IMG/VR virus record: IMGVR_UViG_3300044970_001982
Coordinates: 1-64,000 of that record
Reading direction: 5' to 3' (one strand)
DNA length: 64,000 nucleotides
DNA from: a virus
Position 1 is the stretch's first letter; the number at the start of each line of letters is the position of its first letter. Made by a program: the position numbers and the translations under genes. Of this stretch, positions 1-64,000 are shown one piece after another. Below the pieces are notes generated by a model. The model was not told the DNA's origin. It did not search any database and saw only the letters and a program-made list of their open reading frames with translations.

Positions 1-304
1 ACCTCTCCAGATATTTCTACCCAATATCCGTCATAATAACTATATAGCTTAGCTTCTGTTGAGTTAAACCATAAATCTCCAACATTTGGAGACACTGGAG
101 CTGTATCAGAAACCGATAACCTATCTGGACCTATAGCCCCTTGTGAACCTTGAGGTCCCTGAGAACCCTGGGGTCCAACCTCTCCAGATATTTCTACCCA
201 ATATCCGTCATAATAACTATATAGCTTAGCTTCTGTTGAGTTAAACCATAAATCTCCAACATTTGGAGACACTGGAGCTGTATCAGAAACCGATAACCTA
301 TCTG
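1..304 (-). repeat. Tandem direct repeat inside the fibre gene, period 177 bp
   Basis: Bases 1-127 and 178-304 are identical by eye. The period of 177 bp equals 59 codons, so the repeat keeps frame and adds whole collagen/GDLWFN modules. The first copy may begin beyond the left edge. Confidence 0.9.
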
Positions 305-674
305 CACCAGCTGCTCCCTGTGGACCCTGGGGTCCAATGGTAGCACTAGATGGAGCAAACTTTGTTCCATTGAATACTAATGATTGACCATTAACTGCAC
401 CAGTTGTATCAACTTCAATATCATCAATAAATAAAGTTGTTAACTTAACTGTTGAAGGCAGGCTTATTGCAAAAGAACCAGATGTTTCGGTAACGGTAAC
501 CTGATCTGTAGTTCCTGTTATATTTGTTATAAGCTTTGCAGCAATTATTGTATTAGAGGAATTTTTGTAGAAAAGTTTACCATCAGCATAGTTGAGTGCT
601 ACTTCTCCGTGAGTTAAAGAATTAGGCGTAGACGTACTGGTGCCAGAATTCTTTACTAAAATAGTATTAGCCAT
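1..674 (-). CDS. Collagen-like tail fibre protein, N-terminal part (C-terminus beyond left edge)
   Basis: The reading frame opens at an ATG at 674 (GAGG Shine-Dalgarno about 8 nt upstream) and is still open at base 1, so only about 224 N-terminal residues are seen. A short N-terminal domain (starting MANTILVKNSG) of the kind found on phage structural proteins is followed by GPQGPQG / GPQGSQGPQGSQG collagen-like triplets. These alternate with a 59-residue module containing SDTAPVSPNVGDLWFNS and YYDGYWVEISG. Collagen-like triplets plus 'GDLWFN..' modules are typical of trimeric phage tail fibres. It has its own late-type promoter motif at 714-723. Role inferred: host adhesion at the virion surface. 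Confidence 0.85.
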   Translation of the reverse strand, partial: MANTILVKNSGTSTSTPNSLTHGEVALNYADGKLFYKNSSNTIIAAKLITNITGTTDQVTVTETSGSFAISLPSTVKLTTLFIDDIEVDTTGAVNGQSLVFNGTKFAPSSATIGPQGPQGAAGADRLSVSDTAPVSPNVGDLWFNSTEAKLYSYYDGYWVEISGEVGPQGSQGPQGSQGAIGPDRLSVSDTAPVSPNVGDLWFNSTEAKLYSYYDGYWVEISGE

Positions 675-713
675 GCCAAAAACCTCTATACAAACATAAA
701 TAAAGCGCTTATC

Positions 714-723
714 TTAATAGTAA
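714..723 (-). promoter_or_regulatory. Candidate late promoter TTACTATTAA
   Basis: On the minus strand the element TTACTATTAA lies 40 nt upstream of the fibre start codon at 674. It belongs to the eight-member TTACTATWWW family in this window but is farther from its start codon than the others. No -35 box is visible. Confidence 0.5.
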
Positions 724-729
724 TATTTT

Positions 730-1527
730 TTATGATGTTATGCCAGAACCGACATTTAATTCTTCAAAACGTTTAGTAATTTGATTATCATAATCAGAAG
801 CTATTTCTGCAACGTGTTTTTGTATTAGACCGTTGCGTACTCGTTGAGCTGTTGATGGACCAATATGCTGCTTGTATATCATTTTTGGAATATATTTAAA
901 TTTAGTAGCTAAAAAAGTTCTAACGACTAATTCATAGTCATCTGCAACAATATAACTTGGATTATGACCATTTAACTGCCTATAAATATCAGCTCTCCAT
1001 GCTCTAACATGATTTGGTGCTGAAACAATATGTCTTATAGTAGTGGGATTAATTTCAGGTGCACGCATCGTCCAAACATTATGGTGTTCATCCCAATAAT
1101 CAGAACCATACCCAAAAGCCCAGCCATTTGGATATCTACCAGATTGACCATCTGGAAGGATTTCACACCAATCTGAATAAACAAATCCAACTTCTGGATC
1201 AGAAAACGCATCTACGACTAATGCCAGCGCGTCTGGAGTTAGTTCGTCATCATGATCTAATTCAACTAAAATATCACCCTCAGCTGCCATCATACACTGA
1301 CGCTTAACTTTTCCTATACTGCCAGAGTGAACGTGTGACTTATGAGCTATTAGTTTAAATCTTTCATCTGATGCAAAACCATATATCTGATTCCAGGCAT
1401 TGTTATTCGTTGAGTCGTCCCAAATAACCCATTCCCAATCGGTATAGGTTTGATTTTTAAGACTAGACCATGTTCTAGCTAGAATGCCTGGATCAGTATT
1501 ATAAACTGGCGTACAAATTGATATCAT
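730..1527 (-). CDS. Family 2 glycosyltransferase (GT-A fold)
   Basis: The 265-residue protein starts with the classic GT2 opening SICTPVYNTDP. It continues with a WEWVIWDDSTN nucleotide-binding strand and an acidic D-x-D-like segment ELDHDDEL around residues 90-96 that would bind the metal and nucleotide sugar. No membrane segment is visible, so it should act in the cytoplasm. The ATG at 1527 has a GAGG Shine-Dalgarno. It lies between the divergent secreted-protein island and the tail fibre, which would fit modification of the fibre or of another surface polymer; that target is inferred. It is one of six glycosyltransferase-like genes in the window. Confidence 0.88.
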   Translation of the reverse strand: MISICTPVYNTDPGILARTWSSLKNQTYTDWEWVIWDDSTNNNAWNQIYGFASDERFKLIAHKSHVHSGSIGKVKRQCMMAAEGDILVELDHDDELTPDALALVVDAFSDPEVGFVYSDWCEILPDGQSGRYPNGWAFGYGSDYWDEHHNVWTMRAPEINPTTIRHIVSAPNHVRAWRADIYRQLNGHNPSYIVADDYELVVRTFLATKFKYIPKMIYKQHIGPSTAQRVRNGLIQKHVAEIASDYDNQITKRFEELNVGSGITS

Positions 1528-1618
1528 TTTAACCTCAAACTAATTAAATATAGATTAATATATTACCATAATTCATAAATGAATGCTAGTAATCCATCTT
1601 TTTTTAATGACTTTAGTC

Positions 1619-1628
1619 TTACTATTTT
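1619..1628 (+). promoter_or_regulatory. Candidate late promoter TTACTATTTT (plus strand)
   Basis: This is the only plus-strand copy of the TTACTATWWW element seen. It is identical to the copy in front of the endolysin gene (10403-10412). It ends 21 nt before the ATG at 1649 and lies inside the possible upstream extension that begins at 1583, which argues against that earlier start. Confidence 0.5.
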
Positions 1629-1648
1629 ACACAAGGATGGGAGCCTTT

Positions 1649-3601
1649 ATGCGGAATTTTATTAGTAATTTATTTAGATTATCAACAGTTACCATAGCAG
1701 TTGTTGGATTTTTTGCACCAATGAATTCTGGTGCATCCGCAGAAACTTTAAGCGGACTCAGTGTTGTTGGTTATGAAATCAGTACAAACGCACCGCCAAT
1801 GGTTGACTCCGAAAATCCAAATTGCTCTGCACAGTATGCCAGCATTAATAACTGGCCAGATATATATATGGCTGGCTGTAGAACCAATCAAATAATGCTT
1901 CATTACACCGGGTATATTACAATTCCTACACAGTCTGCACAATTTAGAATATGGTCTGACGATGGTGGTTGGGCTACAATAGGGGATAATTCATTTGGCT
2001 ATTGGGGATTACGTGGCTGTAGTTATACAGAGTCTCCAGTTTATGAATTTACTGCTGGACAATCGGTTCCAATTGATGCGTGGTTTTATGAATGGGGTGG
2101 CGGAGAATGCTTTATATTATGGTGGAACATAGGCGATGGATGGGGGCCAGTTCCTGAATCAGCTTTTACTCAATCAGCTCCAGAAACTACTACAACTACC
2201 ACCACCACCACTACTACAACTATTCCAAAATTTCTTGGAAAACCACAAAATGTTTCGGTAACAGATAGTGGTTCTGGAATTGTTATTTCTTGGAATCCGG
2301 CAGATGACGACACTGGAATTTCTCCAGAACGATACGCAATTTCATGGAGGACAGGACAGTCTGGCTGGGGTATAGCAACAGGAAATGTCGGTGATGAAAA
2401 CGCTTTAAATACACAAGTTACTTTAGACTACCAAATGTTTGAATCAACCGGTGGACTAGATGCCGAGTATAACTTTACCGTAAGAGCTGACAACGATACT
2501 GAAGGTGTTTACTCTCAAGAATCTGATGCTGTTCAATTCATAGTTAATGCTCCACCGCCTCCAACCACAACCACTACAGAACCACCAACAACAGAGCCAC
2601 CAGCTACAGATCCTCCGGCAACCGATCCTCCGGTAACAGAACCGCCAACTCCTGTAACTACTGAACCAGAACCGCCCACTCAGACAACGCAACCTTCAGA
2701 TAACAATACGGATAATACAAATCCACAACCAGAGCCAGAACCTCAACCCGAGCCTGAGCCTCAACCAGAGCCGGAACCTGAAATAGCGCCAGAACCAGAA
2801 CCTGAAATAACTTCTCCTGAACCTGAAATTACGCAGCCAGAAACAAGTGTTCCTGAACCTGAAATTACATTACCTGAAGATATTTCTAATCAAGTAGATG
2901 AAATTTTATCTGGAGATTTGACAGAAGAACAATTTGCTAATGCTGTAGATGAAATATTAACTTCAGCTGATAATGAAGAAGAACTAGTTGCTGCAGCTAC
3001 AGAATTATTGTCTGGAGATCTTTCTACAGAGCAGTTTGCCGAAGTTATTGATCAAGTATTTACAGAGGAATTAAGTGACGAGGCCTTTGCTGAAGTGCTT
3101 GATACTGTTTTTGAAGAACCGCTAACTGATGAAGAATTTACTGCAGTTATTGATGCGGTTTTAGATCAGCCATTGAGTGACGAGCAGTTTGAAGAACTAG
3201 TTGATGTTCTTAGTAGTGACACAGTAACTGATGAGCAAGTACAGGAAGCAGTTGATGCAATTATAGAGAATGGAATAACAGAAGATCAGGCAACTGAGAT
3301 TGCTACAAGTGCAGAGGTACTATCTTCTATCGATGGGGATCAGGCGGCTGAAATCTTTGCTGAAGTTCCCATAGATGAAATAACTGAAGAACAAGCTTTG
3401 GAAATTATTGCTGCGGTACAAGATGCTCCAGAAGAAGTTCGTTCTTCATTTGAAGAAGAAATAAATATATTTGGTTCCGGAAGCCTAAATACCTATGTGC
3501 CTCTTGGTTCCAGCATAAATGTAGGACAAAGAAGAGCAGTTATAGCTGCCGGCGCAGTTATAGCTGTTGCTCCAGTAGCTGGAGCTTCAAGAAGAAGATA
3601 A
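1649..3601 (+). CDS. Secreted PA14/Fn3-like protein with acidic repeats
   Basis: I chose the ATG at 1649 over an in-frame ATG at 1583. It follows an AAGGATGGGAG ribosome site and a late-type promoter, and gives a clean signal peptide (MRNF..., hydrophobic core, cut near SGASA). Residues about 32-180 resemble a PA14-type lectin domain (IWSDDGGWATI). Residues about 197-300 form a fibronectin type III domain. Then come Thr runs, PPATDPP and EPEPQP linkers, and acidic tandem repeats (S/T-D-E-Q/E-F-A-E-V-I/L-D) at about 420-600. The C-terminus has a hydrophobic stretch followed by RRR, like a retention signal. The architecture resembles actinobacterial exported proteins, suggesting a host-derived cargo gene. 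Function on the cell surface or virion is unknown. Confidence 0.8.
   Translation: MRNFISNLFRLSTVTIAVVGFFAPMNSGASAETLSGLSVVGYEISTNAPPMVDSENPNCSAQYASINNWPDIYMAGCRTNQIMLHYTGYITIPTQSAQFRIWSDDGGWATIGDNSFGYWGLRGCSYTESPVYEFTAGQSVPIDAWFYEWGGGECFILWWNIGDGWGPVPESAFTQSAPETTTTTTTTTTTTIPKFLGKPQNVSVTDSGSGIVISWNPADDDTGISPERYAISWRTGQSGWGIATGNVGDENALNTQVTLDYQMFESTGGLDAEYNFTVRADNDTEGVYSQESDAVQFIVNAPPPPTTTTTEPPTTEPPATDPPATDPPVTEPPTPVTTEPEPPTQTTQPSDNNTDNTNPQPEPEPQPEPEPQPEPEPEIAPEPEPEITSPEPEITQPETSVPEPEITLPEDISNQVDEILSGDLTEEQFANAVDEILTSADNEEELVAAATELLSGDLSTEQFAEVIDQVFTEELSDEAFAEVLDTVFEEPLTDEEFTAVIDAVLDQPLSDEQFEELVDVLSSDTVTDEQVQEAVDAIIENGITEDQATEIATSAEVLSSIDGDQAAEIFAEVPIDEITEEQALEIIAAVQDAPEEVRSSFEEEINIFGSGSLNTYVPLGSSINVGQRRAVIAAGAVIAVAPVAGASRRR
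2902..3460 (+). repeat. Degenerate acidic tandem repeat in protein (about 20 residues per unit)
   Basis: At protein level, units of the type L-[ST]-[DE]-E-[QA]-F-A-E-V-[IL]-D-x-V-[FL] recur from 'LSGDLTEEQFANAVDEI' onward. The DNA is diverged between units, so this is an old protein repeat rather than a recent duplication. Each unit looks like a short helix pair. Confidence 0.75.
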
Positions 3602-3618
3602 CAATAGGGAGATTAATA

Positions 3619-3807
3619 ATGAAAAAATTTATGAAGAAATTAATAGCCGCCCTCTATGAGCAGGCTTGGACAATTGCTGGAACAATACTTGTTCTCATAA
3701 CTTTGTCTGGCGACATACAGACATGGGGTATAAAAATTAGTGTTATTACTTTGATAATAGTTCTGTTTGGCGCTGTAATCAAAAAAGAAATGGATGATTC
3801 TGATTGA
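3619..3807 (+). CDS. Small membrane protein, two transmembrane helices
   Basis: A 62-residue protein with a basic N-terminus (MKKFMKKL), two hydrophobic segments (about 17-32 and 36-54) and a charged tail KKEMDDSD. GGGAG ribosome site 8 nt before the ATG. It starts 17 nt after the secreted-protein gene and is probably cotranscribed with it from the motif at 1619. Size and topology fit a holin-like protein or a partner for export of the upstream product, but I do not recognise a family. Confidence 0.7.
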   Translation: MKKFMKKLIAALYEQAWTIAGTILVLITLSGDIQTWGIKISVITLIIVLFGAVIKKEMDDSD

Positions 3808-3827
3808 TCTTATTTAACTATAAGATC
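3806..3827. terminator. Possible bidirectional terminator between convergent genes
   Basis: Inverted repeat GATCTTAT / ATAAGATC with a 6-nt loop overlaps the end of the plus-strand unit and the stop codon of the minus-strand gene at 3810. The stem is AT-rich and the U tracts are poor, so efficiency is doubtful. Confidence 0.35.
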
Positions 3828-4244
3828 TTCAGGAATAATCCATAACTTACAGATAGCGTTGGGCTCTATTCTTCCTGAAACTATTTCACAAGCTTGACCA
3901 CCCATAAAATAAACACAATTAGAACATACCATCCCATTTTTAATAAATGGATTTAAATTTGCTGGAGCGTAGTGTGCTCCATTGGCTTTACTTGTTTGGT
4001 CAAACTTGCCAAACATTTCTACCACATGTTCATAGTGTTCATACATCATTTTTTGACGAGGGTTTAATTTATTTTCAGGATCATCAGCGTCTTCTACGTC
4101 CTCTGGATCCTCTTCTGGCATCTCGTCTTCTGGTTCTTCTGAATCATCTGCCTGATTATAAGATTTTTGTTTTTTTGCTTTTTCAATATCATCCATAGAA
4201 ACAGAGATAATATCTCCATATTCTGTTAACCAGTAATTATTCAT
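3810..4244 (-). CDS. Acidic protein with C-terminal four-Cys (HiPIP-like) motif
   Basis: I prefer the ATG at 4244 (MNNYWLTEYGD) to the one at 4256. It has the better spacing to AAAGGA and aligns with the start of the upstream paralogue (MAIYWLAELL). A very acidic linker (EEPEDEMPEEDPEDVEDADD) is followed by a C-terminal motif C-x2-C-x8-C-x11-C ending in LW. That motif is reminiscent of high-potential iron-sulphur proteins and of small Cys domains next to phage structural genes. Overlaps the upstream paralogue by 8 nt. Metal or cluster binding is inferred from cysteine spacing only. Confidence 0.7.
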   Translation of the reverse strand: MNNYWLTEYGDIISVSMDDIEKAKKQKSYNQADDSEEPEDEMPEEDPEDVEDADDPENKLNPRQKMMYEHYEHVVEMFGKFDQTSKANGAHYAPANLNPFIKNGMVCSNCVYFMGGQACEIVSGRIEPNAICKLWIIPEDLIVK

Positions 4245-4560
4245 CTTTAGAATCATCCTTTACTGCACCCTGCCAAATAGCTGCTAAACGACAATAACCA
4301 TTTTCCTCAACTGATTGTGCAACTATTTTACACATACCATTACCCTCATAGAAGGCGCAATTGCCACACTTAACGCCCATGCTTAAATTGTCATTTTCAA
4401 TGCCGGGAACATATCCAACCCAGATACCATTCCCATCATTATTGGCTAACTTTCCATATTTACCAACAATACCCAACATTGCATTAACATACTCTGCCTC
4501 TGCAGGAGCAAGTTTTTTTTCCATCTGTTCCAAAAGTTCAGCTAACCAATAAATTGCCAT
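4237..4560 (-). CDS. Paralogous four-Cys (HiPIP-like) protein
   Basis: A 107-residue protein whose C-terminal part reads CGNCAFYEGNGMC...GYC. This is the same C-x2-C-x8-C-x11-C arrangement as in the downstream gene, so the two are tandem paralogues with different N-terminal regions. The ATG at 4560 has a GGAG site and lies 31 nt downstream of a TTACTATAAT late-type promoter. Function unknown; the conserved cysteines suggest an Fe-S cluster or zinc. Confidence 0.75.
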   Translation of the reverse strand: MAIYWLAELLEQMEKKLAPAEAEYVNAMLGIVGKYGKLANNDGNGIWVGYVPGIENDNLSMGVKCGNCAFYEGNGMCKIVAQSVEENGYCRLAAIWQGAVKDDSKDE

Positions 4561-4590
4561 TAATCATCTCCTAGTTTTAATTTGTATTAT

Positions 4591-4600
4591 ATTATAGTAA
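4591..4600 (-). promoter_or_regulatory. Candidate late promoter TTACTATAAT
   Basis: Minus-strand TTACTATAAT, 31 nt upstream of the ATG at 4560, with a GGAG site in between and no -35 box. It would drive the two four-Cys protein genes. Same motif and spacing as at 5491, 10403, 12765 and 14128. Confidence 0.6.
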
Positions 4601-4606
4601 CTATAA

Positions 4607-5257
4607 TTACTTGATAATTCCTCTACGTTGCATTTCTAGTCTTCTGTCAACATTATCTTGCTGAGTTCTTCTTGATGATGCTGCACCAAAACCAGCCAAT
4701 CCAACAACAGATGCTACTCCTAGCATTTTTAGATTTCTAGATCCTTTTATCCCTTTTGCTACAGAAGCAGATAAATTATCCGCCATACCCCTTGTTTTTG
4801 ATGTTGCCTTTACTGGTGCGCCAGATGATTGTGATACTGGTGATGCTTTTGGTGCAGAAGAAACAACTTTAGCTTTTGGTGTAGCGTTTCCAGATTTTGT
4901 TACAGTTTCCGCAGTTTGTACAGGCGTTGTAGCACCCTGTCCAATAGATGTAACTGGTTTTCCAATTGGTTTAGGAGGAGAAGCTGTCGTTCCAGGTATG
5001 GGTAAAATTCTTCCAGCTGATGGCTCGTACTGCAAACCAATATCATCCATATGCTTTTCTAATGCCTCTAGAGTACCCCTAGTAGCCATATGCATAGGGC
5101 TACCAGATTTCACCGAGGAAGGATCAATCGATGCGTATGCTGGATCCTGTAATCTAGACACCAATGCTTTATGCTTTTCCAAAAGTTCTTCTGGTGACAT
5201 GTTTTTCCATGTTTTAACCGATGGCCTACCAGAAGATGATGGACTATTATTAGTCAT
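4607..5257 (-). CDS. Pro/Ser/Ala-rich protein with C-terminal membrane-like segment
   Basis: A 216-residue protein. An N-terminal helical part (SPEELLEKHKALVSRL) is followed by a long low-complexity linker rich in Pro, Thr, Ser, Ala and Lys (about 85-150). Then comes a hydrophobic glycine-rich segment (LGVASVVGLAGFGAASS, about 180-196) and a basic end with RRLEMQRRG. The layout resembles phage virion-associated or membrane-tethered proteins, but no family is recognised. It starts 2 nt from the stop of the zinc-finger gene, so both are likely transcribed from the motif at 5491. Confidence 0.7.
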   Translation of the reverse strand: MTNNSPSSSGRPSVKTWKNMSPEELLEKHKALVSRLQDPAYASIDPSSVKSGSPMHMATRGTLEALEKHMDDIGLQYEPSAGRILPIPGTTASPPKPIGKPVTSIGQGATTPVQTAETVTKSGNATPKAKVVSSAPKASPVSQSSGAPVKATSKTRGMADNLSASVAKGIKGSRNLKMLGVASVVGLAGFGAASSRRTQQDNVDRRLEMQRRGIIK

Positions 5258-5259
5258 AT

Positions 5260-5460
5260 CTATTTAATACACCTTCTTGAGCAATATCTTTCGTTATTAT
5301 GTTCGTATATCATACCTTTTTGGAACTCCCTAGCGCAGGAAATGCAGCTAAACTTTGTTCCAGAAATACCATAATACAGAATTGCTTTACCTTTTTCTTC
5401 TACTTTTGTTTGAACTGGCGTATTGGTTACGTTTCTCTTTGCTGGTTTTTTTCCTGCCAT
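5260..5460 (-). CDS. Small zinc-finger-like protein (two Cys pairs)
   Basis: A 66-residue basic protein with CISC and CSRRC pairs about 20 residues apart (KFSCISCAREF ... RYCSRRCIK), a treble-clef or TRASH-like zinc site. The N-terminus is Lys-rich. The ATG at 5460 has an AAGGAG ribosome site and a late-type promoter 31 nt upstream. DNA or protein binding is inferred; no specific function is known. Confidence 0.75.
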   Translation of the reverse strand: MAGKKPAKRNVTNTPVQTKVEEKGKAILYYGISGTKFSCISCAREFQKGMIYEHNNERYCSRRCIK

Positions 5461-5490
5461 TACTTACTCCTTACATAATAAGTTCATGGC

Positions 5491-5500
5491 ATTATAGTAA
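5491..5500 (-). promoter_or_regulatory. Candidate late promoter TTACTATAAT
   Basis: Minus-strand TTACTATAAT, 31 nt upstream of the ATG at 5460, identical to the element at 4591-4600. No -35 box; the upstream flank is A/T-rich. Confidence 0.6.
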
Positions 5501-6040
5501 TTAAATTTTAGTTGCAATTACTCCAAGATTAGGTATTGCTTTCCAAAAATCAGCACTGGTTTCTTCCGGCAAGATGTCGTCATCGATATCGTATTGCCAA
5601 TGTCCGGCATCAAAGCCTTCGGCTATCATACCAATAGCTAAGAAGTCTTTAATTAATTCTTCTTGAGACCACATGCTTTGATGCTGTTGAAGAATATTTG
5701 ATTTACACCTACTAGCTGGAGTAAATATTGGTGCTCTCATAGATCTAAATGAGATTTCTCCATCAACCCACATGCGAATTAATCTTCCTACATCTGTTTG
5801 AATAACTTTAATTATTCCCCCAACTTTCAGTTTAGTGTGCATGTGTGTTAAAAAAGATTTATACTCAGTCACTGGAATATGCTCTAATGTATGAGATAAA
5901 AAAAATTCATCTACAGAATTGTCTTTACAAAAAGAATCTAGATCCATAATATTAGCTTCAATATCACATATCTCTGCCAAGTTTACTGTTTTATATTCTG
6001 GATTATCTTTACCTATACCACCCAAATTATATTTTAACAA
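5501..6040 (-). CDS. SAM-dependent methyltransferase-like protein (class I)
   Basis: A 179-residue protein with the pattern of small Methyltransf_11 proteins. These are an N-terminal LKYNLGG motif I-like loop, acidic strand ends (NIMDLDSF), the SHTLEHIP motif at about residues 49-56, and a KVGGIIKVIQTDV strand. It sits 3 nt after a glycosyltransferase gene, and genes like this often accompany sugar-modification enzymes. The substrate is unknown; methylation of a transferred sugar is an inference. The domain is slightly short, so catalytic activity is not certain. Confidence 0.75.
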   Translation of the reverse strand: MLKYNLGGIGKDNPEYKTVNLAEICDIEANIMDLDSFCKDNSVDEFFLSHTLEHIPVTEYKSFLTHMHTKLKVGGIIKVIQTDVGRLIRMWVDGEISFRSMRAPIFTPASRCKSNILQQHQSMWSQEELIKDFLAIGMIAEGFDAGHWQYDIDDDILPEETSADFWKAIPNLGVIATKI

Positions 6041-6043
6041 TGT

Positions 6044-6721
6044 TTAGTCCTCTCTTTTATGGGCATTGATTCGAACCCAATTGTAGTCTCTAAAAGATTT
6101 TGGAAGTATATCTGGCTTATAACCAGTTTTCCATAGACAGTAAGGAAGACTTACCTGATCTTGATAAGACCATGCTATATTTTGTTCGTACCAAAGTTTA
6201 CCTAGTTCTTCTACCTGTTTATTTTTCATATCTCTAGCTGATACACCACATTCATATAATCCATAGTTTTCTGGAAAACCTTCAGACTTATAAAAAGATA
6301 CTTGCTCGTCTAATGGTTCATTTATATATTTTGCTGGTCTTATTGTTGACTCTCCATAGGCGCATGTCCTATTGTCAAAATGTGGCGATATAACAAATCC
6401 ATTTTCTAAATAAGAAAGTATCTCAGGAATAAATTCTTCCTTTAATATTTCCATATCACCATCTATCCATATTACATATTTATAGTTATTTAAAATATCT
6501 ATTGAGTGAGGATATAGTTTTGGTCTTTTGGATCTTCTTCTATTGTCAAGATGAGAATCTTCTAATATTATTTCTTTCCACGGATGTTCAATTTGAAACG
6601 GAGATTTTCCATCAGTAAAATATATATAATCAACATCATCAATAAACAACGATGATGCTCTATGATCATATCCACCTGTTACGGCAGTACACACTACTGT
6701 ATTATTCTTCCAGTCTAACAT
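6044..6721 (-). CDS. Glycosyltransferase-like protein (DUF616/TOD1-like)
   Basis: A 225-residue protein starting NNTVVCTAVTGGYDH. It carries the metal/sugar-binding strand YVIWIDGDMEI (about residues 80-90) and later RDMKNKQVEELGKLWYEQN and SYQDQVSLPYCLW segments, which are characteristic of the DUF616 (TOD1/MUCI70) group of retaining glycosyltransferases. It would be cytoplasmic. It lies in a four-gene minus-strand run with a GT32-like gene upstream and a methyltransferase downstream, suggesting a modification pathway for a phage or host surface polymer. Confidence 0.8.
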   Translation of the reverse strand: MLDWKNNTVVCTAVTGGYDHRASSLFIDDVDYIYFTDGKSPFQIEHPWKEIILEDSHLDNRRRSKRPKLYPHSIDILNNYKYVIWIDGDMEILKEEFIPEILSYLENGFVISPHFDNRTCAYGESTIRPAKYINEPLDEQVSFYKSEGFPENYGLYECGVSARDMKNKQVEELGKLWYEQNIAWSYQDQVSLPYCLWKTGYKPDILPKSFRDYNWVRINAHKRED

Positions 6722-6725
6722 GATA

Positions 6726-7394
6726 TTACCTATAATTTATAGTTATTGGGTATGGCATGGTTTTAATAATATTTTCTGAATTAACAAAACAGAGTGGATG
6801 AAATATTTCTAACAAAATTTCTCCCCACTCTATAGGATAAGAAGTATGAACTGTATCGGCAGCTTCTCTAGGATGCTTTGCCGGATTTTGTTGCAGTTTT
6901 TCTAATTTAGAGTCCATTATTCTTAATAGTGTTGAATACCACATTTTGGTAAAATTAGTCTTAGGTTTAAAAATATATAAATCGTTACTTATTAAATGTG
7001 GCCAATATTTACCAAGCCATGGACGTTGCTTTACTGTTACTGAAAGCTCACCTTCGTCCTCTGGAGCACCTATTCCATAACAATCAGTTGATTCTAACTC
7101 ATCAAAATAAATATTCCAATTCCAAGAACATGGTTTAATATCAGTATATCCTCCACCATGGTTATGCATGAAGTATGTTCTAAGGTAATCTGCTTTATGT
7201 ACATCTGACAAATATTCAAATCCAGGGTGTAGAGGTTCTTCTGGCAATATGTACTCATCTAGATTATTATTATCAACTAAAACTACATTTACTCCCGAAT
7301 TGCGTCTAATTGATTCCAGGCCATTAAGTCTATTCTCGTTCATTACTGGATTGTTATGACCAACCCAAAAACAATATAAATTTCTATTTAACAT
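6726..7394 (-). CDS. GT32-like glycosyltransferase (DXD sugar-binding family)
   Basis: A 222-residue protein with an N-terminal LYCFWVGHNNP motif and the family signature HKADYLRTYFMHNHGGGYTDIK (residues about 67-88), in which the final acidic residues are the DXD-equivalent of the Gly_transf_sug family. Cytoplasmic, no membrane segment. It is the first protein gene after the tRNA and is followed, 4 nt after its stop, by the DUF616-like gene. The acceptor is unknown. Confidence 0.82.
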   Translation of the reverse strand: MLNRNLYCFWVGHNNPVMNENRLNGLESIRRNSGVNVVLVDNNNLDEYILPEEPLHPGFEYLSDVHKADYLRTYFMHNHGGGYTDIKPCSWNWNIYFDELESTDCYGIGAPEDEGELSVTVKQRPWLGKYWPHLISNDLYIFKPKTNFTKMWYSTLLRIMDSKLEKLQQNPAKHPREAADTVHTSYPIEWGEILLEIFHPLCFVNSENIIKTMPYPITINYR

Positions 7395-7409
7395 TTATAT
7401 CACCTTTAG

Positions 7410-7501
7410 CGGAGAGGGTGGGATTTGAACCCACGGATGCATTCAACATACATCGACATCTTAGCAGGATGTTCCATTCAACCGAACTCTGGCACCTCTC
7501 C
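7410..7501 (-). tRNA. tRNA-Ser (anticodon GCU)
   Basis: The minus strand folds into a class II tRNA. The acceptor stem is GGAGAGG / CCTCTCC with G discriminator. The anticodon stem ACATC / GATGT encloses loop CTGCTAA with anticodon GCT at 7463-7465. A long variable arm has GATGTAT pairing with ATGCATC, and the T arm is GTGGG TTCAAAT CCCAC. The 3' CCA is not encoded. It lies between the exonuclease and GT32 genes. It reads AGC/AGU codons, which are frequent in the AT-rich structural genes. Confidence 0.93.
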
Positions 7502-7507
7502 AGTTTA

Positions 7508-8266
7508 TCACGGAACTATACCTGGACGTTCAACGTCTTCCATTAAACGAGTTCTGCTCCAAGCGCCACATGAGTTACAGTACCACTGTTGGTATGATCC
7601 TGTTTGAGTATACTTTTGCCCACGACGCTGCAGATCATCAGAGCCACAGGTCGGACAGTTGCATTCTCCATCATATACATTTAGATTCGGATGATTTGTC
7701 ATCCAAGGTCTTAGTTTCAAGTAAACATTTCTTAGCAGATCTACGTCCTGCTTTGCATACTTGATCATTAGTTTCCAGGCCTTCATATCTCCACGCATAC
7801 AGCCTGCCCACGTTTCAAACCCACCAGTATCTACTTTACGCCCAATACCTAAGTGCTGACCAAGATGATCTAATTTATTGCTATTAAACATAAAATATCT
7901 TCTAGCAACTTTGAGCGTATCTATTTGTCTAACTGGAGAAGTTGGACCTAGATTGTGCGCTATAAATCTAGCGTTTGCTTTTCTTATATCGAACTTATCA
8001 CCATTATGAGCTATTACAATATCTGCCTCATTTAATAGTTCCCATAATTTTTTTGTTACATTATAATCATTTTCTGGATCTTTTTTATAGTCATCAGGAA
8101 AATCTATTAAGGAACAAACGTGAGTAGTTTTTTCGTGTTCCCATCTATATGAAACACACAAGAGGTACCACTCACGCTCATGCTCTATAACATTCTGTTC
8201 AAAATGACCCCACACATAACTCAAGTTAGGCGCAGTCTCTATATCGAAATAAAGTATTTTGGGCAT
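7508..8266 (-). CDS. DEDDy 3'-5' exonuclease with C-terminal zinc ribbon
   Basis: A 252-residue protein with all three exonuclease motifs of the DnaQ/PolB-exonuclease superfamily. ExoI is FDIET (D8, E10), ExoII is IVIAHNGDKFDI (N88, D93), and ExoIII is YAKQD (Y170, D174, the DEDDy form). A C-terminal CNCPTC...WYCNSC zinc ribbon follows from about residue 205. It would remove nucleotides from 3' ends. The phage DnaE polymerase has no fused proofreading domain, so this could act as proofreader or in repair; that pairing is inferred. It lies directly upstream of the tRNA. Confidence 0.88.
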   Translation of the reverse strand: MPKILYFDIETAPNLSYVWGHFEQNVIEHEREWYLLCVSYRWEHEKTTHVCSLIDFPDDYKKDPENDYNVTKKLWELLNEADIVIAHNGDKFDIRKANARFIAHNLGPTSPVRQIDTLKVARRYFMFNSNKLDHLGQHLGIGRKVDTGGFETWAGCMRGDMKAWKLMIKYAKQDVDLLRNVYLKLRPWMTNHPNLNVYDGECNCPTCGSDDLQRRGQKYTQTGSYQQWYCNSCGAWSRTRLMEDVERPGIVP

Positions 8267-8322
8267 ATACCCACCAATCTTTAGGGACTAATTAAGTCGT
8301 TTGCTCATCTAGTATATCATCA

Positions 8323-8331
8323 ATTATAACA
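8323..8331 (-). promoter_or_regulatory. Candidate extended -10 promoter TGTTATAAT
   Basis: Minus-strand TG-n-TATAAT lies just after the terminator at 8337-8373 and about 57 nt upstream of the exonuclease ATG at 8266. No good -35 box. It would serve the exonuclease, tRNA and sugar-modification run. Assignment rests only on the sequence match. Confidence 0.4.
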
Positions 8332-8336
8332 CAAAA

Positions 8337-8373
8337 GGTGGTATAGTGCTCACTTCTGTTGCACTATACCACC
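8337..8373 (-). terminator. Strong hairpin terminator of the lysis operon
   Basis: A perfect 13-bp stem GGTGGTATAGTGC / GCACTATACCACC with an 11-nt loop is followed on the minus strand by TTTTGTGTT. It closes the operon 10372-8386. Confidence 0.85.
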
Positions 8374-8385
8374 CATCTTTTATGA

Positions 8386-8595
8386 TCAACCATTAATAAC
8401 TTTTAGTATTAGAAAAAATAAATTTTTAAGTTGATCATCTGACGCACTAAAAACTACCTCGGAGTCATCTCCAAAAGTAACTTTTAAAATGTGACCGCTA
8501 ATTAATCCACCCTCTGTAGTGATCATAGATGTAGGTGGAGTAATTTCTATATTTTTTACCGCTGGCATGAATCCAGAGAAATCAAAATCACTCAT
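8386..8595 (-). CDS. Small acidic hypothetical protein
   Basis: A 69-residue protein (MSDFDFSGFMPAVKN...) with short beta-strand-like segments (GHILKVTFGDDSEVVFSA) and a hydrophobic C-terminal helix. Its ATG overlaps the stop of the upstream gene (TAATG), so translation is probably coupled. Last gene of the lysis operon, ending before the terminator at 8337. No family recognised. Confidence 0.75.
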   Translation of the reverse strand: MSDFDFSGFMPAVKNIEITPPTSMITTEGGLISGHILKVTFGDDSEVVFSASDDQLKNLFFLILKVING

Positions 8596-8876
8596 TATCT
8601 CTTTTTCTTTTTCTTTTTAAAGGTAGCTACGTTTTTCGGAGCCTGTCCTTTTACACCTTTTGATGGTGTTCCTTGTGATCTTTTTCTTTGAACAGCACTT
8701 CTTCTTTGAGAAGTGGACATAGAATTGGCTTTGGCGACGGGCACACATTTAGCGTACCCGCCACCTTTTCCAGAAGTTCCACAAGGTTGCCACTTGCCGT
8801 TCTTTTTAGGTGCACCTATGTTTACCCATTTTTGGTTAAACCATTTAGTTAAACCAACTCCTTTTGGTCCAGCCAT
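8595..8876 (-). CDS. Lys-rich small protein with PCG/KCVPxAKA motif
   Basis: A 93-residue strongly basic protein. It carries a W-V-N-I-G-A-P-K-K ... PCG ... YAKCVPVAKA ... MSTSQRRSAVQRKR block and a poly-Lys C-terminus (KKKKKKR). I know this pattern from small proteins of large phages and giant viruses but cannot give a certain family name. Two Cys residues are conserved in the block. Part of the lysis operon, 6 nt after the preceding small gene. Nucleic-acid binding or an internal virion role is inferred from charge. Confidence 0.75.
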   Translation of the reverse strand: MAGPKGVGLTKWFNQKWVNIGAPKKNGKWQPCGTSGKGGGYAKCVPVAKANSMSTSQRRSAVQRKRSQGTPSKGVKGQAPKNVATFKKKKKKR

Positions 8877-8882
8877 AGTATA

Positions 8883-9059
8883 TCACTTTTTCTTTTTTGG
8901 TGCAGAAGTTGTTCTCCAGCTCCCACCTTTGGACTTATACCATTTAGCAGCCCACGCATTTGCGTACGCACTTGGATAAACATCAAACTTAGATCTAGCC
9001 AATGCTTTAGCTTGACTCCAAAGTTTTGGATTTTTTGCTACGTTTCTTTTTTGTGCCAT
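8883..9059 (-). CDS. Small basic protein, YPSAYANAWAAKWY family
   Basis: A 58-residue protein, MAQKRNVAKNPKLWSQAKALA..., with the strongly patterned core VYPSAYANAWAAKWYKSKGG and a KKKK end. The core is recognisable from small conserved proteins of environmental phages. Its ATG overlaps the stop of the holin-like gene (TAATG), and it is followed by another Lys-rich gene. Function unknown. Confidence 0.75.
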   Translation of the reverse strand: MAQKRNVAKNPKLWSQAKALARSKFDVYPSAYANAWAAKWYKSKGGSWRTTSAPKKKK

Positions 9060-9367
9060 TAATCTTGATCCTGATCATATATTCCGTTTCCAGAACCGCC
9101 TGGTTTTTCCTTATCCTTTAATCCATTTGCAGCTAGAACTCCAGATAAACAACCGGACAAGAATAAGACTATAGGAACCAGAAGTGAATCAATAAACGCC
9201 TTATCATTTGGAGATTGCTGATCAATTGGCTGAGTAACAAACACTAGCGCATACATTACTCCAGCAACAATAATTGCAAATGTAAGAGCTAATGTTGCTC
9301 CAACAATTAAAACCATTCTAGCCTTAATTTCACTATTTGTATATCTCTTTTTTTGATAATTACTCAT
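9059..9367 (-). CDS. Holin-like membrane protein of the lysis cassette
   Basis: I use the internal ATG at 9367 (MSNYQKKRYTN), which has a GGGAG site and gives the usual 8-nt overlap with the lipoprotein gene, rather than a longer frame overlapping that gene. The 102 residues contain two transmembrane helices (about 19-45 and 64-86) and a hydrophilic charged tail ending DQDQD, a class II/III holin-like topology. It lies directly downstream of the endolysin and lipoprotein genes. Membrane permeabilisation at lysis is inferred from topology and context. Confidence 0.65.
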   Translation of the reverse strand: MSNYQKKRYTNSEIKARMVLIVGATLALTFAIIVAGVMYALVFVTQPIDQQSPNDKAFIDSLLVPIVLFLSGCLSGVLAANGLKDKEKPGGSGNGIYDQDQD

Positions 9368-9560
9368 TAGGTACGCTCCCAAAAATATGTACAGGACATG
9401 TGCCTGATGCCTCACAAAGTGGAGGCTTGCACTCATCTTTTTCCCAATTAACTGGATCTTGACATGGGTATCTGTAGCGCTCAAGATCACTACAGCCACT
9501 AATTAAACCTAAGCCAAAAGCCATACATGCAACTAAAAATGTAATAATATATTTTTTCAT
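9360..9560 (-). CDS. Small lipoprotein in the lysis cassette
   Basis: A 66-residue protein with a lipoprotein signal peptide (MKKYIITFLVACMAFGLGLISGC, lipobox ISGC with lipidated Cys at 23). The mature part is short and Cys/Pro-rich with five more cysteines. ATG overlaps the endolysin stop (TAATG). Position between endolysin and holin resembles the outer spanin of Gram-negative phages, but other evidence points to a Gram-positive host, so a spanin role is doubtful. A cell-envelope role at lysis or a superinfection-exclusion lipoprotein are alternatives. Confidence 0.7.
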   Translation of the reverse strand: MKKYIITFLVACMAFGLGLISGCSDLERYRYPCQDPVNWEKDECKPPLCEASGTCPVHIFGSVPNE

Positions 9561-10372
9561 TAGAACATTTTATCCCATGTGACAGGTCCAACGACACCGT
9601 CTGCTTTTAGACCATTAGCGGTTTGCCACTTCTTTAGTGCCTCAACAGACTTAGGTCCAAAATCTCCATCAGCCTTAGCGCCAATTATAGCTTGTACCAA
9701 CATTGCTTCAGGCCCCTTAGATCCAAGCTTTACTGGATTGCCAGGGTATTTGAATTCCATTGGGCCAGCTTCTACAGCTCCACCAGAAGGAGCAATTGAT
9801 TCTGTTACAGACGCTACAGAGCCGTCAGGGGTTTTATCTCCCAAACAGTACTGCCAGTGCCAAGCTTCAAACTCTTTTGAATTTTTATCTGATGTCTGCA
9901 AATAGAAACCCCACTTTGGAGCATTTGCGCACATCCATTCAAAACAAGCACCACCCATTGACTGCAGTTTGCCACCAGCTTCATAACCAAGATCTATAGC
10001 TAGTCCCCAACCATGATTTGAACCCTTTTTTCCAGTAGGATCGGGAGCTGCAGAAGGAGCTTTACCTGGCTTTAGATACCAGGTTTTTCCTTCGTATACG
10101 CGAGTTACCTGAGGTTTGCGCCCCTGATCTGCTGTTGTATATCTATCCATAAACATTGACAACTGACCCTCAAATGAACGGTAATCTCCTACGTTACGTA
10201 ACTTGTGACCAGCGGCTAGAGCTGCATCATACATTTTATTAAACTGCTCTGCGACTGGGGCATACATCTGTCCACCAGTTTTAACTTTTGCTAACAAATT
10301 AGCTGGTAATTGACCATTTTTATGTGGTGCCAATGCACTTGGCACAACTAGTTTAATATAAGGGTATATCAT
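9560..10372 (-). CDS. Endolysin: M15 D,D-carboxypeptidase-like domain plus peptidoglycan-binding domain
   Basis: A 270-residue protein. The N-terminal domain has the VanY/peptidase M15 zinc site: SNHGWGLAIDL (H120, D127) and EAWHWQY (E169, H172). Residues about 211-270 form a PG_binding_1 domain ending with the GLKADGVVGPVTWDKMF signature. It would cut the peptide part of peptidoglycan. No signal peptide, so release would depend on a holin (candidate at 9059-9367). The ATG at 10372 has a late-type promoter 31 nt upstream and a TAGGAG ribosome site. Confidence 0.92.
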   Translation of the reverse strand: MIYPYIKLVVPSALAPHKNGQLPANLLAKVKTGGQMYAPVAEQFNKMYDAALAAGHKLRNVGDYRSFEGQLSMFMDRYTTADQGRKPQVTRVYEGKTWYLKPGKAPSAAPDPTGKKGSNHGWGLAIDLGYEAGGKLQSMGGACFEWMCANAPKWGFYLQTSDKNSKEFEAWHWQYCLGDKTPDGSVASVTESIAPSGGAVEAGPMEFKYPGNPVKLGSKGPEAMLVQAIIGAKADGDFGPKSVEALKKWQTANGLKADGVVGPVTWDKMF

Positions 10373-10402
10373 TATTAACTCCTATCATTTTATTCTAATA
10401 TC

Positions 10403-10412
10403 AAAATAGTAA
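10403..10412 (-). promoter_or_regulatory. Candidate late promoter TTACTATTTT (lysis operon)
   Basis: Minus-strand TTACTATTTT, 31 nt upstream of the endolysin ATG, no -35 box. Together with the terminator at 8337-8373 it delimits a six-gene operon. Confidence 0.65.
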
Positions 10413-10440
10413 CGTTTTAACATGTGTAATACACGCGACT

Positions 10441-11280
10441 TTAACGTCGTCCCGTTCTTTTTAGTGAGGTTTTTACAGATGCGTTCTCACCAGATCCTAC
10501 TATAGAAACTATTCTCCATTCATTTCTTACATAGTTTATAAGTAGATTGTATAATCTGTTCAAAAATTCTTGCCCACCATTATATCCTTTTGGAGATACC
10601 TCAACGTGTATGTGTCTTTTTCCCTGATTATCTGGATCAGTATTTTCGTCCCATTTTTTCCAACCAGAAAAAGGAATATTTATCATAGCATTCCAAGTGG
10701 TGGCATTAACAATTCCACTTGGCACTATTTTATTTTCACGTTGCCAAACTTTTAATTGATTTTCAGTATTTTTATCAAATTTCCCAGTTGCGTTTATTCC
10801 AAGAGCTGACTGAAAAATTTTAACATGCTCTCCACTTGCACCTAAAGATATATCTGCAATAAATTGATATTGTGAACCTGTTACTGCAAAAGAATCTCTA
10901 CTGCACCTATAGGCTGCTCCCCAGTTATTATTTGAACCGCGAACCACTCTACCCATATATGTATATCTTGTCATGCTTTGCGGAAGATATATTCCAAAAT
11001 AATCATGAATCTCTTCTATTTCAAGAACTATACGATTTTTGTATAAGAAGTTAATTAAGTTCCAATTAATCTCTTCAAAATTTTCAAGAGGAATATTTTT
11101 TCTAAAGTTCCATGCTGCTACATCAAAAGCTCTTCCACGAGAATGAACAGAGTCAATATTCCCACTTGAAACACCTACGCTCGTCAGTCCAAAGAAATAT
11201 TCTAATGATTTAGAAAATTCTCTAACCACACTAGTTGGCGATTTTTGTGCATCTTCTAGTCCGGTATATGTTCTAATCAT
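10441..11280 (-). CDS. M15-like metallopeptidase with inserted peptidoglycan-binding domain
   Basis: A 279-residue protein. Residues H46 and D53 in SVHSRGRAFDV and H223/H225 in KRHIHVEVSP match the zinc ligands of M15-type peptidases. Between them, at about 145-205, lies a peptidoglycan-binding repeat domain (LGASGEHVKIFQSALG ... VNATTW). The binding module is therefore inserted inside the catalytic domain rather than attached to an end. Second cell-wall hydrolase next to the endolysin. It may be virion-associated or assist lysis; there is no signal peptide. Confidence 0.8.
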   Translation of the reverse strand: MIRTYTGLEDAQKSPTSVVREFSKSLEYFFGLTSVGVSSGNIDSVHSRGRAFDVAAWNFRKNIPLENFEEINWNLINFLYKNRIVLEIEEIHDYFGIYLPQSMTRYTYMGRVVRGSNNNWGAAYRCSRDSFAVTGSQYQFIADISLGASGEHVKIFQSALGINATGKFDKNTENQLKVWQRENKIVPSGIVNATTWNAMINIPFSGWKKWDENTDPDNQGKRHIHVEVSPKGYNGGQEFLNRLYNLLINYVRNEWRIVSIVGSGENASVKTSLKRTGRR

Positions 11281-11287
11281 ATGTTAT

Positions 11288-11491
11288 TTATTTCTTTTTT
11301 CTTTTCTTTGATATTTTTCTTAACGTAGTTGCTAAGTTTGCTTGACGAACTGTTGTAGTACTGTACTTTGATGGATTTTTCTTTACAGCTGCAGCGAATG
11401 CTGGTACTGTCATTTTTGCCTTTTTTGCTTTTGCTGTAAAGGCGCCAGGTCTTTTAATTGCCCCTTGAATCCACTTTTTTTTACTCGCCAT
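11288..11491 (-). CDS. Lys-rich small protein (WIQGAIKRPGA type)
   Basis: A 67-residue, strongly basic protein starting MASKKKWIQGAIKRPGAF with KKNPSKYSTTTVRQANLATTLRK and an RKKK end. The WIQxAIKxPGA... core is known to me from small conserved phage proteins. I use the ATG at 11491 because the one at 11497 is only a few nt from the AAAGGA site. The 5' end overlaps the LPXTG gene by 11 nt, implying coupled translation. Function unknown. Confidence 0.72.
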   Translation of the reverse strand: MASKKKWIQGAIKRPGAFTAKAKKAKMTVPAFAAAVKKNPSKYSTTTVRQANLATTLRKISKKRKKK

Positions 11492-12734
11492 TTTCATTCA
11501 TCCTTTTATTAAATATAATAATTAAATATCCGACAAAGCATAGGAATACGCCTGCATAAAATATAGTAACGCTATTTCCAGTATTTGGTAGTTGACCTAT
11601 TGGAACCGTTGTCTCTGGCATTGAGGGTGGTGCCACTGTTGTTTGCGGAATGTCTACTACAGTTGTAGTTGACTCATTATCGTTTTCTGGACTTGGTTCG
11701 GGTGTAGTATCGATAACTGGTTCTGTAGTTGTGGTTGTACTTTCTTCAATTGGTGGATCTGTAACTGGAGGATCAGTTGCCGGGGGATCCGTAGCTGGTG
11801 GATCTGTAGCCGGGGGATCTGTAGCTGGAGGATCGGTTGCCGGGGGATCAGTAGGGGTTGGTGGTACTGTTGGTGCGTCTGGATTATTTGGTGGAACAGC
11901 CCCGAAAGATTCGCCATTTTTAGTAGTTCCACCTGGCTGACTATCAATAAGCAAAACTGGCGATAAAGCCGTATCATCAAGATTAAAAACAGCAAATCCT
12001 AATTTATAATCACCAGTTACAGAAACCTGATATGTAGATACCTGCCATCCTGTAGAGCCATATGTCCCAGTTGAATAGTCTCCAGTCCCAGGATTTGTAA
12101 AACCAAGCAGGGCATATCTTTGTGTCTGGTTGTTAACGGTAATTGTTGCAGATGAACTCGAATCTACTGGTGTTAAAGACGTTATGGAACCATCGTTAAA
12201 TGGCACGTAGTCAGTTCCTATATAGTTCCATGACATGGTATATGTAACGCCAGCACTTAATGTCACATTTCTAGTAATCCATGCGGCATCTGTGGGATTA
12301 CCGCTGCCCCAACCACTTGCTGATGCCTGAGATGTCATAATACCTCTTAAGAATGTATTTTCAGCGCTTGACAAACCAAGTGCTAATGTAGCCACATCGA
12401 AGTTTGCTTCATTAGCCGGTTGAAGTGCTGCAGCGTGTGAACCATACGGCGAAAACTGCCAAATAGTAGCGGGAGTTGCTGGCTGATAATACTGAGAACC
12501 AGGTGTTCCCACTTGACTTCCTGGTGGTGCATTAAAAGTTACAGTTCCATTTATTATGGAAACACCAGTTCCACTACCGGTAATTGTTGAGGTCATATTT
12601 TCAGTCTGCGCACCCTTCTCCCATCCAGTAAAGTCTCCAGATTCAAAGTTTGCATTAGATACACTATCAGCTGATACGATGCTCGGCAGCATAAATAAAC
12701 CTAACCCAAATAAAATATAAAAAAGCTTTTTCAT
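11481..12734 (-). CDS. Secreted LPXTG (LPNTG) sortase-anchored surface protein
   Basis: A 417-residue protein with a signal peptide (MKKLFYILFGLGLFMLPSIVSA, cut near SADS). A beta-rich ectodomain follows (NANFESGDFTGWEKG..., about 25-270), like carbohydrate-binding jelly-roll domains. Next are six PPATDPP-type repeats and a Thr-rich linker. The C-terminus is a complete cell-wall sorting signal: LPNTG, hydrophobic helix (IFYAGVFLCFVGYLIIIF) and positive tail NKRMNENGE. It should be anchored to Gram-positive peptidoglycan by host sortase. It has its own late-type promoter and follows a terminator. Possible roles are superinfection exclusion, altered cell adhesion, or host-derived cargo. Confidence 0.85.
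   Translation of the reverse strand: MKKLFYILFGLGLFMLPSIVSADSVSNANFESGDFTGWEKGAQTENMTSTITGSGTGVSIINGTVTFNAPPGSQVGTPGSQYYQPATPATIWQFSPYGSHAAALQPANEANFDVATLALGLSSAENTFLRGIMTSQASASGWGSGNPTDAAWITRNVTLSAGVTYTMSWNYIGTDYVPFNDGSITSLTPVDSSSSATITVNNQTQRYALLGFTNPGTGDYSTGTYGSTGWQVSTYQVSVTGDYKLGFAVFNLDDTALSPVLLIDSQPGGTTKNGESFGAVPPNNPDAPTVPPTPTDPPATDPPATDPPATDPPATDPPATDPPVTDPPIEESTTTTTEPVIDTTPEPSPENDNESTTTVVDIPQTTVAPPSMPETTVPIGQLPNTGNSVTIFYAGVFLCFVGYLIIIFNKRMNENGE
11752..11850 (-). repeat. 15-bp tandem repeats encoding PPATD units
   Basis: About six to seven near-identical 15-bp units encode (P-P-A/V-T-D)n in the LPXTG protein. They form the rigid wall-spanning linker. A similar PPATDPP stretch occurs in the plus-strand secreted protein at about 2600-2645. 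Confidence 0.85.
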
Positions 12735-12764
12735 TTCTCCCTCATTCTATAAATTGTCCGCAAT

Positions 12765-12774
12765 TATATAGTAA
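12765..12774 (-). promoter_or_regulatory. Candidate late promoter TTACTATATA (LPXTG gene)
   Basis: Minus-strand TTACTATATA, 31 nt upstream of the ATG at 12734 and immediately downstream of the terminator at 12785-12815, where a new promoter is expected. Confidence 0.65.
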
Positions 12775-12784
12775 TGTTTACAAT

Positions 12785-12815
12785 AAAAAAGAGAGACGCA
12801 TTTCTGCGCCTCTCT
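12785..12815 (-). terminator. Rho-independent terminator of the tiny-protein operon
   Basis: On the minus strand AGAGAGGCGCA, GAAA loop, TGCGTCTCTCT (11-bp stem with one G-T pair), followed by a T run. It ends the 14097-12839 operon. Confidence 0.9.
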
Positions 12816-12838
12816 TAGTAAATTATATAAATATTATA

Positions 12839-12958
12839 CTACTTTTTCTTTTTCTTTTTAAGAATAGCAGATTGTATAAAAGGTGGTAGTTTTTTCTGTG
12901 CGGCAGTTAGTCCATTTGCAGGCTTTTTAGCTGCAGCTTTTTTCTTTTTCATTGCCAT
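12839..12958 (-). CDS. Tiny Lys-rich protein, LPPFIQ type (39 aa)
   Basis: MAMKKKKAAAKKPANGL followed by TAAQKKLPPFIQSAIL and six C-terminal lysines. The TAAQKKLPP.IQ.AIL core has the look of a conserved small phage protein. ATG at 12958 with a GGA site; ends just before the terminator. The charge suggests nucleic-acid contact; function unknown. Confidence 0.65.
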   Translation of the reverse strand: MAMKKKKAAAKKPANGLTAAQKKLPPFIQSAILKKKKKK

Positions 12959-12996
12959 ATTTTTTCCAATCTTAAACTAAGAATGAGAAATTAATC

Positions 12997-13107
12997 TCAG
13001 TACATTTTCTTTCCACCCATTTTCTTGGAACCCATCTTCTTAGAGCCCATCTTCTTAGATCCCATTTTCTTGGAACCCATCTTCTTTTTACCCATGTGAC
13101 CAGCCAT
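12997..13107 (-). CDS. Tiny MGSKK-repeat peptide (36 aa)
   Basis: MAGHMGKKK followed by four perfect or near-perfect MGSKK pentapeptides and an MGGKKMY end. It has the best ribosome site in the area (AAGGAGGTG, 6 nt before the ATG), so strong translation is expected. Coding is supported by that site, by its fit between neighbours in a tight operon, and by varied codons across repeats. No known function; strongly basic and Met-rich. Confidence 0.65.
   Translation of the reverse strand: MAGHMGKKKMGSKKMGSKKMGSKKMGSKKMGGKKMY
13003..13095 (-). repeat. 15-bp tandem repeats encoding MGSKK
   Basis: Five to six 15-bp units with small synonymous differences (TCC/TCT/TCT, AAG/AAA) make up most of the tiny gene at 12997-13107. 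Confidence 0.85.
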
Positions 13108-13109
13108 AA

Positions 13110-13370
13110 TTACACCTCCTTTTTTTTCTTAGCTTCGCTAGATTTCTTGTAGTGCCACATCATGTGATCTTGCATTTGATCATCTACCTTATCAACCTGT
13201 TCGTCAACATGATCTATTTTATGATGTAGATGAAGTATTTCATCTTTAACATCACCTAACATTGTTGCAACTACGTTGTGATCATTTTTATTTTCTGTTC
13301 TACTTTTCTGAACAAGCGCTGCGAGTATGCCCCCAACAGCAGCTATTGTTGCAACAATGATAGCTTCCAC
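13110..13370 (-). CDS. Membrane protein with N-terminal TM helix and coiled coil
   Basis: An 86-residue protein starting at a GTG (MEAIIVATIAAVGGILAALVQKSR: one transmembrane helix). It is followed by a heptad-patterned segment with many Asp/His (HHKIDHVDEQVDKVDDQMQ) and a KKKKEV end. The one-helix plus coiled-coil layout is common among small actinobacteriophage membrane proteins near lysis genes. Role in lysis or membrane tethering is inferred. GTGGTGA ribosome site overlaps the upstream stop region. Confidence 0.7.
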   Translation of the reverse strand: MEAIIVATIAAVGGILAALVQKSRTENKNDHNVVATMLGDVKDEILHLHHKIDHVDEQVDKVDDQMQDHMMWHYKKSSEAKKKKEV

Positions 13371-13374
13371 GCTA

Positions 13375-13662
13375 TCACCACTTCACACGATCAGCCCAAT
13401 AGGCTGCAGACATTTTGCCTTTGGCAATGTTTTTAGCATGACGAGCTTTAAAAGATTTTCTTCTGGCGGCGTAGGATGCTGACTCGCCTTTTTTCTTTGG
13501 AGATCCCGATACACCCTGTTGTCCAAAGCGAATTGTCTTTACTTGATCCCCCTGCTTAGCTACAACAACATGCGATTTAGTGGGATGGTTTGGTGTCCTT
13601 TTAGGTTTGTTAAAACCACTTACACCAGCTCTAGCTAATCTTGGATCTTTTTTAGCTGCCAT
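13375..13662 (-). CDS. Basic conserved phage protein with RFGQQGV motif
   Basis: A 95-residue basic protein with SHVVVAKQGDQVKTIRFGQQGVSGSP and the C-terminal block SFKARHAKNIAKGKMSAAYWADRVKW. I recognise this pattern as a small protein common in large marine and freshwater phages; its function is not established to my knowledge. ATG overlaps the upstream stop by one base (TAATG). Part of the late operon from the motif at 14128. Confidence 0.8.
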   Translation of the reverse strand: MAAKKDPRLARAGVSGFNKPKRTPNHPTKSHVVVAKQGDQVKTIRFGQQGVSGSPKKKGESASYAARRKSFKARHAKNIAKGKMSAAYWADRVKW

Positions 13663-13775
13663 TACTTTTTCCTTTTAATCTTGGTTTTTTTATGTTTAAT
13701 AACTAGACCATTACTTTTTTGATTATTTGTACCCATTCTTGGTCCGCTAATATATATAAACTTTTTAATTGCCAC
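13662..13775 (-). CDS. Tiny basic protein, GTG start (37 aa)
   Basis: MAIKKFIYISGPRMGTNNQKSNG then a Lys-rich tail (KHKKTKIKRKK). The stop overlaps the ATG of the next gene (TAATG), and the GTG start lies 2 nt from the stop of the upstream gene, so it fills the operon exactly. An internal ATG at 13736 is the alternative start. No family recognised. Confidence 0.55.
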   Translation of the reverse strand: MAIKKFIYISGPRMGTNNQKSNGLVIKHKKTKIKRKK

Positions 13776-13777
13776 TG

Positions 13778-13954
13778 TTATTTCTTTTTTCTTTTCTTTT
13801 TTAATTTTTGAGCCGATGATATTGCTATAGCTATAGCTTGTTTTCTAGACTTTACTACTGGCCCACCCTTTCCCGAATGAAGAGTGCCCCTGCCAAATTC
13901 TCCCATAACAGACTTAATCTTTTTTTGATAAGATGATTTCTTTTTGGAAGCCAT
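13778..13954 (-). CDS. DUF6496-like small basic protein (58 aa)
   Basis: MASKKKSSYQKKIKSVMGEFGRGTLHSG followed by GPVVKSRKQAIAIAISSAQKLKKK. The sequence V-M-x-E-F-x-x-G-x-L-H-S-G...V-x-x-x-K-Q-A-I-A-I-A-[IL]-S is the DUF6496 signature, a family of unknown function frequent in phages and bacteria. ATG overlaps the upstream stop (TAATG). Confidence 0.8.
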   Translation of the reverse strand: MASKKKSSYQKKIKSVMGEFGRGTLHSGKGGPVVKSRKQAIAIAISSAQKLKKKRKKK

Positions 13955-14097
13955 TATTTGCTCTTATTTTTTGTCCAACGACTGGAAATATGTCCACCAC
14001 TTTTTTTCAAATCAATAACATTCATTACAGAATTCTTTAATAAGTTACGATAACTCTTATCTGAAGATGTTTTAGAACCCCAACCTTTGTCCTTCAT
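13954..14097 (-). CDS. Tiny basic hypothetical protein, first gene of late operon (47 aa)
   Basis: MKDKGWGSKTSSDKSYRNLLKNSVMN... ending TKNKSK. AAGGAG ribosome site; 31 nt downstream of the late-type motif 14128-14137; stop overlaps the next ATG. No recognised family. Confidence 0.65.
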   Translation of the reverse strand: MKDKGWGSKTSSDKSYRNLLKNSVMNVIDLKKSGGHISSRWTKNKSK

Positions 14098-14109
14098 GAA
14101 AACTCCTTA

Positions 14110-14164
14110 TAAAAAAAAGACACTGGATATATAGTAACATTTCATCACTATATAACCAGTGTCT
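14110..14164 (-). terminator. Terminator hairpin of the dNMP kinase operon, overlapping a promoter
   Basis: On the minus strand an 18-bp stem (AGACACTGG + TTATATAGT pairing with ACTATATA + TCCAGTGTCT, one mismatch) with an 11-nt loop, then eight T. It would end the transcript from 15572/14455. The 3' arm contains the late-type promoter for the next operon. Confidence 0.85.
14128..14137 (-). promoter_or_regulatory. Candidate late promoter TTACTATATA (tiny-protein operon)
   Basis: Minus-strand TTACTATATA, 31 nt upstream of the ATG at 14097, inside the terminator hairpin. Confidence 0.6.
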
Positions 14165-14182
14165 TATTTGAAAAAAGCGATG

Positions 14183-14455
14183 TTACTTTTTATCTGATTT
14201 AGCTTTAGTACCTTGACCCTTTGGTCTTCCGGGCTTTTTTGAAGCCTGTGACTTTTTAGCTTGTACACCGTCAGTCTTTTTTGGCTGAACTGGCTTTTTC
14301 TGCTCTGCAGCTTTTGGAACTGACTGAACTTTTGGTGCCTCTTTAGGAGGAAGAAAATCAGAATTTTTAACAGGTGTAACAATATTTTCTGTTTTCCCAA
14401 TAAAATTAACTGGATTCTCTTTCTTCTTAAGAAGTTTCTTAATAAACTTAATCAT
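14183..14455 (-). CDS. Lys/Pro-rich protein with AT-hook-like motif
   Basis: A 90-residue protein: basic N-terminal helix (MIKFIKKLLKKK), a Pro/Lys/Val-rich linker, and a C-terminal KKPGRPKGQGTK, whose P-G-R-P-K core matches minor-groove AT-hooks. AGAGG ribosome site. The overlapping frame also has an open run but is a compositional shadow. DNA binding is inferred from the motif. Confidence 0.68.
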   Translation of the reverse strand: MIKFIKKLLKKKENPVNFIGKTENIVTPVKNSDFLPPKEAPKVQSVPKAAEQKKPVQPKKTDGVQAKKSQASKKPGRPKGQGTKAKSDKK

Positions 14456-14464
14456 TATAACCTC

Positions 14465-14785
14465 TCATTTGCCTTGTTGTGAATCTTTAATGAGCATGTA
14501 TCGCTCACCCGTTTCTTTTGAAGCTAGTGAAAAACCGTAGGCTACAGCTTCTTCTACTGCAGTCTTTAAGGCTTCTTTATCCTCAAAAGAAACTCCATGT
14601 AATGGGATTGTTACTCCCGCATAGACATCAATATTTTCAAAGTTTCCAATATTGATTTTTCTATTTACCCCACATATTACTATGGGAGAACTTGCTAGCG
14701 TAATTTCATTGCTCAAAAGGTTCACCACCTGATCTAAAGGAGAATCTATTGATTGCTCCATTGCTGTTTTTGATATTTTAGGCAT
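14465..14785 (-). CDS. Hypothetical protein following dNMP kinase
   Basis: A 106-residue protein with a helical start (MEQSIDSPLDQVVNLLSNEI), a central beta pattern (RKINIGNFENIDVYAGVTIPL) and a helical end. The K-I-N-x-G-N-F-E-N-I-x-V segment recurs in my memory of small phage proteins of unknown function. ATG overlaps the kinase stop by 8 nt. No family name can be given. Confidence 0.75.
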   Translation of the reverse strand: MPKISKTAMEQSIDSPLDQVVNLLSNEITLASSPIVICGVNRKINIGNFENIDVYAGVTIPLHGVSFEDKEALKTAVEEAVAYGFSLASKETGERYMLIKDSQQGK

Positions 14786-15572
14786 ATACGTCTGTAAATG
14801 ATTGTATGAATTTTATTGTTTCTTTAGTTTGTTCTTCGATAGAAAGTCCATCAGTATTAATTATAGCAGAACAATAGTTTTTTACCAAGTCCATTTCTAA
14901 TTCAGACTTATGATTTGACTGCTCTGCTGTCATTAATCTACCATCTCGTTTCATCATTCTTTCTGACCTAACCTCGTCAGAAGCTTCGTAGCATACAACT
15001 ATACCATTTGGCTGCTTGGCTATCATGGCTGCTTCATTTTCAAATCTTACGTCAGAAACTATAATACACAATGGTGTTTCGTTTTCTGAATATTCTTGCG
15101 TTGACATATACTCACGAAACATTTGTGATGTTTTTATTATTGCCCATCTAGCAAAACACTGAGGGTCATACTCTCTGCAGAGATCCCCAGCTTTTTGGAG
15201 AAAAGATCTTGGCTTTATTCCTTCTGGCTCAATTGGAAGATTATATATATCCTTAACTAATTTGCAAAAATCATCATATGAAGGTATTGCGCCAAGTGCA
15301 TTTCTGCCATAAATATCATATACTACTTCATGTATAGAAAATAATTGTCTATCTTTTTGTCTTTGCCCAAGGCTATTCTTTCTTATTGATGCCAGTTCAT
15401 ATAAAGGTAGTGCAAAGAATATATGATCCCATGCAATATTATCCGTAACTGGTTTATTGATTTGAGCTTTCGGAACTATGCTTTCAGCAACAGATGTTTT
15501 ACCTGTTGCAGCTTTCCCTGCTAATCCCAATATAATTGGGTAATCTGGATAGAATTTTTTCTTATCAATCAT
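14778..15572 (-). CDS. Deoxynucleoside monophosphate kinase (T4 gp1-like P-loop kinase)
   Basis: A 264-residue protein with a Walker A loop GLAGKAATGKTS (16-27), a SDVRFENEAAMI motif typical of phage dNMP kinases and adenylate-kinase-like enzymes, and an Arg-rich lid region (RSERMMKRDGR). It would phosphorylate dNMPs to dNDPs, feeding DNA synthesis with the RNR, ThyX and deaminase further upstream. The ATG at 15572 lacks a ribosome site but sits 7 nt after TGATATAAT, so a leaderless transcript is possible. Confidence 0.85.
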   Translation of the reverse strand: MIDKKKFYPDYPIILGLAGKAATGKTSVAESIVPKAQINKPVTDNIAWDHIFFALPLYELASIRKNSLGQRQKDRQLFSIHEVVYDIYGRNALGAIPSYDDFCKLVKDIYNLPIEPEGIKPRSFLQKAGDLCREYDPQCFARWAIIKTSQMFREYMSTQEYSENETPLCIIVSDVRFENEAAMIAKQPNGIVVCYEASDEVRSERMMKRDGRLMTAEQSNHKSELEMDLVKNYCSAIINTDGLSIEEQTKETIKFIQSFTDVYA

Positions 15573-15579
15573 GACAACT

Positions 15580-15588
15580 ATTATATCA
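15580..15588 (-). promoter_or_regulatory. Candidate extended -10 (TGATATAAT), leaderless arrangement
   Basis: Minus-strand TG-A-TATAAT ends 7 nt before the kinase ATG, the same spacing as the plus-strand gene at 18449 (TATAAT AGNNNNC ATG in both). No -35 and no Shine-Dalgarno are visible. Confidence 0.4.
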
Positions 15589-15589
15589 T

Positions 15590-16024
15590 CTAACTCTTGT
15601 TCATGTATTCTTTTCTTAGCTCTAATTCATCTAAAAATGCATTTGCCAATGCATCGGGTTCCCAAACAAAAGATCTCTTAACCTGAACAACTCTGAAATT
15701 AAATTCATCTTTTATTTCTTCTATTGTCATCAATAGCGGCATAAGTGTAGGATTTTTGCACTTCCATTTACCGTTTACCTGATTAGCTACAACAGCTGAA
15801 TCGGTATATATAATTGGATCAGCAAGATCTGCCATTGAACAAATTAGCAGGCCGGCTATCACAGCTTCATACTCTGCTTCATTATTGGTTCTAGGACCTA
15901 AGCCTCTAGCAAATTGTGCTATCTTTTTTCTATTTTTATAGACGACAGCAGAACAAGCTGCCTCTCCAAACTTTTTTTGACCTTGTCCTCTTGAAGCTCC
16001 ATCACAAAAAACTTCTATATTCAT
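15590..16024 (-). CDS. Ribonuclease H-like protein (RNase HI family)
   Basis: A 144-residue protein with the RNase HI/RVT_3 motifs: FCDGASRG (D8), NNEAEYEAV (E49), YTDSAVV (D75) and EPDALAN near the C-terminus. It should cleave the RNA strand of RNA:DNA hybrids, e.g. primers left by the phage primase. It lies between small genes in the DNA-metabolism run. Confidence 0.88.
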   Translation of the reverse strand: MNIEVFCDGASRGQGQKKFGEAACSAVVYKNRKKIAQFARGLGPRTNNEAEYEAVIAGLLICSMADLADPIIYTDSAVVANQVNGKWKCKNPTLMPLLMTIEEIKDEFNFRVVQVKRSFVWEPDALANAFLDELELRKEYMNKS

Positions 16025-16042
16025 GTATGTAATACCAATCTG

Positions 16043-16198
16043 TTATTTATTATTTAGTAAAGAATATATATCTAGCAACATGTCTTCTATTTCTTGTCTA
16101 GAATAGAGTTCTCTATCCTGTTCAAAAATATTAAAGAGCCATTTTTCTATATACTCTTTTGCTTCATCAGATGGTGTCTTGGTCAATTCTAACGTCAT
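16043..16198 (-). CDS. Small acidic hypothetical protein (51 aa)
   Basis: MTLELTKTPSDEAKEYIEKWLF..., a helical acidic peptide ending LLDIYSLLNNK. It overlaps the upstream gene by 32 nt and has only a weak ribosome site (GGAATAGAAT), so the start is uncertain (an in-frame TTG lies 12 nt downstream). It fills the gap before the RNase H gene. Confidence 0.5.
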   Translation of the reverse strand: MTLELTKTPSDEAKEYIEKWLFNIFEQDRELYSRQEIEDMLLDIYSLLNNK

Positions 16199-16385
16199 AT
16201 TCTATTCCAAATTTTTCAGCCGCTTCTTTAAGAAGTTCTTCATTTCTAGGCGATACCTGTATAGTTTTAGTTAACAGATATCTATTTCCCTTATACTCAA
16301 CTTGCATTGGGAAATTTAGATCTTCTCTTTTTTTAGAATAGAACTCTTTAGAAGAACTAACACTTTTATAGTAACCTATAAACAT
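16167..16385 (-). CDS. Small hypothetical protein
   Basis: A 72-residue protein (MFIGYYKSVSSSKEF...) with KREDLNFPMQVEYKGNRYLLTKTIQVSP and a helical acidic C-terminal part. AAAGGAT ribosome site before the ATG at 16385. No family recognised; sits between the helical protein and RNase H. Confidence 0.7.
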   Translation of the reverse strand: MFIGYYKSVSSSKEFYSKKREDLNFPMQVEYKGNRYLLTKTIQVSPRNEELLKEAAEKFGIEYDVRIDQDTI

Positions 16386-16397
16386 ATAATATCCTTT

Positions 16398-16913
16398 TTA
16401 ATATGTACTGAAATCTGAATCAAGATAAGAACCCTTATCTTCACGTAGGGCAGCTATCTGCATCGACTGCACCTTATCCATTAATTTTCTGGCAGATTCA
16501 GATGCTATTCTTGCAGCAGACTCCATAGACTCCGCAAGGCTTACTACTGCATCACAAGTCGTCCAAGCCAAGTATTCGTCTTCTGCAGCTTTCATAGCGT
16601 TTGCTTCTCGCTCTGCGTCGTTTTTTCCTACCATATTATACTTGTACACTTTTTTATATCGTGCTTCAAGTATTTTATATTGGGCTCTTGCCATACCAGC
16701 AAACCTAGAAGCTCTACCATAAACGTTGGATGATCTGGCAACTAGAGATGCTATCTTGTCTATACCCAAGTCGATAACATCGGTTTCTGGTATTTCTATA
16801 AAATATTTGTAGTTAGATTCCATGTCTGCATATGCATCTAGCACCTCTTGAATTTGCGGTCCAAGAAAGTCTTTCAGAAGTTCTTGCAGTTTATAGAATG
16901 ACTGATCTATCAT
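16398..16913 (-). CDS. Helical protein, possibly a UvsY-like recombination mediator
   Basis: A 171-residue, almost all-helical protein. Residues about 60-145 (SRFAGMARAQYKILEARYKKVYKYN ... NAMKAAEDEYLAWTTCDAVVSLAESMESAARI) have the spacing of basic, Tyr and acidic positions seen in T4 UvsY-like proteins, which load recombinase on ssDNA. No recombinase gene is in the window, so this is only a suggestion. It overlaps the sigma-like gene by 4 nt (ATGA). Confidence 0.55.
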   Translation of the reverse strand: MIDQSFYKLQELLKDFLGPQIQEVLDAYADMESNYKYFIEIPETDVIDLGIDKIASLVARSSNVYGRASRFAGMARAQYKILEARYKKVYKYNMVGKNDAEREANAMKAAEDEYLAWTTCDAVVSLAESMESAARIASESARKLMDKVQSMQIAALREDKGSYLDSDFSTY

Positions 16914-17770
16914 TTGTTCTCCATTTTAAACAAAAAAGAATATTCTTCTATATCCTCTTCTTTTATAATGTTTTTTACCTTTTCTTTAATCTTTGTTAAA
17001 TGTTCTCTGATTGTATTTGGATGCTCATTAATTGTTTGAGATATTTGACTGGATCTTTTTCCGTCTACGTATCTCCACTTTAGCAACTGCCTTTCTTGAA
17101 CCGTCAATTGATCAAATGGTGATTGAGTTTTTTCACCAAGAACCCAAAACTGATCTATTTTATTAGTCGCTAACATTTGCTCCATGCTGATTTCTATTGG
17201 ATCTGCCTTAAATCCTACCACATAATCCTCGTCACTTTCATCATTTGTTGCTTCATCATCTAAAAGTGGGAATGTTTTTCTTCCCAACTGATCTATTAAA
17301 AATGTATCAACATTCTTTTTTAGTAAATAAAAAAAGTAACTGTACAAAAATCCACTAAATGGTATTGGCCCTTTAGCGGAATCTTTTCTTTCATATCTAT
17401 TTATGCACTGAAAGAATGTCATATGGACTGTTTGCCTGATGTCTTCTTCATCTCCATATCTCTTTGTCATATAATGTATGCCACGCATAGTTTCATTTAC
17501 GGCCTTCATTGTATTGTTATTTACTTTGTTTTTCATCAGCGAGAATCTCACAAAAGGATCTTTAATAAATAAAGATATAAACCTTCTTATGTCATAATCG
17601 GAAAGGTTATATTTTCCATAATACAATAAAGAAATATATTTTGTAAGAAAGTTGCTAAAAACTTTTAGTATCTCTTCTTGAGAAGATCTAATACCTTTTT
17701 TAGTTTCAGCTATTAGCCTCTGCATTTCCTCTTCTTCTAGTGCGTAATACTGCTCTTTATAACTACTCAT
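16910..17770 (-). CDS. Sigma-70-like transcription factor
   Basis: A 286-residue protein. The middle (YGDEEDIRQTVHMTFFQCINRYERKDSAKG, then PFSGFLYSYFFYLLKK) resembles sigma region 2 (core binding and -10 recognition). The C-terminal part (LTVQERQLLKWRYVDGKRSSQISQTINEHPNTIREHLTKI) is a sigma region 4/LuxR-type helix-turn-helix. An acidic linker separates them. It would redirect host RNA polymerase, plausibly to the TTACTATWWW elements. Overlaps both neighbours by 4 nt (ATGA). Confidence 0.78.
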   Translation of the reverse strand: MSSYKEQYYALEEEEMQRLIAETKKGIRSSQEEILKVFSNFLTKYISLLYYGKYNLSDYDIRRFISLFIKDPFVRFSLMKNKVNNNTMKAVNETMRGIHYMTKRYGDEEDIRQTVHMTFFQCINRYERKDSAKGPIPFSGFLYSYFFYLLKKNVDTFLIDQLGRKTFPLLDDEATNDESDEDYVVGFKADPIEISMEQMLATNKIDQFWVLGEKTQSPFDQLTVQERQLLKWRYVDGKRSSQISQTINEHPNTIREHLTKIKEKVKNIIKEEDIEEYSFLFKMENK

Positions 17771-18333
17771 CTTTTTCCTTCCCAGTTAACTATATAGCTA
17801 CTGTAATAATCTCTTATGTCTTCGTAATAAACTATAAATGGTACTTCTATTTCTTTCATAAAATTTTTAGCGTCATTTGAATATTTGCTTATGACGCATG
17901 TTAGGTTCTTAAACTCCTCGGGGTAATATCTTTTAAATCTTTTTAATTTTATCTTACTTTTATCGTCTAAATAACCTTTAATTTCAATCCATAAATTGTT
18001 TCTGGATAATAAAAAATCTGGAGTGTAACCTTTTGTTCCCCTTTTAACTGGGAAAGAAAAAACTGTAGGCTCAAATTGAAAATCTATTTTGTAGATATTT
18101 AATATTCTTACAAAATTAGCTTCCCAACTAGATCTAACATTCATCTTAATGTCTTCTCTGTATCCAGTTTTTGTGTATTGATAGGCGTTACCCTTTTTCC
18201 TGACTATTATGGCGTCGTTTTCCAATATCTCTTTTTCAATACTTTTGTTTCTTATATTGTTTAAGTTTGGATGTTTTTTCAAAGAAGATTTTTCCAAAAA
18301 AAAGTCTTCTGGCTTGACAACATGTGCTTCCAT
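17767..18333 (-). CDS. PD-(D/E)XK nuclease-like protein
   Basis: I use the ATG at 18333 (MEAHVVKPEDFF; AAAGGAT site 8 nt upstream), not the longer hydrophobic extension running into the promoter region. The 188-residue protein has RSSWEANFVRIL and the nuclease core YTPDFLLSRNNLWIEIKGY (D, then E-x-K), as in small phage endonucleases of the restriction/TnsA/T7 endo I-like superfamily. Function in recombination or host DNA degradation is inferred. First gene of the run down to the sigma factor. Confidence 0.78.
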   Translation of the reverse strand: MEAHVVKPEDFFLEKSSLKKHPNLNNIRNKSIEKEILENDAIIVRKKGNAYQYTKTGYREDIKMNVRSSWEANFVRILNIYKIDFQFEPTVFSFPVKRGTKGYTPDFLLSRNNLWIEIKGYLDDKSKIKLKRFKRYYPEEFKNLTCVISKYSNDAKNFMKEIEVPFIVYYEDIRDYYSSYIVNWEGKR

Positions 18334-18369
18334 TGTGATATCCTTTATACCTGAAAAATATATTATCTT

Positions 18370-18375
18370 ATTATA
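18370..18375 (-). promoter_or_regulatory. Candidate -10 box (TATAAT) for the minus-strand run
   Basis: Minus-strand GTGTATAATAAG lies 37 nt before the ATG at 18333. The TTGTGA half of the dyad at 18401-18406 is too far (25 bp) for a normal -35, so this assignment is weak. Confidence 0.3.
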
Positions 18376-18400
18376 CACCAAAAAATAAAAAAAAGAAAAT

Positions 18401-18418
18401 TCACAACAAAGGTTGTGA
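18401..18418. promoter_or_regulatory. Operator-like inverted repeat in divergent promoter region
   Basis: TCACAAC-AAAG-GTTGTGA, a perfect 7-bp dyad. Its right half contains the -35 box (TTGTGA) of the plus-strand promoter, so a dimeric regulator bound here would block that promoter. No U tract follows, so it is not a terminator. Confidence 0.5.
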
Positions 18419-18441
18419 GTAGACACAAAAGGCAGTATAAT
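18413..18441 (+). promoter_or_regulatory. Sigma70-type promoter, TTGTGA-N17-TATAAT
   Basis: -35 TTGTGA at 18413-18418, 17-bp spacer, -10 TATAAT at 18436-18441. The predicted start at about 18448-18449 coincides with the ATG at 18449, giving a leaderless mRNA. Confidence 0.8.
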
Positions 18442-18448
18442 AGAAGAC

Positions 18449-18625
18449 ATGAACACACTAACAACAATAATCAATAGCATCAATCAGAACATCAACGAAG
18501 AGATCATTGACGATCTAACCTCTAATCTTGGCTTTAACCATGGAACAGCGGTTAAGATGGTTACTGAGTTCGAGGATTTTGATCTTTGGCTTTCTGCCGA
18601 AAAGAATCCAGTTCAGAATTTCTGA
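18449..18625 (+). CDS. Isolated plus-strand leaderless gene, 58-aa protein of unknown function
   Basis: MNTLTTIINSINQNINEEI followed by IDDLTSNLGFNHGTAVKMV and an acidic end with FEDFDLWLSAEKNPVQNF. It lies alone on the plus strand inside a long minus-strand block, with a near-consensus promoter ending 7 nt before the ATG, no ribosome site, and its own strong terminator. Base composition is less AT-rich than the neighbours, with many C-ending codons. The structure suggests a strongly expressed immediate-early gene, perhaps acting on the host; this is inference. Confidence 0.75.
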   Translation: MNTLTTIINSINQNINEEIIDDLTSNLGFNHGTAVKMVTEFEDFDLWLSAEKNPVQNF

Positions 18626-18652
18626 TTCTTTCTACTGATACTTAAAGAAATT

Positions 18653-18675
18653 GGACCGGGAAACCGGTCCTTTTT
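18653..18675 (+). terminator. Rho-independent terminator of the plus-strand gene
   Basis: GGACCGG-GAAA-CCGGTCC followed by TTTTT: a 7-bp GC-rich stem with a stable GAAA tetraloop and T tract, 27 nt after the stop codon. Confidence 0.93.
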
Positions 18676-18677
18676 CT

Positions 18678-19490
18678 TTATCTAAAACTATTGTTCTTAT
18701 TTCTAAAAACACCTGTTCCACAAGCGCCAGAAGCTGCGTGATCACAATAGCTACATGCTCTGACATTTGAGGTTGGCAGGAAGTTTTTGTCTTCAATAAT
18801 ATTATTAATTGAACTAATTAGCTTAGTCTTTACATTATCTATATCGTCTTTAGAAAAAAGATGACCCTTCTTTCTACCTGATCTTAGATAATAAAGCTCT
18901 GCGTATATTTCTTTTTCTGGAAATATATTGTGCATCGCTAGTGCATATATCCCTAGCTGTAAATTGTTTGGAACCTCTTTTGCTGAGACTTCCCATTTGC
19001 CAGTTTTGTAATCAGTTATATTTACACGATCACCTATAATATCTACTCTATCTATGAAGCCTATGATTCTATAAACTCCAATAATAAAATCGAAAGCCAT
19101 TTCTTTTTCATAGATATGAAATTCCTTATCGGAATGTTGATCATAGAACTCATCTATAATTACAGAACCAACCGAAATAAGCTCAGATGGTATTAAACTA
19201 TTCGGATCCCAAATAGGAATGTTTTTGTCATACTCATCTTTTAATTCAGATAAATCTAAAACCTTATCATTATCTAATATATTTTCCAATACAGCGTGCA
19301 CTATATTACCGAGAACGGCTGGAGCATTAAACTGTCTAGGCTCCTTTAATATATATGAATAAAAGTATTTAGCTGGACACTGATTATATGTGTCTATTCT
19401 AGAGTATGAAAAATCTACTAAAGCTAATTTTTCTAAATCTGTAAGATTATTATAATTTTTAATTAAAACTACACTCAAAATATTCCTCAA
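18678..19490 (-). CDS. RecB/Cas4-like exonuclease with Fe-S cysteines
   Basis: A 270-residue protein. PD-(D/E)XK core: H65, GFIDRVD (D147), ITDYKTGK (D160, K162) and QLGIY (Q178). Four cysteines (C38, C246, C249, C257) in the Cas4/AddB arrangement suggest a 4Fe-4S cluster. It would act as a ssDNA exonuclease in replication-linked recombination. Start is a TTG overlapping the upstream TGA (TTGA); a second TTG at 19478 has a better AGG site. Not linked to any CRISPR array. Confidence 0.85.
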   Translation of the reverse strand: MRNILSVVLIKNYNNLTDLEKLALVDFSYSRIDTYNQCPAKYFYSYILKEPRQFNAPAVLGNIVHAVLENILDNDKVLDLSELKDEYDKNIPIWDPNSLIPSELISVGSVIIDEFYDQHSDKEFHIYEKEMAFDFIIGVYRIIGFIDRVDIIGDRVNITDYKTGKWEVSAKEVPNNLQLGIYALAMHNIFPEKEIYAELYYLRSGRKKGHLFSKDDIDNVKTKLISSINNIIEDKNFLPTSNVRACSYCDHAASGACGTGVFRNKNNSFR

Positions 19491-19654
19491 TCATCTTCTA
19501 ATGGATCGTATATAAGATTTCCATTCTCATCAAATTCTCTGCCCATTTCGTCCATAGTATGCTTAGTGTGCATGTTAACGAAGCATCCGTTTTTAGTTGG
19601 GATCCAGCCAGTTTCGCCAATCTCCATATGATCACTTTCTTCATAGGGCCACAT
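19487..19654 (-). CDS. Small acidic protein (55 aa)
   Basis: MWPYEESDHMEIGETGWIPTKNG followed by CFVNMHTKHTMDEMGREFDENG and an acidic end PLEDD. Coding is supported by an excellent AGGAGGTG ribosome site and overlaps with both neighbours (14 nt upstream, TTGA downstream). The DENGNLIYDPL segment is reminiscent of phage proteins describing no known domain. Function unknown. Confidence 0.75.
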   Translation of the reverse strand: MWPYEESDHMEIGETGWIPTKNGCFVNMHTKHTMDEMGREFDENGNLIYDPLEDD

Positions 19655-19865
19655 GTTCACCTCCTACGGTTACTTCTACCTCAGAATAATCCTCTGCGTT
19701 TAAATAGTAACTTACAACTGTATGTAGATCTTTTAAATCTTTTTGCGTTAAATAAAACCCAACACATGTACACTGAATAAATAGTTTATCTTCATAATTA
19801 TATGTTGAATCAGAATACTCTGTTAGCTTTATATTTCCTTTTTGAACAACTGCTGGTAATAACAT
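19641..19865 (-). CDS. Small hypothetical protein (74 aa)
   Basis: Start set at the ATG 19865 (MLLPAVVQKGNIKL), 5 nt after GAGGAG; a GTG two codons earlier has no spacing to that site. Beta-rich pattern with CTCVGFYLTQKDLKDLHTVVSYYL. No family recognised. Part of the polymerase/nuclease run. Confidence 0.72.
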   Translation of the reverse strand: MLLPAVVQKGNIKLTEYSDSTYNYEDKLFIQCTCVGFYLTQKDLKDLHTVVSYYLNAEDYSEVEVTVGGEHVAL

Positions 19866-19867
19866 AT

Positions 19868-20233
19868 TCACTCCTCGTATATAGTAATTGGGTTCCAGTT
19901 TGGGTCGTCTAATTTTTCTCGCATGTCTTTTACATATGCGTCCCAGTCTCTTTCGTCTTCTGTTTTTCTTTCGTATTTAACTTGACCCTTAAATGGATTA
20001 GACTTAAATCTTGTCATGACTAGTTTTCCTTGCTGAGTTTTCCAGCGTAGTACGCCATTTTTGCAGTCGCAGAAATCATCGTTGTCAACCGCAATTTTTA
20101 AGTCTGGATCGTATCTTCCACTACAATCATTACACTTTGTGTATCTGCCTTTGTCTTGACATCTATTGCAAGATGTACAAAAAGTCCAACACCATTTCTG
20201 AACTGGGTTTATAGTTGGCCCTACACTAGACAT
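19868..20233 (-). CDS. Cys-rich zinc-binding-like protein
   Basis: A 121-residue protein with at least nine cysteines in the first half (WCWTFCTSCNRCQDKG, YTKCNDCSG, FCDCKNG), arranged like two zinc knuckles/ribbons. An acidic C-terminal half follows (KTEDERDWDAYVKDMREKL). GGAGG ribosome site; overlaps the end of the polymerase gene by 8 nt. The close linkage suggests a replication accessory protein, but no function is known. Confidence 0.72.
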   Translation of the reverse strand: MSSVGPTINPVQKWCWTFCTSCNRCQDKGRYTKCNDCSGRYDPDLKIAVDNDDFCDCKNGVLRWKTQQGKLVMTRFKSNPFKGQVKYERKTEDERDWDAYVKDMREKLDDPNWNPITIYEE

Positions 20234-23200
20234 TGATATCCTCCATTTTTAGTATATTTTCTATAATGTTTTTAGTTTTTAGACTAGTATTTTTGTTAAA
20301 TTTATAAATATATTTATGAGACCCATCCTGCATTTCTATGTATACAGGCTTGTCACCTTTAGATGATTCTATTATATCATATATTTTAGATATAGTTGAT
20401 GGACTAATATTTCGATTAACAGTAAAGACCATTGCCTTACCGCTAGAGAATAACCTAGAGTCTACCGTCTCATATGAGTTAAAGAATATTTTTGTAATTA
20501 AATTTTCTTCTTCACTTTCCCTATTTATTGAGCCGGATATTATTAATATGTCACCCTTTTTTATTGATGACTCAGATAAAGCCTTGGCTGAATTTGGAAA
20601 TATTATTATCTCTACATCAGAAGAGATGTCTTCTAATATTAGTTTGTACATTTTAGCCCCCTTCTTTGTTACAAGGGACTTTATATCTGTGACTATTCCT
20701 CCAACTTTAACATTTGAACCACTTGGAATTTCTGAAAGTTGAATTATCTCACACGTAATTTTTTTAGATAGAATATCCCAAACACCATTAACTGGATGAT
20801 CTGTAACATAAATCCCAAGTTCTTCTTTTTCTTTTTCTAAGATAGAAATTTCTTGTATTCTGTTTAATTCTATATCTTCAAAATTACTGAAAAGCTCATC
20901 TAGGGCACCGGCTGCGGCAAGGTGTTCTATTGTGCTTTTTTTCAAAGTAATTGGATCGCATCTTCTAAAGAAGTCATATATATTTAAATATGGTTTTTCT
21001 TTATCTCTAGCTTCAACTATGTTTTCAGCTATAGAATCACCGATTCCACTTATTGCTGATAGTCCAAATATAATTTTATTATCATCAATAACTTCAAAGT
21101 CTATTCCCGAATAGTTAATTGATGGTGGCAGAACATTTACCCCCATCTTTCTACAATCAGCTAGATACAAAGACTGCTTATCTTTATTTCCTACTACAGA
21201 AGACATTAATGCTGCCATATATTCAACTGTATAATTCGTCTTTAGGTATGCGGTAATATAACTAATCATTGCGTAGCTGGCGGCGTGTGCTCTGTTAAAT
21301 CCGTATCCACCGAAATACTCAATATCAGAGAATATTTTGTTCGCTAAACGTTCATCTATTTCAGAATACTTAACACAGCCATCAACAAACTTACTGCGCA
21401 TGCTAGCTATTTTGTCCATTAGCTTTTTACCAATAACCTTACGTAGATCATCAGCTTCAGCAGATGTAAATCCAGCTAGTTCTCTTGCTACTCCAAGAAC
21501 ATCCTCTTGATATAGCATGATTCCTAGGGATGGAGAGAGTACTTTTTCCAATTTAGGGTGCTCATACCTAACGGTACTTCTACCATGTTTGCGGTCAATA
21601 TATTCTTTGTCCATACCAGATCCCATCGGACCAGGTCTGTATAGAGAAATCAATGCCATAATGTCTTGGATATTTTTTGGCTGAAGCTGCGTCATCAATT
21701 GACGCATGCCAGAAGATTCCAATTGGAATACTCCAGCACTATTTCCTTTACACAGTTCTTCGTAAGTCTTCTCATCAGTAATAGGTATGTCATTGACATC
21801 TATGTCTATACCTCTGTGTTTTTTTACTAACTTAATACAGGAATCAATTACTCCTAGATTTCTTAATCCTAGGAAATCTATTTTTAATAGGCCGCATTGC
21901 TCAACCCTACCCATGTCCCACTGAGTAATAATTGGATTGTCTACACCCTTTTGCATAATAGGAAGGTATTCTATTAGAGCGTCTCTTGATATAACAATTC
22001 CAGCAGCGTGCATGCCAGTCTGTCTAACCAAACCCTCTAGTCCAAACGCAGCGTCGACTATTTCTTTTGCGTTATTATCCTTTTCATAAAGAGATTTAAA
22101 TTCCGCAACGTCCATACATTCAGTTAAGGTTTTTGATACACCCAGAACTGGTGGAGGCACTAGTTTTGCTACAGAATCTCCACCAGAAAAATCATAACCA
22201 AGGGCTCTTGCTGCATCTCTGATTGATTGTCGTGCGCCAGTTTTATTAAATGTACAAATATGGGCGACGTGATCGTGCCCATATTTATTTCTAGCGTACT
22301 CAATAACTTTATCCCTATGTCTATCATCAAAGTCTAAGTCAATATCTGGCATTGACTTACGACCTTCTACTAGGAATCTTTCAAACATTAGACCAAACTT
22401 AATTGGGTCTAAATTAGTTATATTAAATGCATACGATAGCACACTACCTGCTGCTGAACCTCTTCCCCATCCAACTCTAATATCATTATCTTTAGCCCAA
22501 TTAACCAAGTCTGATACTACTAGGAAGTATTCAGGGAAACCCATTTCTTTTACTACTCTTATTTCATAGATAGCTCTATCTATAATATGCTGTGGAAGTG
22601 GGTCGCCATATCTTTCTTTTAATCCCTGCCAAGCCAGTCTTTCAAAGTAATCTACAGATGGCTCTTGTGTTGGTATTGGAAAATTAGGAAAATATATATT
22701 ACCAAAAGACAAATCTACATCTACCATGTCGCATATGTCCATAGAATTCTTTAGCCATTCATGACTAAATCTACTATTCATTTCATCATATGACTGAAGA
22801 TAGAATTCATCACCACTAAAAGAAAATCTATTTGGAGTATGAATATTACAGTTTGTAGCAACGCATAGCATTATGTCATGAGCTCTGGCGTCGTGTTTAT
22901 GCACATAGTGACAGTCACCGGTTGGAACTATTTTAGCGCCAATAGTTTCTGCTATCTGCACTAATTGATTAAATACTTTTTTCTGCTCTCTAAGACCATG
23001 ATCTTGAACTTCGATAAAGTAGTTTTCCTTACCAACAATATCTTGCATTTTTTTTGCAGATGCGAGAGCAAATTGGTAATCGTCTCTTAGTAGTGCCTGG
23101 CATACTTCACTATTCAAGCATCCTGAAAGAACAATAATTCCTTCGGAGTGTTCTGCTATCAAATCATGATCAACACGTGGCTTTACATAATAACCCTCAA

Positions 23201-23561
23201 GATATGATCTTGAAGATAACTTGATTATATTATTATAGCCAGTATTATTCTTAGCTAATATTGTTATGTGATATGGCCCTCTTTGTTCCCACTCATTTTT
23301 TGCTGGACCAGATCTTTCTTCTTCATCCTTATCAAATCTAGTTTTTCTAGCTTGATAGAATTCAGAACCTAAAATTGGTTTTACTCCAACAGCTTTTCCT
23401 GCATCATAGAAGTCTAGCCACGAGTGTATATTGCCGTGATCAGTAGTAGCAAGTCCTCTCATGCCCAAAGACTTAGCTCTTTCTAAATACTCTTCAACTC
23501 TTCCATGGCCATCTAGCATAGAAAAAATGGTATGGTTGTGCAGGTTAGTCCAGTTTTTCAC
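20226..23561 (-). CDS. dnaE: DNA polymerase III alpha subunit (DnaE type)
   Basis: An 1111-residue C-family polymerase, slightly shorter than bacterial DnaE. The PHP domain is at the N-terminus with NLHNHTIF (H8, H10) and TTDHGN (D41, H42). The polymerase core has GRGSAAGSVL, the catalytic PDIDLDF (D406, D408) and KIDFLGL (D560). A helix-hairpin region GFNRAHAASY and a C-terminal OB fold (VKVGGIVTDIK) follow. No fused exonuclease. GTG start overlapping the upstream TAG (TAGTG), with a GAGG site. It is the phage replicase; the PHP zinc ligands appear largely kept. Confidence 0.96.
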   Translation of the reverse strand: MKNWTNLHNHTIFSMLDGHGRVEEYLERAKSLGMRGLATTDHGNIHSWLDFYDAGKAVGVKPILGSEFYQARKTRFDKDEEERSGPAKNEWEQRGPYHITILAKNNTGYNNIIKLSSRSYLEGYYVKPRVDHDLIAEHSEGIIVLSGCLNSEVCQALLRDDYQFALASAKKMQDIVGKENYFIEVQDHGLREQKKVFNQLVQIAETIGAKIVPTGDCHYVHKHDARAHDIMLCVATNCNIHTPNRFSFSGDEFYLQSYDEMNSRFSHEWLKNSMDICDMVDVDLSFGNIYFPNFPIPTQEPSVDYFERLAWQGLKERYGDPLPQHIIDRAIYEIRVVKEMGFPEYFLVVSDLVNWAKDNDIRVGWGRGSAAGSVLSYAFNITNLDPIKFGLMFERFLVEGRKSMPDIDLDFDDRHRDKVIEYARNKYGHDHVAHICTFNKTGARQSIRDAARALGYDFSGGDSVAKLVPPPVLGVSKTLTECMDVAEFKSLYEKDNNAKEIVDAAFGLEGLVRQTGMHAAGIVISRDALIEYLPIMQKGVDNPIITQWDMGRVEQCGLLKIDFLGLRNLGVIDSCIKLVKKHRGIDIDVNDIPITDEKTYEELCKGNSAGVFQLESSGMRQLMTQLQPKNIQDIMALISLYRPGPMGSGMDKEYIDRKHGRSTVRYEHPKLEKVLSPSLGIMLYQEDVLGVARELAGFTSAEADDLRKVIGKKLMDKIASMRSKFVDGCVKYSEIDERLANKIFSDIEYFGGYGFNRAHAASYAMISYITAYLKTNYTVEYMAALMSSVVGNKDKQSLYLADCRKMGVNVLPPSINYSGIDFEVIDDNKIIFGLSAISGIGDSIAENIVEARDKEKPYLNIYDFFRRCDPITLKKSTIEHLAAAGALDELFSNFEDIELNRIQEISILEKEKEELGIYVTDHPVNGVWDILSKKITCEIIQLSEIPSGSNVKVGGIVTDIKSLVTKKGAKMYKLILEDISSDVEIIIFPNSAKALSESSIKKGDILIISGSINRESEEENLITKIFFNSYETVDSRLFSSGKAMVFTVNRNISPSTISKIYDIIESSKGDKPVYIEMQDGSHKYIYKFNKNTSLKTKNIIENILKMEDINV

Positions 23562-23767
23562 TAAATTCCTCTACCTTTATCTGAATCATCTAGAGCACGA
23601 TCTCTTGTTTCTCTATAAGTTATTATAACAATTCCGCCACAATACTTGCATGGTACTGGCTTACCTTCTTGGGCAAATGGGCTATTGATCATATATCTTT
23701 CTGGTTGATCAGACTTACATTCTGAACAAACGCCAATAACATCATCTGGATTTTGAATATTTGACAT
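23561..23767 (-). CDS. Small zinc-ribbon protein
   Basis: Start at the ATG 23767, preceded by a perfect AAGGAGGTG site. 68 residues with CSEC and CKYC pairs about 27 apart (VCSECKSDQPERY ... PCKYCGGIVIITY), a classic zinc ribbon. Overlaps the end of the primase gene (26 nt) and its stop overlaps the polymerase start. Probably a replication or transcription accessory factor; inferred from position. Confidence 0.8.
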   Translation of the reverse strand: MSNIQNPDDVIGVCSECKSDQPERYMINSPFAQEGKPVPCKYCGGIVIITYRETRDRALDDSDKGRGI

Positions 23768-24962
23768 TTTCACCTCCTTTAGATTGTGAGATATATGCAA
23801 ATCTTACTGGAGATGGAGAGGATGGTTCATCGGTTTCAACAAATTTATCCCCAACTTGAACCCATCTATTCTTTTTTTCTAGAGAACATTCTCCGCAACC
23901 AACACCAACGGAATTAGCTCTTTCACATGTGTACGGTCTACCACCAATTCCTAACTGTCTTCTCTTAACCCAATCATTGATGTGACTATTTGTTTTTTCT
24001 ACATTATAGTCATCACAATTGCTAAGAATCCCGTGCAAAAACTCTATTGATTCTGGTGTATAAGTAAGTATAGAACACAAAAATAGTCTTGCCTCATGCT
24101 CTAAAAATTTATTATCGATAGCTTGTTGCCATAATCTTTTAATTGCAGAACAGCTTTCTAATAACTTTTTAGGAGTAAATACCTTATCCTTTTGCTCAAT
24201 ATCTTTAAAAGCGGATGAGCCATGTTTGCTAAAGTATTCTATGAAATTTTTAGATCTTTCTTTTTCTATTTCTAGCTCATATGTAAAGTTGCGAAACCAC
24301 TCATTTGCTTTTGCATTGAACTGCTGCTCTTTAACTGTATTATCTCTTTCTACTGAGCAATAAGTTATAAGGTCATCCTTTTCGGAATATAATATATCTT
24401 TTGGCAAAAGAGTTTTATATAGGCCAGTACTTTGATGCTTGCTACCAGGAAGTCGCCACATTCTTCTTGGATCATAAACGCTGAAGTCTAGGCACTTGAG
24501 ATTTAAGTTGCTCTTCAGCGTCTCGGCAATAAATCTAAAGATATTGGGAAGATTATTAGACGGATTGATACCCAGTGCTACAGCTTCGCATTCTATGTGA
24601 AATCCCTTTTTTCCAGTAAAGTACACTACAATAGAGTCTGAAGGAAGGTGAAAAGCTAAATATTCATATAGTTTAATTGCTTCCTGATGTGCTTCTTCAA
24701 AAGAAGAACTGTCTATATCGAAATACAAAGATGATAAACGAGTAGCGGAAGATATGTCTTGACTATTGTAGTGCCAAACAGATGTATATAGACCTTCGTT
24801 GTTATTTTCTTTGCGAAAATTTTCTACATTAGAAATATCTAATATTACTGGATTTTCCCCGTCTTTAATACGTATTACTCTATCTATTTTAGGTACATAC
24901 TTTGCTACTTCTACATACTTCCATGAAGACAGAAACTTACTATCGTCATTCGGAATTTTCAT
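23742..24962 (-). CDS. Archaeo-eukaryotic-type primase with PriL-like Fe-S C-terminal domain
   Basis: A 406-residue protein. The N-terminal half has AEP (PriS) motifs: LYFDID (D82, D84), FTGKKGFHIE (H122) and DFSVYDPRRMWRLPGSKH (D159, R/K residues). The C-terminal half (about 265-360) has C271, C316, C346 and C356/C359 in the spacing and helical context of the primase large-subunit Fe-S domain (LLESCSAIKRLW ... HEARLFL ... YTCERAN ... GCGEC). One chain would thus combine catalytic and initiation domains. It makes primers for the adjacent DnaE/DnaB-type replisome. ATGA overlap with the upstream gene. Confidence 0.82.
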   Translation of the reverse strand: MKIPNDDSKFLSSWKYVEVAKYVPKIDRVIRIKDGENPVILDISNVENFRKENNNEGLYTSVWHYNSQDISSATRLSSLYFDIDSSSFEEAHQEAIKLYEYLAFHLPSDSIVVYFTGKKGFHIECEAVALGINPSNNLPNIFRFIAETLKSNLNLKCLDFSVYDPRRMWRLPGSKHQSTGLYKTLLPKDILYSEKDDLITYCSVERDNTVKEQQFNAKANEWFRNFTYELEIEKERSKNFIEYFSKHGSSAFKDIEQKDKVFTPKKLLESCSAIKRLWQQAIDNKFLEHEARLFLCSILTYTPESIEFLHGILSNCDDYNVEKTNSHINDWVKRRQLGIGGRPYTCERANSVGVGCGECSLEKKNRWVQVGDKFVETDEPSSPSPVRFAYISQSKGGENVKYSKSR

Positions 24963-25147
24963 ATAAGCTTTGCCTTCATTTCTGAATCAGATAAAACAAC
25001 CGAAGCTATTTTGTTACAGTCCTGTATTTCCTGTGAATAAGTTCTATAGTACACAGATTCTTTAATCATGTGTTCTATGTTAGATAGAATAAATATTCTA
25101 TTGTTTATTCTATCTTCTTTGTCAAGAATTCTTTCTCCACTTTTCAT
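24959..25147 (-). CDS. Small helical hypothetical protein (62 aa)
   Basis: MKSGERILDKEDRINNRIFILSN and an amphipathic helix; no motif recognised. It overlaps the HD gene by 26 nt upstream and the primase by 4 nt downstream (ATGA), and has a weak ribosome site. Likely translated by coupling. Confidence 0.62.
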   Translation of the reverse strand: MKSGERILDKEDRINNRIFILSNIEHMIKESVYYRTYSQEIQDCNKIASVVLSDSEMKAKLI

Positions 25148-25793
25148 TAATTAATTCACTATCCTCTATTACCGTATGTATTTTGCTTGCTATGTTATCA
25201 GCCAAATGAACAATATAGTCCATATATGTTATTGGATATGTTTCTGGAACGGGGGACCATGGACCGAGGTGACATCTCACTAATCTAAGTATTGTTTGAA
25301 TTGCTTCTTCAGATATAAATAGACTTGTTGATTGAGCGTCGTTTCCATATTCTTTATCTATTGATTGACATTTAGATACAAATTTTCCAACTGTATATGG
25401 ATGCATAGGATCATATACAAAGCTTTCGCCATCTGCGGTTGGAGTTCCTTTTGTGATATCATGCAGAATACATGCAGCGGTCAGCATGTCTATCTCATCT
25501 TGGCTTAGAGAGTATGAGTCTGCCATTATTCTAGCTATTCTAACAACTCTCTTAGTGTGAATAACATTGCCGCCAGGGCCATGTTCATCTGATGGATGAT
25601 ATTTGCCAGAAAAACTAGACGGAATCATCCAAAAAGATTCAGCTTTTAATAGCACAGATCTTACAAAAGAAGCTATGCTATCGTCCTGAATTAAATCTAT
25701 TTCTTCTAATAGGTCTTTTAGAACTTCATTTTCACTAGTAAAAACATCGCTAATGTCTGTCTTTAAAATTTCGTCTAATATATTTTTAGCCAT
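25122..25793 (-). CDS. HD-domain phosphohydrolase
   Basis: Start at the ATG 25793 (MAKNILDEI), overlapping the upstream stop. The 223-residue protein has the HD metal site: VIHTKRV (H79), ACILHDITKG (H111, D112) and a distal HLADNIASK Asp. HD proteins hydrolyse nucleotides, cyclic nucleotides or dNTPs. Its place among replication genes suggests a role in nucleotide turnover or signalling, with substrate unknown. Confidence 0.8.
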   Translation of the reverse strand: MAKNILDEILKTDISDVFTSENEVLKDLLEEIDLIQDDSIASFVRSVLLKAESFWMIPSSFSGKYHPSDEHGPGGNVIHTKRVVRIARIMADSYSLSQDEIDMLTAACILHDITKGTPTADGESFVYDPMHPYTVGKFVSKCQSIDKEYGNDAQSTSLFISEEAIQTILRLVRCHLGPWSPVPETYPITYMDYIVHLADNIASKIHTVIEDSELINEKWRKNS

Positions 25794-26565
25794 TCCAACC
25801 ACTCCATTTAGAACAAGGTGTATCAAAGGGACACTTTTTGCAGTAAGAGGTTAAACCTCTTCTAGGAACAAAGATTTCTTTTGAATATATTGTATCACAC
25901 CAGTATTCTATTGAATCTACATCTTCTTGCGTAATTTTGTATTCGTTAAAAGAAAGATTGTTAGATAATAAATCTATGTAACCAAATTCTGTTTCAGATA
26001 TTCTTTCACCATAATGATTTTTGAACAATAAATACATTACAGAGAAATCTACCTGATATAAATATCTTTGATTATTTTTATAGTTAAATATGAATTTTAT
26101 AACATAATTCTTATTATTTTTTCTATAAACAATATCTATCTTGTCTTCTACTCTTATTTTTGGATTTAAATTTATAATAAAATCTTCAGATATAGACATT
26201 GGGATTATGTCCATCTCACTATATAGCTCATGAAAGCGTAATAGGATTCCAGCTGCTTGAGTAGTCAAGCTTGAAACATTACCATATGCACTCTCGTGCT
26301 GTTCAGTAATTATGTCGTAGTGACTAGTATCTTTAGGAAACCAAATTTTTTCCCAACGATTAAGTAAAGACGAGTATGATGGAGTTATTCCACCCTGCTT
26401 TTTAAACCAAAAAAAATGTATTATATTTTTTATACTGTTTTCAAATTTTTGCGTATATAAATCTCTAGAGTAGATTGTTTCTGGTTTTTTTTCCAGATAT
26501 CTATAGTCATATAATCTTTCGCATAATTGAAAATCTTTTATTGCTTCAGATGTTAGTGTTAGCAT
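25786..26565 (-). CDS. Cas4/RecB-like protein with degenerate active site
   Basis: A 259-residue relative of the product of 18678-19490. It keeps the four cysteines in the same layout (C15 in FQLCERLYDY; C242, C245, C251 in YCKKCPFDTPC) and the strand EDKIDIVY. However, the expected D-x-K strand reads YVIKFIFNY, so the second catalytic Asp and Lys are missing. A Q-x-x-x-Y motif remains (YQVDFSVMY). Probably a structural or DNA-binding Fe-S partner rather than a nuclease. ATG overlaps the helicase stop (TAATG). Confidence 0.72.
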   Translation of the reverse strand: MLTLTSEAIKDFQLCERLYDYRYLEKKPETIYSRDLYTQKFENSIKNIIHFFWFKKQGGITPSYSSLLNRWEKIWFPKDTSHYDIITEQHESAYGNVSSLTTQAAGILLRFHELYSEMDIIPMSISEDFIINLNPKIRVEDKIDIVYRKNNKNYVIKFIFNYKNNQRYLYQVDFSVMYLLFKNHYGERISETEFGYIDLLSNNLSFNEYKITQEDVDSIEYWCDTIYSKEIFVPRRGLTSYCKKCPFDTPCSKWSGWNG

Positions 26566-28025
26566 TAATCAAATCCTTCTCCATTTAAAAGACTCTGAAG
26601 ATCTGTTTCTCTAGAATAAGAACTAGCAGTAACATGTTCATATTCTTCATAAATCTTTTTTTCGTCGTTATATCTAACTAGCGGCGGATCATACATAAAA
26701 GCAGATCCTGTTATTCTATTCTTAGGAATTTGCAATTGCATTACGTGCTCATCCTCTGTCTCATCTTCTGATATGAGTCTTTTTTCTGTAATAAATATTG
26801 TTACAGCACACTTTTGTTGAATAGCCAAAGACCCACCAGTATCTGACTGTTGTACAACTTCTCTTTTTTCTTTCATTCTATTAGCGTTTTCTTGAGCTGT
26901 AATAATCAATACGCAATCCATATCTCTGGCTAGTTTTTCTAATCTAACCATCATTTCTTCAAACTCGCCCCATCTAGGCTTACCCTTGCCATTTCCTCTG
27001 GTAAACATTGACTGTATAGTATCTATTATTACTACATCGGGTATTTTATCTGCGTGTCCGATTAGATCTCTCAACCAAAACTCTAGATCTTCAAAGTATG
27101 GAGTATCCGGATCATGGCGAACCATCAATCTGTCCCCCCACTGCTCAAGCTTCTTTTTAAAAGTCTGCAAATAAGATTGCTTCTCTGGCTCTGACCACTT
27201 ATCTGATTCAGAATAAACATTCTTTCCAATTATCTGAGTCATTAGGATTCTCTCCCAATGGCCTATTGCTTCCTCAAAATTAACATATAGAACTCTATAG
27301 CCATTATCTAGCCAATTATTCGCTAGGCATTTAGCAAATGTACTTTTGCCCTTGCCAGAGGGAGCAATTATTGCATGAACTGCACCCTTAAAGAAGCCAC
27401 CATCATCAGTGTATCCCATTGCTCTATTTAAGGATTTAAATTGAGTTGGAACAAAACTGGGTATATCTAGAAGCTTATCTGCTCTACCCAAAATATCGCT
27501 AGCAGTTGTTAACTTATCAAATGGATTATATTTAATAAGATTTTCTAGCTCTTTTATTTCTGAAGTTATTTCGCCAATTCTAGAAATATCTTCCTGAGTC
27601 TTTAAACCCTTTTTACTAAGCAGGATTTGAAGCTCCTGCAGATAATTAATCTGCTTTCTTTTATTAGCCTTATACTTCAATAATTCAACTAAGGATTCTT
27701 TATCGCTAGTCTCTAAATCCTGAATGTATTGAAGCATTATTGTTACACGGGGACTACCGCCCAACGCCTCATGAATATCTGTTTCTGACTCTAGCCAAGA
27801 CTTAAACGCTATTGAGTCTACATAATCCAGATTTGTGGCTTTATGAAAAGCTAATAAAGCTTCATAAAACTCATTAACACCTTTATCACCATGAATTGTT
27901 CCAACAATATCTGTTGATAGATTTTCGCTGAAATAGTTAATTGCCCCTTTTTCTTTAAAGCATAGGGAGAACACCTGATACTCTAAAGGGCTATCTTCCA
28001 TTTCATGGAGATCTTCTTTTATCAT
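26565..28025 (-). CDS. DnaB-type replicative helicase (RecA-fold ATPase)
   Basis: A 486-residue protein. An N-terminal DnaB-N-like helical region (DSPLEYQVFSLCFKE...) and linker are followed by the ATPase domain: Walker A APSGKGKST (221-229), catalytic FEEA (E251), Walker B VVIIDTIQSM (331-340) and a sensor-like ITAQENANRMKEKR. It would unwind DNA at the fork with the primase and DnaE. AAGGA site upstream of the ATG at 28025; another ATG at 28001 follows the upstream stop directly and is a possible alternative. Confidence 0.92.
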   Translation of the reverse strand: MIKEDLHEMEDSPLEYQVFSLCFKEKGAINYFSENLSTDIVGTIHGDKGVNEFYEALLAFHKATNLDYVDSIAFKSWLESETDIHEALGGSPRVTIMLQYIQDLETSDKESLVELLKYKANKRKQINYLQELQILLSKKGLKTQEDISRIGEITSEIKELENLIKYNPFDKLTTASDILGRADKLLDIPSFVPTQFKSLNRAMGYTDDGGFFKGAVHAIIAPSGKGKSTFAKCLANNWLDNGYRVLYVNFEEAIGHWERILMTQIIGKNVYSESDKWSEPEKQSYLQTFKKKLEQWGDRLMVRHDPDTPYFEDLEFWLRDLIGHADKIPDVVIIDTIQSMFTRGNGKGKPRWGEFEEMMVRLEKLARDMDCVLIITAQENANRMKEKREVVQQSDTGGSLAIQQKCAVTIFITEKRLISEDETEDEHVMQLQIPKNRITGSAFMYDPPLVRYNDEKKIYEEYEHVTASSYSRETDLQSLLNGEGFD

Positions 28026-28662
28026 TTAGTTTTTTTTCCTTAATTTTTTGATATAGATTTTTTTTGTATTCAGAGTTTCTTTTTTTTGCTTCTAAATAAA
28101 ATGGATTTTGTTTGATTGACTTTTTGAATGAGACATCTTTTGGAATGTGTTCGCTGTCCCTAATTGCTTCCAATATTCTATCATAAACACTGTCTTCTGT
28201 TAGGGAGTCGTTGTAGCGAAAAACGACTAATGCAATGCCATTATCTTTGCAGTATTGGACTTTTTTAGCGTCTCTTTTTTGAGCTTCTAAAAACTCATAC
28301 TTAGATTCAAAGAATCTACTAGTGTAATAAAAGTGTTGTCTTCCGTGATACTCGGCTGCAATTTTATAAGTAGGGCAATAAACATCAAACTTTAACCTAT
28401 CACCTATATGATATTCATTAACAATTTCTTCTCCAGGAAGAAGTTTTTTCATAATAGAGGTTAGAGCTGTTTGTCCTCTAGACATTTTTCTTCTAGAGTT
28501 TTTTAACCAATTTAATCCAAGTTGATTTATTTTTTTATTGACGTCAGAAACATTGACGTCAATTTCTTTAGCAATGTCTGCAATGGACATGTTGGTGTCC
28601 ATTAATAAATCAATAAGAAATTCTATATCATCTTCTTCAAACTTTTTATTACTTGATGACAT
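28003..28662 (-). CDS. HTH plus VSR-like (EDxHD-type) endonuclease
   Basis: Start at the ATG 28662 just after the upstream stop; the longer TTG form would overlap that gene. The 219-residue protein has an N-terminal HTH (MSIADIAKEIDVNVSDVNKKI). A PD-(D/E)XK domain of the very-short-patch type follows: FDVYCPTYKIAAEYHGRQHF, then AQKRDAKKVQYCKDNGIALVVFRYND. The A-E-Y-H-G-x-Q-H block resembles free-standing homing-type EDxHD nucleases. A basic tail ends the protein. It may be a mobile nuclease or a recombination enzyme. Confidence 0.78.
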   Translation of the reverse strand: MSSSNKKFEEDDIEFLIDLLMDTNMSIADIAKEIDVNVSDVNKKINQLGLNWLKNSRRKMSRGQTALTSIMKKLLPGEEIVNEYHIGDRLKFDVYCPTYKIAAEYHGRQHFYYTSRFFESKYEFLEAQKRDAKKVQYCKDNGIALVVFRYNDSLTEDSVYDRILEAIRDSEHIPKDVSFKKSIKQNPFYLEAKKRNSEYKKNLYQKIKEKKLNDKRRSP

Positions 28663-28663
28663 A

Positions 28664-29299
28664 TCATGCTGGATTATATGTAGTCTTGCTAAGAGACAAA
28701 GTTTTGCCAAGATCTATAATTGACATATTTAGATTTTCCCAAACCTTTGACATTAAGGCTAAACCAAGAACTCCACAATCCATCAAGCAGTAATCTGCTC
28801 CGCCTTCAAACTCCGACAGCTGTGCATAGATGTTGTCTAACTTTTCGTAATAATTTGTGTAGGCAACGTTGATGACGTGAATGCTAGATCCAAAGTGTTT
28901 TTGGATTAGCTTTTTATCATGAAAACTAATAATAACACTTGGAGTATTTTTTACGAAATAGTTTACAGTACTTGTATAAATGTCTTTATTATTCATGTAA
29001 TAATATTCAAATATATTAGAATAATAATACTCTGCGTTTTTGTGTAGACCTATTTTATAGTGTTTGCCGTCTTCTATTTCTGGAACTAAAGTATGAGAAA
29101 TTGCTTTCATAACATTCTGCTCTGAGTTTTTCAGAGAAGCTACAACACTTTTGGCAAAATGACTAGGAAAAGAATTGTCTGCGTTTTTAGATAGCGCTAT
29201 GATTGAAGATTTGGGTACATTAATGTACGCAAACTTTTGCTTAGTATTCATAGCCAATGTTAACTTGGTTATGGATTGAGCTGGATTTAAACAAGTCAT
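28664..29299 (-). CDS. GT-D-like glycosyltransferase candidate
   Basis: A 211-residue protein. Its C-terminal half (GGADYCLMDCGVLGLALMSKVWENLNMSIIDLGKTL) resembles the G-x-x-x-x-x-x...S-x-x-D-x-G-K end of GT-D-fold glycosyltransferases. The N-terminal part (FAYINVPKSSIIALSK) and the VINVAYTNYY segment also fit that type. AAAGG site before the ATG at 29299. Next to a GT2 gene. Assignment is tentative. Confidence 0.55.
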   Translation of the reverse strand: MTCLNPAQSITKLTLAMNTKQKFAYINVPKSSIIALSKNADNSFPSHFAKSVVASLKNSEQNVMKAISHTLVPEIEDGKHYKIGLHKNAEYYYSNIFEYYYMNNKDIYTSTVNYFVKNTPSVIISFHDKKLIQKHFGSSIHVINVAYTNYYEKLDNIYAQLSEFEGGADYCLMDCGVLGLALMSKVWENLNMSIIDLGKTLSLSKTTYNPA

Positions 29300-29309
29300 T
29301 TTATACCTT

Positions 29310-30002
29310 TCAGATGCCGAATGTTCCCCAGTTAATTAAAACTGGATCTTTATCAATAATAGAATTAATATGATTTAAATTGTGAAATTGACCACCATCA
29401 AGTTCTGAATATCTTTTATATTTAGCTAGTTTATCTTCATCATTAATATAGCCTAGGTGCTGCATAACTAAGCCTGACTCTATCCAGAAATTTCTCTGCT
29501 TAACCCAGTCTACTACGTATGTAGGTTCAGATCCACATGCTAACTTTCTATTAGCAAATCCTCCACCTTCAACAAATCTAAATATTCTAGAACTATTATT
29601 TGGAGTCCATAGTTTATCTACTCTATACTGCGTATCATTCCACATATGATAAAAGCGAACATTGACTACATCATATGGAGATGAAGCTAAAACTTTAGCT
29701 ATTTCTAAATTATCTATATGATATAACTTTTCGTCACAATCTATTGCAATAATCCAATCACCCTTTTTGGCAAACTTCTCCATATTTCCCCACGCATATG
29801 CGCGGAGCTTGCCCTCATGAGCTGCAAACAATGGCTCTGGAGTACGAAATACTTCTGCATATTTGGCAGCTATTTCTGGAGTGTTGTCGTCTGAACAATC
29901 ATCGGTAAAAATAATTTTATCTACTTGCGTAGATAGTCTTTCAAGTATATCTTCTAGAAATCTAGATGATTCATTTCTACCAATTACTTGTGCGTATATC
30001 AT
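29310..30002 (-). CDS. Family 2 glycosyltransferase
   Basis: A 230-residue GT-A protein: IYAQVIGRNESSRFLEDIL start, KIIFTDDCSDDNTPEIAAKY nucleotide-binding segment, and AIDCDEKL D-x-D motif near residue 90. A conserved Trp/Arg region follows (SRIFRF). Similar in layout to SunS-type and capsule GT2 enzymes. It precedes a GT-D-like gene and follows a GC-rich hairpin, so the two may form a small unit. Acceptor unknown. Confidence 0.85.
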   Translation of the reverse strand: MIYAQVIGRNESSRFLEDILERLSTQVDKIIFTDDCSDDNTPEIAAKYAEVFRTPEPLFAAHEGKLRAYAWGNMEKFAKKGDWIIAIDCDEKLYHIDNLEIAKVLASSPYDVVNVRFYHMWNDTQYRVDKLWTPNNSSRIFRFVEGGGFANRKLACGSEPTYVVDWVKQRNFWIESGLVMQHLGYINDEDKLAKYKRYSELDGGQFHNLNHINSIIDKDPVLINWGTFGI

Positions 30003-30029
30003 AATCTAATCCTATCTGAAAAATGGTTT

Positions 30030-30049
30030 GAGGGGGATTACTCCCCCTC
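30030..30049 (-). terminator. GC-rich hairpin after the 64-aa gene
   Basis: GAGGGGG / CCCCCTC 7-bp stem with a 6-nt loop. On the minus strand it is followed, after AAACCA, by TTTTT. Stem is strong but the T tract is displaced, so it is a probable, imperfect terminator. Confidence 0.6.
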
Positions 30050-30078
30050 GCACCTAGCTTACGTCAGTATTTTGTATT

Positions 30079-30273
30079 TCAGCCAACGAGCTGCTCGTGT
30101 GCCTCTACGGCTGAGATGCGCTCAATCTCTACATCCTTGAAAATGAGCTCACCAGGAACACCGGCGGGGCGACGACCATTGCTCATTGCAATCTTCTCTG
30201 CCTGTGTCTTATTGTTAGCCTTCACGATAGCAGTTGTTGTTACTGTGAAATACTTGAACTTATTGTCTGACAT
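30079..30273 (-). CDS. GC-richer 64-aa hypothetical protein
   Basis: MSDNKFKYFTVTTTAIVKANNKTQAEKIAMSNGRR..., a beta-alpha-beta pattern with a conserved-looking VKANNKTQAEKIA helix start. GAAAGG ribosome site. Its base composition is markedly less AT-rich than the genes on both sides, and a GC-rich hairpin follows it, suggesting a separately acquired or highly expressed unit. No function recognised. Confidence 0.78.
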   Translation of the reverse strand: MSDNKFKYFTVTTTAIVKANNKTQAEKIAMSNGRRPAGVPGELIFKDVEIERISAVEAHEQLVG

Positions 30274-30287
30274 TTCTAGCCTTTCGT

Positions 30288-30692
30288 TTATTTTGTTGGA
30301 TAATTGCTTGCGATATATTCTATCGCATCTTGCATCGATGATGCAAGTTTTGTTGCCATATATTTCAAATAAACTCTATTTTTATTTGAATCACAGCAGA
30401 AAACTACTGCGGGTTGATTATTGAGTTTAGCCCAAGCCAACTCAAAATCAGTTCCTATATATGGACGATTTGGTATCATATATTCTACCAGAAGAATATC
30501 CGCTCTGCGTTGCATAAACAGATTTTTTTCTACAATTTCTTCTGGAGTTTCATACTCCTTGTCTGCAATAGTTGTTGGATCTAGAACATCGTATCCATTT
30601 AGATGGAGCAAGCCTGTTGCCTGCTTTCTCCAGTTTGATGCGTATGATCCAACTTCTTCTATTGCGCCTGACAAAAATACTTTAAGCGGCAT
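30288..30692 (-). CDS. Nucleoside 2-deoxyribosyltransferase-like protein
   Basis: A 134-residue protein: KVFLSGAIEEV strand-loop, WRKQATGLLHLNGYDVLDP, an acidic E-E-I-V-E segment, and RADILLVEYMIPNRPYIGTDFELAWA with E of the F-E-L-A-W motif. This is the layout of the nucleoside deoxyribosyltransferase/Rcl superfamily, which exchanges or hydrolyses bases of deoxynucleosides. Likely role in nucleotide salvage or in making modified bases. GGAGC ribosome site. Confidence 0.72.
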   Translation of the reverse strand: MPLKVFLSGAIEEVGSYASNWRKQATGLLHLNGYDVLDPTTIADKEYETPEEIVEKNLFMQRRADILLVEYMIPNRPYIGTDFELAWAKLNNQPAVVFCCDSNKNRVYLKYMATKLASSMQDAIEYIASNYPTK

Positions 30693-31101
30693 AGTTTGCT
30701 CCTGGCCAATAATATTCTAGATCATTGGGTTCATCAAAGAATTGTGAGTAGTAATCAGCGTCTTTGCGAAGAAGATTTGATCTATGAGATCTATGAAATA
30801 AATCGTTACCAAACCATGGTGGCATTACTACACTACCAGGCTCTATTTCTTCATATGACATATTGTTATTATATCCTCTACGAGTCCATTCACGAATAGT
30901 TATATTCTGATATAACTTCAAAGCTGACTCATAGCCAGTCCACATTATCGTGACTGGATGATTTCGCCAGCCTTTCGTAGGCGTTCTTTGAAGTAAAATA
31001 TTAAGAACTTGAAATGTTTCAACACGTTGTTTTCCTAGTCTACGATAGTCTAATACTTCTACTGATTTCTGAAAATCAGCATAAGGTAGAAATGTTTGCA
31101 C
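30682..31101 (-). CDS. Pyrimidine-dimer DNA glycosylase-like protein (MSMEG_6728 type)
   Basis: Start set at the GTG 31101 (VQTFLPYADF), preceded by AAGGA with 5-nt spacing and lying just after the upstream stop; the longer ATG form would overlap that gene. The 139-residue protein has LDYRRLGKQRVETFQVL, GWRNHPVTIMWTGYESAL, REWTRRGY and HRSNLLRKD. These are characteristic of the actinobacterial MSMEG_6728 family related to T4 endonuclease V-type pyrimidine dimer glycosylases. It should repair UV damage in phage DNA. Confidence 0.82.
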   Translation of the reverse strand: MQTFLPYADFQKSVEVLDYRRLGKQRVETFQVLNILLQRTPTKGWRNHPVTIMWTGYESALKLYQNITIREWTRRGYNNNMSYEEIEPGSVVMPPWFGNDLFHRSHRSNLLRKDADYYSQFFDEPNDLEYYWPGANYAA

Positions 31102-31102
31102 T

Positions 31103-31501
31103 TTAGTCCTTCTTGAATTCTGTCCATGTCTTGTCGCCAACACCATAGTATTCTCTGGCTAATCCAGCAGCAACTATATCAGTGTTTAAGCAATTTCCGG
31201 CTTCGTTCCACACTTTAGCTAAAACTCTTCCATACTTTTCATTCTTATCAATGATTGTTTCTATCTTAACTCTGTGATTAGCGGCTGTCAACCATTGATC
31301 GGTAAATTCTTTTGCTGCTAATCCTTTTTGCTTTTCTTCGACATTAGAAGTTCTACTCTCTGGAGTGTTAACGCCATATAAGCGAACTCTACCTTTCTTG
31401 AGAACATCAAAGCCAAGATCAATGATAATATCAAATGTATCACCATCAATAACCTTTTTTACTTCTGCATTATATATCCATGGGTTTAACTTATCTGACA
31501 T
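31103..31501 (-). CDS. Thermonuclease-like (SNase family) nuclease
   Basis: A 132-residue protein with SNase motifs: KKVIDGDTFD (D19, D21), VRLYGVNTPE (R40, E48), and EKYGRVLAKV (R92), matching the Arg-Glu-Arg catalytic triad of staphylococcal nuclease. No signal peptide, so it is intracellular. It would degrade DNA or RNA with Ca2+; in a phage it may break down host nucleic acid. A second SNase-like domain lies in the tail hub protein. Confidence 0.88.
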   Translation of the reverse strand: MSDKLNPWIYNAEVKKVIDGDTFDIIIDLGFDVLKKGRVRLYGVNTPESRTSNVEEKQKGLAAKEFTDQWLTAANHRVKIETIIDKNEKYGRVLAKVWNEAGNCLNTDIVAAGLAREYYGVGDKTWTEFKKD

Positions 31502-31502
31502 T

Positions 31503-32294
31503 CTAATCTCTTTCTATTCCTATGTAATCACATGCTTTTCTAAATATTTCTCTACTGACTGAAAATTTTGAATCAGCTTCTCCACCAACTGGTGATGACT
31601 TATGCCAACTATGACCTATGGATACGCTACCATCATAAACAACATTGTATCCACGATGTCTGGCAAAATATGAGCACCAAGTCTCTTCATAATAGTGAGG
31701 GGTTGGCAGAAATGCTCCTGTAGCGTTGGGGTATATTTCTCTATATTGAGGGTCATTTGTTAGAGAATCCCAAACCGATCTTCTGATAAAGTATGCTGAA
31801 CCAGACACTGTTACGCAGTTAACTCTATCTTTGTAAAGTAAATCTTTTGGATCGTGTTCTCTCCACGCCCTATGTTTTGGGGCAGTGTTACTTCCAATAA
31901 TTCCTGCGTGGGTTATGTGTCCAGCTTCGTCTCTTTGCTTTGGTCCAAGTATATGTATATCATTATTTTCAAGAAAAATATTTTCTATTTTAACCAGATC
32001 AGCGCTGCTCATCCATACATCTGAGTTTAAAAGAGCTATAATATCAGATTCTCCAGAAGCCGCTAACTGATTGCAGGCGGCAGAATATCCTATATTGTCA
32101 TTGTCATAGAATTTCTTTATTTTATATCTGCCATAATTATATTTTAACCAGTAAACACTATCATCTTTTGATCCATTATCCGCTATGTGCAAATTCCATA
32201 CCTTAGGCGTTTCATGAAGATCATGATGGAGACAGTCTAGAAACCTATTTAATAATGGCCTAGTGCCATAGTTTACTACGCAAAGATCTATCAA
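31503..32294 (-). CDS. Family 2 glycosyltransferase (rhamnosyltransferase-like)
   Basis: A 263-residue GT-A protein: IDLCVVNYGTRPLL start, HIADNGSKDDSVYWL, NIGYSAACNQ, and LLNSDVWM as the D-x-D-type motif near residue 92. A later HYYEETWCSYFARHRGY catalytic-base region follows. Layout like GT2 rhamnosyltransferases. Start is probably a TTG with GTGGTGA upstream. Sits among nucleotide-metabolism genes, away from the other GT clusters. Confidence 0.85.
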   Translation of the reverse strand: MIDLCVVNYGTRPLLNRFLDCLHHDLHETPKVWNLHIADNGSKDDSVYWLKYNYGRYKIKKFYDNDNIGYSAACNQLAASGESDIIALLNSDVWMSSADLVKIENIFLENNDIHILGPKQRDEAGHITHAGIIGSNTAPKHRAWREHDPKDLLYKDRVNCVTVSGSAYFIRRSVWDSLTNDPQYREIYPNATGAFLPTPHYYEETWCSYFARHRGYNVVYDGSVSIGHSWHKSSPVGGEADSKFSVSREIFRKACDYIGIERD

Positions 32295-32300
32295 ATTAAA

Positions 32301-32546
32301 TCACCACTTTACAACTGTTTTAAATGCTTCTGATGGACTAAATCCAAAGTCTACTAGGGTAAGAAATTCATCCTCTATATAATCTAGTTGATATGTGGGA
32401 TAAAATTCTATTAACCTATTTAAGTATTGGCCTATAGACGGATCTAATTCTTTTCTATCCAATTTTTTTCTAGAGTTTCTACTACCAATGCTAGCGCCCA
32501 AGATAAACATGAACGTTATAAACGCTAGTTTATCACCATTCTTCAT
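32301..32546 (-). CDS. Small protein with one membrane-like segment (81 aa)
   Basis: Start set at the ATG 32546 (MKNGDKLAFITFMFILGASIGS), after GAAGAGA, instead of a TTG 21 nt earlier. One hydrophobic helix (8-22), a basic segment, then a soluble helical part (FYPTYQLDYIEDEFLTLVDFG). Overlaps the upstream gene. No family recognised. Confidence 0.68.
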   Translation of the reverse strand: MKNGDKLAFITFMFILGASIGSRNSRKKLDRKELDPSIGQYLNRLIEFYPTYQLDYIEDEFLTLVDFGFSPSEAFKTVVKW

Positions 32547-32766
32547 AGTTCTCTTCGGAATTGTCAAAATAGTTTTCGTATGCTTGATTACGGACCATAT
32601 CTGCTACTGCCCTAAAAGAATCTGAATATTCATCTTCCTGTTGAGTCGCTAAATAATCATAGGTTTCAGCTATATGTAAAGCTGTATCATAGTCTACAAC
32701 TATTGCCGTTTGACCATGAAGAAGTTTTACACTTAACTTCTTCTTATTATTCTGCTTCTTTGACAT
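32533..32766 (-). CDS. Small hypothetical protein (77 aa)
   Basis: Start at the ATG 32766 (MSKKQNNKKKLSVKLLHG). Basic N-terminus, a beta segment (GQTAIVVDYDTALHIAETYDYLA), and a very acidic Asn/Glu-rich end (NSEENYEEW). Overlaps both neighbours by 14-20 nt. No function recognised. Confidence 0.68.
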   Translation of the reverse strand: MSKKQNNKKKLSVKLLHGQTAIVVDYDTALHIAETYDYLATQQEDEYSDSFRAVADMVRNQAYENYFDNSEENYEEW

Positions 32767-32965
32767 TATCTTCTTTCTCACTATCTATTTTATAAAATGA
32801 AATATTATCTGTATCTGGTTCAAATGTAATAAAAAATATATTCTTGTCTTCAGGTTTATATCCTTCTGGCGGTGGAGTTTCCACTGCTATCTTTTTAGAA
32901 GAACAACCATATACTTGACTGTGATTTTTGTAGATTACTACATAATTAAGCTTTGATGCCGGCAT
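32747..32965 (-). CDS. Small hypothetical protein (72 aa)
   Basis: MPASKLNYVVIYKNHSQVYGCSSKK then ETPPPEGYKPEDKNIFFITFEPD; beta-rich with an acidic end. Overlaps the deaminase gene by 20 nt. AGGT-type ribosome site. No family recognised. Confidence 0.66.
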   Translation of the reverse strand: MPASKLNYVVIYKNHSQVYGCSSKKIAVETPPPEGYKPEDKNIFFITFEPDTDNISFYKIDSEKEDNVKEAE

Positions 32966-33425
32966 TTTGTACCTGTATTACCTCAATATTGTTTTGTCTT
33001 AAGAATTTTTTTACATCTTCCCATTGTGCGTAAGCGGTGTCTGCCATATAGTATATTGTACTTACGGTTGAATTAGCTATTAGCTTTGCACAGGAATAAC
33101 AGGGTGGTCCATTTATGTATATTTTTTTTGCCCTAGCAGAATAATCTGAGTGAAGTAGAGCGTTTGCTTCTGCATGAATCGCTATGCAGTTATCATAGTT
33201 GGATCCGTTTTCTGAATTTTGCAACAGTCTTGGACAACCGCCATCTTCACAATGAGTTGAGTTTCTTGGGCCACCATTATACCCCATTCCAACTATATGA
33301 CCTAGCTCATCCACTAATACTGCAGCGTATTTTCTTTTGCCACATGTAGAGAATATCTTAGATGCCTCAATACAAAGTTGCATGTATTGCATATCTTTTC
33401 TAGATACGTCTGGATAAAATCTCAT
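32946..33425 (-). CDS. dCMP deaminase-like (cytidine/deoxycytidylate deaminase family)
   Basis: A 159-residue protein with the zinc site HAEANALL (H84, E86) and GPPCYSCAK (C109, C112), plus an N-terminal GYNGGPRNSTHCEDGGCPR segment typical of phage dCMP deaminases. It converts dCMP to dUMP, the substrate of the adjacent ThyX. ATG overlaps the upstream stop by ATGA. Lacks obvious allosteric extensions. Confidence 0.92.
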   Translation of the reverse strand: MRFYPDVSRKDMQYMQLCIEASKIFSTCGKRKYAAVLVDELGHIVGMGYNGGPRNSTHCEDGGCPRLLQNSENGSNYDNCIAIHAEANALLHSDYSARAKKIYINGPPCYSCAKLIANSTVSTIYYMADTAYAQWEDVKKFLRQNNIEVIQVQNAGIKA

Positions 33426-33580
33426 AATACAACACTGGCAGCTGCTAGTGCTCCAGTCATAAGGGCTAAGAATACTGCTAACGATCTTTGTCTGCTATTT
33501 TTTAAATTTTGATTTAGCATTTGCATACTTATAGACCAGTTAATTAGAACTGTAAAAACAACTATTCTGAATATATCCAT
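33422..33580 (-). CDS. Small two-helix membrane protein (52 aa)
   Basis: MDIFRIVVFTVLINWSISMQ, a short polar loop (NQNLKNSRQR), then SLAVFLALMTGALAAASVVL. Coding is supported by exact fit: TAATG overlap with the thymidylate synthase stop and ATGA overlap with the deaminase start. Hairpin-like membrane topology; function unknown. Confidence 0.68.
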   Translation of the reverse strand: MDIFRIVVFTVLINWSISMQMLNQNLKNSRQRSLAVFLALMTGALAAASVVL

Positions 33581-34296
33581 TACTGCGTTTTCGTTAAGAG
33601 TTGAATTGAAACAGGGAACTTTTCCATTGCAAGAATACTAACTGCTTTAGCGTAGTCTTGTATTTCTTTTTGAGAATCTTCAGCCAATCTCTGACTTAGA
33701 AATAGGGCTACAGATTGCAAGCTACAAGACCACCTATATACCACGTGCATGGCATATGCTGGTAAAAACAGTCTAGCCTGCTCTGGTGCAACACCATTCT
33801 GCATGGCCATACTATATAGGGCTTCTCCCTGTTTAATATAATCTTGCAGTTCTTGTGTAATCAGAGATCCAGTCCATGGATCTATTGGACCGCCAGATCC
33901 CTGCTTCTTGTTGTCGGGGGCTAATCTCCACTGCTCACTTGTTGGTATATAAAATTCAGGTTCCATTGTTATGTATCTTCTACTAGATTCATTCCAGGAA
34001 TCCATGGTGTGATCTGAACCAACAACATATTTCCAGTGTTGACGTGCAACCATTAATGGAGCTTTAAATTCAAATGTCATAAAAGCATGTCTAAACGGCG
34101 ACATATGGTTTTCTCTAACCAAAAACTCTAGAAGTCTACCATCTTGAACAGACATTTCTTTTGACTCTTTTGCAAAAGAAGCCCTAGCAGCGTTGACTAC
34201 AGATAGGTCTGATCCCATCCAGTCAACTAATCTTACATATCCATTGTTCAATACTGTTATGATTCTATCTTCAGTAAAATCCGTCTCCGGTATCAT
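33580..34296 (-). CDS. thyX: Flavin-dependent thymidylate synthase (ThyX) with atypical signature
   Basis: Start at the ATG 34296, 6 nt after AGAGG. A 238-residue protein with DLSVVNAARASF, HMSPFRHAFMTFEFKAPLMVARQHWKY and WNESSRRY. The canonical RHRxxSxNExSxRY signature is stretched: the RHR part reads as WKY/KYV and about six extra residues (VVGSDHTMD region) precede S-W-N-E-S-S-R-R-Y. It methylates dUMP to dTMP with FAD. Forms a dTMP pathway with the dCMP deaminase and class II RNR. Confidence 0.9.
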   Translation of the reverse strand: MIPETDFTEDRIITVLNNGYVRLVDWMGSDLSVVNAARASFAKESKEMSVQDGRLLEFLVRENHMSPFRHAFMTFEFKAPLMVARQHWKYVVGSDHTMDSWNESSRRYITMEPEFYIPTSEQWRLAPDNKKQGSGGPIDPWTGSLITQELQDYIKQGEALYSMAMQNGVAPEQARLFLPAYAMHVVYRWSCSLQSVALFLSQRLAEDSQKEIQDYAKAVSILAMEKFPVSIQLLTKTQ

Positions 34297-34666
34297 CTTC
34301 ATCCTCTATGTTCATCATATCATCATGATCATCTTCATCACAATCTTCATCTATTATAGCAAGTTCTACAAATTTATCCTGCATACAATCGTTGAAATCT
34401 TCTGATATTTTGTATATTGACGCTATCAACTCAGCAACCTCTCCCTCTGGATCCTTTAATAAACTTTCGTCTTGAAGGATTGATAGTATAATCTCACTTA
34501 TATGAGATACGCAGTCAGAAAGAGATTGCTGAACCAATACCAATTCTTTAATACCAAGTGTTATGTCAGATTTATAAGTTTCAGACATGTTTTTTAAATC
34601 TTCCGAATTAACTATTTCGGAAAATATTTTTTCAAAATCTTCGTTATCAAAGTTTTCTTTTGACAT
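34271..34666 (-). CDS. Acidic hypothetical protein
   Basis: A 131-residue, mostly helical protein with a strongly acidic C-terminus (IIDEDCDEDDHDDMMNIEDEDD). AAAGGAC ribosome site. Lies between RNR and ThyX and overlaps the ThyX start. No family recognised; acidic tails can mimic DNA or bind basic partners, but that is speculation. Confidence 0.72.
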   Translation of the reverse strand: MSKENFDNEDFEKIFSEIVNSEDLKNMSETYKSDITLGIKELVLVQQSLSDCVSHISEIILSILQDESLLKDPEGEVAELIASIYKISEDFNDCMQDKFVELAIIDEDCDEDDHDDMMNIEDEDDTGDGFY

Positions 34667-34687
34667 TGGGCGTCCTTTATCGTTAGA

Positions 34688-36622
34688 TTATTTTATTGGA
34701 CAATATCCACCTTCGCACTCCAGGCTATCAATTAAGTCAAGATTACTAGAATCTGTAAAGGTTAGATCTGATTTAATTTTTGACTTAAGTTTGAGATAAG
34801 TATCTGAATCAATCTCTTCATATGGAGCAAGATTGAAACCATGATCGCTATGAAGAAGGAAAGATACTGATTTGACCTTATTCTTATAGTTCTTTTTCAT
34901 CCACTCTTGAATTTCAGGAAGTTCTTCTTTTCTATAGTAAACTGTTACTGAAACATTGTTATCTGCCCATATTGACTGAGCTTTAACAACCCATTCCAAT
35001 TGCTGGATAGCTGTTAAGTCTTTTGCAAGAGTTGCATGCTCGGGTGTTTGACATGGGAACTCAACTACACATATGGTGTGATTTTCTTTTCCATCTAAAC
35101 CAATGTCGTATTGGACCTTATAACCTTTTTCTCTACAATAGTTAACGAGTGGATCATTAGATCCCATTCTAACTCGTCTAATGTAGTACTTGGCGTAGGC
35201 TGGATGAATTCCAGGCGTAACACCAGCTAGAAGACTTAAGGTTCCACTAGGCTTCACTGTTGTTAGTTTTATTGAAGGGTTAATATTGATATTTTTTGAC
35301 CAGTCAATATCAAAATTCTTTAAACTTTTATAAGCTTCATCAACCCAAGAAAGCTGTTCATCTGTTGCTTGCAACCACCCAGTAATACCCTGGCCTAGTC
35401 TTCTATTCTTTTCGATGACATCTTGACTCTTTTTATACGGATAAGATAGGGTTGTTATAGCCTTTTGAGTCTTGTACAAAAGCTTGCTAAGATCTAATAA
35501 TTCTTCTTTTGAAGATATATTAGGAAGGAATATCTCCGCTAGATTGCATGGTTCGCCATCCTCTAATCCAATTTCTCCACAAGGATTTGTTCCAATAACC
35601 TTGCTATCGTTTGCCTTTTCTCCTAAGCGACCATTCTTGCGAATCAGATTTCTATTAATAAGACCATAAGGCTCTCCTGATCCATCGTAGCCCTTCCAGA
35701 ACTCATCAATAATTTCTTCATAGGAGTCCGCATATATTGAATTATTTGAGTTGGCACGCCATGCTGGAATATCGCCCTTACCCCAATTCTTTGCTCTTAA
35801 GAAAAGAAAGTCATCAGGATCACCTATAGCTATTTGTGCTGATCTTCTAGCTGACCCTGCAACTACAATCTTTCCAATAATATTAGCTATGTCAAGCGCG
35901 TCAATAGATCTAATCTTTTTACCAATTCTTGAATCTAGTATGTCGCATATATTCTTTATGCCCTCAATTAATACCTCTGGTCCGGATGCTGTTCCGCCAA
36001 ATGTCTTTAGTGGAGCACCGTATCCTCTAATTAAAACTGTGCTATAGCTAAATGATTCACCTGTAAAGAAATAGCTATCCAGCACTCTACCAATTAGAGA
36101 TGACCAGCCTTTTCTAGAATCGGGAACAATAAAGTCTGCGTCATTTGATTTGATATGTTCAATTTTATCTACTTGTTTAACTTTTGGAAAATCATGGACG
36201 TTTGCTCTTTCAACAGTAAACCCTACTCCACCACCAACCATTAAGTGGTCCATTAAGAACTGAAAATCTTCTACCTTAGATATAGTTGTCATCCAACAAT
36301 TTACTAACGAAACCCCACTCATCTTCTCAACTAACGGAGTGCCTAACTGCCACAAGCAGCGTCCAGCAAAAATGCCCTTTAGATTGAAGATGTAATCAAA
36401 CAATCTTTCGGCTTCATCCTTAGTGTACCCAGCACCTATTGCCTGGGCTCCGTTTATGCAGCGTGCTATTGTTTCATGCCAATATTCTTTTCTGCCAAGA
36501 GACTCTATATCTCTAGAATATGTTCTTCTATAGACTATTTCTCCCAATCCATTAAAGCCCCATGGTGCGATTTTATCTGCGTAGGAATTTACAAACTCCT
36601 CAGAAAGAATATTGCTTTGCAT
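34688..36622 (-). CDS. nrdJ: Adenosylcobalamin-dependent (class II) ribonucleotide reductase, monomeric type
   Basis: A 644-residue protein. Conserved residues match class II RNR: C109 (LVNCW) with C359 as redox pair, N346-P-C348-G-E350 (GTNPCGEIGL) with thiyl Cys348 and Glu350, and C-terminal CEGGYC (C636, C641) shuttle cysteines. NLAE, TVKPSGTLS and GVTPGIHP loops are present. It reduces NTPs or NDPs using B12 and needs no oxygen, so it works under any aeration. Somewhat shorter than the Lactobacillus enzyme. AGGAG ribosome site. Confidence 0.95.
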   Translation of the reverse strand: MQSNILSEEFVNSYADKIAPWGFNGLGEIVYRRTYSRDIESLGRKEYWHETIARCINGAQAIGAGYTKDEAERLFDYIFNLKGIFAGRCLWQLGTPLVEKMSGVSLVNCWMTTISKVEDFQFLMDHLMVGGGVGFTVERANVHDFPKVKQVDKIEHIKSNDADFIVPDSRKGWSSLIGRVLDSYFFTGESFSYSTVLIRGYGAPLKTFGGTASGPEVLIEGIKNICDILDSRIGKKIRSIDALDIANIIGKIVVAGSARRSAQIAIGDPDDFLFLRAKNWGKGDIPAWRANSNNSIYADSYEEIIDEFWKGYDGSGEPYGLINRNLIRKNGRLGEKANDSKVIGTNPCGEIGLEDGEPCNLAEIFLPNISSKEELLDLSKLLYKTQKAITTLSYPYKKSQDVIEKNRRLGQGITGWLQATDEQLSWVDEAYKSLKNFDIDWSKNININPSIKLTTVKPSGTLSLLAGVTPGIHPAYAKYYIRRVRMGSNDPLVNYCREKGYKVQYDIGLDGKENHTICVVEFPCQTPEHATLAKDLTAIQQLEWVVKAQSIWADNNVSVTVYYRKEELPEIQEWMKKNYKNKVKSVSFLLHSDHGFNLAPYEEIDSDTYLKLKSKIKSDLTFTDSSNLDLIDSLECEGGYCPIK

Positions 36623-37322
36623 TTTTTTCTCCTAAATTACTGATATATTTTTTGTTTGTTTTTAATAATTCTGCTGACTTAATCTTAACTATTTGATCTA
36701 TATTATATACCTTATGTATCTGCTTCTCAAAGAAATAGCCACTTCTCCAATTAAACACTTTATCTACATAAAGTTTGTGATTAATAAACACGTTACATAT
36801 AACTGCTCCGCCATATGCTTTAACTAAGTTTGCAAATTTTGTTTTTAAATCTGGTATATCAACATTTTCTAAATCTTCTAGATCTTCTGCTTTTCCATAG
36901 ATCCAGTTAAAAGCTTGTCTAGTAATAGGTGATATGTCTATTGGATCTATTACACCAATTGATATAACGCTACTTCTATTTTCGGAAATTTTTATATCTT
37001 CCTTTAAAACATCTATATACATAGAAAACCAGTCGTGCTGATCGAATTGCTTCCATCCAGTACACCAGAATAGTAAATTTTTTGGCTGTTCTGGTATTGG
37101 TGTTTTTTCTACAAATGGTAGTAGGGTTGCGCAAGCGATAGCTCTCTTAACATAGTTTTTTGCATCTTGTTCGTTTTTGAATTTATTTGTAGAATTCTTC
37201 CACAATGATGCTATGTGTTCTGACCAATCTATATTTGCTACATATAACTTTAGATACTTTTCAGCAACTGCGATTGATAGATTGTTTGTATCTACCACTT
37301 CTTTTGCTTGCTGTATAGACAT
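36600..37322 (-). CDS. Hypothetical protein, first gene of the nucleotide-metabolism unit
   Basis: A 240-residue protein: helical N-terminus (AKEVVDTNNLSIAVAEKYLKLY), LLFWCTGWKQFDQHDWFSMYIDVL, and a mixed C-terminal part with VICNVFINHKLYVDKVFNW. No family recognised. It follows the promoter 37350-37377 directly (AAGGGA site) and overlaps the RNR start by 23 nt, so it is transcribed with RNR. Confidence 0.75.
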   Translation of the reverse strand: MSIQQAKEVVDTNNLSIAVAEKYLKLYVANIDWSEHIASLWKNSTNKFKNEQDAKNYVKRAIACATLLPFVEKTPIPEQPKNLLFWCTGWKQFDQHDWFSMYIDVLKEDIKISENRSSVISIGVIDPIDISPITRQAFNWIYGKAEDLEDLENVDIPDLKTKFANLVKAYGGAVICNVFINHKLYVDKVFNWRSGYFFEKQIHKVYNIDQIVKIKSAELLKTNKKYISNLGEKNAKQYSF

Positions 37323-37349
37323 TGTAAATCCCTTATAAGTTCAGATAAA

Positions 37350-37377
37350 ATTATGTAAACTTGTATACTAGTGTCAG
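37350..37377 (-). promoter_or_regulatory. Sigma70-like promoter CTGACA-N16-CATAAT
   Basis: On the minus strand CTGACA (37372-37377), 16-bp spacer, CATAAT (37350-37355), about 28 nt before the ATG at 37322. It lies immediately after the terminator 37381-37416, at the border between late structural and DNA-metabolism genes. Confidence 0.6.
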
Positions 37378-37380
37378 AAA

Positions 37381-37416
37381 ACAAGCAACCCCGTCTATTC
37401 TGACGGGGCAACTTGT
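37381..37416 (-). terminator. Hairpin terminator ending the structural block
   Basis: CCCCGTC / GACGGGG 7-bp stem with 6-nt loop, extended by outer ACAAG / CTTGT pairing around a CAA/CAA internal loop. On the minus strand it runs into TTTTCTG. The 50 bases between it and the holin gene hold only a second short dyad (37429-37448). Confidence 0.7.
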
Positions 37417-37466
37417 GTTCTAAGATCTCATGCTACCATTATAGCATGGTCTTGAAGAAAATGTTG

Positions 37467-37667
37467 TTAGCTTTTGAGTGTAGCTGCAGATTCTGGGTTT
37501 CCAACTTTTGTAGCCACAAAACCCTTTATTACGCTTATGCCTGCTGCTACTGCTGCAGTCGCTGCTGACTTCAGTTCATCAACACCACCTACAGTATACA
37601 CTGCAATAAACGCCTGAGCTGCTGTCCATATTGCTCTTTCGATAATATCTTTGTGTAATTTTGTCAT
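37467..37667 (-). CDS. Phage r1t-type holin
   Basis: A 66-residue protein: HKDIIERAIWTAAQAFIAVYTVGG (first helix), then LKSAATAAVAAGISVIKGFVATKVGNPESA. The A-A-V-A-A-G-x-S-x-[IL]-K-x-F-V-A-T-K-V-G-[ND]-P-[ED]-S-A pattern is typical of the r1t holin family of Gram-positive phages. It would form membrane lesions releasing the endolysin. It is about 27 kb from the endolysin cassette and follows the structural genes. Confidence 0.85.
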   Translation of the reverse strand: MTKLHKDIIERAIWTAAQAFIAVYTVGGVDELKSAATAAVAAGISVIKGFVATKVGNPESAATLKS

Positions 37668-37677
37668 TTATAATCCT

Positions 37678-37992
37678 TTACTTTGAAAAACTTTTTCTAA
37701 CCAGCTTCTCTATAAGAAGATGAAATGTTAAACCTAGCCACACTCCTGTAAAAATACTTCCTGATAATGGTTTTTCTGTTAATCTCCAAAAAGATCTAGT
37801 TAATGTTTCAATCTTTTTAGACTTTATAGCATAAATATCGTATGCTATAATTCCTAATGCCAACCCACCCCAGGCAATGGTGCCACTTTTCCTATCTTGT
37901 TTATCAAGAATTAGGGGAGTGGAGAGGGCATCAGAGAGCTTGTGCTGAAGGGACGCCATACCATTCTTGGACTTTTTCGCGACCATACTCAC
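37678..37992 (-). CDS. Membrane protein next to the holin
   Basis: Two hydrophobic segments (about 42-55 and 78-95) around SKKIETLTRSFWRLTEKPLSGSIFTGVWLGLTFHLL. This type of protein often sits beside holins in actinobacteriophages and may be a lysis accessory. The 5' part overlaps the upstream structural gene by 62 nt; starts at GTG 37992, or ATG 37986 or 37959 are all possible, so the N-terminus is uncertain. Confidence 0.7.
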   Translation of the reverse strand: MSMVAKKSKNGMASLQHKLSDALSTPLILDKQDRKSGTIAWGGLALGIIAYDIYAIKSKKIETLTRSFWRLTEKPLSGSIFTGVWLGLTFHLLIEKLVRKSFSK

Positions 37993-38557
37993 TCGTTACA
38001 TTAGCTTGACCATAATCAGCTGTGAATACAACTGAACTGGTGACGCCGTTATGACGAGCTGGCTGGAAGAATCCGAATGAACTAGGAGCTCCCTCTGCTT
38101 CAGTTCTTTGACCATGACCGGTGTTTGCAAAAACATTTGATGATGTAACACCGTCGAAAATATAATTGTTATAACTATAATCACTTGTTCTATCTGCATG
38201 ACCAAAGTCTGACGGGAAGGCCTTAGCTCCTGTTAATCCCTTAAACTCTAGTGGACGGAATCTTGCGCCTTCATAAGTTGCTGTACCATCAGCAAAAGTT
38301 CCTGATAGTGGATGAATGTATAGTGTAGATCCAACAAATATCTGTGACAAGAAACGATTACCAGGATGCTGACCAGTACCTGGTACATAGTGATTGTCTG
38401 GTGCACCGTCCAAAACATGGCTTGTGCTATACAAAGGATAGAATGAGTAAGTGCCTGTGCCCTTGCTCTTTCCAGTCATTGTGGTATATGGATTGACCAT
38501 TTCCGCAGTTGATCTGCCCTTTAGAACTGGTCTAGGTCCTACATAAAAAGTGGCCAT
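37931..38557 (-). CDS. Putative virion structural protein with its own late promoter
   Basis: A 208-residue protein, Gly/Tyr/Phe-rich and beta-like (MATFYVGPRPVLKGRST...YSFYPLYSTSHVLDGAPDNHYVPGTG...). Repeated S-Y/F-G-F-F, D-Y-G-Q, T-S-S-V-V motifs suggest a capsid-decoration or tail component. AAGGAG ribosome site and a TTACTATAAC element 30 nt upstream argue for strong late expression. No family recognised; structural role inferred from position and composition. Confidence 0.7.
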   Translation of the reverse strand: MATFYVGPRPVLKGRSTAEMVNPYTTMTGKSKGTGTYSFYPLYSTSHVLDGAPDNHYVPGTGQHPGNRFLSQIFVGSTLYIHPLSGTFADGTATYEGARFRPLEFKGLTGAKAFPSDFGHADRTSDYSYNNYIFDGVTSSNVFANTGHGQRTEAEGAPSSFGFFQPARHNGVTSSVVFTADYGQANVTSEYGREKVQEWYGVPSAQAL

Positions 38558-38586
38558 TTTATTTCTCCTTATAAAAATATTGTATG

Positions 38587-38596
38587 GTTATAGTAA
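38587..38596 (-). promoter_or_regulatory. Candidate late promoter TTACTATAAC
   Basis: Minus-strand TTACTATAAC, 30 nt upstream of the ATG at 38557. The only copy seen within the structural block, giving its last genes (structural protein, membrane protein, holin) an extra promoter. Confidence 0.6.
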
Positions 38597-38616
38597 TTAA
38601 AAATAAGATTTTTAAA

Positions 38617-39882
38617 CTAGTTATATTCAACAATTAAGTCTGACAAAATTGGTGGGGTACTGTCATTTGCCATATTTAAAGTAACCTCAATCCAAACATG
38701 GTTATTTGCACCGGGGTTTTCCAAAGAGTATGTTCCGCTGTCGTCGTATATTATTCGATAACTAAAAACATCATCGATTTGACTCAGGGGAACATTATAT
38801 ATCTTTGGTGTTACATTTGTAATTTCATTTATAATATCTCCAGAGGCGGGAGTATACTTAATTATTGTTCTTCCTGTTGGGAGGAACTTCTCATATCTTA
38901 TATCCAAATCTGAAAGACCATAGGTATAAATAAACTTACCTAGTTCTGTCATATAATTTCTTTGATTAAACTTTATTCTTATTGCAGTTATATCTGTTTC
39001 TGGAAATAGAAAATACAAAGGACCAGAATTTCTAACTGTATCAGATCCAGCCGTGTACCAACCACCAGGTGCAACTTTGCCAACAGCTGAAGTATCTGAA
39101 TCATAGTACGCATTTTTGTTTAGTGGTATCCAAGTATCCGAAGAAGATAGTGTAGGATTTGCTTTTGTTGTATATTCTATTGAATAAATATCGCATCCAA
39201 AAGCTGGATATGGATTTAGCTTAATCATGTTTGTTTTCAATGATCCAGCTAACTCAGCAGGTATTTTTATGTACAGCATCATTTGCGCACCAGTAGTTGG
39301 GTTTGTTTCAGAGATTACATTTCTTCTCCAAACCTTATCTGAGGCATCTAGTATTGCATTGTAGATTGGCGTTGTGTCTACGACTGCGCCAGTAGTGTCA
39401 ACTCCAGGGTATGATAGGTCTATTGTTGCCTTAAAATAGTCTGGAACTATTTGGCCTATTCCAGCTTGTCCAAACTTTAATTTTGAAAATGACCCACTGG
39501 ATACCCTGGGTAAAGATATTACATTATAGGTTGGATCAAAGCTTAACAGCTCTGTGCCAGCTACAGCAAAACTTGTTGAGATAAAACTTGAATAGTCCAA
39601 TTGAGAGAATGAATGTATGGAAAGATATCCGCTCGCCTGTTCTAATGCCGAGACTCTATCTCCAAGATCTTTTATGGCGTTTGTTAAATAAATATGATCT
39701 TTAAGTACTCGTTCAAAAACGGTACTTAATCTATTGTCTACAATGTTTGATTTATTATACAAGTATACTAAATCTTGATAATTTTCTTCTATCCTAGCAT
39801 TATAGTCTGAGCTATCTACTGGACCATTATATTTATAATCTCTTTTTTGAGTTCTGATTATATCAGCCATGTTATTCGCCAT
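38617..39882 (-). CDS. Tail/baseplate protein of the tandem tail family (421 aa)
   Basis: N-terminal helical/coiled-coil region (about 15-90: ENYQDLVYLYNKSN ... LKDLGDRVSALEQASG), followed by beta-rich domains. It contains IRIKFNQRNYMTELGKFIYTYGLSDLDIRYE, a motif shared with the next large tail proteins. The C-terminal SDLIVEYN end is typical of discoidin-like phage fibre domains. Overlaps the small upstream gene; an ATG at 39870 may be the true start. A baseplate/tail role is inferred from the neighbourhood. Confidence 0.78.
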   Translation of the reverse strand: MANNMADIIRTQKRDYKYNGPVDSSDYNARIEENYQDLVYLYNKSNIVDNRLSTVFERVLKDHIYLTNAIKDLGDRVSALEQASGYLSIHSFSQLDYSSFISTSFAVAGTELLSFDPTYNVISLPRVSSGSFSKLKFGQAGIGQIVPDYFKATIDLSYPGVDTTGAVVDTTPIYNAILDASDKVWRRNVISETNPTTGAQMMLYIKIPAELAGSLKTNMIKLNPYPAFGCDIYSIEYTTKANPTLSSSDTWIPLNKNAYYDSDTSAVGKVAPGGWYTAGSDTVRNSGPLYFLFPETDITAIRIKFNQRNYMTELGKFIYTYGLSDLDIRYEKFLPTGRTIIKYTPASGDIINEITNVTPKIYNVPLSQIDDVFSYRIIYDDSGTYSLENPGANNHVWIEVTLNMANDSTPPILSDLIVEYN

Positions 39883-40264
39883 TCTCTAATCTGGTAACTT
39901 TATTGAATAATCTAGATAACTTACCACTTAATTTATCGGTGGCATCTATCTGTAGGTCTTGTAGTGATGCGCCATCTTCATCTATATATATTTGTATTCC
40001 ATCTATCTCAGTAGACACTCCATCTTCCAACTTAACTTGTTCGGTATAATTTGACAGATTTGCTATAAAATAATTTAATTTATCTAAAATAGATTCATCT
40101 ACTTGATTTAACTCATTTAGTATTCTAGTAAAATCTATTTTAAGTACATTTGTTTCCACATTCTCTAATAAGCTACTTCTATTAGATTTAAACTTTAGCC
40201 TATTTATTTGCATTAAGGGTTCTCTGGGCGGATTAGCACCCGGTTTCCTATAAGTTATTGACAT
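39872..40264 (-). CDS. Small tail-region protein (130 aa)
   Basis: MSITYRKPGANPPREPLMQINRL then helical segments (FTRILNELNQVDESILDKLNYF) and an acidic strand (GIQIYIDEDG) with a terminal coiled coil. Tightly packed between two members of the tandem tail family, 1 nt from the upstream stop. A structural or linker role is inferred; no family recognised. Confidence 0.72.
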   Translation of the reverse strand: MSITYRKPGANPPREPLMQINRLKFKSNRSSLLENVETNVLKIDFTRILNELNQVDESILDKLNYFIANLSNYTEQVKLEDGVSTEIDGIQIYIDEDGASLQDLQIDATDKLSGKLSRLFNKVTRLENGE

Positions 40265-40265
40265 T

Positions 40266-42410
40266 CTAACCTTCTTCGTTATGCTTAAACTTTACTCTAA
40301 TACTGTCTATAGATGGAGATACTAATGGGTTATTGCCCCTGTATAAATCTGCTCTATACCTTACAGCTGTTATTGGATTTGATATTTCGCTAAAATACTT
40401 TATTTGAGATCTACCCTCTAGATACTTGGATGAAATAACATATCTTGATCCAAATACATTATCTATAGTAAATACAAAAGAATTATCTGACACACGCTGT
40501 CTAAATTCATATGGATCTAAATATGAAAAATAATTAATAAATAAAGTTCCATAATCTGATATATTTTTTCCAGACATAATATTAAAGGATACTAAACCTT
40601 CAAAATTCTTATCATAAGTTATTTTAATATAATTAATTCCAGTTTTAAAGTTCCATTCAATATCTCTAGATAAAGTTCCAGATGGAATATCTGCTATCAA
40701 AGTTTCATTTAAGTAGATCCCTAAATTAAAGTCAGATCTACTTTTTGAAACAGTGTGTATAACTGATATATCTCTATCACAAATTATTTTTCCATCTAAT
40801 AAACCAGAACAAATACCATTCAATCCAGGACTTATGGAACCTAACTGATTTTCTATTGTTGAAGAAACTAGAACATCAGATGAAGTTACTCCAGAAACTG
40901 ATTCCGCCCATACATTCAGTGATTTATATATTTCAACGGTATTTATACTAGACGACCTGACAATTGCATAATTCTTAAATGAATTCAATCCATTTAAAAT
41001 AAATGGTTGATTTATAACATCTTCTCCAACATTACAAATCTTATAAACAGTTTTTCCAGAATAAATAGATGTACTTGGATTCAAATCATTTATGTTTTGA
41101 GATGTTGTATTCAAATCTATTAATTCTAGGCCACCAACGATACTTGCTTGATCATATATTAGTTTAGAAATTCTATTAGTAGATTGAATATTTACTATTG
41201 TTGGATTTACATTATTATTTGCATTTGTTGGATCTATAGCTATCCAGTTGAAACCTTCTATGCCAGAAGCACCCGGTGTATCTGCTGCAACAAAGTAGTT
41301 TACTTCATAACCAGATCCAACTTGATGATCAACTTCTAGACTAACTGATTCTATTGATAATAACTTATTATCTTTTGTTGGTATTGTTATTGGTTGTGAC
41401 ACTATTGTAGATCTTTTATCGTGATACTTAGCGCCGATAAATAGATCTCTCAATCCAAAGGAGTACGAGTATGGCCTACTTGAATTATTTGAAACTTCAT
41501 CTGCTAAAGTTTTAAATAACGTTAGCCTAATACTTGAATATGTCAGAGGATTTAAAACAAAGGAAAATCTATCATAATCTTCGCGAGCATTTTTAAACTT
41601 TGTTTGAATTGGAAGATTTATATCTGACGGTGTTGCCTCTAGGATAACACCGCAGGGTGATGAAGTAAGTATGATGCCTTCAATTTTTGATACAGTTGCA
41701 TTCGATGCGACTGGTATACTAATTTGTATAGAAACAATCGAAGGACTTGAAGTGGTGTGGGTATAACTCCAGTAGGTGTCAGTTAAACCATCAAGAGCAT
41801 TATCAAAATTAGTTATTTGACTATTCTCAACAGCGGTTGTGCCATTTTCTACTACTGAAAATTTTGCTGAAGATATATTTAATATTGACGAACTGATCAT
41901 ATCAAAAACACCAGATGATATTTTTGGTATTGATGCGTTACCCATTTGGGTGTCTATATACGAACTTGTAAGATTTAAGTCAATGTTTTTTGTGGAGGAA
42001 AAATTTTCTACAAATGAATAAAAGAAACCATCAGTATTATTATTTGCAAATAGTAGTTGGTCTACTTTTCCTTCTAGTTCTCTTCTTTTTAGCTTTAAGT
42101 TTGACAACTTATTGTTAAGTGAAGTAATTGTAGACATAAGTTCATAATTGTTTTCATTTATACAATCATATAGAACTTCCATATTAAAGATGCTATTAAT
42201 CATTAATTCGTTAAGCATCATAGCGTCAACTACTTCTGAAAAATTGATTTCGTTATAATCTACTGGAAGTGGTTGTCCAAATTTATATCTAGAAAAATAT
42301 GAATTAAATATAGATCTAACAGATTGTTCTGATGGCCTTGATCCAGAAGAATAATATAGCTTATAAATATTGTTCAAAAATTTTCTTTTTTGTATAGTTG
42401 CTATATTCAT
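40266..42410 (-). CDS. Tail/baseplate protein of the tandem tail family (714 aa)
   Basis: N-terminal helical half (CINENNYELMSTITSLNNKLSNLKLKRRELEG, about 85-130) followed by beta-sandwich segments. Contains SIRLTLFKTLADEV then SFGLRDLFIGAKYH, the family motif ([FY]-G-L-R-D-[LV]), and an SVRFKHNEEG-like end (SIRVKFKHNEEG). AAAGAGATC before the ATG; ATGA overlap with the upstream paralogue. Probably forms part of the baseplate periphery. Confidence 0.78.
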   Translation of the reverse strand: MNIATIQKRKFLNNIYKLYYSSGSRPSEQSVRSIFNSYFSRYKFGQPLPVDYNEINFSEVVDAMMLNELMINSIFNMEVLYDCINENNYELMSTITSLNNKLSNLKLKRRELEGKVDQLLFANNNTDGFFYSFVENFSSTKNIDLNLTSSYIDTQMGNASIPKISSGVFDMISSSILNISSAKFSVVENGTTAVENSQITNFDNALDGLTDTYWSYTHTTSSPSIVSIQISIPVASNATVSKIEGIILTSSPCGVILEATPSDINLPIQTKFKNAREDYDRFSFVLNPLTYSSIRLTLFKTLADEVSNNSSRPYSYSFGLRDLFIGAKYHDKRSTIVSQPITIPTKDNKLLSIESVSLEVDHQVGSGYEVNYFVAADTPGASGIEGFNWIAIDPTNANNNVNPTIVNIQSTNRISKLIYDQASIVGGLELIDLNTTSQNINDLNPSTSIYSGKTVYKICNVGEDVINQPFILNGLNSFKNYAIVRSSSINTVEIYKSLNVWAESVSGVTSSDVLVSSTIENQLGSISPGLNGICSGLLDGKIICDRDISVIHTVSKSRSDFNLGIYLNETLIADIPSGTLSRDIEWNFKTGINYIKITYDKNFEGLVSFNIMSGKNISDYGTLFINYFSYLDPYEFRQRVSDNSFVFTIDNVFGSRYVISSKYLEGRSQIKYFSEISNPITAVRYRADLYRGNNPLVSPSIDSIRVKFKHNEEG

Positions 42411-44608
42411 GATCTCTTTACCTTAGCTATTAATTGATATGAGTATATATTTGGTGTAAAATTTTTAGAAGAAGCTTTTCTTACTTTTATCTTAACTATT
42501 ATATTTTTAACTTCTTTTGGAATTCTTGGGTCGTTTGCATAAAAAGCTCCACTTAACTGAAACTCATTAACTGTTGATTGATTGAAGTAAATTACCTCTG
42601 GGGTACTGTTAAAGTCTAGTTGAATAGGAGAAATATCTATCCAACTAGATCCACCATCTACAGATATTTGAGACTGAACAGTGCAGTCTTTTAATAGCTG
42701 TTCATCCAAAGAGGATTCCAAGCTTAACATAACAGCTTCTACAGGAAGATCAAATAAAAATGGTAGTGATACAATTTCTAGTTCATCTTGGAAAACTTCT
42801 GAATATAATTCCACATCTCTAAGGCCTATCGCCCACCGTTTTGCAGAGTATAGTTCTTTTTCGGTTTTTACTGGTACTCTATAAGTTTTGACTCTTTCAA
42901 CTGGAGTAATCGTCTGTGAGATAACCTGTACTGCAGTAACTGTTCCACCAGAAGTAATACCTTCTATAGGGTTTATAACGTACGGCGTCTCGTTTAGATA
43001 TGTAGCTACTAATGAATCATAATCCTCTTGCGCATCTTCTTCAGTTGGATAATTTATTGTTTGAATTTCATCATCAGAAACAACAATATTTTTAGTAAAT
43101 AGAGCTGTCTTTATAACTATTGGATCATTATTTTCATCTCTACCAGATTCACTAAACCACTGCTGGAAATATATATTTTCAACAGGACCCTCTTCTGGAG
43201 TTATTGAAAACTGTATAACAAAAAAGTTTCTTGCAGTTGGCTTTTTCTTAATCGAAACATTTACTGTTTTAAAAATGTCTCCAGACTTTTTAAATTCCAC
43301 AGGATTAGCTGAAGTTGGAAGAAGAGAATATCTATTGTATTCAATGCTTTCATAAATATCCCTACTTAGGGCATCTGGATTAAATCTTTCTGCATCTACG
43401 AAGGGGTTGTTTGCGTTGGCCTCTGTTGGTTTCCAATATATATGCTGTATTTGTATATCGGAACTTTCTGATTGCTTAAATTTTATTTCTGCTTTTAGTA
43501 CTTCTCTCTCCCTAAATCTTATCGTAGCCTTATTGTAGTAATAATATTTAGCCATCTGAAGATTTATGGGAATTATAGATGATCCTATAAATATGGGATT
43601 GTCTATAACATTTTCCGAAGAACCAGATTTATCATATATATTAATTTCGCTTACTTCTATAAATTTACAAGAACCAAAATATGGAGTTATATCTATACTG
43701 TTTATTTTTCTCGGTGTTCTTGTTGACAATTGTAAATTCATTTCTAGCGGCTGATCTATATTGTGACTTGACCAATCTACTAATGTAGATTCATTGGTGC
43801 TAGAGTTGCTTGTTGATGACTTTATGTACTTGAATTCATTGTCCCTTGGCGGAATAGATGGAATCGGAGAAGCTGTTGTTTTATCAACGTTTATTGCTTC
43901 ATACTCAAAATATGTTAAAGGATTAGCGTCTCTAACACTATTAAGGTTATTTAATGTTTCGCTATTTTCAAAAACAAACTTATATTCACTAGATTGATCG
44001 TCATTTACCGATCTAATAACCTGATGACTATTTCCTATGAACCCGTTAGAATCCAATATTGAAATAGCACTTACTAACATTTTTTGAGCAGATGATACAG
44101 GGAGTGATGCGATTCCATTTTTTATTAATGGATTTAAACCCTTGGTTATTTTAGTATAATCAATTAGATCATCATTTTCAAAAGAATCACCTACGTAAAC
44201 TAAATCATCAGACGGACTACGTGAATACATCTGTAATATTTTTGCTTTAGATGCTATTCTTTCTGCAAACTTTTTTTCATTTTCTATTTCTCTATTGAAT
44301 AAATTAAAAACATCAACCGTTTTTGCATTCATTAGGTCTAACTGTCTAGCTATGATTGATATATCATCTTTGCAGCTTCTAAAGAAGTTATTCATCTTTG
44401 ATGATACTGGCGGCTCCCCGTTTATGAACGGGTCATATTTTGTTAGCGTAGAGCCCAAACTATTTTTTACATCGGTAATAAGTGAAGAATATTGTTCTGC
44501 TATTTCTTCTTTTGTTATTCCAGACCTCTGATTTAATATTAGTAGAAGCTTATTAACTTTTACTAAAAGCTGCTCATATGTAAGAAGGTTGGACGATAAT
44601 TGTGTCAT
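42407..44608 (-). CDS. Tail/baseplate protein of the tandem tail family (733 aa)
   Basis: Helical N-terminal third (LLTYEQLLVKVNKLLLILNQRS ... FNREIENEKKFAERIASKAKIL), then beta domains with EINIYDKSGSSENV. The family motif is RWAIGLRDVELYSEVFQDELEIVSLPF, and the protein ends IYSYQLIAKVKRS. AAAGAG ribosome site. Same domain order as 40266-42410 and 44619-47222, so an old gene duplication is likely. Confidence 0.78.
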   Translation of the reverse strand: MTQLSSNLLTYEQLLVKVNKLLLILNQRSGITKEEIAEQYSSLITDVKNSLGSTLTKYDPFINGEPPVSSKMNNFFRSCKDDISIIARQLDLMNAKTVDVFNLFNREIENEKKFAERIASKAKILQMYSRSPSDDLVYVGDSFENDDLIDYTKITKGLNPLIKNGIASLPVSSAQKMLVSAISILDSNGFIGNSHQVIRSVNDDQSSEYKFVFENSETLNNLNSVRDANPLTYFEYEAINVDKTTASPIPSIPPRDNEFKYIKSSTSNSSTNESTLVDWSSHNIDQPLEMNLQLSTRTPRKINSIDITPYFGSCKFIEVSEINIYDKSGSSENVIDNPIFIGSSIIPINLQMAKYYYYNKATIRFREREVLKAEIKFKQSESSDIQIQHIYWKPTEANANNPFVDAERFNPDALSRDIYESIEYNRYSLLPTSANPVEFKKSGDIFKTVNVSIKKKPTARNFFVIQFSITPEEGPVENIYFQQWFSESGRDENNDPIVIKTALFTKNIVVSDDEIQTINYPTEEDAQEDYDSLVATYLNETPYVINPIEGITSGGTVTAVQVISQTITPVERVKTYRVPVKTEKELYSAKRWAIGLRDVELYSEVFQDELEIVSLPFLFDLPVEAVMLSLESSLDEQLLKDCTVQSQISVDGGSSWIDISPIQLDFNSTPEVIYFNQSTVNEFQLSGAFYANDPRIPKEVKNIIVKIKVRKASSKNFTPNIYSYQLIAKVKRS

Positions 44609-44618
44609 AATATTCTCT

Positions 44619-47222
44619 TTAACTAATCGATGAATTTATTTTATCATAGTATGGATCATAGTTTAGTGTTTTCATTTTTAATATAACACTATCTATTGAT
44701 ATAGGATCATTTGTATCTAAAAAGTTCTTTCTTAAAATAAGTCTAAATCTTAAGTCATTTGGAGTATACTGATAATAAACCCTAAAAGGCGTGTTAATAT
44801 TTCTATTAAAAACAATCCCATTACCATTATGTATGAATAGAATATTGTTTGTGTTATAAAACTTAACGCTTTGAGTTCCAGTGGTATAGTTAGTTAGATT
44901 AACGGCGTAAGATCCATCTGACAGTTGTATTTTTACTGGAGAGTATCCGGAAAAATTACCGATAAAACTAGTTCCACCTATTGAGTTGTACACAGCCTGA
45001 GAGGCAGCTAGTTTATTAATATATGGAGTATAGCTTAGTTTAATGTATGAGTTTCTGTCAGTCTGAATGAATCGTTCGCCAGGTCCATCGGAAGATGTAT
45101 ATGACTTTATAGATTCTATATAAATATTTCTTTTAATAAAATCTATTTCATTTGGAGTATAATTCGAATAGTCTAACTTATAAGATGCCACAAATAGACT
45201 ATTAGGAGAATATACATTGTTTGATAATGTAATAGTTTTTAACTGAGGATTATATGAATAGTTTGCAGTTCCTCTAGTAACTAACATTCCATCTTTATAG
45301 ATGGTAATAGAGTCTGGTATTGCATGGAACCTAATTTCAGCTTTATTATTGCTTGAATTAACGAATAAAACTTCAGAATCAATATACTCCAAACCATAAG
45401 GGGTTATGGGAATCCAATCTTGCTCTTGATTAGGTACTGATTTGTTTGATACCGATAGTTCGTAAGACGCTAATATCTTTAAATCTTTATCAGCTCTTGA
45501 AACATCTACGGAGTTCAAACCACTATTAACCTTTGCCTTAACTGCTAATATTTGTCCGTCAACAGGTATCTTTCTACTTACATAAGCTGCTTTTGTCGTA
45601 TTTTGTGATAATGTTTCTATAAACTCTATAGAATTTAAAGAAAAAGAATATTCATAACTATTTTCAGATTCTTGTGTTAAAGTAGAACTAACTGAAGTGT
45701 ATTGACTGTTTGCAATAGTTGGAGCTATAGACTGTGTGTTATATCCACTTATGCTATTAGATCCATTTGATTTTATGAAAGATGGATCTGATAAAGAATT
45801 TGGCGCGCTGCCAGAACTTAGTCTTTCTATAAATTTTTCATTATTAAATAGATTTAACTTACCGGAAAAACTATCTAACATGTTGTTCATTAAGTTAATA
45901 AATATAGGTGTATTGGTGTAGATGTTTCTATCTTCAATAACTAAAGTATTAAAATCTTTTATTTGTTGACTCAAATTTGACAAATAACTATCAAATTCTT
46001 GAGGGAATCTATAGCTATAATAGTCAGTATCTGAATAGTTATTTTTTGAAATTCCTGAGATTGTATTTTTTTTCTTAAAGAACCAAAATACTACATCTTG
46101 ATATTTACTGAATCTAGTCTTTCTATCATCAATGATTGATCTGACAAATAGATCTAAAACTTTTGCGTTTAGTTCTGAACTAACCGGCGTTTTATTACTT
46201 CTAATATAATTAGACTGGTTAAATATAAAAGTAACTTTACTAATATTTCTTTTATCAAATTTAAGATCTAATGTACCATTTATAAGTGTTGGTGTTTGAA
46301 GTAATTTGTAATAATTTTCTGATGGGGTTAGATTGTTCGACTGTTGTGGAGAATCCGTGTATACAATAACTTGTAAGAGTTGTAAGTTATTTGAATAATT
46401 AGGATTAACTCTTATTGTATCAATAGATACCGGTCTTTCAAATTCAACCTCAGATAAAGTTGCTGCTCCTGATAATAATGTATAGTCATATCCAAGCAAG
46501 GACTTATACTCTTCTAGTTGCGCATTTAGTATTGCTGGCGACTTTACTGTGATCGTCCATGAGTCTGAAAAATTCTCATTAAATAGATTTTCAAAATCAG
46601 TTTTTGTCGTAATATAATTGTTGTAATTATTTTTTATTTTTATAGATTTTATATTTCTAATTACATTTTTTGAATCTTGAGTTTTACCAATTTTTAAAAC
46701 TCCAGCCTTACCATCTATGAAAGAATTTCCATTTTCTACAAAAGCAGCTCCGTCTCTATCTGGAATGGAAATAATTAAATTATCAAACTTATAATCATTA
46801 ACAAAACTATCGAACTTTTCTATATAATTAGAATTGTATAAATCATCTTTTCCTGAGATAAATTCATAATTATCTATAAATAGTTCTAGTTTGGAAAGAT
46901 CATTTTCAGCTTTTTCTATTTCAGAAGAAAATACATCCACCATAGAACTTAATGCTATACCTGTAGCATTTGCTGCTGAATAAAAACTTTGTAATCTCAA
47001 AAAGATATTTCTAAATGAGTCGATCATTATTTCTTTAGATAGGACAGAAAACATTGGAATGTTTGCTGCAGAGAAATTTTGGTCAACGACGGTATTAGAA
47101 ACTCTATTAACAAGAGTAGACAAATCAGATTTCCCAACCTTCATTTGTCTAATTAGTGAAGCGACTGTTGTTCTGGTTGAAGACGAGTATTGATTAATTG
47201 TTTCCGGCAAATAGTTTATCAT
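44619..47222 (-). CDS. Tail/baseplate protein of the tandem tail family (867 aa)
   Basis: Largest of the four. N-terminal helices (about 1-140), then beta-rich parts with SKVTFIFNQSNYIRSNK (compare KFNQRNYM in 38617-39882) and LNAKVLDLFVRSIIDDRK. C-terminal part carries YYQYTPNDLRFRLILRKNFLD and DSVILKMKTLNYDP. GGAG ribosome site embedded in the end of the upstream gene. Structural role inferred. Confidence 0.78.
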   Translation of the reverse strand: MINYLPETINQYSSSTRTTVASLIRQMKVGKSDLSTLVNRVSNTVVDQNFSAANIPMFSVLSKEIMIDSFRNIFLRLQSFYSAANATGIALSSMVDVFSSEIEKAENDLSKLELFIDNYEFISGKDDLYNSNYIEKFDSFVNDYKFDNLIISIPDRDGAAFVENGNSFIDGKAGVLKIGKTQDSKNVIRNIKSIKIKNNYNNYITTKTDFENLFNENFSDSWTITVKSPAILNAQLEEYKSLLGYDYTLLSGAATLSEVEFERPVSIDTIRVNPNYSNNLQLLQVIVYTDSPQQSNNLTPSENYYKLLQTPTLINGTLDLKFDKRNISKVTFIFNQSNYIRSNKTPVSSELNAKVLDLFVRSIIDDRKTRFSKYQDVVFWFFKKKNTISGISKNNYSDTDYYSYRFPQEFDSYLSNLSQQIKDFNTLVIEDRNIYTNTPIFINLMNNMLDSFSGKLNLFNNEKFIERLSSGSAPNSLSDPSFIKSNGSNSISGYNTQSIAPTIANSQYTSVSSTLTQESENSYEYSFSLNSIEFIETLSQNTTKAAYVSRKIPVDGQILAVKAKVNSGLNSVDVSRADKDLKILASYELSVSNKSVPNQEQDWIPITPYGLEYIDSEVLFVNSSNNKAEIRFHAIPDSITIYKDGMLVTRGTANYSYNPQLKTITLSNNVYSPNSLFVASYKLDYSNYTPNEIDFIKRNIYIESIKSYTSSDGPGERFIQTDRNSYIKLSYTPYINKLAASQAVYNSIGGTSFIGNFSGYSPVKIQLSDGSYAVNLTNYTTGTQSVKFYNTNNILFIHNGNGIVFNRNINTPFRVYYQYTPNDLRFRLILRKNFLDTNDPISIDSVILKMKTLNYDPYYDKINSSIS

Positions 47223-47223
47223 A

Positions 47224-50200
47224 CTAGCTCCAAGAGTTTCCTTCTAGATCTTGTAGATCAAAAACCACTCCAGCTGTTAAGTTATTCCGAATAACATCAT
47301 AAATTTGTTTAGGATCAACAAAGTTTTCTTTTACTTCTTGTGGAATTTGAATAATCACGTAGCCACCTCTGTTATAAGTATTTCCCTGTGGTGGATAAAC
47401 GTCCCAATAAGATAGTACATCATATTCCTCTGTCAACGAGTTATTGTTTAGAGAATCTAAAATTTCCGAATTATCCAAATCACCTCTTAATCCGCCACCT
47501 CTAACTCTTAGGTCTACGAAGTTTGTTGCTATAGAATTTGGCTTATTGGTGACATAGATAACTGCTATTGTTAAAGCAAATGGATTATAGTTTATTGATG
47601 TGCTGTCGAAAATGGAAGAATCATATGTAAAGTTTATACCACTATTATATGAATAATCATCTATTTTTTCATAAGCTAAACTAGAAACTGGAATTCCATT
47701 TAAAAGCGATTCATTGTAGTTTGCGTATCTATATACGTTATTTGGAAGAATATAAATATAAAGTGGTTTATCAAAACGAATCGTTTCTTGATTAAGAAGC
47801 GGATTTAATGGAATTGGAAAACCATCCACTTCTCTTAATAGAAGGTTATTATTTTCTGTACTATAATTAACCTTTATTAATGATCTGCTAGATGGAACTA
47901 TAGCCTTTTTAAAACTAATTAATCCAGTATAACAATTTACATCCTTTATTATTGAATAATCTACTTCTACCCATGCACTAGATATGGATTCTCTTGTATA
48001 TATTTTTATTTCTGGCTTAATTATTCCAACTATAGAATTCAGATTATCTGTAGGATGATTCCATGCAACTATTGGAGCTCTTCTAACTTGAATTGTTTTT
48101 GTATCTATAATTGATGGATTTTCATCAACAACATCATAGTATCCATAGCCAAATACTGTTGACCAAGCTATGTTTGGTGTATCCAAAGTAGAATACTGGC
48201 CAACTAAACGTTGTCCCATATAATTCCACTTCCAATCGTGCCATTTAATATTTGGATCTATATATATTTCCTTATTAAAGGATCCGTTAGAAACTGGAAG
48301 CTCCCAAGTATCAAACTTAGAAATGTTTTGACTAATAGAGCCGACATTTATAGATGTATTTGATTTGTATTTAACAGAATATACAGGCACTAAGTATTTT
48401 AGTGGAACTCTTGATGGAATAAATGTATTTGTATTGTTTAAGCCAAAGAATTCACCATCTCCACTTTGTCCATCAGCATCTAGTGCGCATATAGCTATGT
48501 ATATGTTTGCTGAACTCCTAGAGAATGCTTCCCCTGACCTTGAATACAAATCAATATAGTTTATATAATTTCCTAAGAACTTTCTTTCGGAAACATCATA
48601 GAAGCCATATCTAATTCCATCATCTGGTAATTCGTTATAAACAGAGAAGTAACCATATCTTAGATCTGTTTCTTGAGAAGATATATTTTGGTAGGTCGAC
48701 GCATCAATTGCGGCTCTGATCTGCGAGTAAGTTGGTAGCCCAACTGGTGCGCCCGCGTCATTGCATAATAATAAAACGCCATCTCCATAATTAATAGTAT
48801 TCTTACCAGAAGGGAGAATGTTACCAGATAGTGTTTTGAGTCTAAAATTACTTGATAGATCTATTGGTTGAGTTCTAACCAAAGATGTTCCATAGTATGT
48901 TGCTGATGTGTCAAATGTTATTGTATTTGAAGTATTTGTGTATGAAACGGCGTTTGAAGAAACTTCTGCCCCAGTTGAAGTTCGTATGTTAGATACGGAA
49001 AGGTTGCTAAGAGTTACTGATCCAGTGCTATTTGTAAAAGACTCTACTTTGATTCTGGAGTTTTCAAAACCATCAGACCCAATTTCTAATTCACCTTCAT
49101 CTATCTCTATTGTGGAATTGCCAAAAGATAAAGAGGTAATATAATTAGATAATCTAGACAGCTCGTTAACGTTTCTTACATTTAAATTCTTTGGAACGCT
49201 TGGAGATAAATCAGATATAGAAGTACTAAAAACAACTTCTACATCTACAGATATTGGAGTATTTTCATCCTCATATCCAGTTTCTGTTCCACCATCAACT
49301 GTTCCATTAATTTTAATTCCAGAAATTCCGAAACCTTCACCTTGACCAAAGCCAGGAGAAATTGCCAAACCCTCTATTCCTACAATTATATATCTACAGC
49401 TATTTGCTTCTAGATTATTTATTGGTATATTTATATCTCCTGAGGCAGCCGATAGGTTAAGGGCTTCAAGTTTAGAATATTTAAATATATTTGTTTCAAA
49501 TGTTGGACCCCAGCCAACTGAAACTACTTTGAAGTTTCTCCATCTAGCGTCTTGTTGATCAGGGGTAATTGTTATCCCAGTAACATTTATCATTGAACTT
49601 GGAACTTGCATAAACAAGATGTCTGCTCCGAGTTTAGGTCCAACTGTTCCTGTGAAAGTTATCTTTCTGTATGGTCTTCCGGAGTTAACATCTGGCGCTA
49701 AAGACATTGTTTCAACTTTAGATATATATTTTCTTATGTCTGGAGTAGCAAATGCTTTCCAATCATCTAAAGCTTTTTGTCCCTCAAAAGCTCTTTTTAT
49801 TAACCACACAAGAGCTAAATACCATTTAGTCTCACTATCAACTTTGTAATCTTTAAATCTTTGATTATTAGCTACTTGGAAATTGTATACAGCCTGAGCA
49901 GTAACTGGCCCATATGATCCATCTATAGCCCCTTTATATTTCCCAGCTGCTGCTAAAGTATACTGTATATATTTTACATATTCATGTGTTGGCGAACCTT
50001 GAACCCAAATTCTAGGATCTCCATGTATATCTATATCACCTGTGTAAGGGAATATGTTTGAGGCATCTGCTACGTTAGTTGATCTACTGGTTTGATAGTC
50101 ATCGATTCCAGACTTTACATTTTCTGCGGGAAGTGTAGCTGGTTTTGGTCCAACAGGAATGTCTATTTCTTTTTTACCCTTGTATGTGGCGTTGACAGTG

Positions 50201-52695
50201 TAGTTTGCTTTTCCTGTAAAATTGAAGTTAAAGCTGTAAGGAACATCGCTTCCTTCATACATGGTATATAGGGACTTTAGTCTAAATGGATATGAATTAA
50301 ACCCTAAAGATGGACTTAATAAGTTTGTTAAAGATCTTGATGAACTACTATTAACTGGCCTTTCGAGCAATATATGTGGGCCCAAACCTAGTATTCTTGA
50401 CAACGATCTACTATATTTTTGCGTGTATGCATATAGTGGTCTTGTGGCTGGATTTGAAGAACTTGAAGTATTTATCTTATATAACGTATAAGAAGAAGGA
50501 ATATCTACAGAAGCAGAATTTGGATCAGCTACTTTTGTAGAGTCTTTAATTGTTACATCTGGATTAGTAATTTCAACATAGAATTCAATGTCGTCTACAG
50601 ATAATTCTTCTATTATTGACCTTTGGAATTGCGACATCTTTAATGTAAGCTGTGATTTAAAGTAGTCAAATATGCTTGTATTAGTAGATGCTGAATTTTT
50701 CGTTAAATTCCTTGCATAAAGAGACGTACTAGAGTTTATTGATATAAGATCAAAATCCGGCTTTTCACTGTCTTCAAGAGCTGAGGAATACATAACCCAA
50801 GAGGAAGACCAGTCTGTAATAAAATTGATTATTGAAGAGGCCAAACTTGTTTGTCTCATCGACAGAGCTTTGCAATACATGGCGTATGAGATGGAGTTAA
50901 ACAACAACTTGAATGGCCCTTCTATAACAGAAGAAAATAGAGTTGTACTACTATTAATTGTACCAAAATGTGATGTTCCATTATTAATATTTAATACTTT
51001 GTCTGGATTTGCAATATCATAAATACTGTTACAGTATGACATTAGCCCAAATGTTGTGGCTAATATATTTCCTTTTGTAAGGCTATCATTTTGACGCGGA
51101 TATGATAATAGAACGCCAATTGACTTAAGATCAGAAGAACTAGGTCCAGCTTTAACAAATGTATTTGAACTTACTGCATTAGCAAAGTACTTATAGCTTT
51201 TGGGTGAAACTCCATTTATTTTACTAGAGCCTATAACGCTATAATAATTTTTTTCAAATATTGTATCATTTATAGTCCATCCACCATTTTTTGTTGCATC
51301 AATACAGATACTGCTATCTATCATGTCAACATTATTGGCTACTACAGAAGATGTCATATTTAGTTGTCCTCCGGAGTTTACATTAGATGCATTAGGGCAG
51401 AAGGACAGGTCTAGGATAAGTGTTCCAAAATTATTGGCAACAAAGTTATTTATAAGACTAGCTTGACTAGAAGTTATTGTAGAGTCAGGAGACCAAAGAA
51501 GCACATCGAATTGACTTAACTGGGCTGAAGTAACTGAGTCTATATTTACTTTCCAATAATTAGCTAAAGATTTGTCTGTTAATGTCGTAAGTGGATTTTC
51601 AAATACAAGCTTAGTTAAATTAAATGGAGAATTTTCTAATCTATACAAAACGTATGGATTAATATTTTGATTTGTTGAGCCTGAATAAAGAATTCCAGCT
51701 TTGACAGTTCTTATTCTAACTGGAGAATCTGGATTAGAATCTATTTCATAATCTATGTCTTGTAAATTAATATTTCTTCTTATTTTTCCTATTATTCTCC
51801 AATTGAAAACTTCATAATTTCTATAGTCTTTAATTGCCTTGCTTGGTACAAGAGCTTGATATCCGTTTGTTATAGAAACATGACCTGTGTTTACACTGGA
51901 ATAATTTTCGTCAATCTTTTTAATTGAAAAATTTCTAGATCCATAATAATTAGGATCTATAACAAAAGACTCTTCTGGAATATTATTAAAGTATTTAACA
52001 GCATTTATAGTTTCTGTATATCTTAACTGTTGATTGCTAAATTTTCCGTTTTCATCAGATTCAACTTTATTGTACATTAACTTAAGGTTTAAAGGATAGG
52101 AGCTATCCAGTACAACTATAACTCTGTATGGTATTTCCTCTAGATTAACGTTTGCACTAGTTTTATATGGTTCTAATAGAATCTTATATTTTTTTCTATT
52201 TGTATTTAGATCAATATAATCTTTTCCAAATTCATCTAAAACCTTTATGCCAAGATTATATATTTGATCTTGGTCAGGAAGATTGTTGTAAGATGTAAAA
52301 TTAAAAATTGCAGGAGCGGCAGTAAAGTATCTACTTATATAAACATAGTGACCAAAATCGTTAGCGTTTATTTCGGTAGGATTCAGTGTTTCAGATACTG
52401 TTGGCCTGTGTAGAAATAGGTTACTTATCGTAATGTCATCAGTTGATAATACTGATGATCCGTTCATTCTTCTTAAGATTCCCAACTCATCTGCGTACAT
52501 TAGTTCTGCGTCATAGGATTCTTTTATTTTATTTTCTAGAATTGTTTCTGAAACATTTACTGTAACTATGTTATTTTTTGGAGAAATTGATTCTGATGTA
52601 TACCAAGATAAAACTGCTGCGTCTGCAGGAACGTTTGTTCCTATTTTGATTGCTTTTTCATTTTCGTTTGTAGTAATGTTGGTAAATTTTTTCAT
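47224..52695 (-). CDS. Giant baseplate/tail protein with internal peptidoglycan-binding domain (1823 aa)
   Basis: A Ser/Asn/Tyr-rich multidomain beta protein. Residues about 885-970 contain a peptidoglycan-binding-like domain (VKYIQYTLAAAGKYKGAIDGSYGPVTAQAVYNFQ) within the tail protein. N-terminal half includes a domain with DVLLWSPDSTITSSQASLINNFVANNFGTLILD, like large SPO1/A511-type tail proteins. Further Ig-like segments follow (NLSVSNIRTS). No catalytic motif seen. It could bind cell wall during infection. TGATG coupling with the upstream gene. Confidence 0.8.
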   Translation of the reverse strand: MKKFTNITTNENEKAIKIGTNVPADAAVLSWYTSESISPKNNIVTVNVSETILENKIKESYDAELMYADELGILRRMNGSSVLSTDDITISNLFLHRPTVSETLNPTEINANDFGHYVYISRYFTAAPAIFNFTSYNNLPDQDQIYNLGIKVLDEFGKDYIDLNTNRKKYKILLEPYKTSANVNLEEIPYRVIVVLDSSYPLNLKLMYNKVESDENGKFSNQQLRYTETINAVKYFNNIPEESFVIDPNYYGSRNFSIKKIDENYSSVNTGHVSITNGYQALVPSKAIKDYRNYEVFNWRIIGKIRRNINLQDIDYEIDSNPDSPVRIRTVKAGILYSGSTNQNINPYVLYRLENSPFNLTKLVFENPLTTLTDKSLANYWKVNIDSVTSAQLSQFDVLLWSPDSTITSSQASLINNFVANNFGTLILDLSFCPNASNVNSGGQLNMTSSVVANNVDMIDSSICIDATKNGGWTINDTIFEKNYYSVIGSSKINGVSPKSYKYFANAVSSNTFVKAGPSSSDLKSIGVLLSYPRQNDSLTKGNILATTFGLMSYCNSIYDIANPDKVLNINNGTSHFGTINSSTTLFSSVIEGPFKLLFNSISYAMYCKALSMRQTSLASSIINFITDWSSSWVMYSSALEDSEKPDFDLISINSSTSLYARNLTKNSASTNTSIFDYFKSQLTLKMSQFQRSIIEELSVDDIEFYVEITNPDVTIKDSTKVADPNSASVDIPSSYTLYKINTSSSSNPATRPLYAYTQKYSRSLSRILGLGPHILLERPVNSSSSRSLTNLLSPSLGFNSYPFRLKSLYTMYEGSDVPYSFNFNFTGKANYTVNATYKGKKEIDIPVGPKPATLPAENVKSGIDDYQTSRSTNVADASNIFPYTGDIDIHGDPRIWVQGSPTHEYVKYIQYTLAAAGKYKGAIDGSYGPVTAQAVYNFQVANNQRFKDYKVDSETKWYLALVWLIKRAFEGQKALDDWKAFATPDIRKYISKVETMSLAPDVNSGRPYRKITFTGTVGPKLGADILFMQVPSSMINVTGITITPDQQDARWRNFKVVSVGWGPTFETNIFKYSKLEALNLSAASGDINIPINNLEANSCRYIIVGIEGLAISPGFGQGEGFGISGIKINGTVDGGTETGYEDENTPISVDVEVVFSTSISDLSPSVPKNLNVRNVNELSRLSNYITSLSFGNSTIEIDEGELEIGSDGFENSRIKVESFTNSTGSVTLSNLSVSNIRTSTGAEVSSNAVSYTNTSNTITFDTSATYYGTSLVRTQPIDLSSNFRLKTLSGNILPSGKNTINYGDGVLLLCNDAGAPVGLPTYSQIRAAIDASTYQNISSQETDLRYGYFSVYNELPDDGIRYGFYDVSERKFLGNYINYIDLYSRSGEAFSRSSANIYIAICALDADGQSGDGEFFGLNNTNTFIPSRVPLKYLVPVYSVKYKSNTSINVGSISQNISKFDTWELPVSNGSFNKEIYIDPNIKWHDWKWNYMGQRLVGQYSTLDTPNIAWSTVFGYGYYDVVDENPSIIDTKTIQVRRAPIVAWNHPTDNLNSIVGIIKPEIKIYTRESISSAWVEVDYSIIKDVNCYTGLISFKKAIVPSSRSLIKVNYSTENNNLLLREVDGFPIPLNPLLNQETIRFDKPLYIYILPNNVYRYANYNESLLNGIPVSSLAYEKIDDYSYNSGINFTYDSSIFDSTSINYNPFALTIAVIYVTNKPNSIATNFVDLRVRGGGLRGDLDNSEILDSLNNNSLTEEYDVLSYWDVYPPQGNTYNRGGYVIIQIPQEVKENFVDPKQIYDVIRNNLTAGVVFDLQDLEGNSWS

Positions 52696-55600
52696 CAGTA
52701 TTCCTCATGATCCGGATGCAATAGCGAGTAGTCAACGACTATATTTGGAGTTGTTCCCATTATTCCCATCTGATACTGTGTATATTTATTTAACATAGTC
52801 CATACTGGGGGTTGCCAGTTTGGTGTTGTATCTAATGAATATAGTACCGATGGATTAGTGTGGTTGTAAACAAAATTAGGAGTTGCTATTAGCTCTGAAT
52901 TGTCTTGCTTGTTTACTGTATATATGTTTGGAAGCGGGATATCCGATTCATTGCTATATTGAATTGGGTCATAGGATTCATACCAATATATAACATCTCC
53001 AGCTATAGTAACGTCTGTTGAATCAACAGTTTCCCCATCTTCTTCTAAAAGATTTCGAACAATTTCATCATTAACTATATTAACTCTAGCAAACCAATAT
53101 CCTGGAGCGCCAACTTCCTGTGAAGTCATTGCAGTATCTATTTCAAAACTACCATCAGCCTGTGAGGTAATTAAATAATCTGGTGTTGCAGCAAAGAGGT
53201 CTTTTAGGGTTCTTGCCTTATTCCAAGCTATCTGAACTTCGTGGTTAAATGAATCATTTTTCCACAATATTTTTCCAGATATTCCTATTGAGCTAACTCC
53301 GTCGGCATTTACTATAAAATCTGTGGGAGCTGCTTTTATCCAAACTCTATTTGGTTCAGTTCTTCTAATATTAAAGGGTATACTTTCAACGTAAGATCCT
53401 GTCTGGCTATTAGATCCACCATTTGGTGTAGCCGATCCTATACCAGTAATGGTAATTGTTGAAGAAGTTACCTCGGCTGGCTGAGGACCTGTATATCTTA
53501 TGAGTGTTTTTGCTAATCCATTATCATTCGTTGTTACATAATTTGGTGTAGCTAATATTAGGTTACCTGAAATTTCAAAAGTTTGACCAGGCTTTATGTT
53601 ATCATTTTCATCATAAGAAACTATGGAGAGGTGCATTATGTCAGAGTATGCGTCGGAGATATACCCTGGAGATAGGTATGTTTCTGTATGAGAGAAATCA
53701 TATTCACTTAATGATACATAAACATACCCCTCATCAATGGGGTTAACATCTGGGCTTACATCTAAATCTATTGTCTGAGTATTGTCATTAATTGCTGATT
53801 CATATGTAATTGAATATATTTCTTCATAGTTAGGTGTTGTACTAAAGTAAATATATGTATTATATTCATCGTTTACAGAATCATAAACACGATTATCTAT
53901 ACTCCATGCCTGATTAACTGTATAAGTTACTTCATATTCTCTTCCAATAATTGATGGAGTTGACTGATCGAAGCACTCTAGCTTATTTGTTGCGGTTGAT
54001 AAATCTGAGAATAATATTTCGCCAGTATATTTATCTGCAACCGTAATATTAAATACATCTTCATAGGCTAAGTATAGCGAGTTGCCAAAATTCCCATAAA
54101 CAGACTCTGTATTTACAAAGGATAAATTACCAGGTGTTGCGCTATCTTCAAAAACTATATTTCTATACTGTGTTTCATGAACATTAACAATAATTGGAGA
54201 TCCGTTGGTAGGCGTAGAGTTCAACTTTATAGAGAAGAATTGACCATTAAATGTCTCTGTAACTGGTTCTGAATAAACGTAATATTCATCTTCATTTAAG
54301 AACAGATGGCCAGTGTGAATTGCTCTTCTCTTGGCCATTAGTGCAGCTGTGTCTTTTTTAGCATGCAAAGAGACTTCTATTGAATCAGAGTTTTCTACAG
54401 CGTTGTTTATGTTTTCAACTAGTTGATCCTTATTTTCTACGTATACAATAATATCATTTGTATCAGAAAGAAAGTTAATGTCTTTAATATCATATATATA
54501 TTCCAAGTTCAAATTAAAACTATTTGAATCTAAATTAATAGTCTTTAAAAATGTGTCTGAGTTGAAATAAGAAACTAAATATTGTTCCTCATTTTCATAA
54601 ACATTATCTAAAGAATCTATAAATCCACTGAACAACTGAGGTGTTGTTTGCGCTGAAAAAGAAAAATATTCCTCTCTATATAGAGGATAATAATTTCCAG
54701 ATGCCGACTCAAATTTAATATAACTTGGAGTAGATGAGAAGTTAATTGTTGCAGAATCAAAATACTGCGGAGTGGTTAGCTGAACTCCACTTTCATCATA
54801 AAATGAGTATAATATATTTGGCGAAGATGGAACAAGATATCTATTATTGTCTACAAAATCAACAACAGCACCACCAGCAGTGTTGTTAATTATATTGTCT
54901 GTGCCAAAGTAAGCCAACCCTACTGGTGCAGCAGAATTAATATACAAATACTCTGGAGTAGCGTTAGGTGGATATATGATTAGATCAACTAGATCATCTA
55001 CATATATAATTGGTGTTGTTAAACTCTGCTCAAACCTACTATTTCCTTCGTTCAAGTACACATAAGAAGATATTTGGTTAGTGTCTTGAATAAAGACATC
55101 ATCATTATATATGGTAGATCCTATTCTAAGATTAACATTATCTGCAGTTATATTTGGAGATGCTATAGATGTTTCTGTTCCAGCAGAAGGATTTACATAG
55201 TAGTTTGGAGTGGATAGATTAAATCCCCCCCAATAATCGCCAATGTCAATAGTTGTATCATAATCTTGAGTTAGATAATCCCAACCACCATTAGAAAATA
55301 CTATCTTAACTTGAGATACATCTTCTATAGATATAGAAGAGAAATTAGGGGATGATGGGTTGTTGTATACTTCATTGTATGTTTTATCTCTAAACTCAAT
55401 ATCATTTAAAGTATTACCTTCTTGCGTGAATATCTTAATAAGATTAAATTCTGGACTTGATACATGATCCTGTCCATATCTATTGTAAACATAAAAATCT
55501 TCTCTATTCAAATAGTTAAGATTTGCATAGAATGTCGATGGAGTGGCGTAATTTGCATGCGCTTTGGTTGTTACCTCATAGGTAAGCCCAACTCCACCAT

Positions 55601-57260
55601 CTATACTTTCTACTGAATAACTACTTGCTGTTTGCAAGTAAGATAGATACCAAGAAAAATCTAACTTAATTGGATTATAATAAGTTTTGTCAGCGCTTCT
55701 GTATACACCAGATATCTCAGCATAGCCGTCAAAAGATATGGTAGATTTTTCTACTGACTCAACTATAAGTCTTGCATCAGAGAAATCTCCAATACCAGGT
55801 TGATATAGATCTGTTAATGGAGAAGATGCCGCATCATATATTGCAGATATTCTAGATACGCCTTCATTTTCCATTCCAGCGTAATCCCAGATTCCCTCTT
55901 CCCATCTTACGTATCCAATATTTGTGGGATATCTTTTATTTATGTCTAATACTATGTCTTTAAATTTTTGAAGAGGTATTCCAGAATCACTAAAATATGG
56001 AGTTGATACTTCCATATCTGAAATTTCAATAATTTCTGGAGTTGCACCTGCGTAGTCAGAGTCTGGAGTAGCTCCATACGCTTTCCATATGTCCAGTTCT
56101 CGTCTTAAGGTTCTTTGAAGTGCTTCTTTGTATACTCCAGGTAAATTTCTGTAAACGTCTAATATTCTCTTTTTATATCTCGAATTATCTTCAAGGAATA
56201 ATCTTGGCAGACCGACTCTGACTCCAAACTCATCAAAAATATTAAAAACATTTGTTGGATATTGATCAAACGCAATTCCATTAACCAATAAAGAATCATA
56301 TTGTCTAATGGTTAAAATTTGCTTATCTATAGGATTATAGAAATACGCATGATCTGTTGGTTTTAAGTTGTAAAAATAACCAAGATCATGAACTGCAGAT
56401 AGCTTTACGCCATCTCCAACTACACCAATTACATTGACGGGAATATTATACGAAACATAAACCCAGGTTAATATTTCCTCATTCGCGCTTGCTATATAAT
56501 TATTTATATTTTGTAAATCTATTTTAGTTACAAATTGATCTATAGAATCTTGCAAAAGTGCTGAAAGGAACTTTCCTCCAGAAGAATTTGGAGTAGCTGT
56601 ACTTGGTGTAGCATTTTCTTCTGAGTCTTCAAAAAGCGAAGTCCATGTAGGGAATCTTCTTAATATATTTTTAGTATTTTGAGATACTACAGGAGACGTA
56701 ATATCGTGAATGCCAATCTCTAAATAAAATAGCAAACCTAAGTCAGATGTATTTCCAGTTTCTGTAAATATTTCTAACTCAATTTTAATCCAAGGCTTAG
56801 AGTTTCTAATAAATATTGCATTAGAATCAAAGGAAACTTTAGACTGAAGCCATGGACCATTTTCTTCGTCTGATTCATATATTTGAATATTAAAAGTTGG
56901 GACTTCGTCTCCGGCAACATTGGTAAATGTATGCTTATAGGCTAAGATATCTATTCTAGAACTTGTATCTACGAACCTGAGTAAGTCAGGGGTTGCAGCA
57001 TCATATATAACTTCTCCGGCATCTGTCATATAAACAGAGTTCTGGACTAATGGTGTTGCGTGGTCTTCCGAGAAAGAGGGGGAGGTTAACTCTATTCCGG
57101 TATAAATATTGTCACCAATAAGGTTTAAGCCATATCTAGACCGAGTGTATGAATAGTTGGTATAAGCTGTATTATGGTACAGGTTAATTGGATTACTGGT
57201 CCAGACATTACTGGACTTATTAAAATCTGAACTTCTCAGAAGTAACAAATATTGTTTCAT
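52695..57260 (-). CDS. Giant baseplate/tail protein with Ig-like domains and many [AST]TP motifs (1521 aa)
   Basis: Start at the ATG 57260, after AAGG; a TTG one codon earlier is less likely. N-terminal part LFEDSEENATPS ... LLQDSIDQFVTKIDLQNINNY resembles T4-like wedge or tail-protein-I regions. Further on are beta domains and a Big/Ig-like module (DENDNIKPGQTFEISGNLILATP ... GLAKTLIRYTG). About 24 Ala/Ser/Thr-Thr-Pro tripeptides are scattered through the chain, versus very few in the equally large neighbour. It follows the baseplate J gene directly, so a wedge-to-fibre role is inferred. Confidence 0.8.
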   Translation of the reverse strand: MKQYLLLLRSSDFNKSSNVWTSNPINLYHNTAYTNYSYTRSRYGLNLIGDNIYTGIELTSPSFSEDHATPLVQNSVYMTDAGEVIYDAATPDLLRFVDTSSRIDILAYKHTFTNVAGDEVPTFNIQIYESDEENGPWLQSKVSFDSNAIFIRNSKPWIKIELEIFTETGNTSDLGLLFYLEIGIHDITSPVVSQNTKNILRRFPTWTSLFEDSEENATPSTATPNSSGGKFLSALLQDSIDQFVTKIDLQNINNYIASANEEILTWVYVSYNIPVNVIGVVGDGVKLSAVHDLGYFYNLKPTDHAYFYNPIDKQILTIRQYDSLLVNGIAFDQYPTNVFNIFDEFGVRVGLPRLFLEDNSRYKKRILDVYRNLPGVYKEALQRTLRRELDIWKAYGATPDSDYAGATPEIIEISDMEVSTPYFSDSGIPLQKFKDIVLDINKRYPTNIGYVRWEEGIWDYAGMENEGVSRISAIYDAASSPLTDLYQPGIGDFSDARLIVESVEKSTISFDGYAEISGVYRSADKTYYNPIKLDFSWYLSYLQTASSYSVESIDGGVGLTYEVTTKAHANYATPSTFYANLNYLNREDFYVYNRYGQDHVSSPEFNLIKIFTQEGNTLNDIEFRDKTYNEVYNNPSSPNFSSISIEDVSQVKIVFSNGGWDYLTQDYDTTIDIGDYWGGFNLSTPNYYVNPSAGTETSIASPNITADNVNLRIGSTIYNDDVFIQDTNQISSYVYLNEGNSRFEQSLTTPIIYVDDLVDLIIYPPNATPEYLYINSAAPVGLAYFGTDNIINNTAGGAVVDFVDNNRYLVPSSPNILYSFYDESGVQLTTPQYFDSATINFSSTPSYIKFESASGNYYPLYREEYFSFSAQTTPQLFSGFIDSLDNVYENEEQYLVSYFNSDTFLKTINLDSNSFNLNLEYIYDIKDINFLSDTNDIIVYVENKDQLVENINNAVENSDSIEVSLHAKKDTAALMAKRRAIHTGHLFLNEDEYYVYSEPVTETFNGQFFSIKLNSTPTNGSPIIVNVHETQYRNIVFEDSATPGNLSFVNTESVYGNFGNSLYLAYEDVFNITVADKYTGEILFSDLSTATNKLECFDQSTPSIIGREYEVTYTVNQAWSIDNRVYDSVNDEYNTYIYFSTTPNYEEIYSITYESAINDNTQTIDLDVSPDVNPIDEGYVYVSLSEYDFSHTETYLSPGYISDAYSDIMHLSIVSYDENDNIKPGQTFEISGNLILATPNYVTTNDNGLAKTLIRYTGPQPAEVTSSTITITGIGSATPNGGSNSQTGSYVESIPFNIRRTEPNRVWIKAAPTDFIVNADGVSSIGISGKILWKNDSFNHEVQIAWNKARTLKDLFAATPDYLITSQADGSFEIDTAMTSQEVGAPGYWFARVNIVNDEIVRNLLEEDGETVDSTDVTIAGDVIYWYESYDPIQYSNESDIPLPNIYTVNKQDNSELIATPNFVYNHTNPSVLYSLDTTPNWQPPVWTMLNKYTQYQMGIMGTTPNIVVDYSLLHPDHEEY

Positions 57261-57276
57261 CAATTAACCTTAATTT

Positions 57277-58446
57277 TTAATAAACTGAAGTACCCATTAT
57301 AACAGAATTTACCGTTATAGTTCCAGCTGCTAAGTATTTTTTAACACCATCTGGAGTATAATCTGTCAAAGGAATTTCTCTTCCATCAGCTGTCATTGCA
57401 GTTATTACTACACCCCTAATGTAGTCGGAAGCTGTCTTTATTTGACGCTCTAACTCACCAACGGAGAGAGTTTCTCCAACAGATAGAGAATTTAAATACC
57501 TTTTAACGAATAGCACAGATTGATTTCGTATACCAGCTGCCAATGTTTCGTTTACTCCCATAGGAATTCTTATTGTATAAGACAATCCTATCCCAACTTT
57601 TTCGGCTATTCTTACATTAAATTTAACACCAACTGGTTTTACTTGTGAAGTTGCAAGTATGATGTTTTGAGGTAAATTTGATAAGGCTGAAGAATTTTCA
57701 GGAACAACAATAATGTCACAAGAACCAACCCCATAAGATCCTTCTCTAATTTTTACATCCCTAACACCTCTAACAGACAAGGCTGCGAAGCGTACGGACT
57801 CAACTGTTCCAACAGCTTTAGACTTTATAGATGCTACTATTCTTCTTCTATAATTAGAATCTGACTCTGAATTTACATTTGAATAAACTTCTTTTGGATT
57901 ATTACAAAACAGTATTACTCCAGCTGGAGAAAAAAAGCTATGTTTAGTTAGCGAATTAACTGGTGCAACGTAGGCATTGTCAGTGAAATTTGGCTCTACT
58001 CTACCATAAGCTTTTAGATTTCCCCTGGCGATAGTGACGTCTCCAACTAGCTTAAATGAATACTGTTTTGTAACAAAGTTGCTAACATCATTGTAAACAA
58101 GTGTTCCGCTAGGAATTAGTACATCAGAGCTGTGAGCTTTATTTATAAAAAATTCTATATTGAAAGACTGTCTATCTTCTGCGGAATAATCTGTTATAGT
58201 TTTTCTTTGTATCCCATAAAGATCGCCAATAAGGTCTAAATTTTTTCCAGAAGCTGTCAGTAAGTTATTTTGATTAATATTAAATCTAAGAGACTCATAA
58301 AGGTCAGATATTTCAGAAGTAAATGCCTCAGCAAACGCTCTAGCTATCGACCCTGGATATATCGCAGTAATTCCTGCGTCTTTCTGGAGTGAGTTTAGTA
58401 CATTTACTAAAATATCAGACTTATTTTTAATACCGTATACAGTCAT
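57277..58446 (-). CDS. Baseplate J-like wedge protein (gp6/Mu gp47 family)
   Basis: A 389-residue protein with a helical N-terminus (ITAIYPGSIARAFAEAFTSEISDLYESL), TASGKNLDLIGDLYGI, SDSNYRRRIVASIKSKAVGTVESVRFAALSVRGVRDV, and VKPVGVKFNV. These are the hallmarks of Baseplate_J proteins that build the inner ring of contractile-tail baseplates. GGAG ribosome site. Strong evidence for a myovirus-type tail. Confidence 0.92.
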   Translation of the reverse strand: MTVYGIKNKSDILVNVLNSLQKDAGITAIYPGSIARAFAEAFTSEISDLYESLRFNINQNNLLTASGKNLDLIGDLYGIQRKTITDYSAEDRQSFNIEFFINKAHSSDVLIPSGTLVYNDVSNFVTKQYSFKLVGDVTIARGNLKAYGRVEPNFTDNAYVAPVNSLTKHSFFSPAGVILFCNNPKEVYSNVNSESDSNYRRRIVASIKSKAVGTVESVRFAALSVRGVRDVKIREGSYGVGSCDIIVVPENSSALSNLPQNIILATSQVKPVGVKFNVRIAEKVGIGLSYTIRIPMGVNETLAAGIRNQSVLFVKRYLNSLSVGETLSVGELERQIKTASDYIRGVVITAMTADGREIPLTDYTPDGVKKYLAAGTITVNSVIMGTSVY

Positions 58447-58447
58447 T

Positions 58448-58828
58448 TTAATCTCCTAAATTTTGACTGACAGATAGCATGATTGGTTCATCTATATCGG
58501 ATATAATATGTATATCAAATCTTATTGTATCTGGACTTGTTGGAACTGCTTTTATTTGAATATTTCTTCCCTTAAAAAGACCTTCCCTCTGTATCCCAGC
58601 TCTAATTAGAGCTTTTCCAAACTCTGCCGTTTCTCTAGACTGTGGCATTCCGTATAGCCTGGATAAGTCTATTCCTAACTGTGGATATATATAAAAATCT
58701 CCTGGCTCTGTCATCATCCTTAAGTATATTTGCTGAATGTCTTCATGCATAGATGAAGGAGCTAACGCTATATCTTTTAATCCAGATATAACAATATCTC
58801 CATCTAAAGTAAAATATAAATCACTCAT
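58448..58828 (-). CDS. Baseplate wedge protein, gp25/W-like
   Basis: A 126-residue protein: DGDIVISGLKDIALAPSSMHEDIQQIYLRMMTEPGDFYIYPQLGIDLSRLYGMP and IRAGIQREGLF. The Q-x-I-x-x-R-[LM]-x-T-x-x-G-[DE] ... G-x-D-L-x-x-L-x-G pattern is that of gp25-like (lysozyme-like) baseplate wedge proteins. ATGAGTGA overlap with the upstream gene. Initiates sheath assembly in contractile tails. Confidence 0.9.
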   Translation of the reverse strand: MSDLYFTLDGDIVISGLKDIALAPSSMHEDIQQIYLRMMTEPGDFYIYPQLGIDLSRLYGMPQSRETAEFGKALIRAGIQREGLFKGRNIQIKAVPTSPDTIRFDIHIISDIDEPIMLSVSQNLGD

Positions 58829-59468
58829 TACTTTCCCTTAAAGCGGTGATGTGTGCCTCCTCAAAAGTAAGGCCTGTTTTTATTAAATCGACTACTCGTA
58901 GAATATGTTCTGGGGAATAGTCTGTTCTATAAGCCTCTATAAGTTTTATTTGCTCTTCTGTCAAACCATCAGTGCTATATTTGGATATATAATCCTGTGT
59001 AGGAACTGTTTGATTGTCTGAAGATAATCTATAGTCACCAGTAATAGTAATGGGAGTTTGGCTTTGTTCTTGTTCATTTTCAATAATAGCTTGAAGATAA
59101 TGTGTTACTCCATTTTGGGATGAATGGATAAGTTTGTTATTTAATTTAACTAAAGTAGGCTCCACATATGTAGAGGCAGAGTAGTTAAAATTAAAACTAT
59201 TCCATCTCAATCCGTCTTCTTTTGTAAACATTTTGATAGAGTCTGCAAATAATGATATTGACTTTCCTTTTGCACTGATTATTATTCCAATTCCAGGAGC
59301 TGCAAATATTTCAATGTCTCCGTCATCCGTAAGACGAATAAAGCTACTTAAATCTGGATGAGTCAATCCGACTTCTCTGTCAGAGAATTCTTTTCTTTTT
59401 TTTATTTCAGAAGAAACTGGGTAGGTTTTTTGCTGATAATTTATTCTATCTATAGAGTCTTTAGTCAT
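58821..59468 (-). CDS. Baseplate/spike-associated protein (215 aa)
   Basis: SSFIRLTDDGDIEIFAAPGIGIIISAKGKSISLFADSIKMFTKEDGLRWNSFNFNYSAST: repeated short strands like a beta-helix or spike-tip region. A Glu/Gln-rich C-terminal half follows with THYLQAIIENEQEQ. Located between the OB-spike and gp25-like genes, as spike-tip or hub accessory proteins are. No specific family is claimed. Confidence 0.75.
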   Translation of the reverse strand: MTKDSIDRINYQQKTYPVSSEIKKRKEFSDREVGLTHPDLSSFIRLTDDGDIEIFAAPGIGIIISAKGKSISLFADSIKMFTKEDGLRWNSFNFNYSASTYVEPTLVKLNNKLIHSSQNGVTHYLQAIIENEQEQSQTPITITGDYRLSSDNQTVPTQDYISKYSTDGLTEEQIKLIEAYRTDYSPEHILRVVDLIKTGLTFEEAHITALRESNE

Positions 59469-59836
59469 CAGTACACCATAAATTTCGGTATTCCAGTATT
59501 AAGAGTATAATTATAATTGTAGTTAGCGTTAGATCCAAGATCTTGATAGATATTTATAATATAAGGTTTTGCCTCATTATTATCTCTAAATCCTACTAAA
59601 CATCTTTCTCCAGGAACTGGAGAAACAAATTGGACTCCTCTAGTATAAGGGCACGCAACATTTTTGATTACATTTCCTACACTGTCAGAGTACTGATCTT
59701 CTAAAACTACTATTGCAGTATTTGTTACTTTATCATAAGACATAATAACACCAGGCCTTGTTCTAGCCTTCTGCATTTCTGTTGTTGTTATTTGGTCTTG
59801 TATTTTTTTGTCAAATTTTGGATAATTTACTGGCAT
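59468..59836 (-). CDS. Baseplate spike OB-fold protein (gpV/gp5-like)
   Basis: A 122-residue protein: ARTRPGVIMSYDKVTNTAIVVLEDQYSD...VIKNVACPYTRGVQFVSPVPGERCLVGFRDNNEAKPYIINIY. The five-stranded pattern with P-G-E-R-C-x-V-G-F is that of the OB fold in phage baseplate assembly protein V/gp5. AAGGAG ribosome site. It would form the central spike below the tail tube. Confidence 0.83.
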   Translation of the reverse strand: MPVNYPKFDKKIQDQITTTEMQKARTRPGVIMSYDKVTNTAIVVLEDQYSDSVGNVIKNVACPYTRGVQFVSPVPGERCLVGFRDNNEAKPYIINIYQDLGSNANYNYNYTLNTGIPKFMVY

Positions 59837-59850
59837 ATGCTTCTCCTTAA

Positions 59851-62130
59851 TTACGGATTAGTAAACAATTGACCATTCAGCCATTGATCAATGTATGGCC
59901 TAGACCAAACTGTATCTCCAAATGTAGCTGGGTCATCACGATAAACGGCTTTGACCCATTCTTTAAGATCATTTTCTGTTTTTCCTATAGTTTTATAAAC
60001 CTCTACACAATGCACAAACTGTACACCGCTTATCCATCCATAAGGTTGCTTCCCCCTATAGTCTCCCCATGCCCCAAATTGATAACCATTAGAAGGTTGG
60101 GTTCCCAATCTCTGTAGGCCAAACTGAGGAGGCTGTCCAGTTCTAAATGTATATAAAGCCCATGCCTGATTAATCGGTATCCAAAATCTATGATCAACCA
60201 ACTCTCTCATGATCTCTACAGTTGCATTGTAACTTCCTGTATAAAATCTTAGTGTTTCATATTTTTCTGTCATAACTCTATTGTAGTTATCTATGGTTGG
60301 TTTTGTTTCTCCAGGAAAAACAGTGTCCCAGTTTTTAATTGCAATTTGCCAACCTTGAAGAAGTTCTTTACCATTAGAATCTGTTAATTCATATGTTTTT
60401 TTTCCATGAGCTGCTCCAGATGAGGCGCTGGTGCTAACTTCACCTTGTCTATTTTTTCTATAACCACCAACTCCCATGTTTATTTGAAAAATACCTAAAG
60501 ACATAAAGTCTCCACTAAGTGCATTTGGATTGCATGATGTTGGGTGGCCATTACTTTCTCTAACTATAATTCCAGCAAATATAGCAGCTACTTCATCAGA
60601 GAAAGCTGTTGTCCTTAACATATTAAATACATCTAAACGAGTTAGCTCAGCACCCCAGTCACCATAATAATTTTTTCTTATATTCTCTGGAGTTGGATTA
60701 TATGGAACAACGCCTATTCCTGGAATTTCCACATTTATAGTCCCATACGTAGATGTCCCTCCTGATGTTCCTGTACCAGTATTCGTTCCAGCAATTGCCA
60801 TTGCTCCTCCAGGGCCAACATATCTACCAGATCTCATACCGCTAAAACTAAGGTGTATGTGATTTCTATGGTCAGCATCTCCCATAAAGTTAATATACTC
60901 TAGATATGGTTTATTTAACTTTAAAGCAGATGTCATTGGTTCAAGGCCAGAATCAAGAAGTCCATAATCAGAAATTAAATCACTACTAACAACAACCAGA
61001 TCTGGCAATAGATATTGGGGAACCTCAGCCAAAGCTTCAATTAATATTTGAACAGCCTTATCGTAGGTTTCTTTTGGCGGAATAGTAGATAGTTCTATTA
61101 TTTCTCCATTTATTTTTCCAACCCGCTTAATATCTATTGCTCTACCAAAAACATGATCGCTTAAAAATGTCCTGTCTTTTCCTGCTGCAACAGCTTTGTC
61201 ATAATATCTTTGCGGACTTCTTCCAGCATCTAAGCCACCACCTATGTATATATTTTTTTCATGCATAAGTAACAAAAATTCTATTAAGGCTGGGCATATA
61301 TATGCGTTTGCTCCGCCACCAGGTGAGTCTAAAATTACATCACTTGATAAAAATCTTTCTTCACTAGGAATTTTTGCGTCAGGGAAGAATGTATCTTCGC
61401 CATTACCTATTCTTATTGGTCCATTCGCCCATTCATTTGGAATGTCAAATCTAAATCCACCTATTTTAGCGTTGTCTGAAATAACTGACTCATATTTACT
61501 TCTAAGAAGTGTTAATCTTTCTTGAAACCAGGCGTTTTCTTCTGCTGACAATTCTGATATATATGCAACATTTCTTTTTCCAGCGCTTTGCATTTCTGCA
61601 CTTGGCTGACCTGCATTTCCGTTTTTAGAGTTATTTCCACTATCGCCAGTTGCTGCAGATTCTCCAAGTTTTCTTTCAATTTCAATCTGCTGCATATTTT
61701 GTATGGACTGATCTACGAATGAGGCTCCTAGGTTTTTTCCGGCTATAGATTGAGCTATTATTCTATTATAGGCTGCGGCACCAGTTAATTTTATACTATC
61801 TTCACTTTCATATTGTGTTTCAGGATTGTTAACGGGTTGATCAAAAGATTCGCTAGCAACAGATGCTCCACCAGTTATTAGTGTATTAAGTGAAGTAGAC
61901 ACAGACATACTTAAAGCTTTTGTTGCGTATTTTGGATGCCTATTAAAGATATCTCCATTTATCATGGAGCTAACAGTTGAGGTACTTAAGGTTCTACCTA
62001 AAACTGGAGCAGCTTTTGAAGCGCTTGTATTTTTTACTGGAGACTTTCCACCAGGATAATAATCATTAAATACTGTATTTGCAAAAGATACAGAATCAGA
62101 CAGAGCTGCATTATTAATATTAAAACTCAC
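59851..62130 (-). CDS. Tail-associated lysin: M15-like peptidase plus lytic transglycosylase domains (759 aa)
   Basis: GTG start overlapping the upstream TAG. Low-complexity N-terminus (about 1-190). Then comes an M15-like domain with FLSDHVFGRAIDIKR (H, D ligands, about 335-345) and DADHRNHIHLSFSG (H ligands, about 420-430). The C-terminal part (about 490-760) has an SLT/lysozyme-type core: AAIFAGIIVRESNGHPTSCNPNAL with catalytic Glu, then SLGIFQINM. It should open peptidoglycan locally during genome injection. Member of the hub/spike gene group. Confidence 0.87.
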   Translation of the reverse strand: MSFNINNAALSDSVSFANTVFNDYYPGGKSPVKNTSASKAAPVLGRTLSTSTVSSMINGDIFNRHPKYATKALSMSVSTSLNTLITGGASVASESFDQPVNNPETQYESEDSIKLTGAAAYNRIIAQSIAGKNLGASFVDQSIQNMQQIEIERKLGESAATGDSGNNSKNGNAGQPSAEMQSAGKRNVAYISELSAEENAWFQERLTLLRSKYESVISDNAKIGGFRFDIPNEWANGPIRIGNGEDTFFPDAKIPSEERFLSSDVILDSPGGGANAYICPALIEFLLLMHEKNIYIGGGLDAGRSPQRYYDKAVAAGKDRTFLSDHVFGRAIDIKRVGKINGEIIELSTIPPKETYDKAVQILIEALAEVPQYLLPDLVVVSSDLISDYGLLDSGLEPMTSALKLNKPYLEYINFMGDADHRNHIHLSFSGMRSGRYVGPGGAMAIAGTNTGTGTSGGTSTYGTINVEIPGIGVVPYNPTPENIRKNYYGDWGAELTRLDVFNMLRTTAFSDEVAAIFAGIIVRESNGHPTSCNPNALSGDFMSLGIFQINMGVGGYRKNRQGEVSTSASSGAAHGKKTYELTDSNGKELLQGWQIAIKNWDTVFPGETKPTIDNYNRVMTEKYETLRFYTGSYNATVEIMRELVDHRFWIPINQAWALYTFRTGQPPQFGLQRLGTQPSNGYQFGAWGDYRGKQPYGWISGVQFVHCVEVYKTIGKTENDLKEWVKAVYRDDPATFGDTVWSRPYIDQWLNGQLFTNP

Positions 62131-64000
62131 TAGATCACTCTCCTTGGCATAAGGGCTGATTCTTCTGCAGAAATAACAGACTCAGATTCTATCTGCACTT
62201 GCTTAGCGTATACTTGAGCTAAATTATTGGATACTAGTTCCCAGTTTAATGTAACTGGATATCCATCTTCATAATATTCATCCCAGAATATAGTAGGCCA
62301 TTCGCTTGTTTTTTCGTAAGTTGCGTTTAAGATTCTGTATGCAACTAGAGCATTATACAGTTTAACTACGTCATCTTCAGATATTCCATAATTGGTCTGA
62401 GCGTTGTCTCTTAAATATTCGGGAGCAAAGTAAGACAATTTACTATTAATAATTTCATTATATATTGAAAGTTTCTTTACATTCATTGGAGAATCTTCGT
62501 AAATTCCCTTAAAGAACTCTAAACATATAAGATTATTAATTGAGTCTACACTTCCTATATTTTTTTCTTTATTCTTTATAAAGCAGGATGTAACAAATTG
62601 TTCGGCCTGTTGAACAACTGATTCGGGCTGGTAATACCAAATTGTGCCCAAAACTCTTTCTGATGCGGTGACGTCCTTGGCATAATTTGCCACTGTATTT
62701 TCATTTGCACCGGGTTGAAATTGTTGCTCAAATATAACATCATCAGTTGCTGAGTTACTTATTTTTGTTCTAAGAACAAATATTCTATTCTTAAGCTTTT
62801 CTTCTGTATAGAGTTTTGCCCTTCCACCAGGAGTACTTATTGAAGTAAGCTGCGTTTGATTATCTTGATTACCTGGTTCATTTGGAATGCCGCCAACTCT
62901 AATTGTATTAGTTTCTCCAGTATTTATTCCATCAAATCTAACCTTAAATGTAGATCCAGAAATTATATCTTGAACCCAGAAAGTGTCACCGTCAATAAAT
63001 TCGGTAACTTTTACGATCACCCTGAATAGTGATGGTTGGAGATCTGCTTTTTCTGGACCAAGACCGCTTAATTGCAAAACTCTTGCGTGTGTTATTGCAT
63101 TTTCATAGTCTATATGTCTAACTAAATCTTTTATTTCTACTTCTTGCCAGCCAAGACTCTTTAATAAATCGTCACTTCTAATGAATACATTTCCTTCTGG
63201 AGTTTTTACTTTAGTTCTTGCTCCCAACAAACCTGGAAGAAGTGCCTTGGAATGATATCTACCTACAACCATGCCTTGATTATATGACAAGCCGGCATCC
63301 ATTGGCTGGCCATTCTTATTTAGGTATTGTATATAACAACCATGCTGATCAAGTACGTTGTCCCTAATCCATTTCCAGCCCTTCCAAGCTAGCTGTCCAA
63401 CTATAGGAAGTGCAATTGCTGCGGCTGCTCCGCCTGCTGCAGCTGCTATTAGGCCAGAACCAGCTATTAATCCACCAGCAACTGCCTTAAATCCAGTATC
63501 TGAACCACTCTTATTTGCGTCAATTAACTGTTGAGCTTTTTGTGGTAATGTTAATGCAGTTTGATTAGCCATAATATCTTTAACTAAAGATGTAGATCCA
63601 TGCGTATATTCAATTCCACCCATCATTTGTGGCATTAGGGCATCTGATAGGGCGTCTACTGATATATCACCGCCAACATTTATTCCAGTATTTGACGCCA
63701 TAATATTGTCTATATAGAATCTAGTATCATTTCTAATATTTTGTAGCCCCAGCCAGGATCTTAACCATGAAGATAGGAACCAGCGCGATGGGTCATTAAC
63801 AGTAACTAAAGCGTTGGGTGTAATTGATGTTATGTAGCCCATTTCCGGAGTAAAGTGATGAACAACCTGTTCAACTTCAAATAGTCCATACATTCTTTCA
63901 TAGACGTCTGAGAGATATACTAGGTCATGCGGTCTAATATCTGCATTTCCTATGATGATTAGTTCGCCACCATAAATATCTTTAATAGATTCTTTTAGGT
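62130..64000 (-). CDS. Tail hub/tube-associated protein with embedded SNase-like domain (N-terminus beyond right edge)
   Basis: The frame is open to base 64000; an internal ATG at 63893 is not the start because coding-like sequence (IIIGNADIRPHDLVYLSDVYERMYGLFEVEQVVHHFTP) precedes it. That region resembles late-control/hub proteins. Then an Ala/Gly-rich hydrophobic stretch (GGLIAGSGLIAAAAGGAAAAIALPIVG) follows. At about 63040-62630 lies a thermonuclease-like domain: VTEFIDGDTFWVQD, FKVRFDGINTGET, GGRAKLYTEEKL, ASERVLGTIWYY. C-terminal helical part. At least 623 residues. Hub role inferred from its position before the tail lysin. Confidence 0.78.
   Translation of the reverse strand, partial: LKESIKDIYGGELIIIGNADIRPHDLVYLSDVYERMYGLFEVEQVVHHFTPEMGYITSITPNALVTVNDPSRWFLSSWLRSWLGLQNIRNDTRFYIDNIMASNTGINVGGDISVDALSDALMPQMMGGIEYTHGSTSLVKDIMANQTALTLPQKAQQLIDANKSGSDTGFKAVAGGLIAGSGLIAAAAGGAAAAIALPIVGQLAWKGWKWIRDNVLDQHGCYIQYLNKNGQPMDAGLSYNQGMVVGRYHSKALLPGLLGARTKVKTPEGNVFIRSDDLLKSLGWQEVEIKDLVRHIDYENAITHARVLQLSGLGPEKADLQPSLFRVIVKVTEFIDGDTFWVQDIISGSTFKVRFDGINTGETNTIRVGGIPNEPGNQDNQTQLTSISTPGGRAKLYTEEKLKNRIFVLRTKISNSATDDVIFEQQFQPGANENTVANYAKDVTASERVLGTIWYYQPESVVQQAEQFVTSCFIKNKEKNIGSVDSINNLICLEFFKGIYEDSPMNVKKLSIYNEIINSKLSYFAPEYLRDNAQTNYGISEDDVVKLYNALVAYRILNATYEKTSEWPTIFWDEYYEDGYPVTLNWELVSNNLAQVYAKQVQIESESVISAEESALMPRRVI

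Follow-up and report, generated by a model that had tools for sequence, protein, structure and literature searches.

p58, a conserved 58-codon gene with a predicted leaderless promoter in a group of uncultivated viruses

The leaderless messenger RNA of the lambda cI gene is made from the promoter PRM, and a dyad adjoins this promoter. Besides cI, a documented leaderless phage message (PMC9031893), leaderless SigA-type divergent promoters, PL1 and PR2, have been predicted in the Cluster O mycobacteriophages of the Corndog group (PMC4351075). What is known of leaderless phage genes comes mostly from predictions in single genomes or close clusters. Leaderless messenger RNAs are in wide use in Actinobacteria (PMC3160421, PMC4633059), as a preliminary description of the locus reported here had stated; leaderless genes average 19% there, and in the leaderless TANNNT class the first T of the -10 box precedes the start codon by approximately 12-13 nt (PMC3160421). 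In mycobacteria, a 5'-terminal ATG or GTG is enough for leaderless translation, and a screen revealed no preference beyond the start codon (PMC4633059); CA repeats after the start codon are reported to enhance leaderless translation, a result obtained with E. coli (PMC9031893).

The DNA analyzed here, termed the window, comprises 64,000 nucleotides, that is, positions 1 to 64,000 of IMG/VR virus record IMGVR_UViG_3300044970_001982, which has 109,100 bases and is itself partial. The preliminary description, made from the sequence alone, had pointed to a 58-codon plus-strand gene, here called p58, that opposes a long block of minus-strand genes and is preceded by TTGTGA-N17-TATAAT, with 7 nt between this promoter and the ATG and no ribosome site. 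The coordinates of both gene and promoter boxes were confirmed, and the locus is composed of the following features.

16910-17770, minus strand: sigma factor-like gene (phrog_351, E 9.5e-9; under the Pfam cut-off for Sigma70_r4_2)
17767-18333, minus strand: first gene of the divergent unit, endonuclease / Holliday junction resolvase family (phrog_9019, E 1.8e-17)
18370-18375, minus strand: -10 box TATAAT of the divergent promoter of the nuclease-sigma unit, leadered, with ribosome site AAAGGAT
18401-18418, no strand assigned: operator-like dyad TCACAAC-AAAG-GTTGTGA, overlapping the -35 box of p58
18413-18418, plus strand: -35 box TTGTGA, its TTG invariant in 14 distinct upstream sequences
18436-18441, plus strand: -10 box TATAAT, 17 nt from the -35 box and 7 nt before the ATG
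18448-18449, plus strand: predicted transcription start, with an invariant C as -1 and the A of the ATG as +1
18449-18625, plus strand: p58, 58-codon gene, stop codon included in the coordinates (about 50 contigs, low dN/dS, conserved core)
18653-18675, plus strand: intrinsic terminator with a 7-bp G+C-rich stem and a T tract, GGACCGG-GAAA-CCGGTCC-TTTTT
18678-19472, minus strand: PD-(D/E)XK exonuclease, convergent neighbour of p58

This arrangement is reminiscent of PL1/PR2 of Cluster O, in that divergent promoters of probable actinophages are placed in an AT-rich intergenic region and the predicted +1 is the first base of the start codon (PMC4351075). In contrast to Cluster O, one promoter of the p58 locus would be leaderless while its divergent partner is leadered and has a ribosome site, and the p58 dyad is found at one site instead of 34 copies. 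With lambda cI, p58 would share a 5'-terminal AUG, here predicted, and a dyad beside the promoter of a phage gene, albeit without a recognisable DNA-binding domain. Like the small leaderless ORFs of mycobacteria, it encodes a short protein with the start codon predicted at +1 in a compatible type of host (PMC4633059); unlike these, it is viral, sequence-conserved and monocistronic, and has its own terminator. New are the co-varying dyad over the -35 box, the conserved leadered promoter lying back to back, on the other strand, with the predicted leaderless one, and a clade of relatives (L070, L071, L077) with Shine-Dalgarno-like sites.

Relatives of p58 were collected from IMG/VR by two single-protein scans and two alignment scans. 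The gene is encoded on approximately 50 contigs, with identity down to 52%, and dN/dS, where estimable, is mostly 0.03-0.11 (0.19 in one pair), synonymous sites being often saturated. Judged from these sequences, p58 is a real and conserved protein-coding gene, carried by a group of uncultivated viruses; the preliminary description would have taken absence of the frame from close relatives as a refutation, and when these were searched the frame was present. INPHARED gave no match, either in a near search or by tblastn with p58, and a divergent member used as query returned chance matches only (E 10). In 20 of the 20 loci compared, p58 occupies an identical position among replication genes and is flanked by the same two minus-strand units, one comprising the endonuclease and the sigma factor-like gene, the other extending from the exonuclease to DnaE. 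This places p58 in the core of the phage group; it is not a private insertion, and the earlier idea of a private cassette had to be abandoned. The gene is less AT-rich than its surroundings, as had been noted (GC 0.38 versus 0.29-0.33 in the flanks), and its GC3 is 0.44, compared with 0.18-0.32 for 20 other genes. The remaining genes of the record lie almost entirely on the minus strand: four of the 108 genes called mechanically in the 109-kb record are plus-strand genes, one of them overlapping a tRNA. Apart from p58, plausible plus-strand genes of the record are limited to two frames at window positions 1583-3807, one of about 650-672 amino acids and one of 62 amino acids.

Taken by itself, the promoter match of p58 is not significant, with 68 such sites in 18 kb versus 73.8 ± 9.8 in shuffles; its significance derives from conservation across relatives. 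In the last 45 nt before the ATG, the only bases invariant in the 14 distinct upstream sequences are TTG at -36 to -34, the T, A, A, and T at -13, -12, -10, and -8, and C at -1. This is the footprint of a -35/-10 promoter with 17-bp spacing, the start of which would coincide with the A of the ATG, the C at -1 providing a pyrimidine directly before a purine start. The footprint is shared by relatives whose protein identity falls to about 59%. The -10 box occurs in the variants TATACT, TACACT, TACAAT, and TAGGAT, while its distance from the ATG is N7 in the 14 distinct upstream sequences as well as in L155 and L158, which retain TTGCCA-N17-TAGGAT-N7-ATG, and N6 in L068. In the window, TATAAT begins at -13, fitting the leaderless TANNNT class (PMC3160421). 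No Shine-Dalgarno site was found in the transcribed part of p58 in the window or in most relatives; the nearest similar string, AAAAGG (18427-18432), precedes the -10 box and would therefore not be transcribed. Over its first 50 nt, the message is predicted to be unstructured and is A+C-rich. The conserved boxes at a fixed distance from the ATG support the leaderless character claimed at the outset, and the 5' end of the p58 messenger RNA very probably coincides with the start codon. A genome-wide count in the 193-kb relatives gave no strong excess of -10 boxes before ATG (89 versus 72 in the reversed control).

Downstream, the p58 terminator begins 27 nt after the stop codon (predicted fold -15 kcal/mol, z -3.4). 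Its stems differ by lineage yet stay paired (GGACCGG/CCGGTCC, GGCCGA/TCGGCC, GGCCAG/CTGGCC, and others), and the GC-rich terminator attributed to the gene is thus kept through compensatory changes, as compared by eye; RNAalifold, run on an alignment that was out of register, found no structure.

Two other accounts of the transcript were weighed. If transcription started further upstream and yielded a leader, the TATAAT near the ATG would not be the start signal; such a course would agree with the Shine-Dalgarno-like sites that precede most genes of the p58 phage and that stand at normal spacing before p58 in L070, L071, and L077. It is, however, very unlikely in view of the lack of such sites in most relatives, the fixed N7 spacing, and the invariance of the -35/-10 bases and of C at -1. 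Even less credible is that the RNA itself, and not the p58 peptide, is the product. The p58 transcript does fold better than shuffles (z -4.3), and in 14 of 15 sequences the coding part has z scores from -1 to -4 relative to codon shuffles, but selection acts on p58 at the protein level, L069 is devoid of excess structure (z 0.3), and Rfam yielded no match there.

The preferred reading, a leaderless messenger RNA coding for p58, would not hold for every relative. Shine-Dalgarno-like sites precede p58 in L070, L071/L075, and L077, and the orthologues at L070:3377-3477, L071:772-872, and L077:4488-4588 combine such sites with the lack of a -10 box near the ATG. Leaderless initiation is therefore not essential to p58, and these orthologues would represent a change of initiation mode between clades.

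The dyad, with the -35 box formed by its right arm, has its axis approximately 39.5 nt before the p58 ATG; in several relatives it has the form TGCAA-N6-TTGCA. Its arms co-vary, with 91% of cells paired and a covariation of 0.373 versus 0.239 in shuffles (reached in 0 of 500), as counted on nine sequences only, whose kinship can inflate the shuffle control. Slid controls gave much lower covariation. No further copy is present elsewhere in the same genome, and ten relatives contain one exact match only, at the same promoter. The dyad is probably the binding site of a dimeric regulator. In the divergent promoter region (window 18334-18400, minus strand), the -10 box is TATAAT in 15 of 16 loci and TATACT in one, and a single intergenic stretch would hold the leaderless promoter of p58 and the leadered promoter of the nuclease-sigma unit back to back.

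The dyad might instead be an RNA hairpin ending minus-strand transcription just before the divergent promoter, as there is a hairpin followed by a T-rich stretch on that strand. This is considered unlikely, since the stem is weak, the dyad axis is fixed relative to the plus-strand promoter, and the changes in L035, L037, L068, and L069 preserve pairing, as G-U, on the plus strand only, with A-C mismatches arising on the minus strand. Still less probable is p58 as a Cro-like autoregulator that binds the dyad, shuts off the promoter from which it is expressed, and acts as a switch for the nuclease-sigma unit. The co-varying dyad flanked by divergent promoters and the position of p58 as the only gene of its unit would fit; however, the protein is strongly acidic, no helix-turn-helix domain of the Cro/cI type was detected (at E < 0.001, Pfam, PHROG, and NCBIfam gave no match), though a new helix-turn-helix type is conceivable, no match to another DNA-binding family was obtained, and four sequences with p58 (L043, L051, L017, and L055) lack the left dyad arm.

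The p58 protein has a pI of 4.05 and a net charge of about -7 (about -7 to -9 among the members for which it was calculated), and a VTEFEDFDL core is conserved in most members. Structure prediction, as proposed in the preliminary description, resulted in a two-helix hairpin of moderate confidence (mean pLDDT 78). Searches of PHROGs, Pfam, NCBIfam, and PADLOC returned nothing significant, and those of the PDB (by sequence and fold) and BFVD nothing at E 0.001; within these libraries the protein family is new. Matches to an IHF helix and to calmodulin were at chance level and were discarded. An LGF....A motif and matches to RuvA at E 0.02-0.04 in single members offer a weak lead to the UBA / RuvA domain III, which is a three-helix bundle with an LGF loop, whereas the p58 model has two helices. 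C-ending codons (11/23) are only suggestive as a sign of high expression, and the codon use bears no likeness to that of structural genes. For p58, proposed at the outset as a strongly expressed early effector, the best inference for its role would be binding of another protein during takeover or regulation.

With regard to the host, WhiB, which is used as an actinophage marker (PMC10202952), exceeds the family cut-off in both 193-kb relatives (L083 and L084); it was not found in the window's own, partial record. Because WhiB is present in both of these relatives, an actinobacterial host, as originally assumed, is likely, and the p58 viruses probably infect Actinobacteria. GTDB contigs searched with the p58 family and with a virion protein gave no match and, hence, no direct host link.

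Overall, a monocistronic leaderless actinophage gene, driven by a host sigma factor, regulated through the dyad, and specifying a small, early protein-binding product, is favoured as the whole scenario, if by a modest degree of belief. Host RNA polymerase with the housekeeping sigma factor would start at the A of the p58 ATG, ribosomes would load directly on the 5'-terminal AUG, and transcription would halt at the terminator before reaching the convergent exonuclease-DnaE unit. A dimeric regulator would probably occupy the dyad that overlaps the -35 box, and in this way the p58 promoter may be coupled to the nuclease-sigma unit. Early in infection, the acidic helical hairpin would most likely bind a protein of the transcription or replication machinery, either of the host or of the phage. 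It is a bold and very doubtful extension that p58 founds a family of phage takeover proteins, its leaderless message being kept for translation when Shine-Dalgarno-led initiation is altered during infection, with L070, L071, and L077 as a natural switch of initiation mode at an orthologous gene. Together, the leaderless p58 promoter, the leadered promoter on the opposite strand, and the clade with Shine-Dalgarno-led initiation would offer a natural series in which to study what makes a phage retain a leaderless gene.

p58 is not the sole candidate leaderless gene of the window. The kinase-like gene at 14778-15572 (minus strand, start at 15572) lacks a ribosome site and carries TATAAT at a distance of 7 nt from its ATG. 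In most relatives TATAAT is retained there, 6-8 nt from the start and frequently in the form TGCTATAAT; the feature is absent before the orthologues in L070, L075, and L077. On this pattern the gene is a candidate second leaderless gene. Elsewhere in the window, a 376-base gap between minus-strand genes (12734-13110) contains a strong terminator-like hairpin of 12 pairs (12816-12789), and a single tRNA-Ser (gct) is encoded at 7409-7501 on the minus strand.
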